IMG/VR virus record: IMGVR_UViG_3300006033_000007
Span: 1 to 46,495 of that record
Direction: 5' to 3' (one strand)
Length of the DNA stretch: 46,495 nt
DNA from: a virus
A program made the position numbers and the translations under genes. The notes under the pieces were generated by a model that had not been told where the DNA came from, searched no databases, and saw only the letters and a list, made by a program, of their open reading frames with translations. Of the stretch, positions 1 to 46,495 are shown in pieces; position 1 is the first letter of the stretch, and every line of letters begins with the position of its first letter.

Positions 1-90
1 TTTCACCGGCCACAGAAACGCCGTCAACGGTACCAGCCGTCAGAACGATCGAGCATTCGCTGCCTGCCGCATAGAATGTCCCGTCTGCGC
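1..90. repeat. Terminal direct repeat, left copy
   Basis: Bases 1-90 are identical to 46406-46495. A fibre-like gene reads in frame across the join. This is the end overlap expected from assembling a circular or circularly permuted genome, so unique length is about 46,405. A true short terminal repeat is possible but less likely, because the repeat lies inside a coding frame. Confidence 0.95.
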
Positions 91-298
91 TGAGATCAAT
101 GGTCACATGGTTGAGGCCCGTGACCGAGTCAAAGTCTGTCGTCAGGGTTATTCCGCTGTCATCTTCGGTCGTGCCGCTGGATTTATAGACCCGGACCAAA
201 GGCGTTCCGGCCAGAAGAAAAGGCTGACCTGTTGTAAATTGCCGTGATGTGAAATTGAAATCGACTACACCGCCGACTGGGAAATCACCGAGATACAT
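1..298 (-). CDS. Tail fibre / receptor-binding-like protein, N-terminal part (gene crosses the window ends)
   Basis: This holds the first 99 codons of a 379-residue protein that continues at 46405 and stops at 45564. The start is ATG at 298, overlapping the TAA of the upstream 621-residue gene (TAATG). The N-terminus begins MYLGDFPVGGVVDFNFTS and continues with short beta-strand-like segments. It resembles the BppU-like N-terminal domain that attaches receptor-binding proteins to baseplates in other phages. That assignment is by pattern only. Its position between fibre-like and head genes fits a virion surface protein. Reading frame and length (1140 bases including the stop) are exact across the junction. 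Confidence 0.7.
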   Translation of the reverse strand, partial: MYLGDFPVGGVVDFNFTSRQFTTGQPFLLAGTPLVRVYKSSGTTEDDSGITLTTDFDSVTGLNHVTIDLSADGTFYAAGSECSIVLTAGTVDGVSVAGE

Positions 299-2163
299 TA
301 GACCAGGCCTCCTCGACCAATCAGCTTAAGGCCCCCACCGCTGCCACCAGCGCCAGATGCTCCAGCGATGTAAATATTTGCAGCCGACAGGCTCTTTCCT
401 TCTTTTACTGTAATTCTTCCGCCGTTGAAATTCAGGTTGCTTCCTATGACGACATTATCATTGACGTACATGTTGTAGTTATCTCTGGGGGTGCTGCCAA
501 ACGTTGAATTAGAACCAGCAGCCAGATTTACCGGGCCTCTCAATGTAATCGTCGGAGCAGTCGATACACTGGCAGCGGTAATTAATGCCCCCGCTGAACC
601 AATGATCTCGTCGAAATAGACAGTTCCGTTCACAACCTGGAGCTGGTTATTTGTGTTGATATCGAATCCGGCACTATCGAATGTCCCAGTGTCAACAGCA
701 AAAGAAGACCCGAAATATGCGTCCGATGAAAGATACAGAACGTCATTGGCTGGCATGTTCACAATCACAGGGGTAGTAATCGGGTTTGTTCCCGTGGAAA
801 GATAAATCGTTCCTCTTCCGAAATATCTTGCAGTGTTTGTTCCCGAGTGCGTGACATTGTTGCTATAGATCATGTCGCCAAAAAATCGCATCACGTTTGT
901 AGCCCTGTTCACTGTCACGGTGTTGACGATTGCCGACATATCAATGTTTGATACATAGCCAATTGACATTGACAGGGTGCCGCCGTTTGCACCGAATGAA
1001 TTGGCGTCGAATATCGCCGTATCTTGTGGAAGAGGGACGCGGCCCGTTCCTCCGGTGCCACCTGAAGAGCTTGCCCATCTGCCCGCTGTAGTCCATGTGG
1101 TCGCCGCCCCGACCCAATATTGGCTTGCCGCAGCCGTGAAGGTAATGCCGGAATTATTCCCGCCGTCACCTGATCCGCCTGTGATGGCCGACAGATTCCA
1201 GTTCCCAGCGCCTGCGCCGACCATATCCTGAATTATGCATCGTGCAGCAGAAACAGTTGCTGCCGTGATTGTTCTTTGAGTTCCCGGGGTATCAGATGTC
1301 AGTAGAATGCGCTGCGTGTCGGTCCCGCCGCCGCTCAGGGTGAATGTGCCAGTGACTGTTTGGTTTCCGCCTAGGACATACGATCCGGTTGAAACGCTAG
1401 ACGCCGCTGACATATTCAGCGTCCCAAACGTATTGTCTCCCGTTATTATGATAGAGCCAGTCGTCAGTGTTGAGCTTGAGAATGAAAGGAAGCTGTTTCC
1501 TCCCAGTCGAATATTCTGGGTGACGCTGGTCGCGGTGGACGTTATAGATGCGCCGGATCCGTTCACTGTCAGGCTTGATCCAGTGAGATCTAGTGTCGCA
1601 GTCTGATTCCCCATAGCAATTGTCGATGATCCGAGATTCAGAACCTTTGTGTCCGTTCCGTTCGTGGTGATGAACTGTGAACTTGAACCGGCCACTGTAA
1701 ACGTGAACCCATTGGTATCAAGAGTCCCGGCGCGCAGATCCCAAAGAACACTTGAGCTTGCATTGGCCTGAAGTATCCATTCGCCGCCAATTCCGCTGAA
1801 TCTTATATTTGTGTTCTTCGATCCTGTGTCGATCGTTTTGCCTGTCGTGGTCGCGGCCATTTCGATATAAGCAGATCCGCCCGGGCTGTACGTCATTCCC
1901 GAAACGAGCGTCAGATTTCCGTACACCTGAATGACCGTTGTTCCTGTCTGGGCGATGGTCCCCGTGAATCCCGTACAGTTCAGATTGGCGCAGGGGACGG
2001 TACCAGCAATCGTGCACGTTCCAGTGCTGTTCGCGTCGAAGAAAACATTATCGCCAGAAGTTGGAACCGATGCGCCGCCAGCGCCCCCAGATGTGGTTGA
2101 CCAGTTCGTCGTGTTGACACCATTCCACGTACCGCTTCCGCCCCTCCAATATCTATCTGCCAT
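298..2163 (-). CDS. Large beta-rich fibre/adhesin-like virion protein
   Basis: This 621-residue protein is dominated by Gly, Ser, Thr and Asn, with short alternating strands such as those of beta-helix or adhesin-like tail proteins. It contains two copies of one module. The first starts at about residue 5 (YWRGGSGTW ... NVFFDANS) and the second at about residue 349 (YWVGAATTW ... TAIFDANS). The start ATG at 2163 overlaps the upstream 160-residue gene by 11 bases. The stop overlaps the next fibre-like gene by one base, so they are probably cotranslated. No catalytic motif was recognised. Likely exposed on the virion; the receptor is unknown. Confidence 0.65.
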   Translation of the reverse strand: MADRYWRGGSGTWNGVNTTNWSTTSGGAGGASVPTSGDNVFFDANSTGTCTIAGTVPCANLNCTGFTGTIAQTGTTVIQVYGNLTLVSGMTYSPGGSAYIEMAATTTGKTIDTGSKNTNIRFSGIGGEWILQANASSSVLWDLRAGTLDTNGFTFTVAGSSSQFITTNGTDTKVLNLGSSTIAMGNQTATLDLTGSSLTVNGSGASITSTATSVTQNIRLGGNSFLSFSSSTLTTGSIIITGDNTFGTLNMSAASSVSTGSYVLGGNQTVTGTFTLSGGGTDTQRILLTSDTPGTQRTITAATVSAARCIIQDMVGAGAGNWNLSAITGGSGDGGNNSGITFTAAASQYWVGAATTWTTAGRWASSSGGTGGTGRVPLPQDTAIFDANSFGANGGTLSMSIGYVSNIDMSAIVNTVTVNRATNVMRFFGDMIYSNNVTHSGTNTARYFGRGTIYLSTGTNPITTPVIVNMPANDVLYLSSDAYFGSSFAVDTGTFDSAGFDINTNNQLQVVNGTVYFDEIIGSAGALITAASVSTAPTITLRGPVNLAAGSNSTFGSTPRDNYNMYVNDNVVIGSNLNFNGGRITVKEGKSLSAANIYIAGASGAGGSGGGLKLIGRGGLV

Positions 2164-2635
2164 TTTTCACCTTTACTCCGATCGGTCGCCCGTCTTTGTC
2201 GCGCACGATGACCTTTTCAGACGATACGGCATTTATGAGCTTGTCTATTTTGGCTGACAGATCGTCGATTTTCTTTTCCAGAGCGCGGGTGTCAGCAGGC
2301 TTAATGGCAGAGATCTGAGCTGATATTTTGGCCATCCAGGCGACCATATTCTTGTCGTCTTGCTTCGGTATGGACCGGATCGCTTCACGGATTGCATCCA
2401 GGTGCGGGGTCAGATCGGCTGCCTTCATGGCAACGCCAGCGGCCTTTATGGCGTCTAGCTGCTTTTTAAAACCCTCCGAAATAGCCTTGTTCGTTTCCTT
2501 CAGCAGGGGATTAGGATCTGGCAGATCGACCTTCGGCTGGATCTTCAGGTGCTTTTTCACTTCCCGATCGATCTGCTCGTCAGTTACCTCATTGGGAAAT
2601 TCAAGGACATCGCCTTCGACTTCGACGCGTTTCAT
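2153..2635 (-). CDS. Hypothetical helical virion-associated protein
   Basis: This 160-residue charged protein has a short N-terminal motif (DVLEFPNEVTDEQIDREV) of a kind found in small phage structural proteins. A long helical, probably coiled-coil stretch follows at about residues 45-145, with repeated Ile/Ala/Leu heptads. It ends in a short beta-like tail (VIVRDKDGRPIGVKV). The ATG at 2635 overlaps the portal stop (TAATG), so translation is probably coupled to the portal gene. It lies between portal and fibre-like genes, suggesting a virion or assembly role. No function is assigned. Confidence 0.55.
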   Translation of the reverse strand: MKRVEVEGDVLEFPNEVTDEQIDREVKKHLKIQPKVDLPDPNPLLKETNKAISEGFKKQLDAIKAAGVAMKAADLTPHLDAIREAIRSIPKQDDKNMVAWMAKISAQISAIKPADTRALEKKIDDLSAKIDKLINAVSSEKVIVRDKDGRPIGVKVKNGR

Positions 2636-4101
2636 TATTCCACCCGGGTTGCTACTTTACGGCCCTTGCCATCGTATACATGGACAATGGTCTTTTCTTT
2701 CTCGTCCTTGCTGTTCTCTACCTCGTCGCCGCCGCCAACCAGATAGTCTCCTTCGACAGGTGGCAGCGCGTCCGTGCTTTCATCCAGCTCGATCGGCAAC
2801 AGACCGCCGAGGTTTATGGCCTGCTTTGCTTCCTTTCCCTCGGCCAGGCCGGAATTGTAAGACGCCATGATCCGGTTGAATTCATGATTTTTAACGACCT
2901 CTTCCTGGTCAGCAGGCAGGATGCGAAGGGACGGCCATTCCAGCTTTAGATCATCCGGCATGAACCCGAAGACTTTCTGGCAGGCGATGGTCACAATGTC
3001 GATGACCTGATACTTGATCGGGCCTCTGATCTCGCCCTCGATCATGGCGTTATAATTCTCGATGTCGTCCTCTCCAGCGTTAAACCCGGCTGCGCTGATA
3101 CCGAACAGCTTGGTTATTGGCATTTTCAGATCGGCTGCAAGCCCTTGGCGGATCTGGACCAGCATTTCGGCCAGACCCGTGAAGGTCATTTCCTTCTGCT
3201 CGTACTCGTCGTTGATGTCCATGGTCAGAGCGCTGTTATAATTCTTGATCATGTTCGCATGCTGGATGCGATTGGATACCCTCTGGGTGCCACCAGCCGT
3301 CAGCAGGGCCTCGTTAAATCCCTTCATGCGATAGACGTCGATCTTTGCTTCGTCCATCAGCTCGAAAATGACGTTCTGGTTCTTGAGGTACTGATTGAAT
3401 GTCCGGACGACCTTTTCCAAGACAGACATTCCCCAGCCCCGCAGTCGCGGACGAATGAATGAAGGAGGCTCTTTTCCGAAGAACCTATAGACGCGGGAAG
3501 GATGTATCTTGTGGCCGTAATAATCAAAAGGCTGATCCGAGTCCAGGAACTCCTCGTCCTGCGGGTCGATGTCGCCCTCACGGTTAAGCCTGTTGTGGTA
3601 AAGCTCCCACATATCGACGGGCCTGAATTCGATAGGCGTCTTTTCGTTGATGGCCTTTAGGTTCAGAGGTGTGCGCGGATCCTGGTCTGTAATGATCAGG
3701 ATTGCCCCGCCGCCATACAGGCGCGCCCACTTAGCTGCCTGAATGATGGAACGAAATACGCCACGGCGTTCGCAGAAGTCCATCAGCTTTTCAAGATCTT
3801 CCGGGTCGAGCTGTCCGGATTTGAGAACAACCCCGCTGCGGAAGGCATCGTCGACGGGCTGATCGACCAAGGTTTGTACGATTCCATGCTCGACGTACAT
3901 TTCCGAGATCATCTGCCGCATATTGGAAATGAGGTACCAGCGGTTATTGATCCACATGGTATCGGCCTGCGACAGCTGGGTACCATATCCCCCCATCGGG
4001 AAAAGCCCGTAATTTGTCAGGGATGACGCAAGATTTCCGAGGCTGTTCAGGATCTGCTCATCGTTTCTGATCTGAAGCTCTTTCCCAGTACGTTCGGACA
4101 T
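2635..4101 (-). CDS. Portal protein (DUF1073 / HI1409-type)
   Basis: This 488-residue protein resembles the DUF1073 portal family, the ring at the capsid vertex through which DNA is packaged and ejected. Recognisable parts are the N-terminal MYVEHGIVQTLVDQPVDDAF region (about 90-110), a glycine-rich WARLYGGGAILI segment (about 145-156), and the later KLFGISAAGFNAGEDD stretch (about 333-348). It directly follows the large terminase gene on the same strand, as usual. Some family members carry a C-terminal Acb1-like 2H domain. This one does not: it ends in an acidic linker and a short tail. A 2H domain is found instead in the MuF-type protein at 43795-45201. Confidence 0.9.
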   Translation of the reverse strand: MSERTGKELQIRNDEQILNSLGNLASSLTNYGLFPMGGYGTQLSQADTMWINNRWYLISNMRQMISEMYVEHGIVQTLVDQPVDDAFRSGVVLKSGQLDPEDLEKLMDFCERRGVFRSIIQAAKWARLYGGGAILIITDQDPRTPLNLKAINEKTPIEFRPVDMWELYHNRLNREGDIDPQDEEFLDSDQPFDYYGHKIHPSRVYRFFGKEPPSFIRPRLRGWGMSVLEKVVRTFNQYLKNQNVIFELMDEAKIDVYRMKGFNEALLTAGGTQRVSNRIQHANMIKNYNSALTMDINDEYEQKEMTFTGLAEMLVQIRQGLAADLKMPITKLFGISAAGFNAGEDDIENYNAMIEGEIRGPIKYQVIDIVTIACQKVFGFMPDDLKLEWPSLRILPADQEEVVKNHEFNRIMASYNSGLAEGKEAKQAINLGGLLPIELDESTDALPPVEGDYLVGGGDEVENSKDEKEKTIVHVYDGKGRKVATRVE

Positions 4102-4124
4102 TGAATCCCGTTCCTTTCCTGCTG

Positions 4125-5744
4125 TCAGACCACGTCAAAAATGCTGATCTCTCTGCAGGGATTATACACAGCGACAAAAGCATCAGCAAGGTTCGGGGAT
4201 TTGGCTCCATTCGGCACCTTGTCGACAATCGTTTTCCCTTCGCCGTTCTTTTTGCGGGTTGGCTGGGACAGCTCCCGGACCAGCTTCTCCAGGCACTTGA
4301 TTTCACTGGAAATGCTGATCAGCTCGTCGGGCGGGAATTTCTTTCCCTTGGTTATGGCCTGATAGGTTTTGTAAAATCTGGTCCGGGTCCGAAACCATGC
4401 CTGGGCTTTCAGGTTGCCGTACTGGTCCTTGTTCGTGATCGATCGGCTGTCTCCGGGGATAACCGGGTCGTCGGGATCCAGGACGGCTGCGCCTGCGTTC
4501 CAGGGGTAAAGCGGCAGGCTTTCCGGGCATGTCCCGTTTTCACGCATATGGCTGACCTCGACGCGGAAGCCGACCCCGACCCCGATTGAATCGTAATACA
4601 GCTCCTTGATCCCGTTCTCCAGGCACTCCGGTACCGCGCGCTGGGCAGCGTCCCCGGCCTCACCGCCCCAGTGATCGGCATAAAAGCAGACAATCCCGTG
4701 CCGCATGACCAGGGCGTTTCTGTCGCCGCCGCCATCCGCCACGTCCTGCATGGCCGACTTGATGCCCTCGACCGGGATTTTCAATTTCACATGGGCATCG
4801 ATTGCGGCCTTGACCCATTGGGCAGGAATGATGACGCGATCCACGGCCCCCGCATAGTCCCGATCGACCTCCTGGGCAAACAGGTGGAGCATGCCCTCCT
4901 CTTCGGCCTTATTCCGGCGCGCATCGTACCACTCCTGCGTTTTCCCTGGATGGTGCCGCCAATCCATGATGAACACCCGGGTCTTTTTCTTCGGCATGGC
5001 CTTGCCAGGTTCCCATTCTTCCCCCGCATTCCGGCGATTATAGAACACGTTGGCGGTACCATTGACGGATGAAATGTCGATCTGGACGTCCGTATTGTCC
5101 CCCAGCGCCGCCTCGATCTTCTCAGGGCGTTCATAGTGGGCTGACTCGTCCTTGAAATACATCGTCGAACGACCGCCACGGCCAATCTGGTCCCCGGTTT
5201 CCCCGGCGATGTTACCCCCGGTTTTGCGCGCGAGGATCTTCATACTCGGGGCATCGTTTTCCATGTCGAACTCTTCTGGCAGGAAAAACGGCGGCAGGCT
5301 GCGGAGGACGATACGCATCTTCTCGAATATGCTGTCGGGGTTTCCCAGCTCGTCGACCAGATTGGCGCGCCGGGATCCCCAGCCGATCGACACGCCTTCC
5401 ACGAACAAGAACAGCCAGACGGAAAAGCAAACGCATACCCAGGTGGCACCCATATCCCGGCATTTCTCGATTAAGCCGTCTTCGCCGTCGACGTAGCATT
5501 CGTACAGGAACTGGACCAATTCCTCCTGACGGGGGAAAAGGTTAAACGGCATCGTTTTGGGGACGGGGGACTTTTGACGGGGGTCGTATGTCATGCACCA
5601 ATCGTTGATGAATGCCACACAGCCCTTCCAGCCGGATCGATAGTAATCCATCGCCTGCGCCATTGCAGCCTCGTCACTGGTCAGCAATTCCAGCAAGCGC
5701 GCGCGTCGATAAAACTCTTTAGAAAAATCCGGAGGCCATTGCAT
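4125..5744 (-). CDS. terL: Terminase large subunit
   Basis: This 539-residue packaging motor combines an N-terminal ATPase and a C-terminal RNase H-fold nuclease. The Walker A-like segment is KCRDMGATW (94-102), a deviant form common in terminases. Walker B is TMYFKDES with D199 and E200. Nuclease acidic residues are likely D334 (MQDVADGGGD), D385 (LYYDSIG) and D521 (NLADAF). It powers translocation of DNA through the portal and cuts the concatemer. The gene sits just upstream of the portal gene and downstream of the small terminase and two tiny genes. The packaging strategy (cos or pac) cannot be told from this sequence. Confidence 0.93.
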   Translation of the reverse strand: MQWPPDFSKEFYRRARLLELLTSDEAAMAQAMDYYRSGWKGCVAFINDWCMTYDPRQKSPVPKTMPFNLFPRQEELVQFLYECYVDGEDGLIEKCRDMGATWVCVCFSVWLFLFVEGVSIGWGSRRANLVDELGNPDSIFEKMRIVLRSLPPFFLPEEFDMENDAPSMKILARKTGGNIAGETGDQIGRGGRSTMYFKDESAHYERPEKIEAALGDNTDVQIDISSVNGTANVFYNRRNAGEEWEPGKAMPKKKTRVFIMDWRHHPGKTQEWYDARRNKAEEEGMLHLFAQEVDRDYAGAVDRVIIPAQWVKAAIDAHVKLKIPVEGIKSAMQDVADGGGDRNALVMRHGIVCFYADHWGGEAGDAAQRAVPECLENGIKELYYDSIGVGVGFRVEVSHMRENGTCPESLPLYPWNAGAAVLDPDDPVIPGDSRSITNKDQYGNLKAQAWFRTRTRFYKTYQAITKGKKFPPDELISISSEIKCLEKLVRELSQPTRKKNGEGKTIVDKVPNGAKSPNLADAFVAVYNPCREISIFDVV

Positions 5745-5784
5745 GATTTAAAGATACAGATTCCTGGCAATTGCCACAATAAGC

Positions 5785-5816
5785 AAGAGGGCAACGGTTT
5801 TACCCGTCACCCTCTT
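5785..5816. other. Imperfect hairpin upstream of terL
   Basis: AAGAGGG (5785-5791) pairs with CCCTCTT (5810-5816). An additional ACGG/CCGT inner stem lies inside a two-base internal loop. It sits in the roughly 108-base gap between a 68-residue gene and terL. There is no clear T-run, so a terminator is not supported. RNA processing, translation control or a packaging signal are all possible. Confidence 0.35.
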
Positions 5817-5852
5817 ACCTCGGAGCGCTACGCCCAGATCGCAGGAATATTT

Positions 5853-6059
5853 TTAGCCGTTAATGGGAAAGACGTCAAAGACTTCTTTCGTGGATCTTTT
5901 GACACAGATGGCATTGACGTGGCTGGCTCTCTTCTGGACCTGTGCTTCAGCCCGGATGCAGGCCTGCTGTGATGGCAGAAGCATCCCCTTGTCTCCTGGG
6001 ACGACGACATTCGTTCCGGCGATCATCAGTATCAAGACCCAATCCCAGACGGCGTTCAT
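5853..6059 (-). CDS. Small membrane or exported hypothetical protein
   Basis: This is a 68-residue protein starting MNAVWDWVLILMIAG, a hydrophobic N-terminus that could be a signal peptide or membrane anchor. The remainder has two cysteines (QQACIRAEAQV and NAICVKR) spaced as in small exported phage proteins. I chose the ATG at 6059, which overlaps the upstream stop as ATGA, over a longer reading from 6131 that would overlap the upstream gene further. It lies between the small and large terminase genes. The function is unknown. Confidence 0.5.
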   Translation of the reverse strand: MNAVWDWVLILMIAGTNVVVPGDKGMLLPSQQACIRAEAQVQKRASHVNAICVKRSTKEVFDVFPING

Positions 6060-6244
6060 CGCGCACCTCCGAAGCATGTCTTGCCGATGCTGATTTCGTT
6101 GATCTTGTCGGGATTGTTCCGGTGGTACCATTGTCCGGGCAGCAGCTTAGGATCTGTGGCGATAAAATCCTTCACCCCTTGATGGCGCAAGCGTACGGCG
6201 TCCTTCACGGAAAATACGGTGGTGGATGCGGTTCTGTTTCTCAT
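6056..6244 (-). CDS. Hypothetical protein, 62 residues
   Basis: This is a short basic protein (MRNRTASTTVFSVKDAV...). Its ATG at 6244 overlaps the small-terminase stop as ATGA, and its own stop overlaps the next gene the same way. The tight overlaps on both sides are the main evidence that it is translated. No domain was recognised. Location in the terminase cluster suggests late expression. Confidence 0.45.
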   Translation of the reverse strand: MRNRTASTTVFSVKDAVRLRHQGVKDFIATDPKLLPGQWYHRNNPDKINEISIGKTCFGGAR

Positions 6245-6714
6245 TTCTTTTCCCCTTCTTTGAGAGCAGCGATCATGGCGAAATAGGCTTTACCCGCCTG
6301 CTCGGCGTTCAGGCCTGCGGACATTTTTAGCGCGGATCCATCGGGGTTCTCAAGTACTTTAGTTTCCTTGATCTTGCCGTACAGGGTGTCCTGGATTTCC
6401 TGGATGGCGCGTATTTCGCCCTTCAGCGCGCGATTGACCAAGGCGGCATTGATGCCCTCTTCCACGGTGATCGATTTCCGGCTCGGGTCCAGGGGATGCT
6501 CGACATCGGCCATTTTGCCGTCTGCGCCTTTTTTCTTCAGGGTCAGGGCCAGCATTTCGCGGAGGATGGTGTCGCGGTTACGCGTACCTTTGGCCTTACC
6601 TTTTGGGTTTCCTGATTGGCCCTTTTTCCAAGGCGGAGCAGGCTGCAGCGTGGCGAGACATTTCGGGTTCGTGGGCTTTTTCGGTTTGCTGGGGTCTTTA
6701 GGGGGCTGGGGCAT
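6241..6714 (-). CDS. terS: Terminase small subunit-like protein (DUF5681-type N-terminus)
   Basis: This 157-residue protein is rich in Pro and Lys at its N-terminus, followed by WKKGQSGNPKGKAKGTRNRD (29-48), the signature of DUF5681 proteins often found before terminase genes. The middle (VEEGINAALVNRALKGEIRAIQEI) looks helical. It probably recognises phage DNA and hands it to the large subunit. The assignment rests on the motif and on position two small genes upstream of terL, so a DNA-binding accessory role cannot be excluded. Confidence 0.7.
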   Translation of the reverse strand: MPQPPKDPSKPKKPTNPKCLATLQPAPPWKKGQSGNPKGKAKGTRNRDTILREMLALTLKKKGADGKMADVEHPLDPSRKSITVEEGINAALVNRALKGEIRAIQEIQDTLYGKIKETKVLENPDGSALKMSAGLNAEQAGKAYFAMIAALKEGEKK

Positions 6715-6741
6715 TTCTGCCTCGATTCTCGCGTAATCGGG

Positions 6742-8034
6742 TTAAGGTTTAAGGCTATCGAACAAAGCACCATCGCTCTCGCGGGTTGCCATTTTGCCGG
6801 TGAAAGTTTGCCAGCGGCGCACGATGACATCGGCGTATTTCGGGTCGTATTCCATCAGGCGTGCCTTGCGCCCGGACTTCTCGCAAGCGATCAGCGTGGA
6901 TCCAGAACCGCCGAACATATCGAGGACGATCTGCTGGCCGAGGCTGCTGTTCTCGATGGCCTCCAGCGGCAGCGCGACAGGCTTCTGGGTTGGATGGACG
7001 TAGTTGGCCTGAGCATCCCTGCCGATATTCCAGACGGTCGTTTTGGCCCGGTCACCGCAGTAGAAATGCGACCCTTTGCCGTCTTTCCAGCCGTACAGGA
7101 TCGGCTCATGCTGGGCGCGGTAATCCTGCCAGCCCATGCCTGCTGATTGCTTCAGCCAGATGATGGTCGATGATTTCTTGAACCGTTCGCCGAAGGTCTT
7201 TTCGAACGCCAGCTTAGGCCCGGTCTGGCTGTCCGGATGACAGACGTAGATGCAGGCCAGTGGCCGCATGACGTCCTTTGCCACGTCAAAAACATCAGAC
7301 AGGAAGCGGTCAAACTCGGCATCGGACATCGAGTCGTTTTCGATCTGGCCCCCGAAGCGGTTTTCTCCGCCTACATGCCGATTGGACTCGTACGCCACGT
7401 TGTACGGCGGGTCGGTGAAAACCAGATCAGCAAGCCCGCCAGCCATCAGCATCGCCATCTGACCGTCCTCGGTGCTATCGCCGCACATGACCCTGTGGTC
7501 GCCCAGCAGCCAGACATCGCCGACCTTGCTGACGGGGGAAACAGGCAGATCGGGGGCCTTGTCATCGTCTCCGGTACCAGGATTCTTCGGGGCTGTCAGG
7601 TGGCTGATCTCGAGGTCGTCAAATCCCGTGAAGCTCAGATCAAAATCCATTCCCTGCAGCTCGGACAGCTCGATGGACAGCAGATCCTTGTCCCAGCCCG
7701 ACTCGGTGGCTATGCGGTTATCGGCCAGCATGTAGGCCCTCTTTTCCGCTTCGGTCAGATGGTCTGCCAGAATGCACGGGACGGTTTCCATCCCCAGCTT
7801 TTGCGCAGCCAGTACGCGGCCATGGCCAGCGATAATCCCGTTGCTCCCGTCGATGATGACCGGGTTCAGGAACTTGAATTTGCGGATTGATGCCGCGATC
7901 TTTTCGACCTGACTGTCGGAATGAGTTCGCGCGTTTCGGGCGTTCGGAATGAGTTCGCGCGTTTCGGGCGTTCGGAATGAGTTCGCGCGTTTCGCGGAAT
8001 TCAAGTTTTTGAGCTGCTGCAGCAGCTGGTGCAT
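6742..8034 (-). CDS. ParB-like domain fused to beta-class DNA methyltransferase
   Basis: This 430-residue protein has a ParB/sulfiredoxin-like domain (about 25-145, with VIIDGSNGIIAGHGR at 59-73) followed by an N4/N6 DNA methyltransferase with TDPPYNVAYE (DPPY at 208-211) and a later DMFGGSGST SAM-binding motif. The order DPPY before FGGSG is the beta class. It would methylate adenine or cytosine amino groups in a specific DNA site; the site is unknown. The first about 35 residues are encoded by a 28-bp tandem repeat read in successive frames. Another ATG at 8047, in a different frame, reads MGKPNAPAAAAAQKLEFRE and would join the conserved RELIPNARNARTHSDSQ if one repeat unit were absent. The annotated start may therefore be a fallback. 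Confidence 0.88.
   Translation of the reverse strand: MHQLLQQLKNLNSAKRANSFRTPETRELIPNARNARTHSDSQVEKIAASIRKFKFLNPVIIDGSNGIIAGHGRVLAAQKLGMETVPCILADHLTEAEKRAYMLADNRIATESGWDKDLLSIELSELQGMDFDLSFTGFDDLEISHLTAPKNPGTGDDDKAPDLPVSPVSKVGDVWLLGDHRVMCGDSTEDGQMAMLMAGGLADLVFTDPPYNVAYESNRHVGGENRFGGQIENDSMSDAEFDRFLSDVFDVAKDVMRPLACIYVCHPDSQTGPKLAFEKTFGERFKKSSTIIWLKQSAGMGWQDYRAQHEPILYGWKDGKGSHFYCGDRAKTTVWNIGRDAQANYVHPTQKPVALPLEAIENSSLGQQIVLDMFGGSGSTLIACEKSGRKARLMEYDPKYADVIVRRWQTFTGKMATRESDGALFDSLKP
7916..7994. repeat. 28-bp tandem repeat (2.8 copies) at the start of the methyltransferase gene
   Basis: Units begin at 7916, 7944 and 7972; the third is 23 bases long. All copies match exactly. The unit length is 28, one more than a multiple of three, so each added or lost unit shifts the reading frame. 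In the present frame the three copies read KRANSFRTP, ETRELIPNA and RNARTHSDS. Confidence 0.95.
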
Positions 8035-8114
8035 TTGGCTTTCCCATAGTTTTATTATTACCTCTGTCGTTTCCGAAAATCAACACGTTGAAAATATCAT
8101 TGAATTACAGTGTC

Positions 8115-8633
8115 TTATTCCTTTTTCATGCCGACTCGAACCCTTCTGCCGGGAAATTGATTGGATATCTGCACCGGGGAAAGCGCGTCCTGCGGGTGCA
8201 AATTCTCGGCCAGAACCTCGTTGGTGTCCAGATCGCGGATGACCTGGATCCAGCGCTTTGGGAGGTATGCGCCGACCTTGGACAAACGCATGGCCTTGGA
8301 ATGATCGGCCAGGGTGCGGATGTCGGCGGGGGTCGGGAATGCCTGGTTGTTTTTGGTCCATTCCTTGAAGGCGTGGGCGATATCGATCATGGCATGCCCG
8401 TCGAGCGTCTCGGAAAAAACGAACATGGCGTTCGTCAGCGCATCGGGCGAGCGGTAGCTGTTGAGCGTATCGAAGGATCGCTGGAGCAGGCGCTTCAGTT
8501 CCTTGTGCCAGGGGGTGTTAAGCTTCGTCTTCGGTGTCGTCGCCGTCGATGGCTCGTTGGAGGGCTGCGTCTGCGCGCTGGCTTCGGCTGAGGGTGTTGG
8601 TGGCTGTTGAGGTTCGAACAGGTCGTTGAGCAT
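8115..8633 (-). CDS. Putative replication accessory protein (helicase-loader-like)
   Basis: This 172-residue protein has a low-complexity Pro/Ser/Thr/Gln N-terminus (about 1-38) and a helical domain containing AFKEWTKNNQAFPTPADIR (about 88-106). That pattern resembles lambda P-like or other phage replication partners that follow the initiator gene. It overlaps the initiator gene by 116 bases in another frame, so the low-complexity N-terminus is encoded over the initiator's C-terminus. Its place directly after the initiator is the best argument for loading a helicase. The family assignment is uncertain. Confidence 0.5.
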   Translation of the reverse strand: MLNDLFEPQQPPTPSAEASAQTQPSNEPSTATTPKTKLNTPWHKELKRLLQRSFDTLNSYRSPDALTNAMFVFSETLDGHAMIDIAHAFKEWTKNNQAFPTPADIRTLADHSKAMRLSKVGAYLPKRWIQVIRDLDTNEVLAENLHPQDALSPVQISNQFPGRRVRVGMKKE

Positions 8634-9447
8634 TTTCTGGGTTTCCTTTGGCTACGGGTTGAAGGCGTTGAGCGTGGGCATCGGCAATCGCTTGCTCGAA
8701 ATATTTTAAATTCTTCGGGGCGTCCTTGCGGGAACTCATGATCCGGCGAACTGTTGGCAGGATGTCGAGGTCCGGGTCAAAGCCCTCTGCGATCCAGGCA
8801 CCGATTCGGGAATAGTCCCCGAACCAGTTTGGATCTTTTTCCCAGCCTGTGATTTTGGAGATCTGTTTTCCAACAGCAACAGCAGCCATCGTGTCCGGGC
8901 TGGGGCCTCGCGGCATAGAATGCTGTTGTTGTTTATCTTCTTCTCTAGCCTCTGGCCTCTGGCCTCTGGCCTCTGGATATACCACACTTCGCTTATCCGA
9001 GTGGGGAATTTCCTTTATTTCTCCGTTGGTTGCAGCAAGTCCTAAGTCGGATTTATCTTCGATTTTTCTCGATTTTATCTCCGATTTATCTCTGAATTTC
9101 GTTTTTTCCTTCTTCAAATTCATGGCGCGTTTTTCGTCTTTTACCATCTTACGGGAATATATAACCCCCCTCCGATCCCGGCTGTAAACGGCATGCGTTT
9201 CGAGCTGGAAAAGGCAATCCCGGATCTTCTGTTCGGTGGCCCCGCTGATCGTTTGGACGAGATCCGCTTCCGTATACGGCTCCCCGTTTTTCTTTAAAAG
9301 GTACCCGCGCTGGGGGCTGAAATGCATAAGGCCGAGCAATTTGACCCAGAGGAATCCAGCCTCCCAGCTGCAAAAGCGGAGTGTTGTTTCGGCCTCGAAA
9401 TCTGCGGGGTACCATTTAATCCAGGGAAGCTTTTCTGACTTTGACAC
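8518..9447 (-). CDS. Replication initiator-like protein (DUF1376-type N-terminal domain)
   Basis: This 309-residue protein starts with the DUF1376-like pattern LPWIKWYPADFEAETTLRFC, found in phage replisome organisers with winged-helix DNA binding (about 1-105). A lysine-rich linker and a Gln/Arg/Glu low-complexity stretch (PEARGQRPEAREE, about 157-169) follow, then a C-terminal helical region. The start is GTG at 9447, with AAGGA about seven bases upstream. Four 7-bp iterons lie inside the gene, as in initiator genes that contain their own origin. It is the first gene of the minus-strand late/replication transcript. Confidence 0.7.
   Translation of the reverse strand: MSKSEKLPWIKWYPADFEAETTLRFCSWEAGFLWVKLLGLMHFSPQRGYLLKKNGEPYTEADLVQTISGATEQKIRDCLFQLETHAVYSRDRRGVIYSRKMVKDEKRAMNLKKEKTKFRDKSEIKSRKIEDKSDLGLAATNGEIKEIPHSDKRSVVYPEARGQRPEAREEDKQQQHSMPRGPSPDTMAAVAVGKQISKITGWEKDPNWFGDYSRIGAWIAEGFDPDLDILPTVRRIMSSRKDAPKNLKYFEQAIADAHAQRLQPVAKGNPENAQRPVRTSTATNTLSRSQRADAALQRAIDGDDTEDEA
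8948..8975. repeat. Four tandem 7-bp iterons inside the initiator gene; candidate replication origin
   Basis: GCCTCTG is repeated four times without interruption (8948-8954, 8955-8961, 8962-8968, 8969-8975), followed by a further G. On the coding strand this makes the PEARGQRPEAREE stretch. Repeats in the middle of a phage initiator gene recall lambdoid origins. An A+T-rich stretch lies next to it (about 8990-9120). Low-complexity protein linker is the simple alternative. Confidence 0.45.
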
Positions 9448-9743
9448 GGTTTTTCCTTAAAGTTGACAGCTGGCCCCGACTGGCTCCGGAAAAACGAGAA
9501 AAGAGGGTCGGGCTTGCGGGGTCATGACTCCCACCAGCTGGATCAGCATGCCTGAAAAATGCACTGATTCAAGCAATTTCTTTTCCCCAGGGTTGTCCCC
9601 AAATCGGCCCCCGGGAAAAACGGCTGAAATCCGCCATTCGTCAAAAATTGCGAGAAAATGGTCAATTATGGGGTTGCAATGTTGCCGGATTTCCTGCAAT
9701 TTACCGTCATTGATTTGAACAACGCGATTTGAAAGGAATAAAA
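9448..9743. promoter_or_regulatory. Divergent control region between late minus and early plus transcripts
   Basis: This 296-base stretch separates the GTG of the minus-strand initiator gene from the ATG of the first plus-strand early gene. I see no convincing gene in it. TTGACA occurs on the plus strand at 9463-9468, but no good -10 box lies at the right spacing. TTGCAA (9674-9679), also present in the 19018-19201 control region, lies near the early genes. Promoters for both directions are expected here from gene orientation. The exact sites are not resolved. Confidence 0.5.
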
Positions 9744-10019
9744 ATGACCTATAATTTCCCCTTGACCATCACCGAAGTCCCCCACCTCCTCCCACGCAAG
9801 ACGTGGACGATAGAGAATGCCGATCATCTGGCACGCTGTATTGCTGCAGCTGATCGTGTCGGTTACACCGACTGGCACGTTGAGCAGGGCAATATAATCT
9901 TCAAAGAGGATGACGATGGCGAACTGGTTGAAGTTGAGAATGAGACTCAGGGGCTGGTTGCCTATCTTGACTGGCTCCGCCATGACCTGGCCCAGCTTAT
10001 TATCCATGGGGACGAGTAA
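9744..10019 (+). CDS. Early hypothetical protein, 91 residues
   Basis: I chose the ATG at 9744 (MTYNFPLTITEV), preceded by GAAAGGAATAAAA, over a TTG five codons upstream. The protein is acidic toward its end (FKEDDDGELVEVENE) and has no recognised domain. As the first gene of the plus-strand early block, it is probably expressed soon after infection. A 13-bp inverted repeat follows it and may control what is transcribed beyond. Confidence 0.6.
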   Translation: MTYNFPLTITEVPHLLPRKTWTIENADHLARCIAAADRVGYTDWHVEQGNIIFKEDDDGELVEVENETQGLVAYLDWLRHDLAQLIIHGDE

Positions 10020-10033
10020 CGAAAGGCTCGTCA

Positions 10034-10080
10034 GGATCCCCGTGCGATATCCTCCCCAATGGTCCCCCGCACGGGGATCC
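10034..10080. repeat. Perfect 13-bp inverted repeat between early genes
   Basis: GGATCCCCGTGCG (10034-10046) and CGCACGGGGATCC (10068-10080) are exact inverted copies around a 21-base loop. The 90-base intergenic gap holds little else except the next ribosome binding site. No T-run follows, so it is not a standard terminator. A protein-binding site, attenuator or mRNA-stabilising hairpin are options. Confidence 0.8.
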
Positions 10081-10109
10081 ACCCTTCCCAAAACCTGAAA
10101 GGAAAAATC

Positions 10110-10313
10110 ATGAAATTTAAGCTGTTCGATCAAGGAACTTTTAATTATGAGGACTTTGATTCAAAGGAGGCTGCGATAAAAGAAGCGCGCGCCTTATGTT
10201 CAAAGTCAATGGAAAGATCCATCATTATTTATCAGGAAGTTGCATCGGTCATTTCGAACCCTGGATCGCTGGTTTTTGACTATGAAGACCAGGCGGAGGA
10301 ATCGCAGCCATGA
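10110..10313 (+). CDS. Early hypothetical protein, 67 residues
   Basis: This starts at ATG 10110 with GAAAGGAAAAATC upstream. The protein (MKFKLFDQGTFNYEDF...) alternates beta- and helix-like segments with an acidic C-terminus (DYEDQAEES). No domain was recognised. Its stop overlaps the next small membrane-protein gene as ATGA. Confidence 0.6.
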   Translation: MKFKLFDQGTFNYEDFDSKEAAIKEARALCSKSMERSIIIYQEVASVISNPGSLVFDYEDQAEESQP

Positions 10314-10444
10314 CTTACGAAACCCACATTATCCTGGCTGCGTTTGGCAGCTGGCTGTTAATCATGAGCCTGGTCGTGGTGGCCGGACTCACCCTTCATA
10401 ACGCATTCAAGGAAGCTGAGAAAAATGTCAGAACGTTCAAATAA
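10310..10444 (+). CDS. Small single-pass membrane protein, 44 residues
   Basis: The ATG at 10310 overlaps the preceding stop as ATGA. The product has one strongly hydrophobic stretch, IILAAFGSWLLIMSLVVVAG (about 7-26), followed by a short charged tail ending KNVRTFK. It probably inserts in the inner membrane. The gene overlaps the following NYN-domain gene by 20 bases. Size and overlap are typical of small early phage membrane proteins, but a specific role is unknown. Confidence 0.5.
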   Translation: MTYETHIILAAFGSWLLIMSLVVVAGLTLHNAFKEAEKNVRTFK

Positions 10445-11000
10445 AACAGCCGTATTTATCGACGGCAGCAATCTGCATGCGGCTGCGCAGATGATCGGAA
10501 TGGATATCGATTTCCGCAAGGTTCTCGATTTCTTTCGCGCAAAATACGATCTCGTCCGGGCCTATTATTACACCTCGATCCTTGCCGACGAGGACGGATA
10601 TGCTGGCCTGAATAAACTGGTCGACTGGCTGGACTTCAATGGATTCACGGTTGTGTCCAAGGAGGCCAAACAATTTGTCGACGCGAATGGACGCAGCCGG
10701 GTTAAAGGCTGCATGGACGTTGAGCTGGCCGTCGATGTCATGAACATGGCCGACCGGGTCGATGAAATCGTTATCTTCTCCGGGGACGGCAATCTCCGCT
10801 ATCTGATCGAGGCTGTGCAGCGCAAGGGTGTCAAGGTCACGATCATCAGCACGAAGGAAACCAATCCGCCCGTTGCAGCCGAGTCTATCCGCAGGCAGGC
10901 GGATGAATTTATTGATCTTACGGCCCTTAGACCTTTGATCGATAAGACCTTCACAGCAGAAAGCAGTGCAAGGCATGTCAAAAGCTGGAGGTCATCATGA
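10425..11000 (+). CDS. NYN-domain (LabA/PIN-like) putative ribonuclease
   Basis: This 191-residue protein has the NYN/LabA fold signatures: AVFIDGSNLHAAAQ (D13), KGCMDVELAVDVM (D98, D104) and IFSGDGNLRYLIEA (D121). Such proteins are metal-dependent RNases related to PIN domains. The usual SGDGDF/SGDSDF motif here reads SGDGNL, so an Asp common in the family is Asn at residue 123. Activity may be altered or use a different metal ligand. It sits in the early block, compatible with turnover of host RNA or counter-defence; that is inference. Confidence 0.8.
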   Translation: MSERSNKTAVFIDGSNLHAAAQMIGMDIDFRKVLDFFRAKYDLVRAYYYTSILADEDGYAGLNKLVDWLDFNGFTVVSKEAKQFVDANGRSRVKGCMDVELAVDVMNMADRVDEIVIFSGDGNLRYLIEAVQRKGVKVTIISTKETNPPVAAESIRRQADEFIDLTALRPLIDKTFTAESSARHVKSWRSS

Positions 11001-11200
11001 TCATGGGAGCATATAGCCACGCGCGATCGCCGAGAAACAAAATGATCCTGCTGTCGATGGAGGATGGCATGGGAATTTTTGAAGACAAAAGCGGCATGTA
11101 TCCGGCGCGCATAAAATGCCCGGTGACTCCTGATTTTGTCATCCCATATGCGGAGCGTTCCGAAATTATCGAGAAAGAAGAGCCTAAAAATGAAAGCTGA
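10997..11200 (+). CDS. Early hypothetical protein, 67 residues
   Basis: The ATG at 10997 overlaps the NYN stop as ATGA. The product (MIMGAYSHARSPRNKM...) has no recognised domain and ends in a charged EIIEKEEPKNES tail. It overlaps the next gene by 11 bases. Real translation is supported mainly by these overlaps. Confidence 0.45.
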   Translation: MIMGAYSHARSPRNKMILLSMEDGMGIFEDKSGMYPARIKCPVTPDFVIPYAERSEIIEKEEPKNES

Positions 11201-11699
11201 TTTTATTAACCACGGTCGTATGCCGAACGGTACCAGCACCCTGCAATGCTTGCCGAAACGCTGCATTGATGCGACACGCGATCCAGATTCTTTGCTGGAC
11301 GAAATTCTGGACACCATAAGCGAATGCGCTGAATACGGTCCAGACGTTGTCATGCGCCGCCGCGAAGAGGCGCTGGGTTATCAGCCCCTGAATTTCGGGG
11401 ATTATTTCTGGCTGAAAGAAGTGGATTGGGACGGCCCTGTCGTCATATCCCAGGACGGGAACAAGATCCGGATCGTCGCCGTCATTTCTGCTGATCCGGG
11501 TAATGGCATATTCGGTACCATGATCAGCGATATCTGCGCCTCCGGATTTCGCCCGGTCGTCATCGCTCCACTTCCCCAAATGCAATCAATCCTGAAGCGC
11601 TGGGGCTGGCGCAGCATGGTCACGGGCGGAACCTTCGGTGACAGGGAGACGCATTGGTGGCCGTCCAGGAAATGGATCGAGGAAAGGGCAAAAAAATGA
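11190..11699 (+). CDS. Early hypothetical protein, 169 residues
   Basis: I chose ATG 11190 (MKADFINHGRMPNG), preceded by GAGAAAGAAGAG, over an ATG at 11136 that would overlap the upstream gene much more. The product is of mixed composition, with Trp-rich C-terminal segments (RWGWRSM and THWWPSRKW). No domain was recognised. The stop overlaps the methylase-like gene as ATGA. Confidence 0.55.
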   Translation: MKADFINHGRMPNGTSTLQCLPKRCIDATRDPDSLLDEILDTISECAEYGPDVVMRRREEALGYQPLNFGDYFWLKEVDWDGPVVISQDGNKIRIVAVISADPGNGIFGTMISDICASGFRPVVIAPLPQMQSILKRWGWRSMVTGGTFGDRETHWWPSRKWIEERAKK

Positions 11700-12265
11700 G
11701 AGTTCTTGTAGCTTGTGAATATTCAGCAATGGTCAGGGACGCTTTCCGAGAAATAGGGCATGATGCGTGGTCTTGCGACATATTGCCAACAGAGGGTGAT
11801 GATAGATTTCATTTTCAAGACGATATTTTTAATCATCTTGATAAAGATTGGGATTTAATGATCGCGCATCCTCCTTGCACTTACCTAGCAAACTCTGGAG
11901 TCCGATGGCTTTATGAGCAGGAAGGTCGATGGGAAAAAATGTATGACGGGGCAAATTTCTTTAAAAGACTTCTGGATGCGAAAATAGAAAAAATCGCAGT
12001 GGAAAATCCTATTCAGCATAAACATGCAAATCTACCCCGGCATAATCAAGTCATACAGCCTTGGCAATTTGGAGATAATGAAACAAAAGCCGTTTGCTTG
12101 TGGCTGAAAAACCTGCCTCCGTTGAGGCCGCTTGTGGCTGAAAAACCTGCCAGAGTTGAAGCGAGAGTTTGGCGGATGGCTCCTGGGCCAGATCGTCAAA
12201 AGGAAAGATCAAGATTTTTTAGAGGCATAGCTAAGGCTATGGCTGAACAATGGGGGAAAGAATGA
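11696..12265 (+). CDS. Putative DNA cytosine methyltransferase-like protein
   Basis: This 189-residue protein starts MRVLVACEYSAMVRDAF, resembling the SAM-binding start of C5-cytosine methylases. It then has AHPPCTYLANSG (PPC at 59-61, like the catalytic PC motif IV) and AVENPIQH (ENP at 103-105, like motif VI). It is shorter than typical C5 methylases and lacks a clear target-recognition domain, so it may belong to the small phage branch of the family. The ATG at 11696 overlaps the upstream stop. The gene is visibly more A+T-rich than its neighbours, suggesting recent acquisition. A 22-bp direct repeat lies inside it. Confidence 0.7.
   Translation: MRVLVACEYSAMVRDAFREIGHDAWSCDILPTEGDDRFHFQDDIFNHLDKDWDLMIAHPPCTYLANSGVRWLYEQEGRWEKMYDGANFFKRLLDAKIEKIAVENPIQHKHANLPRHNQVIQPWQFGDNETKAVCLWLKNLPPLRPLVAEKPARVEARVWRMAPGPDRQKERSRFFRGIAKAMAEQWGKE
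12096..12151. repeat. 22-bp direct repeat inside the methylase-like gene
   Basis: GCTTGTGGCTGAAAAACCTG plus CC occurs at 12096-12117 and 12130-12151, offset by 34 bases. The two copies are read in different frames (CLWLKNLP versus LVAEKPA). The encoded protein stays open on both sides. Confidence 0.9.
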
Positions 12266-12756
12266 ATGTCCTGGGAATTGAGGTAAAAAACCCGCAGCAG
12301 ATTTTCACGCATCTTGAAAATGATACGAATAAATCGCGTACGTTCCTGGTGGAAACGATGACGGAATTTGCCTTTAAGCACCATAAAGATCCTCTTTTCA
12401 GCGAGGTGTTGATCCCCACCACACTCCCGCTGGATCTGGAGGTGGCTGCCTATCTGCGATCGAACAGCGGTATAGAAGATCCGCGCCTGCAACGCCTGGT
12501 CAATCCGTATCTTCAGCGTCCAGCGATCGCTATATCCTGGGGGATTTTAAATGGATCTGACGAAATAACGATCGTCGATGGCAATCATCGGTATGTGAAA
12601 AAGGCCGAGCGCGGAGACCGCCACATGAACGCTTTTGTTTTCCGGCGCGGTCTATGGGAAGAATTTCTCTTGCCTGATTTTTTGTCGGACAAGTTGGTCA
12701 AGGATGGATTCCTGACCAGGGTTTCATCTATTATCGAAAGGGAAAAAAATGGCTGA
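12262..12756 (+). CDS. Hypothetical early protein with ParB-like segment
   Basis: I chose ATG 12262 (MNVLGIEVKN), which overlaps the upstream stop as ATGA and has GGGGGAAAG ahead of it. The 164-residue product contains EITIVDGNHRYVKKAERG (about 108-125), which resembles the DG-H-R signature of ParB-like folds, though the rest of that domain is not obvious. It overlaps the DUF5131 gene by eight bases. ParB-like relationship is tentative. Confidence 0.5.
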   Translation: MNVLGIEVKNPQQIFTHLENDTNKSRTFLVETMTEFAFKHHKDPLFSEVLIPTTLPLDLEVAAYLRSNSGIEDPRLQRLVNPYLQRPAIAISWGILNGSDEITIVDGNHRYVKKAERGDRHMNAFVFRRGLWEEFLLPDFLSDKLVKDGFLTRVSSIIEREKNG

Positions 12757-13606
12757 GAATTCAGGAATCGAATGGACGCACCACACTTTTAATCCGTGGT
12801 TCGGATGCACGAAAATATCGCCTGCATGCGATAATTGCTATGCAGCTGAATGGAATTCGAGGTACCACAACGGCCAGCACTGGGGGCCTCATGCAGACAG
12901 AAAAAGAACTGGTGAAAAAAACTGGAATCTTCCCAGAAAATGGAATAAGCAGGCCGAAAAAAATGGCGTCAGATACCGTGTTTTTTGCTCTTCCCTGGCC
13001 GATGTCTTCGACAACCATAAGAGCATTCTTCCAGAATGGCGCGCAGATCTCTGGCAGCTGATCAGGGAAACCCCGCATCTTGACTGGTTGCTGCTGACAA
13101 AGCGTCCGCAGAATATTGCAAAAATGCTGCCGTTGGACTGGATATACGGTTATGAGAATGTTTGGCTTATGACGACCGTTGAAAATCAAGCGGAAGCAGA
13201 TAAGCGAATATGGTCTTTATTGTCTGTGCCTGCGGTCGTTCACGGCCTGAGCATGGAACCGCTTTTATCTGCTGTGAATATCAGACCGTGGCTGACTAAA
13301 TCGCCGTATGGGGACTGCAGCGGATGCACAGATTCCAGAGGTGATGATGGAACTCATAGCGAGGGGACGATCCAGCATCCGCGCAGAAATTCAATTTCCT
13401 GGGTCATAGCAGGCGGGGAATCCGGTGCGGATTTCAGGTTCAGCAATCCTGACTGGTTTCGCAGCATTCGGGATCAGTGCCAGGAGGCAGGCGTCCCATT
13501 CCTGTTCAAACAATGGGGCGGAGTGAACCAGCAGACGATAAAGAAATCTGGCCGATCTTTGGACGGTGTTATCCATGACGGCTACCCAGAAGTGAGGTCG
13601 CTATGA
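12749..13606 (+). CDS. DUF5131 protein (phage Gp37/Gp68 family)
   Basis: This 285-residue protein begins IEWTHHTFNPWFGCTKISPA, the hallmark of the DUF5131 (Gp37/Gp68) family. Three early cysteines, C20, C27 and C30, have spacing C-x6-C-x2-C followed by YAA, suggesting a metal or iron-sulfur site. Later conserved segments include WLLLTKRPQNI (about 114-124), MTTVENQAEADKR and AGGESGADFR (about 217-226). The biochemical function of this family is not settled. It is common in mobile elements and phages. The ATG overlaps the preceding gene and the stop overlaps the next as ATGA. Confidence 0.85.
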   Translation: MAENSGIEWTHHTFNPWFGCTKISPACDNCYAAEWNSRYHNGQHWGPHADRKRTGEKNWNLPRKWNKQAEKNGVRYRVFCSSLADVFDNHKSILPEWRADLWQLIRETPHLDWLLLTKRPQNIAKMLPLDWIYGYENVWLMTTVENQAEADKRIWSLLSVPAVVHGLSMEPLLSAVNIRPWLTKSPYGDCSGCTDSRGDDGTHSEGTIQHPRRNSISWVIAGGESGADFRFSNPDWFRSIRDQCQEAGVPFLFKQWGGVNQQTIKKSGRSLDGVIHDGYPEVRSL

Positions 13607-13773
13607 AACTTGAACGCCATATCGTCAAGATCGAATACAAGCCGGAAAAGAATGCCGAAGATCTGGTTGAACGGATCCCGTTTTCAACCCAGATCCTGGC
13701 GTCACGCTTTATCGATCGCCAGCGCAACAATCCGAATGTCGTTTCAGCAACCTATGAAGGGAAAGAGTCATGA
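13603..13773 (+). CDS. Small early hypothetical protein, 56 residues
   Basis: This runs from ATG 13603, overlapping the DUF5131 stop, to TGA at 13773, overlapping the next start. The product (MKLERHIVKIEYKPEKNAED...) is charged and looks like a small alpha/beta protein. No family was recognised. The double ATGA overlaps support translation. Confidence 0.5.
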   Translation: MKLERHIVKIEYKPEKNAEDLVERIPFSTQILASRFIDRQRNNPNVVSATYEGKES

Positions 13774-14108
13774 GCAAAAAAAAAGACAGAGAAAAAATGA
13801 TTACCAATTTTTTTGATCTTCACAATAAGGGATATTCTTACAGTGAAATTGCGGATATCCACGGTATAAGCAAGGGAGCGGTTGCTGGAATAATGTATCG
13901 TCACAAGAACCCCACCGTGCATACGGAATATAATAATCTTCATTATATTGGGGTTACATTGCCAAACCCAAATATGAAATTTCAGCTGAAAGCCGCTGCT
14001 GAGAAAGAAGGCGTTTCACTTTCCGCCATCTGTGTCCAGCTCCTGACGATCGGATATAATCAACGTTATGGGACGCAGTCTTTGTTATCTGCAGGGGATA
14101 AAAAATGA
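13770..14108 (+). CDS. Helix-turn-helix early protein
   Basis: This 112-residue protein has a helix-turn-helix region, FDLHNKGYSYSEIADIHGIS (about 15-34), followed by KGAVAGIMYRHK as the likely recognition helix. A helical C-terminal region (KFQLKAAAEKEGVSLSAICV) resembles small ribbon-helix-helix or dimerisation segments. Probably a DNA-binding regulator of phage or host genes; the target is unknown. It is translationally coupled to both neighbours. The lysine-rich start and A+T-rich codons differ somewhat from the late genes. Confidence 0.6.
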   Translation: MSKKKDREKMITNFFDLHNKGYSYSEIADIHGISKGAVAGIMYRHKNPTVHTEYNNLHYIGVTLPNPNMKFQLKAAAEKEGVSLSAICVQLLTIGYNQRYGTQSLLSAGDKK

Positions 14109-14560
14109 CCGACACTGATTTACTGCCTTGCCCTGATGCCTGTCCGTTTTGTGCTGGAAACGCAAAGCATCAAACATGGTCATCTTTCCATCATGGCGAC
14201 AGAGGATATTCGCAGAAAAAAGAGGAAATATATTGCGAGGGTTGCGGTACGAAAATGACCGTAATCGGTGACGATATAACTCTTGAGCAAGCAATTGAAC
14301 GCTGGAACACCCGCACCCCTTCCGATCAATACCACCTATCAAGCGAAGAGCAAGGCGTAATGCGTAATGCTCTGCGGAAATCAGTCAAGGTTATAGACCC
14401 GCAATCCGACATGGTGGCGGTGCCGAGGAAAACGCTGGATAAAATTATGTATTTTCTGAAATACCTCGAAGGCTGGCAGGGGAAAGACGGTGATGCCGTT
14501 GTTGTCGAAGTGGCAGAGGATGCTATCGCGTTGCTGCAACCGTACACGAAGGGGGAGTGA
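14105..14560 (+). CDS. Lar-like restriction alleviation protein
   Basis: This 151-residue protein has CPFC (C13, C16) and CEGC (C44, C47) pairs followed by LEQAIERWNTR (about 60-70), the pattern of the Lar restriction-alleviation family. Lar of the Rac prophage is known to modulate type I restriction. Here it would probably bind zinc through the four cysteines. The C-terminal part (about 75-151) contains MVAVPRKTLDKIM and is not part of the Lar core. The early position, before the host can cut incoming DNA, fits an antirestriction role. Confidence 0.75.
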   Translation: MTDTDLLPCPDACPFCAGNAKHQTWSSFHHGDRGYSQKKEEIYCEGCGTKMTVIGDDITLEQAIERWNTRTPSDQYHLSSEEQGVMRNALRKSVKVIDPQSDMVAVPRKTLDKIMYFLKYLEGWQGKDGDAVVVEVAEDAIALLQPYTKGE

Positions 14561-14561
14561 G

Positions 14562-14762
14562 ATGTTCAAAAGGTTTTTATGCAAGATCGGGCTACATGAC
14601 TGGTGGTATATGCCGCCAAGCCATACTGAATGGGTTTGGCACCCGTACACGATCTCAGGGTGCGATTATTATAAGTGCGTGAGATGCAGCAAAGTTGTTT
14701 TACGCGGCTATCCGGAACATCCGCACGAACACAAAGAACCCAATAGAAAGGTTTTATCATGA
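14562..14762 (+). CDS. Small zinc-ribbon-like protein, 66 residues
   Basis: I chose ATG 14562 (MFKRFLCKIGLHDW), immediately after the Lar-like stop and with GGGGGAG upstream. The protein contains CDYYKCVRCSKVVL, a Cys-x4-Cys-x2-Cys cluster that may form part of a zinc ribbon. Its start resembles small phage proteins of the form CKIGLHDW. It overlaps the next gene by four bases. Confidence 0.55.
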   Translation: MFKRFLCKIGLHDWWYMPPSHTEWVWHPYTISGCDYYKCVRCSKVVLRGYPEHPHEHKEPNRKVLS

Positions 14763-15748
14763 CCGCGACACAATCGCAGATCAGGGATGCTTTGGCAGTT
14801 GTCGAAAGCAATATCAGCCAGATACATAAACAAGGCACACAACAGGACTTAGAAGATAGTCTGCCGTTTTGGAAGACAATCCGCACCATCCTCCAATCCG
14901 CGCTGGACACGCAAAAGCCAGCGGGGGATGCGGCTCTGGTTGCGCTGTCAAAAATTATAGACACGCTGGAAGCTATTATATCCGACATAAAGCCCGGTGT
15001 GCTCTCATCCGGGCCAGTGAAGGAAATCCTTGAAACAACGGTTATCAGGATTGATTCAGTTCGTCATAGGTTAGCGTCCGACAAAGCGCCTTCTGCCGTA
15101 CACAAGGATGATAGTGATTGCCAGACCGTACACAAAAGTTTGGCAGAATTTATAACTGATCGCGCGCTACCAGACTACCTGCGAGATTTAATGATTATTA
15201 AAGTCCAATGCGATGAACCGCAGCGGATTGAGAGGATTTCAAACTTCATCGTCAAGATCAGGGAAATGGCAAAAGCCGCCCTCGCTGGTAAACCTAAGGA
15301 TTCTGTGGAGCAAGCCCTCAATGGCGATTGTGGCGGGGGTGATCGTAAATTCAAACTCGGTGATCGTGTTCGCAAGATTGGCAATAAAGGCCAGTGGCAT
15401 GGTCATGTTGTCGGGTTTTATAGCGCGTCATGTACGCCTATCGGTTACGCCATTGAGAGCGAATTGGAAACCGGATCAGTGCAAATTTACCCGGAGAGCG
15501 CCTTAGAAGCCCTCACCGCTGACAATGCCAAGAGGGGGGATAACACCGCAGCCGATACGAAGATGGGGGATGCCCTGTCCCACGATAATGCGGAGTTGGG
15601 GAAGGTCGGTGATATTTTTGATAAGTTGACGCAATACGCAGAAGATAGCATCGGATGCCAGTACGGCACTTTGTCGGCTGACCTCGTTGAGAAATTAGCA
15701 AAAGAAGGCTTGGCAATCATCGACAGGCTGATGGGGGTGAAGGGATGA
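14759..15748 (+). CDS. Multidomain protein with embedded DfrB/R67-type dihydrofolate reductase domain
   Basis: In this 329-residue protein, residues about 198-252 (bases about 15350-15514) closely match plasmid R67-type (DfrB) dihydrofolate reductase. GDRVRK (201-206) contains the equivalent of R67 Lys32, WHGHVVGFYS aligns with WQGQIVGWYC, and GSVQIYP (239-245) keeps Gln67, Ile68 and Tyr69. R67 is an SH3-like 78-residue subunit that forms a tetramer with one central active pore, reduces dihydrofolate with NADPH, and resists trimethoprim. Helical regions flank the domain (about 1-180 and 275-325). Whether this copy tetramerises and catalyses is unknown. The gene overlaps both neighbours. Confidence 0.8.
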   Translation: MTATQSQIRDALAVVESNISQIHKQGTQQDLEDSLPFWKTIRTILQSALDTQKPAGDAALVALSKIIDTLEAIISDIKPGVLSSGPVKEILETTVIRIDSVRHRLASDKAPSAVHKDDSDCQTVHKSLAEFITDRALPDYLRDLMIIKVQCDEPQRIERISNFIVKIREMAKAALAGKPKDSVEQALNGDCGGGDRKFKLGDRVRKIGNKGQWHGHVVGFYSASCTPIGYAIESELETGSVQIYPESALEALTADNAKRGDNTAADTKMGDALSHDNAELGKVGDIFDKLTQYAEDSIGCQYGTLSADLVEKLAKEGLAIIDRLMGVKG

Positions 15749-16194
15749 AAGCACTATCAGTAAATCAACCATGGGCATGGCTGATCGTGAACGGCCATAA
15801 GGCCGTAGAAAACCGCGACTGGGACACAACATATCGTGGCGAGTTCCTTATACATGCCGGGAAGAAATTTGACGAAGAAGCCCTGTGGTTTATTGAGGAT
15901 CATTTTCCCGATATAGAATTGCCGAATGGTGAACAGTGGGCATCCATGATGGGCGGCATAGTCGGCAAAGTCAGGCTTATAAATACCGTTCATATACGCG
16001 ACAAGCATCTGGTCAGCCTGTCCGATCAGCCGTGGTTTTTCGGTGATTACTGCTTCATGCTGGATAGTGCTGAAGCTTGCGAATTAAAGCCCTGCAAAGG
16101 TGCGCTTGGTTTCTTCTGGCCTGATTACAATTCCCGATATGTGGAGAAGGCACCAAGGACAGCAAAAAAGTCAGATCAGGGGGTGTTACTATGA
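15745..16194 (+). CDS. ASCH-domain protein A
   Basis: This 149-residue protein carries ASCH signatures: ALSVNQPWAWLIVNGHKAVE at the N-terminus, ENRDWDTTYRG, and a C-terminal PCKGALGFF. ASCH domains are PUA-like beta-barrels that bind RNA or act on modified nucleosides. A second paralogue lies at 23435-23854. The ATG overlaps the upstream stop as ATGA. An RNA-processing role early in infection is plausible but not shown by the sequence. Confidence 0.8.
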   Translation: MKALSVNQPWAWLIVNGHKAVENRDWDTTYRGEFLIHAGKKFDEEALWFIEDHFPDIELPNGEQWASMMGGIVGKVRLINTVHIRDKHLVSLSDQPWFFGDYCFMLDSAEACELKPCKGALGFFWPDYNSRYVEKAPRTAKKSDQGVLL

Positions 16195-16532
16195 CCGCGC
16201 AGGAAGCTTTATATTGGATCAATGGATTGAAAAACTCTGACGATACGTCGCCAGTGCTTGATTATCGTGACGAAATATCCAGCGCCCTTACCCTGCTGGC
16301 AAAGGTTGAGGGTGGGGAGTTCGTGGTGGTGCCGAGGGTGGCTAGTGAGAAGATGCTGAACGCCGCAATGAAGCAACGATATCACAACAGCGCGGCGTAT
16401 CTTTGCGGCGAGAAGATAAGCGGGGTTGATGGATGCCAGCGTATCTACACCGCCATGATCTCGGCAGCGGGGGATGCGGCGAGCCTCTGCCAATCCTTTA
16501 ACAACCCGCGCCGTGCGGTTCACGGTAACTGA
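16191..16532 (+). CDS. Early hypothetical protein, 113 residues
   Basis: Its start overlaps the ASCH gene stop as ATGA. The product contains FVVVPRVASEKMLNAAMKQ and later RIYTAMISAAGDA, a pairing seen in small phage proteins of unknown role. No catalytic motif was recognised. It is probably cotranslated with the ASCH gene. Confidence 0.5.
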   Translation: MTAQEALYWINGLKNSDDTSPVLDYRDEISSALTLLAKVEGGEFVVVPRVASEKMLNAAMKQRYHNSAAYLCGEKISGVDGCQRIYTAMISAAGDAASLCQSFNNPRRAVHGN

Positions 16533-16543
16533 AGGAGAATAAA

Positions 16544-16774
16544 ATGCCAGTAACAGAAGACGATATCGAACACATGACACAACGCTTTCTTGGTTGGAAA
16601 CTGCCTAAGAATTTCAATCCGGATAATGGTATCTCGTTTGACCCCATCGGTAGTAAGGGAACACCAGCCGAATATGTGCGTGAGCCTAGCGGGACCAACC
16701 TCTTCGACTACGTGCAAGCGAAAGAAATGATTCGCCACATGGTCGATGGTTTGGCCCAATCCAACCTTGAATAA
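16544..16774 (+). CDS. Conserved phage hypothetical protein, 76 residues
   Basis: ATG at 16544 follows GAAGGAGAATAAA, the best Shine-Dalgarno sequence in the early block. The protein contains TQRFLGWKLPKNFNPDNGIS and ends near AKEMIRHMVDGL, patterns of a small phage protein family with no known function. It is the last gene of the block and is followed within two bases by a strong terminator. Confidence 0.65.
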   Translation: MPVTEDDIEHMTQRFLGWKLPKNFNPDNGISFDPIGSKGTPAEYVREPSGTNLFDYVQAKEMIRHMVDGLAQSNLE

Positions 16775-16775
16775 G

Positions 16776-16801
16776 AAAAAGCCCCAAAGAGGGGCTTTTT
16801 T
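16776..16801. terminator. Bidirectional rho-independent terminator
   Basis: AAAAAGCCCC (16776-16785) pairs with GGGGCTTTTT (16791-16800) around an AAAGA loop, with T-runs in both directions. It lies between the convergent early plus-strand block and the minus-strand cold-shock gene, so it probably stops both transcripts. Confidence 0.9.
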
Positions 16802-16806
16802 ATGGA

Positions 16807-17022
16807 CTATTTCGCCAGGAGCTTTATGCGTTCCGCTTTCAGCTTTCCATTTTTGAAGTCTTGGACGACTTCGTATTCAACACGCTGGTCCTTCGTCAGG
16901 GTTTGCAGCCCCGAAGACTGCAGGCCGCTGATATGCACGAACACATCGTCGCCGCCGTTATCGGGCTGGATGAATCCGAACCCTTTTTCCTGATTAAAGA
17001 ACTTTGCGGTACCTGTAGGCAT
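16807..17022 (-). CDS. Cold-shock domain protein
   Basis: This 71-residue CspA-family protein has RNP1-like KGFGFIQP (13-20) and RNP2-like DVFVHIS (26-32) motifs, which bind single-stranded RNA or DNA. It is the last gene of the minus-strand control block, downstream of RusA. Possible roles are RNA chaperoning or antitermination during infection. The length is typical of bacterial Csp proteins, so it may be host-derived. Confidence 0.92.
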   Translation of the reverse strand: MPTGTAKFFNQEKGFGFIQPDNGGDDVFVHISGLQSSGLQTLTKDQRVEYEVVQDFKNGKLKAERIKLLAK

Positions 17023-17024
17023 AG

Positions 17025-17495
17025 TTAGATTTCCTTTTCGTCAAGTGGATTAAAGATCAGTTCCGGATCATTGTAGCGCCGATCGTTGATGGCATAAATA
17101 CGGCAAATTACCCTATTTTGTCCCAGCTCACTGATACGGCGGTAATGATGCTGTTCGTCGATCTGTTTGTCGTCTTCAAAGAATTTGCTTTCCAGGAAGT
17201 CTGTAAGGCACTTTTCCCGATTGCTGACGTCAGATGAATAACAGCCCCTGTCCTGAGAACTCCAGATGAAAATATAGTGAACAGCCAGACGCCCTGTCAG
17301 ATGCGACACGCCGCCTGGAAATCGGTCCCGGTATTTGAGGGCCGCGCGCTGAAGCCAGCTTCTGTACTCTTCAGACTGGCAGACCGTGCGTTCCCATTTC
17401 CGGGTTCCCCGATTAAAAAAACCCCCTGCCATGGTGTGCATCGCATTGACGCTCGGTGGCAGGGGAAGAATTATTTCATAATAGGGATATTGCAT
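17025..17495 (-). CDS. rusA: RusA-like Holliday junction resolvase
   Basis: This 156-residue protein has the RusA N-terminal LPLPPSVNAMH (11-20) and the acidic core SSDVSNREKCLTDFLES with D89 and D99, then FFEDDKQI (D108/D109). RusA is a dimeric, metal-dependent endonuclease that cuts four-way DNA junctions. Here it would act with the recombination genes at 20416-22863, resolving replication or recombination intermediates before packaging. It lies two bases upstream of the cold-shock gene. Confidence 0.88.
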   Translation of the reverse strand: MQYPYYEIILPLPPSVNAMHTMAGGFFNRGTRKWERTVCQSEEYRSWLQRAALKYRDRFPGGVSHLTGRLAVHYIFIWSSQDRGCYSSDVSNREKCLTDFLESKFFEDDKQIDEQHHYRRISELGQNRVICRIYAINDRRYNDPELIFNPLDEKEI

Positions 17496-17497
17496 TT

Positions 17498-17938
17498 TTA
17501 GTGATGAACAGGCTCCGCGCCCATGGATGGGGATGCCACTACAGGCTTGGAGGCCGATGCTGTCGCCGCGTCGATATTGTCAGCGTTCTTTTGCTGATCT
17601 TCCTGCTGCTCGAGGAGGTCCATCTGTGCGGGTTTGCCGTCTTCCCCGAACAATCCCAGGGCCAGCCCGTAACCGGCCACAGCGCGCCAGAAATCGGCAA
17701 AATCAGCGGGTTCCATCCGCAGGCAGCGGGAAACCATTTTTATTGCATCCTTGCGACCGCCCTGCTTTTCGAACAGGTTAAGCGCGCCGGAAAGATTGCC
17801 GGAAATCTCAGCTGATTCGGCCTGCTGCTTTCCGATGGCTGTATCAGCCGCAGCTATCTGCTTGGATAGCATGCCAGCAAACTTCGCCTTTTCGATCTTT
17901 TCTTCGTCAAGGGTTAATGGAATTTCTTTTTTAGCCAT
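17498..17938 (-). CDS. Hypothetical helical protein, 146 residues
   Basis: A helical N-terminal half (MAKKEIPLTLDEEKIEKAKF...) is followed by VSRCLRMEPADFADFWRAVA and an Ala/Ser/Pro-rich tail (about 125-146). No known domain was recognised. Its position two bases before rusA suggests cotranscription and possibly a replication or recombination accessory role. Confidence 0.5.
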   Translation of the reverse strand: MAKKEIPLTLDEEKIEKAKFAGMLSKQIAAADTAIGKQQAESAEISGNLSGALNLFEKQGGRKDAIKMVSRCLRMEPADFADFWRAVAGYGLALGLFGEDGKPAQMDLLEQQEDQQKNADNIDAATASASKPVVASPSMGAEPVHH

Positions 17939-18018
17939 CTGGGATCTCCTTTTTTGGATGGGTAATTCGTGATTTGGTAACGGTATGTTGTTGCAAGACT
18001 CCTGTCAATCGAGGTCAT

Positions 18019-18615
18019 TCACTTGTAAAGGGAAAAAGTTGGTGGATTTGTCTGCTCCTGTCCTCGTTCCCAGACAAACCAGCCGTGTGCGGTCGGGGTT
18101 GATGACATTTCCTTCCCGGTTTCCGGGTCAAAATGCTTTCCCTTTTCGTTTACTGGTAAATCGTATCGCCAGCATTCAGCCCGATCGCAGAGCAGATACT
18201 GGCGCGCCATGGGGTATTTTTCAAAGAACGGGCGGCGTTTTGCACTTTCCTTGAATGCCCAGCGCTGGAACATGACGATTTTACGTGCGCCAAGTTCAAA
18301 GCTCTTTTCGACAAACTGGGTTGCCAGGGAAAACGGCGGGTTCATAAGGACGGTCGCATTAGGGCCGAGCCGTTCGGGCGGAATTTGTAAAAAGTTTTCA
18401 ACCGATGTGAATGGATACCCCCAGTCGTGGATGTCATAGCAGAGAAGGTCATACCCGGCCCGTGCTGCATGTATGGCCAAGACGCCAGTTCCTACGCAGG
18501 GATCAATCACGTCCCTGGTCAGAATTTCTTTTTCTAAAACGCGCTTTATAGCCCACTCAGGCGTGATGAAATGCTCCAGCTTTATAGCCAGGGCCTTTAT
18601 TTCTGCATATTCCAT
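18019..18615 (-). CDS. Adenine-specific DNA methyltransferase-like protein
   Basis: This 198-residue class I methyltransferase has VIDPCVGTGVLAI (SAM-binding motif, 38-44) and VLMNPPFSLATQ (catalytic NPPF, 92-95). NPPF is typical of N6-adenine methylation. It is short and lacks an obvious DNA-recognition domain, so it may be a stand-alone phage methylase or depend on a partner. It lies in the control block after the repressor-like gene. The target site cannot be inferred. Confidence 0.8.
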   Translation of the reverse strand: MEYAEIKALAIKLEHFITPEWAIKRVLEKEILTRDVIDPCVGTGVLAIHAARAGYDLLCYDIHDWGYPFTSVENFLQIPPERLGPNATVLMNPPFSLATQFVEKSFELGARKIVMFQRWAFKESAKRRPFFEKYPMARQYLLCDRAECWRYDLPVNEKGKHFDPETGKEMSSTPTAHGWFVWERGQEQTNPPTFSLYK

Positions 18616-18675
18616 GATTGTTTTTTCCCTATTGATTGAGGCCGGACGGGGCTGTTTGCCTTATCCCGTCCAAGA

Positions 18676-18726
18676 AAGCGCTGCAGTGTTGAAAAAACCA
18701 GGACTGGTTAAGGGGCTGCAGCGCTT
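18676..18726 (-). terminator. Nested hairpin downstream of repressor-like gene, possible terminator
   Basis: AAGCGCTGCAG (18676-18686) and CTGCAGCGCTT (18716-18726) are an exact 11-bp inverted pair. Inside lies a small AACCA/TGGTT hairpin followed on the minus strand by TTTTTT. It follows the repressor-like stop at 18739 and precedes the methylase start at 18615. It could attenuate transcription between them. Confidence 0.45.
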
Positions 18727-18738
18727 ACCCGGATGGGC

Positions 18739-19017
18739 TTATACTCCCTGATCTTTCAGGGCATTTTCAACCTGTCTGACCAGGTCGTCTGAAGGCGGGT
18801 ATTTTTCAACCAGGTTCTTAATCCGGTTAAATCGGGTCTTGTTAATCCCGTATTTTTGGCAGAAATCCGCCTCATTCATGGGGTCTTTCTTGCGATTGCG
18901 AAGGGTGGAAAGTCGCTTTGACCACCGGACAATCTTGTCAGCTGTGGCATTCAGGCGCTTGGCTTCAGCGCGCAGGCGTTCATCTAGGGGACGGTTCGTT
19001 TCTTGCTCGTTTGTCAT
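18739..19017 (-). CDS. HTH repressor-like protein, probably leaderless mRNA
   Basis: I chose ATG 19017 (MTNEQETNRPLDER...), giving 92 residues; a longer reading from 19224 would cross the divergent promoter region. The C-terminal half contains DFCQKYGINKTRFNRIKNLV (about 52-71), a helix-turn-helix-like segment, and VRQVENALKDQGV. No Shine-Dalgarno precedes the ATG. A candidate promoter (TTGACA at 19047-19052, 17-base spacer) would start transcription about at this ATG, as for lambda cI. Divergence from the recombination operon suggests it represses that operon. With no integrase seen, lysogeny remains unproven. Confidence 0.6.
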   Translation of the reverse strand: MTNEQETNRPLDERLRAEAKRLNATADKIVRWSKRLSTLRNRKKDPMNEADFCQKYGINKTRFNRIKNLVEKYPPSDDLVRQVENALKDQGV

Positions 19018-19201
19018 GGGGCAAATTTGGGCTATTGCAAGAAAAGTGTCAATAATAAAAAAATAGCCATTCGCTCTATTGCAACAATCCTTAAAATCCA
19101 ATAGCGTGTCAGGAATGCCCCAAAGGACGCAGCACACTGGCCGGATGCCCCGGCAGGCTTCAGCGAACGATAGAGGGCAGAGGCTATGAAAGGAAATCGC
19201 C
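19018..19201. promoter_or_regulatory. Divergent operator/promoter region with CTATTG half-sites
   Basis: This 184-base gap lies between the repressor-like gene and the recombination operon. GCTATT (19031-19036) faces AATAGC (19062-19067), and TCTATTG (19075-19081) faces CAATAGC (19099-19105), giving two inverted pairs. CTATTGCAA occurs at 19032-19040 and 19076-19084. TTGACA on the minus strand (19047-19052) is a plausible -35 box for the repressor; a half-site lies in its spacer. For the plus strand, TTGCAA (19079-19084) with TAGCGT (19102-19107) is a weak match. Confidence 0.6.
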
Positions 19202-20416
19202 ATGACTTCAGACCGTGTAATCACCCGCCTGGATAATAACCCCCCATCAGATGCTCAAATTTTGGCCGAGGAGATGCAAAACCGCCACTCCTTCGTGCTG
19301 GATCAATATGAGCATTTTCTGCAGAAATCTGCTGAAATGCCAGAAAACGTCAATGACGATGACACTGCCGGAAAGATTTCTGATTTTATCAAAAATCTGC
19401 AAGGTGTTCAGAAGACGCTGGACGCGATTCGGGCCGACGAGAAAGCTCCGCACCTGGCAAAAGGTCGCCAGATTGACCAGTTCTTCAATGCCAAAATCGA
19501 GAAAATAAAAGAAATCAAGGACAAGGTCGGGGATCCCCTGGCCCGGTATTTGAAGAAAAAAGAAGATGAAAAGCGCCGCGCCGCTGAAGAAAAGGCCCGA
19601 CTTGAGCGCGAAGAGGCCGAGCGTAAGCGTAAGGAAGCCGAGGAATCGGCAAGGAAGGCCCGGGAAGCGGAGGAAGCAGCTCGCAGGGAGAAGGAGGAGT
19701 CCGAGCGCAAAGCGCGTGAAGCTGCCGCCGCCGCTGAAGTCGAAAAAGAGCGCATTCGTAAGGAAGCCGAGGCTGCCGCTGAAAAAATTCGCAAAGAGGC
19801 TGAAGAAAAGCAACGTGCTGCGCAGGCTGAAATCGATCGGCTGAAAAAAGAGGCGCAAGATCGGGTGCTTCAAGAAGAAAGCGCAAGACGTGAAGCGGAA
19901 GAAAAGCATAAGCGCGAACTGGATGAAGCCGAGCAGAGAGCAAAAGATGCAGAAAAAGCACAGAAGCAGGCTGAAAAAGAGGCCGCTGAAAAGCTGAAAG
20001 CTGCTGAAAAAGATGCAAAAGCCATCGATAAGGATGTGCGCGCGATCGAAAAAGAGGCCGACGAGGCCGCGCGGCAGGGCAGCAAGATCATACGTGATGC
20101 CGTCAGAGAGGCCGCTGCGGCGCAGGATGATGCTGATCGCCAGGAACGCTATGCAAACAAAGCCGAGCGCGCTACCCAGGAAAAGGGTGCCACGCTGTCC
20201 AGGACTCGCGGCGACGAATCAATGGCCTCCGTCACCGAAGTATGGATCGGGAGCATTGTTTCACGCGAAGCGCTCTGGGCAGATGCCGAACGGCTGTGGC
20301 AGCATATTCCGTTTGAAGCCCTTGAGCAGGCCGTTAATTCCTATGTTCGCGCAGGCGGAAGGGATCTGAAGGGCGCGATCATCGAGAAAGATACAAAGGC
20401 CGTGGTTCGCGGGTAA
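19202..20416 (+). CDS. Long coiled-coil protein, first gene of recombination operon
   Basis: In this 404-residue protein the start ATG has GAAAGGAAATCGCC upstream. Residues about 118-315 form an extreme Glu/Lys/Arg/Ala-rich heptad region, a long coiled coil. The N-terminal region (NPPSDAQILAEEMQNRH...) and C-terminal SVTEVWIGSIVSREALWADA look globular. Such proteins often precede YqaJ-type exonucleases in phages and may be scaffolds or nuclease partners. No enzyme motif was recognised. Its stop overlaps the exonuclease start (TAATG). Confidence 0.65.
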   Translation: MTSDRVITRLDNNPPSDAQILAEEMQNRHSFVLDQYEHFLQKSAEMPENVNDDDTAGKISDFIKNLQGVQKTLDAIRADEKAPHLAKGRQIDQFFNAKIEKIKEIKDKVGDPLARYLKKKEDEKRRAAEEKARLEREEAERKRKEAEESARKAREAEEAARREKEESERKAREAAAAAEVEKERIRKEAEAAAEKIRKEAEEKQRAAQAEIDRLKKEAQDRVLQEESARREAEEKHKRELDEAEQRAKDAEKAQKQAEKEAAEKLKAAEKDAKAIDKDVRAIEKEADEAARQGSKIIRDAVREAAAAQDDADRQERYANKAERATQEKGATLSRTRGDESMASVTEVWIGSIVSREALWADAERLWQHIPFEALEQAVNSYVRAGGRDLKGAIIEKDTKAVVRG

Positions 20417-21345
20417 TGTATTTCAACACCGAAAAAGAATGGCTTGAGGCCCGGAAAGCGGACGTTACCTCGACAGATGTAGCGGCCCTTTTCGGCCTTA
20501 ATCCAAGAAAATCCCGCTACCGCCTCTGGGCTGAAAAGTCCGGGCTGGTAGCGCCGGATTTCGTGGATAACAATTTCACCCGCTGGGGTCGCCGCCTGCA
20601 GATCCCTGTTGGTCAAGGCATATGCGACGACGAGGCATGGCAACCCCAGGACTTGACGGGGCTATATCTGCGCCACCCAACCCTGCGCCTGGGGTCTTCT
20701 TACGACATGATGGCAAGGTGCCGCGACCGGGGGATAATCGACCTGGAAATCAAGATCGCGGAGTTTTTCAGCGAGGACGAGGGCTGGACAAAGGACACCG
20801 TTCCTATGGCCTATGAATTTCAGATCCAGGCGCAGCTGCATCTGGACGCCGTAAACGAGAAATTATTCGATATTGGATGCATCGGTACCCTGGGTCGCAG
20901 GCAGTCGAGCCGACTTTATTTCCGGGAATACGATGCCGATCTCGGGGCTTGGATCGACGAAGAAACAGAGAAATTCTGGCGGAGCGTTGCGGATGGTCAG
21001 GAGCCTGCGCCAGACTTCAAAATGGATGGCCCCCTCCTGGAACGATTGGCTCGCGCTGTGCGCATCGGGGAGTCCTGCAATTTGAGCCTGAATAATAGGG
21101 CCGTTGACCTGATCCAAACCTGGAAATCCCTGGATGATTCCGCCAAGGAACCCAGGGGAAAATTGACTGAAATAGAGCAACAAAAGCAGTCGATTAAAGC
21201 TGAAATCCACGCCATGATGGGGGTCGCCGAGTCGGCTATCATTGGCGATTTTATCGTATCGGCAAAAGAGCAAACGGTGGAAGAGAAATTCGTGAACGAA
21301 TACTCATTCCGCCGATTTGATGTCAAACAGAGAAAGGCAAAATGA
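20416..21345 (+). CDS. YqaJ/RecE-like phage recombinase exonuclease
   Basis: This 309-residue protein resembles the YqaJ viral recombinase family of PD-(D/E)XK exonucleases. Supporting segments are VTSTDVAALFGLNPRKSRYR (about 17-36), LGSSYDMMA, and GIIDLEIKIAEF with the metal-binding E-x-K (about 106-117). It would resect double-stranded DNA ends to leave 3' tails for annealing. The next gene but one is a likely annealing protein, giving an exonuclease/annealase pair as in many phages. The start overlaps the upstream stop by one base. Confidence 0.85.
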   Translation: MYFNTEKEWLEARKADVTSTDVAALFGLNPRKSRYRLWAEKSGLVAPDFVDNNFTRWGRRLQIPVGQGICDDEAWQPQDLTGLYLRHPTLRLGSSYDMMARCRDRGIIDLEIKIAEFFSEDEGWTKDTVPMAYEFQIQAQLHLDAVNEKLFDIGCIGTLGRRQSSRLYFREYDADLGAWIDEETEKFWRSVADGQEPAPDFKMDGPLLERLARAVRIGESCNLSLNNRAVDLIQTWKSLDDSAKEPRGKLTEIEQQKQSIKAEIHAMMGVAESAIIGDFIVSAKEQTVEEKFVNEYSFRRFDVKQRKAK

Positions 21346-21687
21346 ATGGAAAATACAGATTTCAAATCCTGGGCAATCGTCGAAGTCATGGGTCATGTTG
21401 AATACGCTGGATACGTGAGCCAGGAGAGTATTGCAGGCGCTCCCATGCTGAGAATTGACGTCCCGAAGACGGATAGCGCGGAGGCCTTCACAAAATATAT
21501 TTCAGCTGGCGCATTGTACGGTATATCCCCCGTATCAGAAGAAACAGCAAGGGCGCGCGCAGAATCCCTCCGGGCCACCCCGGTTTCAGTTTGGTCAGTC
21601 GAAAATGAAATGATGAAACGGCTCAAGGAAAAGGGCCTGCTTATCGAAGGGCCAAAAGATCAAAACTACGATGAAATGCCATTTTAA
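21346..21687 (+). CDS. Conserved phage protein between exonuclease and annealing protein
   Basis: This 113-residue protein has SWAIVEVMGHVEYAGYVSQE near the start and GALYGISPVSEETARARAES in the middle, matching a small conserved phage family that sits beside recombination genes. Its biochemical role is unknown. ATG 21346 follows the exonuclease stop directly, with GAAAGGC upstream. Its acidic C-terminal tail (DEMPF) resembles the tails by which SSB-like proteins recruit partners. That is a suggestion only. Confidence 0.6.
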   Translation: MENTDFKSWAIVEVMGHVEYAGYVSQESIAGAPMLRIDVPKTDSAEAFTKYISAGALYGISPVSEETARARAESLRATPVSVWSVENEMMKRLKEKGLLIEGPKDQNYDEMPF

Positions 21688-21711
21688 ACCCCACCATAGA
21701 AAGAGAAGAAC

Positions 21712-22863
21712 ATGACTAAAGCACAGAAAATTGAAAGCCGCGCAATCAACCCCTATTCATCAGCTGGCAATCTGCCTGCTGCTGCAGACGTATCAGGCGG
21801 CGTCTTGGTTGAAGCCCAGCGAGCAACCACTGAAATCATGACGGCATTCGAGGTCGCAAAGCGCTTTCCGCGTAACAGCGAACTGGCAGCCGAAAAGATC
21901 CTGAAGGAATGCAGCCGTCCAACGCTGGCAGAGCTTTCAACATACGAATACGCCAAGGGGGGCCAGACCATCACGGGGCCGACAATCAGGCTCCTGGAGG
22001 CGATTTCGCGCGCCTGGGGTAATATCCGTTTCGGATGGCAAGTCCTGGAAAGCACAAAGCAGGAATCCAGCATCCGCGCATATGCCGTCGATCTGGAAGA
22101 CAATATCATGCGCGAAACAACCTTTGCTGTCCGGCACTGGCGAGACCTGAAAAAGAGCGAGAAGAACCCGAACGGCGGATATGCCATCACTGACGAAAGG
22201 GATATTTACGAGCTGCAGGCAAACATGGCAATGCGCCGGGTCCGCAGCTGCCTGGAAGGATTGATCCCCCGCGATATCATTGATATGGCCCTGGAACAGT
22301 GCGACATGACCAGCAAAACAAGCGTCGACGCCAGCCCGGACGCACTCAAAAAGATGCTGGAAGCCTTTAAAAAGTTTGGGGTAAATCAGGCAATGATCGA
22401 GGCCAAATTCCAGGGGCTTAAGTTTGACAAGCTGAAGCCAGTCCAGATTGTCGCCTTGCGTAAAAACTATGCGGCGATCAAGGACGGTCTGGCAAAGGTC
22501 GAAGACTTTTTCGATACGTCCCTGGCAGATAAGCCCGAGGTAGCCGAAGAAAACAAGGAAACCAAGGGGCAGCCAGATCTGAAAAAGGCCGTCGAAGAAA
22601 AGAAAAAAGAGGCCTCAAAATCAGAGGAAAAACCGGAACCCAAGGCCGAAGAACCAAAGGCGGAAGAAATCTCAGTCTTTGATCTTGAGCAGCAGATCCG
22701 TAAGGCGATCAAGGATGCCAAGGACTACAACGATGCATTCGAGAAGGCGAATGAATACGCTGAAGAGCTGGCGCGCATCGATAAGGAAAAACCAGCTGCG
22801 GGTAAATCTCTGCGGGTATGGCTGGAGGCGACGATGGCCGAGAAAGAGGGAGCGCCTAAATAA
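21712..22863 (+). CDS. Putative single-strand annealing recombinase (RecT-like phage family)
   Basis: This 383-residue protein's N-terminal 230 residues contain TAFEVAKRFPRN, RPTLAELSTYEYAKGG and GPTIRLLEAISRAWGNIRFG, followed by RDIYELQANMAMRRVRSCLE. This is a recognisable phage family found next to YqaJ exonucleases and often assigned to annealing. A Lys/Glu-rich linker (about 280-325) and a helical tail follow. It would coat the 3' tails made by the exonuclease and promote annealing. Direct RecT homology cannot be judged by eye. Confidence 0.65.
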   Translation: MTKAQKIESRAINPYSSAGNLPAAADVSGGVLVEAQRATTEIMTAFEVAKRFPRNSELAAEKILKECSRPTLAELSTYEYAKGGQTITGPTIRLLEAISRAWGNIRFGWQVLESTKQESSIRAYAVDLEDNIMRETTFAVRHWRDLKKSEKNPNGGYAITDERDIYELQANMAMRRVRSCLEGLIPRDIIDMALEQCDMTSKTSVDASPDALKKMLEAFKKFGVNQAMIEAKFQGLKFDKLKPVQIVALRKNYAAIKDGLAKVEDFFDTSLADKPEVAEENKETKGQPDLKKAVEEKKKEASKSEEKPEPKAEEPKAEEISVFDLEQQIRKAIKDAKDYNDAFEKANEYAEELARIDKEKPAAGKSLRVWLEATMAEKEGAPK

Positions 22864-23438
22864 TGGAAGCGTATCCCCTGCAATGGCCTCAAGGCCAGCC
22901 ACGCACCCCGGACTATATGCGCAGGGCTGCGGCATTTAAAACGACTCAGAACACCGCGCAAATCGGTGTTCTTGAGGAAATCAGAAGGCTCGGAGGAAGA
23001 AATCCAGTGATCAGCACAATGATCCGGGTCAGAAACGATGGACTTCCGTATGCGCAGCAAGGGAAGATATCCGATCCCGGTGTCGCTGTTTATTTTCAAT
23101 ACAAAAAGAAACCAATGTGTTTTGCATGCGATAAATGGAAAACGATTGGCGACAATATGCAGGCCATCAGAAAGACCATTGAAGCCCTGCGCGGGATCGA
23201 ACGCTGGGGAAGCGGTGAAATGATGGAGAGGGCCTTTACCGGGTTCGCGGCATTACCCAATCCGGAACCACATTGGTCTCAGGTATTAGACGTGGCTGTA
23301 GGAGCCTCAATTGAGGAGATCGAGGCTGGTTTTCGTCGAATGGCAGCAAAATATCATCCCGATAGAGAGGGCGGATCATCTGAAAGGATGGCGCAAATTA
23401 ATGCTGCGCGCGATAAAGCCAGAAAGGAACGGCAATGA
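22863..23438 (+). CDS. J-domain (DnaJ-like) phage protein
   Basis: In this 191-residue protein, residues about 137-190 form a J-domain: HWSQVLDVAVGASIEEIEAG then FRRMAAKYHPDREGG with the HPD tripeptide at 165-167. J-domains stimulate host DnaK. The N-terminal part (about 1-130) contains MCFACDKWKTIGDNM, with a Cys pair, and PYAQQGKISDPGVAVYF, and is not a known J-protein region. The start overlaps the upstream stop (TAATG). It probably recruits host Hsp70 to a phage protein or replication complex. Confidence 0.85.
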   Translation: MEAYPLQWPQGQPRTPDYMRRAAAFKTTQNTAQIGVLEEIRRLGGRNPVISTMIRVRNDGLPYAQQGKISDPGVAVYFQYKKKPMCFACDKWKTIGDNMQAIRKTIEALRGIERWGSGEMMERAFTGFAALPNPEPHWSQVLDVAVGASIEEIEAGFRRMAAKYHPDREGGSSERMAQINAARDKARKERQ

Positions 23439-23854
23439 TCATTCCCGCTCTATCAATTAAACAGCCGTGGGCCTGGGCTATCATTGACGGCCACAAGTCG
23501 ATCGAAAACAGGGATTGGAAAAATAAACCCCGTTATCGTGGACCTCTTCTGATTCACGCCAGCAAATCCTACGACAAAACTGGTGCATCCTGGATAAACG
23601 ATCAGTTTCCTGAATTAAGGATCCCCAATCTGTATGTCGGTGAAGGGATGGGAGGCATCGTCGGTATCGCTTATTTTACCGATATTGTCCGTTATAGCGA
23701 ATCCCCATGGTTTTTTGGTCCATTGGGGCTTGTTCTCGAGCAGGCAAAGCCGTTACCATTCTTTCCGTGCAAAGGTCAGCTCGGGTTTTTTAACGTGGAT
23801 TATCCGGATGATCTTTTTACCAGAAACCTACCACCTATGCAGGAGACAGCATGA
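23435..23854 (+). CDS. ASCH-domain protein B
   Basis: This 139-residue paralogue of the protein at 15745-16194 shares the pattern QPWAWxIxxGHKxxENRDW near the start and PCKGxLGFF near the end. It lacks the longer tail of protein A. Two ASCH copies in different operons suggests separate duties or a duplicated acquisition. The ATG overlaps the J-domain gene stop as ATGA. Confidence 0.8.
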   Translation: MIIPALSIKQPWAWAIIDGHKSIENRDWKNKPRYRGPLLIHASKSYDKTGASWINDQFPELRIPNLYVGEGMGGIVGIAYFTDIVRYSESPWFFGPLGLVLEQAKPLPFFPCKGQLGFFNVDYPDDLFTRNLPPMQETA

Positions 23855-24168
23855 GAGGCTTTTTCAGACCAATGATGGCAGCGGCAATGATTGCCCTGGC
23901 AGCCCCAGCCGGACACGTTGGAGTCCGGAACGATATTCAGCCGACTGTTGAGGCACAGAAGCCCCAGCGCAAGGGAAAGGGCCGGGGAAAGGCCACCGCA
24001 AGGGACTGGAGAGATCGGAACAAATACAGCGGCGCGCAGCTTCGAGACATACGCATGAAAAACGGTGTTGGATGGGTCACAAACCCGGGGGCAGCCCAGA
24101 ACATGCAGAGAATGTTTAAGCTATGGCATGACAAGAAATTTGGTGACATGACAGAAAGCTCGGCGTAA
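23851..24168 (+). CDS. Small exported basic protein
   Basis: This 105-residue protein has a signal-peptide-like N-terminus (MRGFFRPMMAAAMIALAAP), then a Lys/Arg/Gly-rich segment (QRKGKGRGKATARDWRDRN) and a helical tail. Export to the periplasm followed by nucleic-acid or envelope binding is conceivable. No family was recognised. It overlaps the ASCH gene by four bases and is the last gene before the terminator. Confidence 0.5.
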   Translation: MRGFFRPMMAAAMIALAAPAGHVGVRNDIQPTVEAQKPQRKGKGRGKATARDWRDRNKYSGAQLRDIRMKNGVGWVTNPGAAQNMQRMFKLWHDKKFGDMTESSA

Positions 24169-24197
24169 TATTTCGCCACTCCCTGTTAATGAGACTG

Positions 24198-24234
24198 AAA
24201 GGCCGCTGGATTTTCCCACAGCGGCCTTTTTGTT
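24198..24234 (+). terminator. Rho-independent terminator of recombination operon
   Basis: AAAGGCCGCTG (24198-24208) pairs with CAGCGGCCTTT (24219-24229) around a 10-base loop, followed by TTTGTTT on the plus strand. It lies between the last plus-strand gene and the convergent spanin gene. Confidence 0.85.
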
Positions 24235-24680
24235 TATTTGCGATTTCTTTTCTCGACCCAGTCCTGAAGTGCGCGCAGCTGTGCGCCTATTTCTTCGCAG
24301 GAGGTTGCGAGGTCGATAAGGGCTGGAGCCATGACTCCACCAGTGCCAGAAAGCCTCCCTGGGGCTTCTGCATCAGATCTGCCGGGGGGCTGTTGTATTG
24401 GTATGCACTGGTCCGGCACGTTGTTGAGCAGGCGCTTAAGGCGAGTATTGTCACGGCGAATAGCAGCGTTTTCTTTTTGGAATGCATCGGAGGCCTCATA
24501 GTTGATTTTCTGTTGCTGGTCACAGGCTTCGACGGCGGCGATCGTTTCCGTCAGATTTTTCTTTAACGCCTTAATATCCTTATCCTTCAGATCGATGACA
24601 AGATTCTGGGTATAAATAACGGCACTAAGTCCGGCTATCAACAAGACAGTGACAGCAAGGGCGATTAATCTTAACTGCAT
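24234..24680 (-). CDS. Inner-membrane spanin (Rz-like)
   Basis: This 148-residue protein has one N-terminal membrane segment (LRLIALAVTVLLIAGLSAV, 3-21) followed by a periplasmic helical region (about 25-90), including ENAAIRRDNTRLKRLLNN. This is the layout of inner-membrane spanins. It would join the outer-membrane partner to fuse the two membranes at lysis. Cysteines may link it to itself or the partner. The o-spanin gene is nested inside in another frame. Confidence 0.75.
   Translation of the reverse strand: MQLRLIALAVTVLLIAGLSAVIYTQNLVIDLKDKDIKALKKNLTETIAAVEACDQQQKINYEASDAFQKENAAIRRDNTRLKRLLNNVPDQCIPIQQPPGRSDAEAPGRLSGTGGVMAPALIDLATSCEEIGAQLRALQDWVEKRNRK
24287..24487 (-). CDS. Outer-membrane lipoprotein spanin (Rz1-like), nested in the Rz-like gene
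   Basis: This 66-residue product is read in a different frame wholly inside the Rz-like gene. MHSKKKTLLFAVTILALSAC is a basic start plus hydrophobic core ending in the lipobox LSAC, so Cys20 would be lipidated. A short periplasmic chain with prolines (NSPPADLMQ, STSQPPAKK) follows. Nested Rz/Rz1 is a known arrangement. I chose the ATG at 24487 over a longer reading from 24523. Confidence 0.75.
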   Translation of the reverse strand: MHSKKKTLLFAVTILALSACSTTCRTSAYQYNSPPADLMQKPQGGFLALVESWLQPLSTSQPPAKK

Positions 24681-24897
24681 TTTTTGGGGTCCTCATGTAT
24701 TGATACGATCCGCGCTGTCCTCGGCGAATAAGCTTTCCATGTTCGAAAAGATTCTGCAGGGATCCATTGATATTAGATGACGTAGATCTCCATCCTTCAA
24801 GAAGGATCATCCGGTAAAGATCGTCCGCCGTGAGCCATATAAAATCGGTCATCAGGTCGTAAACTATTTTTTTCGTTGTATTTTCACGCAATTCCAT
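24625..24897 (-). CDS. Small hypothetical protein, possible winged helix
   Basis: This 90-residue protein includes FIWLTADDLYRMILLEGW and SSNINGSLQNLFEHGKLIRR, a helix-turn-helix-wing-like alternation. A role in lysis timing or late regulation cannot be excluded. The start overlaps the endolysin stop by one base (TAATG), and the gene overlaps the Rz-like gene by 56 bases. Both overlaps support translation. Confidence 0.5.
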   Translation of the reverse strand: MELRENTTKKIVYDLMTDFIWLTADDLYRMILLEGWRSTSSNINGSLQNLFEHGKLIRRGQRGSYQYMRTPKNAVKINRPCCHCLVDSRT

Positions 24898-25751
24898 TAA
24901 ACGCCAGCTTTCTTCGCCACTTCCCGGCGACCGACAACAAAGAAATAAATACCCGCTGCGGCCAAAATAGCGACCAGGGCGAAGGCTGCGAAGGCCCAGG
25001 GGCCGGAAATGCCGTCGAAGAATGAAAGGCCTCCAAGCCCCGCAAATCCCATGCCGCCGCCCCAGGAAATCTTATCCTTGATCCAGTTCGGTTTATCGGG
25101 GGAAGCCGTATCATCAGATACGTCTTCTGGGACTTCCTGCTTCAGTGCCTCGTTGATGGCAGAAAGGAATGGCCCGTAATAGTTCTCGGCAATATGAGCA
25201 GCCTTGTCGGTGCCGTTGATGATCTTGCGCGCTCCGATCGGATCATCGGTCCATTGATCAAAGAAGTCCTCCAGGGATTTGCCGGTAAAATCTCCCTTTC
25301 CCGTGCTGCCGCGCATCATTCCCTCGAACAGGATTTCTGCAGCGATATCCGGATCCAGGGCCAGATCAGGATCCCGCATTAGGGGCTTTTGCAGGATCTT
25401 TGAAAAGCGCGCGTAATTATCAAATCCGGTGATTTGGACGTATCCACGCCCACGGTATTTGTATCCATCCCCAGCCTGCTTATTTCCCAGGCGCTGGCCG
25501 ATCTTTGTGGATGGTTCGTATTTGTCGAAGTAGGCCTTTTTCCCACGCTCGGTGATCGGCTGCATTGTGAAGGCTGTTTCATGGAAGGTGGTGGCCAGCA
25601 TATAGGCCAGGTGGCGCGGATCGGTTCCTCCGCTTTTATAGAATTTGTCGATTATTGCGTTAAGGCCTTGGACTTGTTCCTGGGTCAGGCGACCACCGAA
25701 CGGGGAGGATCTTGCGTAGCTGAAAAAGGTGGTCTTGTTGAAATTCTTCAT
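24897..25751 (-). CDS. GH19 chitinase-like endolysin with C-terminal membrane segment
   Basis: In this 284-residue protein the GH19-type core spans about 20-210: AYMLATTFHETAFTMQPITE with the probable catalytic E58 and E68, and YRGRGYVQITGFDNY. It cuts the glycan backbone of peptidoglycan. The C-terminus carries a hydrophobic segment, WAFAAFALVAILAAAGIYFF, followed by a basic tail, predicted to anchor the enzyme in the membrane. That is unusual, because most GH19 endolysins are soluble. It lies in the lysis cassette with holin-like and spanin genes. Confidence 0.85.
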   Translation of the reverse strand: MKNFNKTTFFSYARSSPFGGRLTQEQVQGLNAIIDKFYKSGGTDPRHLAYMLATTFHETAFTMQPITERGKKAYFDKYEPSTKIGQRLGNKQAGDGYKYRGRGYVQITGFDNYARFSKILQKPLMRDPDLALDPDIAAEILFEGMMRGSTGKGDFTGKSLEDFFDQWTDDPIGARKIINGTDKAAHIAENYYGPFLSAINEALKQEVPEDVSDDTASPDKPNWIKDKISWGGGMGFAGLGGLSFFDGISGPWAFAAFALVAILAAAGIYFFVVGRREVAKKAGV

Positions 25752-25770
25752 TGTTTCCCCTTAAGGATTT

Positions 25771-26061
25771 CTATGGATTTTTTTTCTCCATTTTATTCTC
25801 CAGCTTTGTAACCCTTTTTTCAAGGTCATTGAACTGAAGATCTCTGACCTTGCTGCGCTGGTCGACAAAATCAAACGTAACATAGTTTTTTGCGCTATCC
25901 CCGAAAATTTCAACCTTGGTAGTAAGGACGGCCATCTGGTTTGAAAGATTTAGGAGCATCGCCCCCGAGCCTAGAAGAACAGCCGTAATGATACCCAGAA
26001 GGAGCGTTTGAATATGCTTTTCCATCGGTCGCTGTGCCTTTTCGTCGTCTGTCTGATCCAT
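25771..26061 (-). CDS. Holin-like single-pass membrane protein
   Basis: I chose ATG 26061 (MDQTDDEKAQRPMEK), with AAAGGCGTAAAT upstream. The 96-residue product has one membrane segment, IQTLLLGIITAVLLGSGAML (about 17-36), then a charged coiled-coil C-terminus (DLEKRVTKLENKMEKK). Position next to the endolysin fits a holin or antiholin. The topology (one segment, long charged tail) also suits a lysis regulator. Confidence 0.6.
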   Translation of the reverse strand: MDQTDDEKAQRPMEKHIQTLLLGIITAVLLGSGAMLLNLSNQMAVLTTKVEIFGDSAKNYVTFDFVDQRSKVRDLQFNDLEKRVTKLENKMEKKNP

Positions 26062-26117
26062 ATTTACGCCTTTCATCGGTGGCTCAGTAAGAAAGCGTAC
26101 CAAAAGAGGCGTCTTAA

Positions 26118-26735
26118 CTACAGGAAATAAATTATACCCATTACAACCAAACAGAGAGCTGTGCGGATCGTTCCGTTCAGTAACTCTGCTGGCAAAGTGT
26201 CCGGGGACGCGATCCAATAAGACCACGCCTTTATAAGTCCCGTAAGCATAAGAGCGCATCCGGCCCCGACTTCGCCACTAAAAATGCAGACGAGGCCGGC
26301 AGGCAGTCCAACCAGAAATCCGGTCAGAAAAAGACCGAACAGATTTCTAGTCAGAAGGCCCTTATAGACCGATTCTTGGTAAAAGATTTCTTCGTCAGTT
26401 GTGAAAACATAAGCTTCTGGGAATTGCGCGCGCCAGTCCCGGCCAAAGAAAATACGCACAATGAAATCCACACCAGGCATATCGCCGCCCAGTCCCTTCA
26501 GGACTCTTTCAAGGAAATAGGGGCCATGGCCTACTGCCAGACCGACAATTCCGCCGATCGCCAGAAGTCCCCACCATCCACCGACCTGAATTGCCGGGGC
26601 CACAAAAAATCCGATGCATAGAAGTCTTTCGACAAGTTCAGGCGTCTTTGGTGGACCGCCGCCATCCATACGACCGTATAGAGCGCCTGAAAAGCAGCAC
26701 AGAATGAAGAATGCAGATGCGAGGAAAACAATCAT
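26118..26735 (-). CDS. Multi-pass membrane protein near lysis cassette
   Basis: I chose ATG 26735 (MIVFLASAFFILCCF), with AGGGATTCCTTT upstream, over an ATG at 26777. The 205-residue product has about five to six hydrophobic stretches, including WWGLLAIGGIVGLAVG and LFGLFLTGFLVGLPAGL. No family was recognised. It may be a holin, a superinfection-exclusion protein or a membrane modifier. The lysis-cassette position favours one of the first two. Confidence 0.5.
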   Translation of the reverse strand: MIVFLASAFFILCCFSGALYGRMDGGGPPKTPELVERLLCIGFFVAPAIQVGGWWGLLAIGGIVGLAVGHGPYFLERVLKGLGGDMPGVDFIVRIFFGRDWRAQFPEAYVFTTDEEIFYQESVYKGLLTRNLFGLFLTGFLVGLPAGLVCIFSGEVGAGCALMLTGLIKAWSYWIASPDTLPAELLNGTIRTALCLVVMGIIYFL

Positions 26736-26786
26736 AAAGGAATCCCTAGTTCCCCCAAATTCCCATGCGAACAACATTGGCCATGG

Positions 26787-26981
26787 CTATTCCTCCAAAG
26801 GATTGTACTGATTTGTCTGAAAATTCCATTTTTGATGGGCATGATCCGGAGGAAAGGGCACCTCAATTGATCCGGGAGGTACTTTCTGAGTAGCGGCATC
26901 AGAAATAACCTGACCATCCTTAAATAGATCGCAAAAACCTCCGATATAAGTACCATCCTGTTGAACAAAATATTTTGTCAT
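26787..26981 (-). CDS. Small protein after tail fibre, possible fibre assembly factor
   Basis: I chose ATG 26981 (MTKYFVQQDGTYIGGF), with GGGGTGAG just upstream, over a start at 26993. The 64-residue product has PPGSIEVPFPPDHAHQ in its middle. It follows the tail fibre genes, the usual place for fibre chaperones, and the motif style resembles small fibre-associated proteins. No firm family. Confidence 0.5.
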   Translation of the reverse strand: MTKYFVQQDGTYIGGFCDLFKDGQVISDAATQKVPPGSIEVPFPPDHAHQKWNFQTNQYNPLEE

Positions 26982-26983
26982 AC

Positions 26984-28111
26984 TCACCCCCATGCTCTCA
27001 CAACAAGACGCCAGCTGCTCAGCGTTATATTACTTACTAAACCCGTCGATTTATGAACAACAGACAGAGTAGTTGACGCATATCTCACGCCTATATTGGT
27101 CGCGTCCGGGAAGAGTCCAACGCCTCTGCTGTTTGTTCCATCGTAATCATTAAAGGGACCGTATGGAACTTCATCTCCTACAGAATAACCCGCATTTGCT
27201 GTGGTGCATTGTAAAACTGCAATGCACAATTTAGGAGAAGTTGGAAGTCCATGCGTTAAAGTTAACCCGCCAGCAGCCGTAATGGTTTGCTGAGGACTCT
27301 CATAAAAATCGCTGAAAGATAGAGAATTTCTAATGTTGGATGGGGTGACAGCGCGATTTGTGTCTGTTCCTGTCTGGAATTCTGCATCTGTTGAAAGCTC
27401 AACCGCACCCGATGCGCTTGTTGTTGCAGCCGGGAGAACAGAGGCGTTTAATTTATCGCCTGCGCCAATTAAAGGAACGGTTCCGTTCGTCGTGCCTGTG
27501 TTCACGAACGCGGCGCTTCCCAGTTCGTCTACGGTCAGAGTGGTCTTAATCCACTTCGCCGCGCCCACAGTGGCGTCAGTGCACAAGAAAGCCTCTCCCG
27601 TTCCCGTGCTGTTATACCAGATTGAACCGGGAGAATAACCGTCCCCGGAGTCATCATTTACCGTAGGATCAGTTGTGGCTGCATAATTGTTAAACGGGGG
27701 AGTAACGATAGCATCAAAGTCAACGAGCAATTGCCAATTAACAGGATCAGAAAGAGCGTTTCCAACATTATCAGCGGTCAGAGATTTATAAAGCTTGACG
27801 GTCCCGGATTCGATGGCAACGCAGTTTTGAAAATACGTTGTGGTTGCATCATACTCAGGTATTCCACGCTGAAGAATGTAGGCGATTTGTGACGTGACTA
27901 CATAGTTTATGGCCTGATCTTCTTCAAGACACGGAAGTCTGCTACCCGTTAAGGTAATATCATTCCATCCGTTCTCCCATGCAGGAAGCGCCTGAAGAGT
28001 CCCCACATTATTGGTGAGATTGAATGTCCCGGCGCGCGCAGAACCGGGCTGTCCGTTGTTTGATGAGTTGCCTCCGAAAATCTTTTGAAGCACGCGGGGT
28101 AATGCTGGCAT
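26984..28111 (-). CDS. Tail fibre protein A
   Basis: In this 375-residue protein the N-terminal about 130 residues share pattern and order with tail fibre protein B (RVLQKIFGGNSSNNGQPGSA; PEYDATTTYFQN). A repeat-rich shaft (about 150-260, with STGTGEAFLCTDATVGAAKW and AVTPSNIRNS) and a distinct C-terminal tip follow. The fibre probably binds the host surface, the shared N-terminus attaching to the baseplate. The tip is unrelated to that of fibre B. Confidence 0.8.
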   Translation of the reverse strand: MPALPRVLQKIFGGNSSNNGQPGSARAGTFNLTNNVGTLQALPAWENGWNDITLTGSRLPCLEEDQAINYVVTSQIAYILQRGIPEYDATTTYFQNCVAIESGTVKLYKSLTADNVGNALSDPVNWQLLVDFDAIVTPPFNNYAATTDPTVNDDSGDGYSPGSIWYNSTGTGEAFLCTDATVGAAKWIKTTLTVDELGSAAFVNTGTTNGTVPLIGAGDKLNASVLPAATTSASGAVELSTDAEFQTGTDTNRAVTPSNIRNSLSFSDFYESPQQTITAAGGLTLTHGLPTSPKLCIAVLQCTTANAGYSVGDEVPYGPFNDYDGTNSRGVGLFPDATNIGVRYASTTLSVVHKSTGLVSNITLSSWRLVVRAWG

Positions 28112-28119
28112 CTTTTTCC

Positions 28120-29253
28120 CTACAGTTTGATTAAGAAGTTGCAGATGATCGTCGGCTGGACGTTATTATGCGGGTCACCACCACCGGAAGAGTTGACCGT
28201 AAATGTGCTTGATCCACCCTGTCCTGGGCGGATCACATCCCTGATGGCGCTTCCTGGCTGATCGGTCGGCGTGGCCTGCAAATAAGTAAACGTGTGATCA
28301 TGAGGACCGTTTTCTACCCCTTGGAGGGAGTGCGATTCTGCCCCCCCTGAATTGCCGAGGCCATTACCGTTAACACCACCCGGCTGACCCGACAAGCGGC
28401 CTGCGTTACCGATCATATTTCCTCGGCCTGCCGGGACACGATCACGCATATCAACGACCGCGATCTGCCTGTGCGCAGCCCAATCTGCGGCGGCGGAAAC
28501 GCCTTTTGCCACAGCAACCCCAGCCGAATCATAGACCTGAAGGGCTGCTCCGGAGGCATTCACGCCTACGTAGTTGTAGGCTGCGGCATTCCAGTAATAT
28601 TTGAAGAGCTCTTCGGTGTCGGCATTCGCCCGGCTGGTCGCATTTGATGATGCATCGCCAATGGTTCCGCAGGCAAATACCCAGCCATCCTGCGCCGTCT
28701 CCCGGGTTGTGCCTTTCCAGTCGCCCGTTATAAAGCCGCATTCGGCCAGAAGATTCGGGGTGACGATTTTGGTGGCATTGTTCGCCCTAACATCGGCCAG
28801 AGTCGCCAGCATGGCAATCCCTTTAACCGAAGTCGTCGCATCGCCGACTGTGGCGGAAAGGTCCTGAAGGAACGTCCAGTTCAGGTTATCGGTAAGTGGA
28901 TTTCCGACATTGTCGTCAGTGATGCTGCCGTAGATCTCATAGGTACCAGATTTCTTTACGATGCTGTTCTGATAATACGTTGTCCCGGCGTCATATTCGG
29001 AAATGCCTTCCTGGAACAGATACGAGATCTGGGTTGTGACCATGTACTGAATGGCCTGCATTTCCTCGAGGGTCGGAAATTTTTTGGTCCCGATAACTGC
29101 TTCCAGCCATCCTTCGTCATACGCTGGTTTTGACTGAATGACAGTGATGTCGTTTGACAGGATTTTGGTGTTGTCGGCTGCGGACCCGAATACACCATTA
29201 TTGCTTGCCGCGCTTGCAAATATTTTCTGGGTCTTGCGAGGTATACGGGCCAT
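28120..29253 (-). CDS. Tail fibre protein B (collar-like C-terminus)
   Basis: This 377-residue protein's N-terminus (RKTQKIFASAASNNGVFGSA; EYDAGTTYYQN) is paralogous to fibre A. Its C-terminus has VENGPHDHTFTY and HNNVQPTIICNFLIKL, the ending of tail-collar or short-tail-fibre proteins. The histidine-bearing loop is typical of metal-binding fibre tips. The start overlaps the stop of the upstream adaptor gene. Host-range variation between the two fibres would be expected. Confidence 0.85.
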   Translation of the reverse strand: MARIPRKTQKIFASAASNNGVFGSAADNTKILSNDITVIQSKPAYDEGWLEAVIGTKKFPTLEEMQAIQYMVTTQISYLFQEGISEYDAGTTYYQNSIVKKSGTYEIYGSITDDNVGNPLTDNLNWTFLQDLSATVGDATTSVKGIAMLATLADVRANNATKIVTPNLLAECGFITGDWKGTTRETAQDGWVFACGTIGDASSNATSRANADTEELFKYYWNAAAYNYVGVNASGAALQVYDSAGVAVAKGVSAAADWAAHRQIAVVDMRDRVPAGRGNMIGNAGRLSGQPGGVNGNGLGNSGGAESHSLQGVENGPHDHTFTYLQATPTDQPGSAIRDVIRPGQGGSSTFTVNSSGGGDPHNNVQPTIICNFLIKL

Positions 29254-30020
29254 CAGGACACCACCGTTATCTGATTATACACGAGGAACGTCCCCTCCTT
29301 TGTACCATAATCGCCGTAGTCGGCAAATCCTTCCGTGAAGGCGGGATCAAGGTTGCCATATGAGGCAAAGCCAAAAAACTTCCCGGAAACATTCTCAATC
29401 AGACTGATTCCTACGCCTATAGGACGAGGAAGAATGCTTTTTGTTATCGACGCCAGAATAATTGCTGTCATATTTTCTGAGAGAAAATAATACATATGCA
29501 TGTCGCCAGGGCTGTCCGGACGGACATCGGTGCCGAAATAATTAAACATGCCGTCATCTATTGACTTGTGGCTGTGGTTAATATTGTTCTGCAGGATCTT
29601 CAGTTTGATAATGACCCGGAAATCGTCATCGCTGAGGCGGTTCTCCACGGACAGGATTGAATTATAGTTCATTGTCCCGTTGTATTGGTAATCGTCAAAA
29701 TTGGCGTAATCCGTGAAGCCGAATTTTTCTTCTGCATCAGGATCAACCTCGACATAGTCGGTGAACGCGTAATAGTCCTTCGGTTCGTTCGTCGTGAAGA
29801 ATCGGTTTACCCCAACGTACAGGCCGAGTACATCCAGCTGAATCCCGACCGCAGTGTCGACGTTATAGGCGTCCCGAATATCAATAAGGATGCCGTTCGC
29901 CAGGAGCGTTTCTATGAACAGGGAAATCGTCGCGCGCGCGTTTGGCTTGTTGTTATACTGGATAATCAACAGATTTGTGTAGTAATCGACAATTTCCTGC
30001 ACGGTCTGATCATCTGCCAT
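29253..30020 (-). CDS. Tail fibre adaptor / baseplate protein (DUF2612-type)
   Basis: This 255-residue protein begins with helical QTVQEIVDYYTNLLIIQYNN, then IRDAYNVDTAVGIQLDVLG, the DUF2612 pattern. Short Tyr/Asp-rich repeats follow (FGFTDYANFDDYQ, GFADYGDYG). It lies directly between baseplate J and the tail fibres, so it probably connects fibre to baseplate. The start overlaps the baseplate gene stop by one base. Confidence 0.78.
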   Translation of the reverse strand: MADDQTVQEIVDYYTNLLIIQYNNKPNARATISLFIETLLANGILIDIRDAYNVDTAVGIQLDVLGLYVGVNRFFTTNEPKDYYAFTDYVEVDPDAEEKFGFTDYANFDDYQYNGTMNYNSILSVENRLSDDDFRVIIKLKILQNNINHSHKSIDDGMFNYFGTDVRPDSPGDMHMYYFLSENMTAIILASITKSILPRPIGVGISLIENVSGKFFGFASYGNLDPAFTEGFADYGDYGTKEGTFLVYNQITVVS

Positions 30021-31216
30021 TATATCACCGTGATATCAATGCGGGACACGTCCAAAGTCCACTTGCTGTCGAGGGTTGGAACCTCAAGAAAGTCTGTCCA
30101 TGCAATATCGTCGTCGGACAGCTCGACATTGATCGGAACGCCTCCGCCGCCTTGATTGGCAATCCCGGCCACGGCCTGAGCTGTTACAAGGGAGGTCTCG
30201 GAATAGTCTCCGATGCTGTATATCAGGTTGTCGACGATATATTGCTTTATGCTGTCAAGGTCAAAGACGTACAGGGGAACGGTACGCTGGATCTCAAATC
30301 TGATATATAGATCCTGAGCGGTCGGGCGATCGAATTTTGCCACAAACAGGCCTCCGCTGGCGGTTACGATATTGACATCGACATCGCCTTTCATGTTGGC
30401 ACCATACGATTTGTTCTCATAGATCATGTTGCCGATATCGGTATTCGCTCCGCCCTCGACAACCAGCCATATTCCATGCGCCGGAATGTCGTCGGCGTCT
30501 ACGGAGTTCGTTACGTTCTCATACAAAACTGCATCTGTGACCCCATCCAAGGCCAGGACATCCCCCAGGAGTCCGTTAAGATACCCTGTGGATGACAGGG
30601 CCACCGAACGCTGTCGACGTACCCGCAGCTGGGCATCTGTCTCCTCATTCTGTCCGATGGTCGTCGGCGCGCTTCCATTATTGATATTTGTGACCCCGAT
30701 AACGACTGTGACAGGGTTTGTGATTGTACCGATCGTCGTTTCGACCCGTCCAATCTCTTTTGCGCGGAATGAAAGCGAATGGGTTCCAGCGGTGATCGTG
30801 TCGGTATCGATCAGGATAAATTCGTTTCCTGCGTTGTCCTGGACTGTGTATCCCTGGCCATTGATGTCATTGAATGCTGCGTCGAGGCCCTGCAGCGTGA
30901 CTGTCCGATCAACGGTTATATCGATATCGGTGATCGTGTATGTCCCGCCATTACGCTCAATATTGTTGATGACAACACGCTCGTCGAGCAGGCGACCGAA
31001 TGCCCGGTCAGGGTTGAAATTGTTATTAACCTGTACGGCTAGCTCCCGTATATCGACGGCCATCTGTGTCAGGATGCCGACCAGCTGACCATCCGGGCTA
31101 TTCTGATCCAGATTGATATCGGCCCCGTATATATTTCTGAGGCCGTTTTCCAGGTCTTGACGGATCTCTTCCGCCGTTTTTACCTGCAGGCCGCTGGCGT
31201 TGATGATATCCGGCAT
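30020..31216 (-). CDS. Baseplate J-like wedge protein
   Basis: This 398-residue protein shows the pattern of the Mu gp47/P2 gpJ baseplate family: TAEEIRQDLENGLRNIYGAD, then NSPDGQLVGILTQMAVDIRE (about 43-62), and ETDAQLRVRRQRSVALSSTG (about 188-207). The C-terminal IVDNLIYSIGDYSETSLV also fits. It forms the wedge that surrounds the central hub. Adjacent genes are the wedge W-like protein upstream and DUF2612 downstream. Confidence 0.85.
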   Translation of the reverse strand: MPDIINASGLQVKTAEEIRQDLENGLRNIYGADINLDQNSPDGQLVGILTQMAVDIRELAVQVNNNFNPDRAFGRLLDERVVINNIERNGGTYTITDIDITVDRTVTLQGLDAAFNDINGQGYTVQDNAGNEFILIDTDTITAGTHSLSFRAKEIGRVETTIGTITNPVTVVIGVTNINNGSAPTTIGQNEETDAQLRVRRQRSVALSSTGYLNGLLGDVLALDGVTDAVLYENVTNSVDADDIPAHGIWLVVEGGANTDIGNMIYENKSYGANMKGDVDVNIVTASGGLFVAKFDRPTAQDLYIRFEIQRTVPLYVFDLDSIKQYIVDNLIYSIGDYSETSLVTAQAVAGIANQGGGGVPINVELSDDDIAWTDFLEVPTLDSKWTLDVSRIDITVI

Positions 31217-31570
31217 TTAAATCTCCACGGTCAGACTGTCTTGGAAGTCCTTACTATAAATCGTTTGGACGCTATACCGGGCGGTAAAATTGCGGCCATT
31301 CAGAACTGTATCAAAAGACAGGATTCCCGTCACGTCCTGGCTTTGCAGGATTACGCGGCGAAGGTCCAGCTCAAGGAGCGCCCTTTGGTTTTTGCTACCC
31401 AGACGATTGATCCAGTCAATACCAGCAGTTTGATCGAAAAAGCAATCACCTACCCAGCTTAGGATTCTGGTCTTAATATTCAATCCGATCGCTTGGTTTA
31501 GGGCCGTCATATCCTGCCTGCCCTTGCCGAATGTCCAGTCATGATCTGGCGTCAGGTTCCGAAAAATCAT
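31217..31570 (-). CDS. Baseplate wedge protein, gpW/gp25-like
   Basis: This 117-residue protein has DWTFGKGRQDMTALNQAIGL (about 11-30) and IKTRILSWVGDCFFDQTAGIDW, the usual look of small lysozyme-fold wedge subunits before baseplate J. It contains no visible catalytic residues. The start overlaps the spike gene stop by one base, and its stop abuts baseplate J. Confidence 0.7.
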   Translation of the reverse strand: MIFRNLTPDHDWTFGKGRQDMTALNQAIGLNIKTRILSWVGDCFFDQTAGIDWINRLGSKNQRALLELDLRRVILQSQDVTGILSFDTVLNGRNFTARYSVQTIYSKDFQDSLTVEI

Positions 31571-32325
31571 CAGCTTCCCCCTACAACAATTCCGTCAACG
31601 ACAATGACCGTATCGAAGGTGCCAGAAACCCGGCGTCCATCGTGTATTTCATATCCAGGCTCCTGATCGAGGTCTGCGCGCAGCGTCCAGGTTCCTCCAC
31701 TATCGCCGTATGTATCGCCCCGGATGTAGAAATCCCTTTTCACTTCCAGATCCCGATCGACCGTCAGATCCCGCGTTATTCTCATGTCCCCATTATGCAG
31801 GAAAAGCTCGGCAATGCTTTCGATCAGATCCTCTTTCAGATCAATCTGGCTGTTGGCATTATTGTGGCTGAGGCGGATTCCGTTCGCCAGATAGCTCCCG
31901 ATGGAGTTTGTCAGAGGCCTGATTCCGACGATCGCAATTCCGTCAGAAAGATCATGCACACGGCTGATTGTCGGTGGCTGGCCGGGGCCGTTATACATCC
32001 AGTTATCAATCTGACGATCGTTAAAAAGAACGATGCAGTTATCTCCTGGAACGATTGGAAGGGAAAGGAAATCAACTCCTCCGAAAAGAACCATAACCGG
32101 GCATTCCAGCAAGATCGGATATTCTTTGATCGTGCGCGTCCCGTCTTCCGCGATATCGCTGATCTGCTTCATGGCGATTTCTATGTTTGCCCTCTGCGTT
32201 TCAGGGTCAAAAGACTGGATAACCCCAATCTGTACGCAGTTTATTGCCAGAGACACGTCCCGCTTTATTTCATCGGCCACGCTGGGAAGATCCGGGGCGG
32301 GGATTGATTTAAGGTTCTTGTCCAT
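31570..32325 (-). CDS. Baseplate spike protein (gp138/gpV-like)
   Basis: This 251-residue protein's N-terminal OB-fold-like region (VQIGVIQSFDPETQRANIEI) is followed by CPVMVLFGGVDFLSLPIVPG and CIVLFNDRQIDNW, as in gp138/gpV spikes. The C-terminus has strand-rich repeats (DMRITRDLTVDRDLEVKRDF) suitable for a beta-helix needle. It pierces the outer membrane at contraction. It overlaps the hub gene by 17 bases. Confidence 0.75.
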   Translation of the reverse strand: MDKNLKSIPAPDLPSVADEIKRDVSLAINCVQIGVIQSFDPETQRANIEIAMKQISDIAEDGTRTIKEYPILLECPVMVLFGGVDFLSLPIVPGDNCIVLFNDRQIDNWMYNGPGQPPTISRVHDLSDGIAIVGIRPLTNSIGSYLANGIRLSHNNANSQIDLKEDLIESIAELFLHNGDMRITRDLTVDRDLEVKRDFYIRGDTYGDSGGTWTLRADLDQEPGYEIHDGRRVSGTFDTVIVVDGIVVGGS

Positions 32326-33181
32326 CCTGCTTCACCATTTCAAATATTGTGTTTCCAGTCCAAAGATCGAAGGTGCTGCGGCATGCGCCGTTCACTGACT
32401 CCGATATAATGCCCTGGTGTAGTATACCGCAAACCTTATACTGACCGTTATAAATCGGCATGATCTGGCTATTCAGGTCAATGATTTGATTGATCGTAAT
32501 GCGAGGCTCGAAAAGGGTTGTCACAGACAAAAATCCTTCGTCCCGGCGAGGTGTTTCCAGCAGGCCGCTGTCGATATTAATGGCCGGAACCTCTCCCTCA
32601 ATAACCTCGCTTCTCTTCAGAATAAAGACCTTGTTGTTGTCGATATGTACGTCATTGTCGCTGTACTTCTTCAGCAGATCGTACGTGTTTCCATTCAAGA
32701 CGACAGGCCGCTCAAGAACCTGATCGTATTTACCAATCGCGCCTCGCTCCAGGGTGGGGAACTGCCCCGTCAGATATGAAAGGACGTCCCGGAGGGTTTG
32801 GCCTTTTTCTATCGTCTGGAATGTTTTTGTGGTGGAAACGTCATAGTTTCCGTCCCGGGCTTCGATCCTGGTTATGATATTGGTCCCATCCCTGGAGCTA
32901 TTTGCCTCAAAAATGATCCCTTTAAACATCATTGAAAGAGAATCATATCCACCTTCGAACGTGATGGTCCTATCACGAACCACGAACCTGTCCTGAAAGA
33001 TCCTGTCCCGCAGCGCCGGACCTAAATTATAAATATCGACGCTGAGATAATTCAGGGACGACATTAGGTTGCGCTTCATCCAGAATTGAACGGTCAATGG
33101 CATCGCCACGATGATCGGTTCTCCGCCATCCTTCGGATCAATCACTATCCTATAGCTGCGTCCAAACTTTTTGTCCGTCAT
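32309..33181 (-). CDS. Baseplate hub protein (gp27/gpD-like)
   Basis: This 290-residue protein contains NLMSSLNYLSVDIYNLGPAL (about 38-57), KGQTLRDVLSYLTGQFP (about 127-143) and TLFEPRITINQIIDLNSQIM (about 233-252), characteristic of hub proteins that hold the spike. The middle resembles a tail-spike assembly region. It lies upstream of the spike in translation order and overlaps its neighbours as ATGA. Confidence 0.72.
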   Translation of the reverse strand: MTDKKFGRSYRIVIDPKDGGEPIIVAMPLTVQFWMKRNLMSSLNYLSVDIYNLGPALRDRIFQDRFVVRDRTITFEGGYDSLSMMFKGIIFEANSSRDGTNIITRIEARDGNYDVSTTKTFQTIEKGQTLRDVLSYLTGQFPTLERGAIGKYDQVLERPVVLNGNTYDLLKKYSDNDVHIDNNKVFILKRSEVIEGEVPAINIDSGLLETPRRDEGFLSVTTLFEPRITINQIIDLNSQIMPIYNGQYKVCGILHQGIISESVNGACRSTFDLWTGNTIFEMVKQDGQEP

Positions 33182-33516
33182 TCAAAAAGACCCTGTTCTA
33201 TTTCCAAGACTTCTTCAGGGGTCAGAAGATACAGGCGGCATCGCTGGTCTGCGAAATCATTGATAAAATGAGGGTCTATTCCGTCGATCGACTGAACGGT
33301 CAGGCCAAAAGGGATGATGTTTTTATACGACCTGAGCATATTGGGGGCCTGGGTCATCACGATTCCGTTCAGGAAAAAATCGTTATATTCTAGATCCATC
33401 ATCCAGAGTTCTTGTGATGCCAAAAATCTCATGGTTGCAATGATGCGCTGGCCGGGATTGCCCGTCATGGCGAACCGCTGGAACGCTTCGTCAGTGATCT
33501 TGTTTAGGTATCGCAT
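33178..33516 (-). CDS. Small baseplate/tail protein, 112 residues
   Basis: I chose ATG 33516, preceded by GGAGGTGAGTG at good spacing. A GTG three bases earlier is less well placed. The product contains NPGQRIIATMRFLASQELW and IIPFGLTVQSIDGIDPHF. Position between the Dit-like protein and the hub suggests a baseplate hub accessory. No detailed family was recognised. Confidence 0.6.
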   Translation of the reverse strand: MRYLNKITDEAFQRFAMTGNPGQRIIATMRFLASQELWMMDLEYNDFFLNGIVMTQAPNMLRSYKNIIPFGLTVQSIDGIDPHFINDFADQRCRLYLLTPEEVLEIEQGLFE

Positions 33517-34406
33517 CACTCACCTCCGTATTGCTTCATGAGGTCTATAACACGCTGATCCCTGGGATTAAGCGGTACGCCTGCGGGTACGTTCAAAGAT
33601 CCGGGGGGGACCAGTGCGTCGACGGCGGCGTCATCTATCGTCGGCAAGCCGGGTATGTTCCCAAGATTAGATAGGGACTGATTTTGTGGAAAGCTGCGGC
33701 CTTGCATCATTTCCTGTCCTGTCGCCTCTCTTGTGACGTATCGGCTTTCATTCTGCTGTACGTTCAATATTGTAACAGTCCTGATCTGTTTCAATGTGAT
33801 CGAGAAGTCGCTGATAAAACGACTGTCCTCCCCCTGAATAGCCACGATGGACTCAATCGCCATATTGTTCATGAACTCAAAAGGCGTCTGTACGCTGACC
33901 AGGTACTTTCCTTCCATCAGCCCCTTAAAGTACATGTACGCCTGTTGCTGACGGGACGTACCACCGCCGAGGTTCTTCACGAATGCCCAGTAATCAGTGG
34001 TTTTGTTGATTGTTTCGAGCGTGATGTTATCCAGGCTTATATCGGAAATGCTGCCATTACGGATAAAATCTATGGCCTGTTGTGCTGCGCGCGCAATCGG
34101 TGGTCTGTATGCAAAGAGCGTTGTAAGCTTCTGGACGGCCTTTTGCACAAAGGTGTCTGTGCTGTCGTCTTCCCGATAAACCAGTTCCCCTACATAGCTT
34201 TTAAGGACGGCTTTTTTTGGCCTGATCGCAATATGATCTTGTACGGCGCTGTTGTCCTCGAGGTAATGGTCTGTGATTTCAGTCGTCAGATTTATCGAGG
34301 TTTCGCCTTCGATATCAAAAATAAATCCCCCGAGTCCGAATGCGTTCAAGGGGGTGACGATCGCTTTGTTGATGCTATCAGCCAGGATTTGCAGATTTGT
34401 TTCCAT
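33516..34406 (-). CDS. Dit-like distal tail / baseplate protein
   Basis: This 296-residue protein has a central region with HYLEDNSAVQDHIAIRPKKA (about 47-66) and KSYVGELVYREDDST, matching the Dit-like N-terminal domain found in contractile and siphophage tails. The C-terminus is Pro/Asn-rich. It connects the tail tube end to the baseplate. The overlapping stop and next start suggest coupling. Confidence 0.68.
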   Translation of the reverse strand: METNLQILADSINKAIVTPLNAFGLGGFIFDIEGETSINLTTEITDHYLEDNSAVQDHIAIRPKKAVLKSYVGELVYREDDSTDTFVQKAVQKLTTLFAYRPPIARAAQQAIDFIRNGSISDISLDNITLETINKTTDYWAFVKNLGGGTSRQQQAYMYFKGLMEGKYLVSVQTPFEFMNNMAIESIVAIQGEDSRFISDFSITLKQIRTVTILNVQQNESRYVTREATGQEMMQGRSFPQNQSLSNLGNIPGLPTIDDAAVDALVPPGSLNVPAGVPLNPRDQRVIDLMKQYGGE

Positions 34407-34622
34407 TTAAAGACCTTTCGCTTTATCCAAAAGGCGCAGGGCATCATCAGTCAGATGAACGACAACCGTGTCTGTGTTTTTGAATTCTGCTTTAAAAAGC
34501 CTTTCTTCGTCGATCAGAAAAATAAGCGCCTGCCGGATGGATGGGCTTTTTTCAGCCTCCAGGATCAGCTCTTCAAGAAGAGGGTCTGTCTTAATATTGC
34601 ACTTGATCGAAGAAAGGGCCAT
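34407..34622 (-). CDS. Small hypothetical tail protein, 71 residues
   Basis: It lies immediately after the tape measure (one-base overlap) and immediately before the Dit-like gene. The product (SIKCNIKTDPLLEELILEAE...) is helical with a C-terminal strand pair (NTDTVVVHLTDDALRLL). No family was recognised. Position argues for tail assembly. Confidence 0.5.
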   Translation of the reverse strand: MALSSIKCNIKTDPLLEELILEAEKSPSIRQALIFLIDEERLFKAEFKNTDTVVVHLTDDALRLLDKAKGL

Positions 34623-35938
34623 CAGTACCTCACGCCATTATTTTGCTGCGCCTGGGTATTATTCAGCATGCGCTGTTGGTAAACGGTGAGAATGTCTGCG
34701 ATCGTCAGCGCATCGGATGCCTCATTAATATTGATGTAATTATTCAGGTTTGTTTCGTTATTCTGCATCGCGCGCTGCAGATCGGTCGGCTGTTTGCTTA
34801 CCGGGCTTAGGGACGATTCATAAAAGCGCATGAAATCGTTTTTCCTGAAGAAATCATCCGGCACGATGCTGTATCCCGGATCTTCGTTTTTATTGACCCG
34901 GCGCGATCCGCTGGGCTTTATGTTCTCTGCGGGGCCATTTCCGGCTGCTTCCAATTCCTTTTTGAGATTGGCAATAATGCTGCCCTCCTCGCTGGCCATC
35001 AGGTTTAGAAGCCACAGCGCAGTTTTACCCGTAAACGACTCAAGTCCTCGCAAAGCCCTGCCAACGTCCCATATTGCAGCAGCCAGAGCGATAAACATGG
35101 TTGTCACCGGATTGAAGTACCCCAGCAGGAACCCGGCCAGCGCAATCATGCTGTTCTGCCATTCAGGGTCGAATGACTTCCAGAGATCCTTGAGCGCTCC
35201 GCCGACAGCAGATACCGATTGCCCAAAATCTTTCAAAATTGGAATGCTTTTTTCGAGTATTTCAATCAGGCGGGGCGACCATTCGGCAGAAACCTGATCC
35301 TTAAAGAATTTGAATTCCCATTTAAATTTTGATATTGCATCGCCGAGATCAACCAGTCGCTGGCGTGATTCCGGATCAAGTATCTTTCCCGCAACGATCT
35401 CGTCAAACTCACGCCGGGTCATTTTTAGGGCATTGATCATGCCTGGATCAAATCCGACCTCGCGCATCAGGTTTACGGTTTGCGGCAGCCCCCAGGTCTT
35501 GACGTTCCTGTCAAAATTGGCGCGCAGTTCTTCCATGACTTCGCCGACATCGCGGCCACGAACGTCTGAAATTCCCAGCATTGCAAATTGGCCGGATGGC
35601 CCCTTACCCATGGTGACATCTGCGATCGATGTGGCCATAGCCTTGAAGCTAGCCGTTACCTCGTCTGCGCTTATTGCGGCGTTGGACAGGGTAGAGGCGA
35701 CTTGCCATTTCTGCAGATTTTCAATGCTGTTTCCGGTTTCAGTATTGAAATTGCGGAGGGCGGTGGCGGCGGCCACAGATCCGGAAACAAAGCTGTTCAC
35801 GGCATAGACAGCCCCAGCGGCCACGGCGGACAGCTTCAGCATGTCCTTGTAGCCTTCCTTGAGGTTGTCGTTGAATTCCTTCAATTTCTTGTCATCGACA
35901 TCGAAACCGAGTGCGATGAAAAATTCTCCGAGCTTCAT
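34622..35938 (-). CDS. Tape measure protein
   Basis: This 438-residue protein follows the frameshifted tail chaperones, as expected. The N-terminus (FFIALGFDVDDKKLKEFNDN) is followed by helical regions and two hydrophobic segments (about 270-320), including MIALAGFLLGYFNPVTTMFI. It sets tail length and probably passes into the host membrane at infection. Its size suggests a short tail. The start overlaps the chaperone extension stop (ATGA). Confidence 0.8.
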   Translation of the reverse strand: MKLGEFFIALGFDVDDKKLKEFNDNLKEGYKDMLKLSAVAAGAVYAVNSFVSGSVAAATALRNFNTETGNSIENLQKWQVASTLSNAAISADEVTASFKAMATSIADVTMGKGPSGQFAMLGISDVRGRDVGEVMEELRANFDRNVKTWGLPQTVNLMREVGFDPGMINALKMTRREFDEIVAGKILDPESRQRLVDLGDAISKFKWEFKFFKDQVSAEWSPRLIEILEKSIPILKDFGQSVSAVGGALKDLWKSFDPEWQNSMIALAGFLLGYFNPVTTMFIALAAAIWDVGRALRGLESFTGKTALWLLNLMASEEGSIIANLKKELEAAGNGPAENIKPSGSRRVNKNEDPGYSIVPDDFFRKNDFMRFYESSLSPVSKQPTDLQRAMQNNETNLNNYININEASDALTIADILTVYQQRMLNNTQAQQNNGVRY

Positions 35939-36204
35939 GGGGCTGCCCTTCTGTTGAGCTTATCATACGCGATTTCGTATTCGCTTTCAAAGCTCTCGAA
36001 ATGAAGGATGTTCATCACGGTGTCAGCGGGTGCGCGCCTTACGGCATCGGGATCCCCTCCGTAATACCCTGATTTTGCTAGCCTTGTGCAGATGAATCCG
36101 AGCTGATCGGTGACGATGATTTCTGGTTTTCTGATAGGCTCTGCATCCGAGATTGGTAGGCCCGCAGGAAGGGAGCAAACTTGGAAAGCGGACCTTTGAA
36201 AAAA
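35935..36204 (-). CDS. Tail assembly chaperone -1 frameshift extension
   Basis: The second half of the tail chaperone is read after a probable -1 frameshift at 36198-36204. It includes IIVTDQLGFICTRLAKSGYY and IAYDKLNRRAAP, reaching the tape measure start. The fused product would be about 207 residues. This is the G/GT arrangement of tail chaperones. Independent initiation at ATG 36228 is a less likely alternative. Confidence 0.7.
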   Translation of the reverse strand, partial: FFQRSAFQVCSLPAGLPISDAEPIRKPEIIVTDQLGFICTRLAKSGYYGGDPDAVRRAPADTVMNILHFESFESEYEIAYDKLNRRAAP

Positions 36205-36557
36205 GGGGCAAGATTTACCTTGAGGCACTGCATCATAACCGGATAGTAGTCCTGCCTGTAGTCCTCTGGTTCGAAGGTCTTAAGGGTGATTTTTTCCCGG
36301 TCATGAGTGCATTTTTTCAGGCAATCCAGGATCCTGTCTCTGACAACCGGGGATGAATCTATCAGGGCAACCAGGCGCGCAATGCTGGCCACGTCGAAAT
36401 CAATATCCGAAGCGCTGTTCAGGCTCTCCAAAGCCACGTCGATCTTTATTCCTGATCGGGCAAACTCAGAGACAATCGCGTCCTTTAAAGCCATAGACTC
36501 CTCGATCGACGCGATATTGATAACGACCTTCTTTTCAGACGGGGCAAAAAATTCCAT
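36078..36557 (-). CDS. Tail assembly chaperone (unshifted product)
   Basis: This 159-residue protein has helical regions including SIEESMALKDAIVSEFARSG and SPVVRDRILDCLKKC, the common style of tail chaperones. Its last about 40 residues overlap the downstream frame, and it ends PISSDSSAQG. It lies directly upstream of the tape measure, with a shared slippery sequence. It keeps the tape measure soluble before tube assembly. Confidence 0.75.
   Translation of the reverse strand: MEFFAPSEKKVVINIASIEESMALKDAIVSEFARSGIKIDVALESLNSASDIDFDVASIARLVALIDSSPVVRDRILDCLKKCTHDREKITLKTFEPEDYRQDYYPVMMQCLKVNLAPFFKGPLSKFAPFLRAYQSRMQSLSENQKSSSPISSDSSAQG
36198..36204 (-). other. Probable -1 ribosomal frameshift site (TTTTTTC)
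   Basis: On the coding strand T TTT TTC is in the zero frame of the upstream chaperone and fits X XXY YYZ. A one-base backward shift joins the downstream frame without a stop. A later TCAGAAAACC is a weaker alternative. Confidence 0.65.
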
Positions 36558-36609
36558 TTCAGACTCCTGTTAATTGCGCATTCCTATGGATACCACAGAG
36601 CATAGCACG

Positions 36610-36637
36610 AAAAAACCCCCGGCTGTTACACCGGGGG
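36610..36637 (-). terminator. Rho-independent terminator after tail tube gene
   Basis: On the minus strand CCCCCGG pairs with CCGGGGG around an 8-base loop, followed by TTTTTT (36610-36615). It follows the tail tube gene by about 30 bases. It probably reduces expression of chaperone and tape measure relative to sheath and tube. Confidence 0.88.
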
Positions 36638-36666
36638 AAGTCCGTTCCATATTGGGAGAGGCTATG

Positions 36667-37131
36667 CTACTGGATGATGCGCTGGGCTTGAGCGAAGGTC
36701 ATGTTATAGACCGACACAGCCTGGGACGTATCACCAGAAAGGTTTTCCTTGCCATCGACGCGGCGGACAATAACGCCACCCAGAAGGGTGTAAACATCGC
36801 GCACAACGTTATTTGCCCCTTCCTCTCCGTTGCCGATGCGTTTGACAAATTCTCCCTTGAAAAGGCCCATTGAGACGAAATCCTGCTCCATCTTGGCGAG
36901 TTCTGCCTGCATGAACTGGTCATCAGCTGAACCCCTTACAAGACGAAGAACCAGGTTTGCGTTGTTGCCTGTTTCGTTTTTCGCATAAATCGTGTTCCGA
37001 TTTTTCCCCGTCTTCATGGTGACGGCGTCATTCGGAAACGTGATTTGTGTTACATCGTCATCAGCGAAGTCGGTGAAAACGCGATCTTTCAAGGTCAGGG
37101 TGTCGGCGGAAGTGACTGTAAAAGTTCCCAT
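36667..37131 (-). CDS. Tail tube protein
   Basis: This 154-residue protein lies directly after the sheath gene. It has TFTVTSADTLTLKDRVFTDF at the start, DAVTMKTGKNRNTIYAKNET, and MTFAQAQRIIQ at the end, as in contractile-tail tube proteins of the same group as DUF3383 sheaths. It forms the inner conduit for DNA. Next downstream is the terminator. Confidence 0.85.
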   Translation of the reverse strand: MGTFTVTSADTLTLKDRVFTDFADDDVTQITFPNDAVTMKTGKNRNTIYAKNETGNNANLVLRLVRGSADDQFMQAELAKMEQDFVSMGLFKGEFVKRIGNGEEGANNVVRDVYTLLGGVIVRRVDGKENLSGDTSQAVSVYNMTFAQAQRIIQ

Positions 37132-37142
37132 TATTGATCTCC

Positions 37143-38615
37143 TTAATCATTAACCAGGACAATGACATCGCTGGTGTGGATGGCTCCAGCGCGCTTGACG
37201 GCAATCTGTACCAGGGGGGCTTTGCGATCTTCACGCTCCACAGAAGATTGCTGGACGATCGGCAAGCTGTAGATGTAGTACCCGCGAATCAGAATGTTGT
37301 TTTTGAAGATTTGCGGGTCAGCGAAGGTTTCAGATGATGTCCAGGCCCCGGGGGCTATGCATCCGTTACGGACAAATCTTTCGCAGACCTGAGCGTAGGC
37401 ATTTTTAAGCCCGTTCATACCAGCCTCTGTCTGAGGCACCTTTGTGTTCGTCTGGCGAAGGAAGTTGAAGCCAGCCGTTTCCAGGGCAAACTTGAGGGCC
37501 AGATCAGAGTACGGGTTATCAAAGAAGTCATTTCCGCCCGTACTGTAGACAGACGGTACGCCATCATAGGAAACGTACAGGTCAATACCGGCTGTGTCCG
37601 CCTGACCATAGAGCGTTTGATTGATGCCGAGGTCTGGGGTGATTGTGGCCAAGGCCTTGAGGTTCATGGTCTGGCTGGTGAAGCTGCCCGTGAAATTGAC
37701 ACTGAATGCACGGCCAACATATGCCGCTTTCATCAGGTTTGCCTCGTCCAGTCCTGCGGTGTACAGCAGCGGCCTTGTTTTTGTGTTGCTGGCGTTTTTG
37801 TTCGTCGTTGCTGCGCCTGCGATATCCTGCGTCGATGCGAAGTGATGGAAGAACATTTTGTCCATCGCCTGGACGCCCGTAGCGATGGCAGCGAAAGCGG
37901 CGTCTTCCAGATCGAGGGTCGTCATCATTCCGACATAGCCGACAGCGCCTTCTGTTCTGGCGATCGCCTGCAGTATCGTTTCACCGGAGCTGTTGGCACC
38001 CGATGCCGCCGTCCCTCCAGCTGCGTTGAAATACCCGGAACCGTTCAGAGCCGTTCCTGTGCCGCCCGGGACCGCCGCCAAGGCGACTGTGGACGAAGAT
38101 CCGACCTTTTTGCTGTATATCCGCAGGCCGTTGGAAATTGCCGTTACAGTCGCGTCTACAAGGCGTCCCTGGATAACCTCGGCCACGTCCGCAAAGCTGA
38201 GGCATTCAGAGAAATTCAGCTGTGTCAGGTCGTAATTAACGCCATTGACCGTGATTCGGATATCCCCGCTCGTAACAGCCAGAATGTCATTCAGGTTGGC
38301 TGAAATGTTCGCTGTTGCGAAATCTCCCCGTGTCGCTGATACGGCAGCAATCAGAGGAATAATGATCAGGCTTCCGTTTCCGGTCCTGATATTCGGGGTC
38401 TGGGCAAAAATGGCATTCGCCATCTGCGCTGTTTTGCTGCTGGTACCGTAATCGGCTGCAACCTGGGCAGCGCTGATATATTCCCGGTAAACGTCGAAGT
38501 TGTTCGGGGCGTCATTCGTTAAGATCGCCACGGTGTTAACGTTGCGCTCCGCAAGTCCAGACGGGGTGTTTGTGATCGTAACGTTAATGATATTGCTGAT
38601 AGGGAGAACTGACAT
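37143..38615 (-). CDS. Tail sheath protein (DUF3383-type)
   Basis: This 490-residue protein starts SVLPISNIINVTITNTPSGL, with FDVYREYISAAQVAADYGTS at about 40-59, as in DUF3383 contractile sheaths. The middle has FATANISANLNDIL and the C-terminus APLVQIAVKRAGAIHTSDVI. The sheath contracts to drive the tube through the envelope. Presence of sheath plus tube marks a myovirus-type tail. Confidence 0.9.
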   Translation of the reverse strand: MSVLPISNIINVTITNTPSGLAERNVNTVAILTNDAPNNFDVYREYISAAQVAADYGTSSKTAQMANAIFAQTPNIRTGNGSLIIIPLIAAVSATRGDFATANISANLNDILAVTSGDIRITVNGVNYDLTQLNFSECLSFADVAEVIQGRLVDATVTAISNGLRIYSKKVGSSSTVALAAVPGGTGTALNGSGYFNAAGGTAASGANSSGETILQAIARTEGAVGYVGMMTTLDLEDAAFAAIATGVQAMDKMFFHHFASTQDIAGAATTNKNASNTKTRPLLYTAGLDEANLMKAAYVGRAFSVNFTGSFTSQTMNLKALATITPDLGINQTLYGQADTAGIDLYVSYDGVPSVYSTGGNDFFDNPYSDLALKFALETAGFNFLRQTNTKVPQTEAGMNGLKNAYAQVCERFVRNGCIAPGAWTSSETFADPQIFKNNILIRGYYIYSLPIVQQSSVEREDRKAPLVQIAVKRAGAIHTSDVIVLVND

Positions 38616-38620
38616 TTTTG

Positions 38621-39217
38621 TTATTCCTCTGCTGATATGCTGAACTCGAAAATACCATTCTCGGTGCCGATTGTCTTTTCGTCGTCCACGCGAGTCGTGA
38701 AATCATCGTAATAGTTGTCGCCGTCTGGCGTCAAAACCCTTTCTTTTCTATACCATACGAAGCATGGGAAAGACAGGGTGAAACGATTTAGCTGGCTTCC
38801 GCCCTCGGCGATCGCTGAGTTTACGAAGGTCAAAGGCTGCGGGAAAATCTTGAAATAATTGGCTTCTTGCGCCTGCTGGCTTCTTATGCTGCGGAGGGCT
38901 GCAATAACCTCCCAGCGCCGGATAATCGCTGAGTTTGACCGTGACAAAACGTCGATTTGGATGTTCTCGCGCAGCTGAACGCTTGTGACTTCAATCTGCT
39001 GAGTGACCGGATCAGGCCCCGCCGTGACTCTTTCAATCATTTCTGATTTGCTGGCAATGAATGAGGAGTCGACCGTTCCGACGATAATGTAAAGGTCTTC
39101 GTCGTTTGGGATTTTTCGGTTCTGGTCTCTGACCCATATATTCCTGGCTGCATCGATCGACATTTCTGCCGCGATGACCCCAATCAATATCTGCTCGGCC
39201 AATCGATTGTCGATCAT
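38621..39217 (-). CDS. Tail terminator / neck protein
   Basis: I chose ATG 39217 (MIDNRLAEQILIGVIAAEMS), which overlaps the upstream gene as ATGA, over a longer reading from 39373. The 198-residue product has ENIQIDVLSRSNSAIIRRWE (about 96-115) and YFKIFPQPLTFVNSAIAEGG. The segment order just before the sheath gene suggests the tail terminator that caps the tube. Exact family not confirmed. Confidence 0.65.
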   Translation of the reverse strand: MIDNRLAEQILIGVIAAEMSIDAARNIWVRDQNRKIPNDEDLYIIVGTVDSSFIASKSEMIERVTAGPDPVTQQIEVTSVQLRENIQIDVLSRSNSAIIRRWEVIAALRSIRSQQAQEANYFKIFPQPLTFVNSAIAEGGSQLNRFTLSFPCFVWYRKERVLTPDGDNYYDDFTTRVDDEKTIGTENGIFEFSISAEE

Positions 39218-39582
39218 TCCTGATAATCCAGAACCAGGTGGTACTCGCTGTAATTGTTCAGGGTGTAATCCTTCACAGCCATAATTTTGTATTTTAGGCC
39301 GCCGTACATGACCCGGTCGTTCGTGGCAAACAGGAGAACGCTGCCCTCGATGTGCAGATCGATCCACTCCCATGAACGCTGGCCGTCCGGCTTCAGGGCG
39401 ATTTCTTCTGGGGATAATGGCTGCCAGGTGCCGAAAACATTCAGATCGGTCGTGGTGTCTGTTACAAAGCCGTCCGTAATTGTTTGGGTGACCAGCTTCA
39501 GAATAAGATTTGTGGTCCAGCCTTCAAAGGCGGCGCTCATCTGGGGCATTCCCGAAATCTGATTGAGGGGCTTAGGCGGCAT
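39214..39582 (-). CDS. Head-tail connector / head closure-like protein
   Basis: This 122-residue product runs from ATG 39582 (MPPKPLNQISG); a TTG one codon earlier is not needed. It contains GTWQPLSPEEIALKPDGQRS (about 51-70) and MYGGLKYKIMAVKDYTLNN, a small beta-barrel-like pattern as in head closure proteins. It lies between the virion morphogenesis protein and the tail terminator. Confidence 0.65.
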   Translation of the reverse strand: MPPKPLNQISGMPQMSAAFEGWTTNLILKLVTQTITDGFVTDTTTDLNVFGTWQPLSPEEIALKPDGQRSWEWIDLHIEGSVLLFATNDRVMYGGLKYKIMAVKDYTLNNYSEYHLVLDYQE

Positions 39583-40064
39583 CAAATTTCATTCCTCTTT
39601 ACAACATCTGACGTGATTGCGCGTTGGAGTTCCCGCTCGTTAATAAGTATTGCGCTGCTTCCCTTAGCCTTCTTCGTTGCCTCTTTGATATCTTTCCATT
39701 GACCAAAACCGCCAGAAGAAAAGGCCTCGGAAATAATTTCCTCTGCTTTGACTCCCAGTAAGGCATGAGCTTTTTTAAAGTCACCGACCTCCATCGCTGT
39801 TTTCATCGAACTTGTATCAAAAACTTTCATCAGGTCTTTTTTCTTAAGATCAAGTGGCATACGAAGGAAAGACCTAGCCTCAATATTTGCGCTCAAGCTG
39901 CCAAGCTCGTGAATAATCCCGATGTCGGCGTTTCCCATGTCGTCATCGTCATCTCTGGCATTTGTTGACCCTAAAATTCCGACTTTTGTCACATATGTTT
40001 TACCCAGTTGTTCGACCATACTGTGCAATCCATCAAGGTTCATGGTGATTTTGGTTTGCTTCAT
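39582..40064 (-). CDS. Phage virion morphogenesis / neck protein
   Basis: This 160-residue protein contains KVGILGSTNARDD, IGIIHELGSLSANIEARSFL (about 48-67) and a C-terminal AILINERELQRAITSDVV. This matches the gpG-like/HK97 gp10-like tail-completion family. It helps head-tail joining. Start and stop overlap neighbours. Confidence 0.75.
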   Translation of the reverse strand: MKQTKITMNLDGLHSMVEQLGKTYVTKVGILGSTNARDDDDDMGNADIGIIHELGSLSANIEARSFLRMPLDLKKKDLMKVFDTSSMKTAMEVGDFKKAHALLGVKAEEIISEAFSSGGFGQWKDIKEATKKAKGSSAILINERELQRAITSDVVKRNEI

Positions 40065-40636
40065 GGGTGCGTCATTCCCGCGACTGCGCCGACATTACCG
40101 ACCAGCTGGGGAAGGACAAGAGACAGATACTTCAGCCCATACGGCGATTGTGTGTAAATCTGATAAATCGGGTTGTCGATAAAGGCCTGCGGGATCGCAT
40201 AGGACTCCGAAACATTGCCGACAGACTTTGCCGACACGGTAAAATTTGCACCCGCAGCGATACCGCGCAGGGCCGCGCGCAGATCATGAACAAGATACAT
40301 GGCGCTGAGATACAGGTATCCAATCCGGATCTGAGCATCGGTGCCAAACAGGTCTTGGTTAAGGTTGATTTCGGCCTCGCCAAAGGCCTTATCGATGTCT
40401 TCGTCCAAGACGTAATTGTCGATGTCGTCGGAGACCAGAACCCACGGACCCGGATCTGTCGTCGGCGGGACATCAGTTACCCCGTTCTCCGTGCAGTCGT
40501 AAAACAATTCGGTGTCAGGATAATAAACCCTGGCACCGATATTGTAGAGCTTTGTGTCTGAATATACAGGAAGGTATGGGAAATCGCGGCGGAAATACGC
40601 TTTAAAGTCTGCGACTGTAATCGTACTTAGATCCAC
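40061..40636 (-). CDS. DUF4054-like head-tail connector
   Basis: This 191-residue protein has ITVADFKAYFRRDFPYLPVY (about 6-25), EDIDKAFGEAEINLNQDLFG (about 79-98), then IRIGYLYLSAMYLVHDLRAA, and C-terminal SPYGLKYLSLVLPQLVG. These are DUF4054 connector hallmarks. It probably forms the first ring below the portal. It overlaps the morphogenesis gene as ATGA. Confidence 0.78.
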   Translation of the reverse strand: MDLSTITVADFKAYFRRDFPYLPVYSDTKLYNIGARVYYPDTELFYDCTENGVTDVPPTTDPGPWVLVSDDIDNYVLDEDIDKAFGEAEINLNQDLFGTDAQIRIGYLYLSAMYLVHDLRAALRGIAAGANFTVSAKSVGNVSESYAIPQAFIDNPIYQIYTQSPYGLKYLSLVLPQLVGNVGAVAGMTHP

Positions 40637-40658
40637 TGCGATCTCCCATCATTGGCTT

Positions 40659-41033
40659 TTATTCGGACGTTTCATCGGTGCCATCGGACTCGCCCTTGGC
40701 TGCAAGATACAGCTCGATCAGGCGGTCTTTATTGGCATCGGTTTCAAAGGCAATTCCCTCGTCGACCAGAAGCTGCTGAAGCTGATCTTTTTTCAGCTTT
40801 TTCAGCTCCGTGGCTGAGGACGTTTCGTCGGTGCCATCGCCGCCGTCTTCGGTTTCCTGATCTTCAGGACCCTCGACAACATCGTCGTTATGGCGGACTA
40901 CTTCGCCCTGGTAGAGGGAAAGCAAACGCTCGGCCAGCTCCGCAGAAAACGTCTTGTGACCCTTCGGTTCAAGATCGCCTTCAGCAGTGATGATTTTGCG
41001 TTCGCCTTTATTAAACAGATTGATTTTAGTCAA
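40659..41033 (-). CDS. Small head protein with SAP/HeH-like C-terminal motif, TTG start
   Basis: TTG at 41033 lies eight bases after a strong AAGGAGG, so it is chosen over a start at 41096 that would overlap the capsid gene. The 124-residue product (MTKINLFNKGERK...) ends with KKLKKDQLQQLLVDEGIAFE and NKDRLIELYL, a SAP/HeH-like helix pair often seen in proteins that contact nucleic acid. An acidic middle (EDQETEDGGDGTDE) precedes it. Directly follows the major capsid gene. Confidence 0.65.
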   Translation of the reverse strand: MTKINLFNKGERKIITAEGDLEPKGHKTFSAELAERLLSLYQGEVVRHNDDVVEGPEDQETEDGGDGTDETSSATELKKLKKDQLQQLLVDEGIAFETDANKDRLIELYLAAKGESDGTDETSE

Positions 41034-41046
41034 TTTCAGGGCCTCC

Positions 41047-42120
41047 TTACGACCAGTCGAAGTACAGCGTTTCAGCGGGACGGTAAGCCACGACACCGCT
41101 GTACTGGCCGTAGCCTACGTTCTGGAACGAGAAGCCATTCAGCGTGTTCTGCATCGTGTTGGTATAGTCCACGGGCAGATCCATGCGGATGCTGTCTTCA
41201 TCGTAATTGGTCAGGACGTAACGGTTTTTGTTCAGACCTGTGATGGAAGCGTTTACGGATTTGATCGCGTAAGCGCATGGCAGAATCTTGAAATTCGGAT
41301 TCTGTGTCATCAGGCGCAGGCCTTCCAGCAGGCGCTCCAGGCGTGATTTCAGCGGGTAGGTCTCGTCAACAGACGATGCCAGACCGTTGTAATCGTCTTC
41401 CGGGATGTAGAAGGCTGTAGGCATTGCCGTGCGACTTGCGTTTGCACGATATGCTTCCAGAAGTCCGGCCAGAAGGGCTTGGAACTCTGCCGCGTTCATC
41501 GAAGAGATTTTCTTCGTGATCAGAGCAGTGTTGGAGTTTACGTTTGCCAAGGTCAGAAGACCTTTGACACCCGGAACCACCGTGGAACCCCAGAACGCTA
41601 CTTGCTGCAGGCCCAGGGACCAGTTGCGGTAGCGCGCCTTCTCCATGGAGGAAACCAGATCCCAGTTACCCGAGCGGGAAGCCTGCATCAGGTCAATGAT
41701 GCTGTAGGTGATTTCCTTCGCCCAGTTCACGACCGGGGTGTAGACGGCGTCAACGGCTGTGCTGACGGAGGCCAGTTTCGCATGGCTGGTTCCGGTATTC
41801 AGCACACCTGTCTCGAAGTCATCCGCAACGTCAAAGCTGCGGTATTTGACCAGCTGGGACGACCATGCGCCTTCACCGACCACGACCGGAACATAGTTTG
41901 CGAAGTTTACCTCGTAGAACTTCTGCTCCGTTACCGACTTGATCAGCTGTGTAAGGCTGGTGATGTCGATATCGTATGCCAGGGCGTTGTGCTTTTCAAA
42001 GCCGGGGAGACCGGGCTTCATGTTTTCGTACTGACGCTGGAGATTGCGCGCAAGGAACGCTTCCTGGCTTGTCAGCATAACCGGGCTGCCCTTGCTGTTG
42101 AGAACTTCAAATTTAGACAT
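41047..42120 (-). CDS. Major capsid protein (DUF2184-type)
   Basis: This 357-residue protein resembles the DUF2184 capsid family: SLTQLIKSVTEQKFYEVNFA, VVNWAKEITYSIIDLMQAS and SRLERLLEGLRLM. I chose ATG 42120 (MSKFEVLNSKGSP), with GAAAGGAAC upstream, over ATG 42138. It follows scaffold/protease and decoration genes as normal for this group. It builds the icosahedral shell. Confidence 0.88.
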   Translation of the reverse strand: MSKFEVLNSKGSPVMLTSQEAFLARNLQRQYENMKPGLPGFEKHNALAYDIDITSLTQLIKSVTEQKFYEVNFANYVPVVVGEGAWSSQLVKYRSFDVADDFETGVLNTGTSHAKLASVSTAVDAVYTPVVNWAKEITYSIIDLMQASRSGNWDLVSSMEKARYRNWSLGLQQVAFWGSTVVPGVKGLLTLANVNSNTALITKKISSMNAAEFQALLAGLLEAYRANASRTAMPTAFYIPEDDYNGLASSVDETYPLKSRLERLLEGLRLMTQNPNFKILPCAYAIKSVNASITGLNKNRYVLTNYDEDSIRMDLPVDYTNTMQNTLNGFSFQNVGYGQYSGVVAYRPAETLYFDWS

Positions 42121-42152
42121 GTTTTTTGTTCCTTTCACAGATTGGGACCGGA

Positions 42153-42614
42153 TTAAGCCGGGGCCGCTGCCGGGTTGATGATAACGCGGATGATATCGCC
42201 ATCAGCAGCAGCCTTATCCAGAGCCTGACCGGAAATCGTGTCAGTGGTCGCTTGCGTGATGACTTTACCTGTTGCCACCTGGTACGAAACGTTCGCGCCA
42301 CGGGCAATCGCTGCGCCAGCAGTCAAGAACATGACGGTACCAGCACGAGCGACTTCCAGACGAGCATCTGCCGGGAAATCAGCGTCTTTCAGGTTTCGAA
42401 CGACGAAGCCCCATGCAATCTCGGTGTCTGCATCGCAGGCCTCGACGGCAGGGATTGGGGTGTAGCTGTCAACCAGCTTCACAGATTGGCCCGGTACCAG
42501 GGCGGTTGCTTCTCCTGCTTTATGAACGCAGGAAATCACGTTGTTCAGGCCAGTTTGAAGGTCGAGATAGCCGACTTCAGGGGTCTGGGAGAACTGGTTG
42601 GGATTCAATACCAT
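42153..42614 (-). CDS. Head decoration/cement-like protein
   Basis: This 153-residue beta-rich protein contains QTPEVGYLDLQTGLNNVISC and ARAGTVMFLTAGAAIARGAN, then SYQVATGKVITQATTD, a pattern of capsid-stabilising or structural proteins that precede the major capsid gene. Not enzymatic. It has a conventional GGAAAGGAACC-type ribosome binding region upstream. Confidence 0.7.
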   Translation of the reverse strand: MVLNPNQFSQTPEVGYLDLQTGLNNVISCVHKAGEATALVPGQSVKLVDSYTPIPAVEACDADTEIAWGFVVRNLKDADFPADARLEVARAGTVMFLTAGAAIARGANVSYQVATGKVITQATTDTISGQALDKAAADGDIIRVIINPAAAPA

Positions 42615-42645
42615 GGTTTAGGTTCCTTTCCTCTTGCCTTGGATA

Positions 42646-43143
42646 TTAGTGGGTTGTGCCGTAGCGGGACTGGCCGCGCTGCAGCTTTGTGGCGTTGTTT
42701 TCGATGCGATGTTTCTTGCCTACGCCAGTTTTTTTGTTGGCATTGGAAAGCTCTTTGAAGTGATCGACGTCACCGAGCGAATTGTCTTTTTCATCCTTTT
42801 CGCCGTCTTCGTTGTCCTTCTCTTCTTTGTCGGATTCATTATCCATTTCGTCGTCTTCATCCGCCTCGTTGTCCTTCTCTTCCTTTTCATCGTCAGAGTT
42901 TTTCTTGGCGTTCAGCTTTTCGACGGCGTTGACCAGCTCTTCCAAGGTCATTTCTTTGCTGCCGACCTTGATTTTTGCCTGTCCTTTTTTCTTCTCGTCT
43001 TCGGCCTTCATGGAAGCCTCAACGGCGTTTACCATTTCCTGGACGGTCATTTCCACGACTTCGCCCTTGGCGTTTGTCATTTCGACGAGGGTGTCCGCGT
43101 CAACCGTGCTGACTTCCTCTTTCTTGGTCTTGAACAATTTCAT
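42646..43143 (-). CDS. Possible separate scaffold from an internal start
   Basis: ATG 43143 (MKLFKTKKEEVSTVDA) is preceded by AGAAAGGCTACATC, with AAAGG at suitable spacing. The product would be the 165-residue charged scaffold half of the upstream gene, as lambda Nu3 is made within the C protease gene. Support is by motif and arrangement only. Confidence 0.5.
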   Translation of the reverse strand: MKLFKTKKEEVSTVDADTLVEMTNAKGEVVEMTVQEMVNAVEASMKAEDEKKKGQAKIKVGSKEMTLEELVNAVEKLNAKKNSDDEKEEKDNEADEDDEMDNESDKEEKDNEDGEKDEKDNSLGDVDHFKELSNANKKTGVGKKHRIENNATKLQRGQSRYGTTH

Positions 43144-43698
43144 GATGTAGCCTTTCTTTTCAGTTTTGCTGTTGCGAAGTTCGTTCAGTTGTTCGCGGTT
43201 TCTTTCCTGGTAAATCTTAAACTCATCGGGGGTCATTACACAAGCGGCCTCGTACCGGGGGTTCGGGACCAGGGCCAGATGGGTAAATTTGGCGTTTACG
43301 ATCTGGCGATCGAAGGGAAGGTTGTTGTGCAGGCCACCCTCTCCAAACTCCAAGGGGACGTAAGCATTCGATACTGCCCAGCCTTCTCCGATCGCTGCCA
43401 GGGCATCGTCATTGACCAGGACCATTTTGGACCATAGCCAGCCGTCCAGCTCGTTGTAGAAGGTTTCGGTAACATAGCCGTGAGCGGTTTCCTGCAGGGT
43501 GCGGACGCGCTCTTCCTCTGTTCGATTGTCGTGAAGGACGTAGATCGGCTTTCCGTCAAAGGTGGGGGCCATACGCTTCATGGTATCTGCGTTGACCAGG
43601 ACTGTTTCATCCTCATAGCCACACAGACCCGGCACCATATGGCGCGCGTAATAAATCTTTCCGTACTGACTAGCGTTCGAAATTTCAGTGCCTGACAT
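42646..43698 (-). CDS. DUF2213-like prohead protease/scaffold fusion
   Basis: This 350-residue protein's N-terminal about 180 residues have DTMKRMAPTFDGKPIYVLHD, ETAHGYVTETFYNELDGWLW and FTHLALVPNPRYEAACV, a DUF2213-type head maturation protease domain. The C-terminus is extremely acidic and Lys-rich (about 255-310), as scaffolds are. An internal start at 43143 could yield the scaffold alone. It lies between the MuF-type and decoration genes. Confidence 0.8.
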   Translation of the reverse strand: MSGTEISNASQYGKIYYARHMVPGLCGYEDETVLVNADTMKRMAPTFDGKPIYVLHDNRTEEERVRTLQETAHGYVTETFYNELDGWLWSKMVLVNDDALAAIGEGWAVSNAYVPLEFGEGGLHNNLPFDRQIVNAKFTHLALVPNPRYEAACVMTPDEFKIYQERNREQLNELRNSKTEKKGYIMKLFKTKKEEVSTVDADTLVEMTNAKGEVVEMTVQEMVNAVEASMKAEDEKKKGQAKIKVGSKEMTLEELVNAVEKLNAKKNSDDEKEEKDNEADEDDEMDNESDKEEKDNEDGEKDEKDNSLGDVDHFKELSNANKKTGVGKKHRIENNATKLQRGQSRYGTTH

Positions 43699-43725
43699 GC
43701 GGAAAAGCCCCTTACACCCCCAGAG

Positions 43726-43752
43726 AGTATATTAAAAATTTAATTTCCACAA
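43726..43752 (-). promoter_or_regulatory. Weak promoter candidate before scaffold/protease
   Basis: On the minus strand TTGTGG (43747-43752) and TATACT (43726-43731) lie 15 bases apart in an A+T-rich patch. The spacing is short of the optimal 17, so confidence is low. Confidence 0.25.
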
Positions 43753-43766
43753 GGACGGGGGTCTCG

Positions 43767-43796
43767 GACCATTTTCGTGAGTCGGTGAAAATGGTC
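43767..43796. other. Perfect 10-bp hairpin at end of MuF-type gene
   Basis: GACCATTTTC (43767-43776) and GAAAATGGTC (43787-43796) flank a 10-base loop and overlap the MuF-type stop. No T-run follows on either strand, so it is not a simple terminator. It could stabilise or process the late mRNA. Confidence 0.7.
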
Positions 43797-45201
43797 AGTT
43801 GAACAGCGCAATCGGGATGCAGCGGCAGCCGTAATCCTCTCCAGGGTGGCATCGACGGCCTGTTTTAAGATCGACCACCGGAGGCTCCGACCAGGAAAAG
43901 ATTTCACCTTCCAATGCCTTATGATCCGGCCTTTCTCGCTCGTCCATTGCGCCTGACCATCGATAGCCGAAGCTGCCAATCTCCTGAAAGCGGTTCTGAT
44001 TATACTTTGACACGAGCAGGCTGGTTTCTTGGCGCGCCAGGAATTTCGCTTTATTTTTGGAAACCCCATAATTGTGCTGGATGGCCTGAACCATTGATGA
44101 TGCGCGCCGTCCGGCGAAAGCATTGTCCTGGACTTGCTGGCGAAGAGCCAAGATGTCCTCGGCTGCCCATTTCTTGATGTAAAGATCCAGATTATTAGAC
44201 CAGTCAGCAGACAGTGCCGCCACGGTGCCGGGGGTCAGATTTGGCGGAATCGTTATCGATTTGACGGCCTTTTTAAATTCCTTATCCAGCGCTTCGATCT
44301 CTATTCCGAACAGCTGCCGCACCCTGGAGAGCCTGTCGATTTTCCCGATATCGATATTATCCAGGGCGTTTATGACGCGCTTGCGAAGGGCGGTATATTG
44401 CATTTCAGACGTGGCCAGCGAGACTGAAATATGGGCAGGGAGGACGCCTGCGTATGACCATGTCTTTGACTTTGGATTGAACGTGGCCCCCATGGATTTA
44501 AGATCCCGGCTTATGGCTGCGGTGAAATTTCCCTTAAAAATACCATTCTCAAGATAAACCGTCCCATTGACGATGGCCCGGTCGAGCGCATCGCCCTGGG
44601 CATTAATCAGCTCGGTAATCTTATGCCTCCAGGACGAGACCAGCTTCTCATGAATTTCATCGCCAAGGATGATCAGGCCTGGATACGGAGTGATTTTTGT
44701 TACATCGACGTCTTTTGCATCGTATGTCAGGGTGATATGAGGCTGATAGCTGTCGTAATCCCAGGATGCGCCATGCTTTTCGATCAATTCCAACCACCGG
44801 GTCTGAAGAACAGAGGATTGGAACATCAGAACCACAGCACCCTTGTCTCCCAGCCGGGTAACAAGGCGCCCGGATTTCTGGCTTATAGCGATCGTTCCTT
44901 TTGCCTTTTCTATGTCTTTTGCCTCGACACCAGCCCGAGAATGGCAAATTGTAACGTGCAGATCTTCAGCCTTCAGGGTTGATTTAATCCCCTGGGATCT
45001 TGCCCATTCAATAATCTGGTCAGCATTGACGATCGGCCTGCGGATATACAGTGGGGCTTTGGCGTTCTTTATTTCGGCTTTGGGTACCTGGAGAGCCGCC
45101 ACCAGTGGCTTGTAAATCACTTCCCAATAGATGCGATTAATTTCCCGTTCCAGGGCGCGGTAGTCTTTATCCCGGACGGGAAGGGCCTTGATCGCCTTCA
45201 T
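43795..45201 (-). CDS. MuF-type minor head protein with N-terminal Acb1-like 2H phosphoesterase domain
   Basis: In this 468-residue protein, residues about 50-195 (bases about 44617-45054) form a 2H phosphoesterase domain. LHVTICHS gives H82-V-T84, QPHITLTY gives H155-I-T157, and GLIILGDEIHEKL follows. These match Acb1, the T4-like anti-CBASS enzyme that cleaves cyclic oligonucleotide signals; its two H-x-T motifs are spaced similarly. Residues about 205-265 contain FKGNFTAAISRDLKSMGATF, and about 385-465 form the MuF/SPP1 gp7 domain: RQETSLLVSKYNQNRFQEIG, then AMDERERPDHKALEG and CHPGEDYGCRCIP. MuF proteins are minor capsid components, some of which are ejected with DNA. The fusion would place the enzyme in the virion. 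Substrate is inferred from family only. Confidence 0.85.
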   Translation of the reverse strand: MKAIKALPVRDKDYRALEREINRIYWEVIYKPLVAALQVPKAEIKNAKAPLYIRRPIVNADQIIEWARSQGIKSTLKAEDLHVTICHSRAGVEAKDIEKAKGTIAISQKSGRLVTRLGDKGAVVLMFQSSVLQTRWLELIEKHGASWDYDSYQPHITLTYDAKDVDVTKITPYPGLIILGDEIHEKLVSSWRHKITELINAQGDALDRAIVNGTVYLENGIFKGNFTAAISRDLKSMGATFNPKSKTWSYAGVLPAHISVSLATSEMQYTALRKRVINALDNIDIGKIDRLSRVRQLFGIEIEALDKEFKKAVKSITIPPNLTPGTVAALSADWSNNLDLYIKKWAAEDILALRQQVQDNAFAGRRASSMVQAIQHNYGVSKNKAKFLARQETSLLVSKYNQNRFQEIGSFGYRWSGAMDERERPDHKALEGEIFSWSEPPVVDLKTGRRCHPGEDYGCRCIPIALFN

Positions 45202-45560
45202 AGGATCTCCAGCAGAATGATTTCGATTTCCTCATCGTAATAATTCACCGCTGGCTTCGCAATCGTCTTCTGTGCGGCCACCATTTTCGGAACCGGGGAT
45301 GGCGCTGGATCTTCGACGTACCTGATCCTGGGGGCGCGCCGTTCCCGTTTCACTTCCTGGAAAAAGCTTTTCTTCAGCTCTTCCAGTTTCCGTAGGTATT
45401 CCTGGGTAACATAAAGGCCGCGTTTGGGGGGTGCTGGTTCAGATGGAGCATTGAGGCCCCCCAGCCAAAATCCCAACACTCCCCTAAATCCCGGCTTCGG
45501 TCGGGGAAATGAGAGTCCCCCGATCCATTTTCCTATAAGGGATCTAAATCCGCCTGCCAT
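45198..45560 (-). CDS. Hypothetical protein before MuF-type gene, 120 residues
   Basis: The N-terminus has two Gly/Trp repeats, FRSLIGKWIGGLSFP and FRGVLGFWLGGLN. A Pro/Lys middle and an acidic end (NYYDEEIEIILLEIL) follow. It lies between fibre-like and MuF-type genes. No family with known function was recognised. Its stop overlaps the MuF-type start (ATGA). Confidence 0.55.
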   Translation of the reverse strand: MAGGFRSLIGKWIGGLSFPRPKPGFRGVLGFWLGGLNAPSEPAPPKRGLYVTQEYLRKLEELKKSFFQEVKRERRAPRIRYVEDPAPSPVPKMVAAQKTIAKPAVNYYDEEIEIILLEIL

Positions 45561-45563
45561 TTT

Positions 45564-46495
45564 CTATGTCGGGTCCGTTCCGGTAATCGGGATCGCCGTG
45601 GAGCTTGTCGTCAAGGCTGCCGTCCATGCCTCGGTCGTGTCGTCTTCCTTGTAAACAACCAGGTCGCCGGATTCCGTTGACATTCTGTTTCGCAGGATGC
45701 GCAGGGCATTCAGCGGAGATCTGCTGGCTTCGCCTGTGATTGCAGACATGTCGTACTTGAGGAGAGCCTCTGCGTTTGCTGCTGCTGTTGGCGGGGTCGT
45801 GTAGCTTGCGGATGCCAGCCTGGTTGAAACAGCAATGTCCAGGCGTCCCATGACAGTCGGGTCAACGCCTGCAGCCAGGATCGCTGCATCTGCCGCCGCC
45901 TCGACGTCTGCACTGCTCAGGTCATTGAACCCGGTAATTCCGGTTCCTTTGGCAAGAACGATATTGGTTCCTGCTGTCAGCTCGCGGGTTCCGTATGTCC
46001 ACACGTCAGCTGCTGTCAGACCTCCGGACGGAGCGTTCTCCAGTGCGTTTGCGGTAAACTGATAAACGATCCCGTCCAGCTGCATTGCTGTGTCGAGCTT
46101 GTCGGTTACAGGCTTAATCAGGGCTGCTGTCACGTAAGTATCAATCGCCAGCTTTCCAAAGGTGTCGGGGGAAGAGGACCAGCCTGCCGGATCTGCCTGC
46201 CAAACCGTGTAAGCAGTTGTCGCTGCATCTGGCAGATTTGCAACCACGTTTCCGAAGCTTCCCGGGGTAAGGTGTCCCGAATAATCCACGTCCCAAACCA
46301 GACCAGGCGTGTCGTCGACGGCGTCTTTGATCGCTGTAAATCCATTCGCGCCTTTTGCCAGGGCGAGGACGCCGCCTGCCCGCTCGATGCTGAAATGGGC
46401 CAGGGTTTCACCGGCCACAGAAACGCCGTCAACGGTACCAGCCGTCAGAACGATCGAGCATTCGCTGCCTGCCGCATAGAATGTCCCGTCTGCGC
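45564..46495 (-). CDS. Tail fibre / receptor-binding-like protein, remainder of gene crossing the window ends
   Basis: This continues the 379-residue gene that starts at 298 and reads through position 1 into 46405. Bases 46406-46495 duplicate 1-90. The C-terminal part contains TAADVWTYGTRELTAGTNIV and repeated SADVEAAADAAILAAGVDP helices, and ends near DLVVYKEDDTTEAW. A GTG at 46418 is an internal codon, not a start. A fibre-like, baseplate-attached role is inferred from the N-terminal part. Confidence 0.75.
   Translation of the reverse strand, partial: ADGTFYAAGSECSIVLTAGTVDGVSVAGETLAHFSIERAGGVLALAKGANGFTAIKDAVDDTPGLVWDVDYSGHLTPGSFGNVVANLPDAATTAYTVWQADPAGWSSSPDTFGKLAIDTYVTAALIKPVTDKLDTAMQLDGIVYQFTANALENAPSGGLTAADVWTYGTRELTAGTNIVLAKGTGITGFNDLSSADVEAAADAAILAAGVDPTVMGRLDIAVSTRLASASYTTPPTAAANAEALLKYDMSAITGEASRSPLNALRILRNRMSTESGDLVVYKEDDTTEAWTAALTTSSTAIPITGTDPT
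46406..46495. repeat. Terminal direct repeat, right copy
   Basis: This is an exact copy of bases 1-90 and marks the circular overlap. It should be collapsed when measuring genome length or placing genes. Confidence 0.95.

Follow-up and report, generated by a model that had tools for sequence, protein, structure and literature searches.

The stretch of viral DNA analysed here (henceforth 'the window'; 46,495 nucleotides, the whole of IMG/VR record IMGVR_UViG_3300006033_000007) encodes a MuF/SPP1 gp7-type minor head protein that contains, near its N-terminus, what appears to be an intact copy of the anti-CBASS enzyme Acb1. Counter-defence against CBASS is known in the form of enzymes or sponges made after infection. 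For the MuF-Acb1 protein we infer enzymatic activity, packaging, ejection and early action, and by analogy with gp7 of SPP1 we consider it somewhat probable that it is a packaged, ejected and early-acting anti-CBASS enzyme. If so, immune signals would be destroyed before any phage protein is made, and head proteins would be places in which counter-defence genes hide from annotation.

The initial annotation had placed an Acb1-like domain at 44617-45054 on the minus strand, and this segment corresponds to residues 50-195 of the open reading frame at 43795-45201 on that strand. Both HxT motifs that had been pointed out (H82/T84 and H155/T157) are present, and GLIILGDEIHEKL follows. The resemblance to Acb1 was borne out by Pfam, where model PF23474 matched with 127.4 bits against a cut-off of 27 (E=4.7e-37) and was covered nearly in full (positions 2-143 of 144), which as a sequence match is far above chance level; in the PDB, the Acb1 part matched the sequences of the Pam3 portal C-terminus (8hds, E=2e-20) and FBB1 Acb1 (7t26/7t27, E=1e-8). 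The rest of the protein is, as had been proposed, of the MuF/SPP1 gp7 type: Phage_Mu_F (PF04233) matched residues 354-461 with 60.1 bits against 29.6 (E=4e-16) and the NCBIfam model phageSPP1_gp7 (TIGR01641) matched with 66.6 bits against 39.65. Judged by alignment, Acb1 sits between the N-terminal helix and the remainder of the MuF protein and not at a terminus (Table 1). In the full-length model, in which the helix spans residues 11-37 (pLDDT 84-89 up to residue 30), most of the MuF portion is predicted with confidence; because residues 40-51 and 185-202 score below pLDDT 50, the Acb1 domain is probably tethered through loose linkers. Since only two of the 18 alignment rows contain the domain, this model is poor over Acb1 itself and a model of the domain alone was used for comparing the fold.

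Table 1. Features of the MuF-Acb1 gene and of the head module in the window.
Feature	Position	Strand	Basis
MuF/SPP1-gp7-type minor head protein with internal Acb1 domain, 468 aa	43795..45201	-	Pfam, NCBIfam and PHROG matches
MuF N-terminal helix region, residues 1-46, common to Acb1-less relatives	45064..45201	-	alignment A5; full-length model
Inserted Acb1-type 2H phosphoesterase domain and linkers, residues 47-198	44608..45063	-	Pfam match at residues 50-193; AF2; 7t27
First HxT motif, H82-V83-T84 (H44/T46 of T4 Acb1)	44950..44958	-	alignment
Second HxT motif, H155-I156-T157 (H113/T115 of T4 Acb1)	44731..44739	-	alignment
E182 to W191 stretch: invariant E182, E185, lid W191	44629..44658	-	alignment; numbering transfer inferred
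MuF protein remainder, residues 199-468; Phage_Mu_F at 354-461	43798..44607	-	Pfam; alignment; model
Portal protein, Phage_portal_3 (DUF1073 type, PF06381), 488 aa, without Acb1	2635..4101	-	Pfam, PHROG
Large terminase	4125..5744	-	phrog_5989 E=8.6e-12
Putative head maturation protease/scaffold, just downstream of the MuF gene	42646..43698	-	phrog_2229 E=4.9e-9, phrog_12864 E=1.6e-8
Major capsid protein PF09950	41047..42138	-	Pfam

Structure prediction placed the domain, in agreement with what had been expected of it, in the 2H phosphoesterase fold and nearer to Acb1 than to LigT or CPDase (Z about 10.6). Modelled alone with 40 relatives, it reached an AF2 pLDDT of 92.8 and superposed on FBB1 Acb1 in complex with 3'3'-cGAMP (7t27) with Z 17.4 and an rmsd of 1.7 A over 135 residues (7t26, Z 16.6); 8HDS was missing from the results of the fold searches, perhaps because the Acb1 domain of Pam3 is unmodelled in that structure. 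The catalytic tetrad H82/T84/H155/T157 is intact. Across 116 distinct Acb1 proteins, selected by similarity to the window domain and comprising those from viral contigs together with the window and a second fusion described below, the first HxT motif and E182 are invariant, and the second motif has H in 115 and T or S in all 116 (four serines at the T position). By alignment, Y149, W191 and E185 correspond to F107, the lid residue W147 and the adenine-contacting E141 of T4 Acb1, respectively; Y52 is likely to be the counterpart of Y12, but lies beyond the aligned FBB1 stretch, and the stacking residue W74 is replaced by V114, which is not aromatic. Most substrate contacts thus look to be kept, W74 excepted, and the domain is, from its sequence and model, an intact-looking copy of a predicted anti-CBASS enzyme. 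It shares with the Acb1 of T4 and FBB1 (7T26/7T27), whose activity was shown by Hobbs et al. 2022 (PMC9117128), the fold, the HxT/HxT tetrad, the lid tryptophan and the glutamate aligned with E141, and differs in the residue at W74 and in residing inside a MuF head protein, whereas the T4 and FBB1 enzymes are standalone. We considered whether the domain could be an active 2H phosphoesterase, delivered or made late, whose target is something other than CBASS signals, for instance RNA ends or 2'-5' oligonucleotides. The loss of W74 would be compatible with this, as would the many substrates served by the 2H fold and the view that an RNase role is consistent with MuF- and portal-fused 2H domains (Iyer et al. 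2017, PMC5512222). We regard it as unlikely, however: in fold and sequence the domain is clearly nearer to Acb1 (Z 17.4) than to LigT, CPDase, Usb1 and other cellular 2H enzymes (Z of about 10.7 or less), and each of nine additional phage Acb1 proteins assayed by Hobbs et al. cleaved both 3'3'-cGAMP and cAAA (PMC9117128).

The MuF proteins of ~315 aa to which residues 1-46 and 199-468 could be aligned, encoded by viral contigs and by Bdellovibrio phage phi1422, all lack the Acb1 domain. The nearest cultured relative found for the MuF part is gp47 of phi1422 (JQ177062; 35% identity), a MuF protein of 318 aa without Acb1, and the portal of that phage likewise lacks the domain. At the junction before Acb1 the window protein reads PKAEIKNA and at the one after it ITELINA; the native motif is, for example, PEIELMNT, and this native-like motif at both junctions hints at a short duplication upon insertion. 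Of the related MuF proteins, numbering about 80, only two have the domain, which is therefore dispensable. The second is encoded by an independent contig (L190) within a MAG labelled Sphingomonadales, a label that may be a binning accident. The L190 protein is 53% identical to that of the window and has Acb1 fused at the same junctions; L190 has its own portal without Acb1 directly upstream of the fusion, and the tetrad as well as E182, E185, Y149 and W191 are kept. Between the two proteins the Acb1 and MuF domains are 56.6% and 55.6% identical, and dN is 0.42 in both (synonymous sites are saturated); the equal identity and equal dN argue that selection maintains the enzyme just as strongly as it does the head protein.

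L190 also bears on the possibility of an artefact. In other phages Acb1 usually resides in the gene immediately upstream of MuF, so that a chimeric assembly or a frame error could have joined two neighbouring genes, and at first the fusion was seen in a single window. The recurrence of the fusion in an independent contig, with its junctions preserved at 53% identity and its own Acb1-less portal upstream, refutes such an artefact, to which we assign practically no probability. It is also very improbable that the domain is structural decoration kept for head assembly or stability and has no enzymatic role. Acb1 is indeed found in structural proteins of many phages, but the MuF proteins of relatives do without it, and virtually all of the 116 Acb1 proteins compared retain the catalytic residues, which a purely structural role would not require. 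Within the class of genomes to which G001 belongs, the Acb1 cut-off was passed in two of 289 genomes; a scan of viral contigs with the Acb1 domains of the two fusions alone returned no further copies; and in a GenBank-derived phage collection nothing matched the MuF-Acb1 protein at 80% coverage except Erebus, where the match runs across two separate genes. In two MuF proteins of this clade, encoded by L130 (5908-7752) and L180 (5893-7809), the MuF domain is followed by a match to an intein-splicing domain, and a MuF protein of L195 (7866-9113) has a faint match to 2',3'-cyclic nucleotide phosphodiesterase (E=0.006), which could be another MuF-borne enzyme or chance.

Bases 1-90 of the window recur as a direct repeat at 46406..46495; the contig thus represents the whole of a circular phage genome of about 46.4 kb, in which the MuF gene falls inside the portal-to-capsid module. 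After circularisation, terminase is followed by portal, four genes of unknown function, MuF-Acb1, protease/scaffold, one small gene and capsid. The four genes (298-2635; 45198-46495 plus 1-298) separate portal and MuF, which are adjacent in L190. The initial annotation had contrasted the window with phages in which the portal carries the domain, and this contrast is real: the window portal stops where the Acb1 part of its family (phrog_146) starts, and portals elsewhere, of the DUF1073, HK97 and Mu types, do have Acb1. The Acb1-tailed portals of Pam3 (8HDS sequence) and of Rhizobium and Synechococcus phages resemble the window in placing Acb1 on a head protein of the packaging module, but bear it at the portal C-terminus next to a separate, Acb1-less MuF. 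A direct move from the portal is weakly disfavoured by the Acb1 tree. Synteny in Pam3, Erebus and Rhizobium phages had suggested that the MuF gene acquired the C-terminus of the neighbouring portal; the tree, however, puts MuF-borne Acb1 apart from portal Acb1, grouping it weakly (SH-aLRT 83-84) with Acb1 of XkdF prohead proteases and polyvalent proteins, and the portals of this clade lack the domain. A mixed alignment (A7) was left out, its Acb1 fragments being misaligned, and a nine-sequence Acb1 alignment (A3) was too diverse for searching. In the Acb1 tree the window and L190 domains are sisters (support 99). The MuF trees do not join the two proteins, although one origin is not rejected (p-AU 0.364). 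Because the Acb1 domains are sisters, the junctions match and a common origin is compatible with the MuF data, we favour a single insertion, with later loss or exchange, over two independent insertions.

We next consider the 116 Acb1 proteins as a whole. Some loci in the sample overlap, so the shares are rough and the variety of partners is the finding. DUF1073 portals account for 76 of the proteins, Mu-type portals for four, DUF2213 proteases for three and MuF proteins for two; 13 match the XkdF-protease model, two match the HK97-type portal, one is a portal-Acb1-MuF polyprotein, and the remainder are giant or ART polyvalent proteins and a few standalone enzymes. Besides MuF, at least seven kinds of protein carry Acb1: portals of three families, prohead proteases of two, a portal-MuF fusion and polyvalent proteins. 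The polyprotein (L214:708-3566; 953 aa) has HK97-type portal, Acb1 and MuF domains in series. XkdF-type prohead protease-Acb1 fusions, often with ChaB, are found at L034:3347-4522, L036:4189-5331, L065:3314-5983, L066:4551-5873, L072:617-1744, L074:4782-5852 and L106:4092-4985, and Mu-type portals (PF06074) with Acb1 on the C-terminal side at L242:4669-6747, L263:4711-6720, L270:4663-6711 and L276:4666-6708. Very large polyvalent-type proteins (1160-2701+ aa) with Acb1 in mid-protein are encoded at L033:627-6386, L037:2433-5912, L043:2340-10442, L048:1875-7325 and L062:2361-9077, and some of the very large Acb1 proteins also have oxidoreductase, helicase or methyltransferase domains. Genuine protease fusions were those in viral contigs; of the matches annotated as 'prohead protease' (OM621816, Rhizobiaceae plasmids), two were examined and were Acb1-only proteins of under 200 aa.

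Portal, MuF and prohead protease proteins are located on the inner side of the head. Polyvalent proteins are predicted to be injected (PMC5512222). Location in the inner head or predicted injection is thus common to the partners of Acb1, and its repeated fusion to inner-head proteins suggests that the enzyme rides in the particle and acts at the start of infection. For the window phage, we propose that the Acb1 anti-CBASS phosphodiesterase domain, inserted into the MuF-type minor head protein through what would be flexible linkers, enters the procapsid in few copies through recruitment by the portal. Such a route is known for SPP1 gp7 only, which the portal targets to the procapsid interior; gp7 helps to start infection, and with it a larger share of the particles is infectious (PMC6316719; PMC5576092). 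The domain, either whole or cut free by the head protease, would then enter the cell with the DNA and, by the metal-free HxT/HxT mechanism, would cleave CBASS di- and trinucleotide signals (3'3'-cGAMP, cAAA) before phage genes are expressed. The copy number of the SPP1 protein is 1-2 per capsid (PMC5576092), so that a similar number would make the injected dose tiny, though an enzyme needs little.

A serious rival, which the computed results fit as well as they fit virion delivery, is that Acb1 is active late, in the cell that makes the particles, with the fusion giving late expression and placement at head assembly and with packaging being incidental. CBASS sensors are triggered by head proteins during assembly; a prohead protease, for example, interacts with a CBASS sensor and induces growth arrest (PMC12409349), and hence late-made Acb1 on assembly proteins would help too. 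Consistent with this, Acb1 is fused to two families of prohead protease and standalone T4 Acb1 works without fusion to any head protein. Conversely, some partners are large polyvalent proteins of the kind predicted to be injected (PMC5512222), and a free late gene would suffice without burdening portal, MuF or protease, so that repeated fusion asks for a further reason. We therefore see late action as the less probable explanation, albeit one with an appreciable chance of being correct, and retain packaging and ejection as our reading. More broadly, we put forward tentatively, and with less assurance than the reading of the window protein, that Acb1 is a roaming counter-defence module repeatedly spliced into inner-head proteins, prohead proteases included, and that virion-borne anti-CBASS activity is a general strategy. 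In that event particles would arrive with an antidote to the alarm, or the very protein that triggers CBASS would bear its own antidote. The repeated fusions make virion delivery testable in cultured phages with Acb1-bearing portals, such as Pam3 and Rhizobium RHEph.

The architecture has precedents. In the text of Iyer et al. 2017 (PMC5512222, section 20; Fig. 5B), on which our comparison is based, 2H domains fused to MuF or portal are described together with the proposal that such domains might break down nucleotide signals used in host defence; this is the same class of architecture and the same idea as in the window, and predates the discovery of anti-CBASS activity in 2022. Because both the fusions and the degradation of signals were proposed in 2017, the fusion is a variant of a known architecture and its novelty is moderate; the present analysis adds that the domain is inserted internally, that this insertion is conserved in a second phage and that Acb1 has a broad range of head-protein partners. 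Text searches of papers available without subscription found none uniting Acb1, CBASS and a MuF or portal fusion. MuF polymorphic toxins (Jamet et al. 2017, PMC5576092) likewise have MuF as a carrier of enzyme domains, and their delivery with the DNA has been proposed. They are characterized by C-terminal toxin domains, usually with a small immunity gene, whereas the domain search found no such arrangement in the window protein: the MuF domain closes the protein (residue 461 of 468) and the additional domain, near the N-terminus, is a predicted counter-defence enzyme.

Two further genes on the plus strand of the window are worth recording. A 329-aa protein (14759-15748) has an R67-type dihydrofolate reductase domain (PF06442, E=1e-16), and the gene at 21712-22863 has a weak, sub-cut-off match to 5-hmdU DNA kinase 2 (PF18747), making it a possible DNA hypermodification gene.
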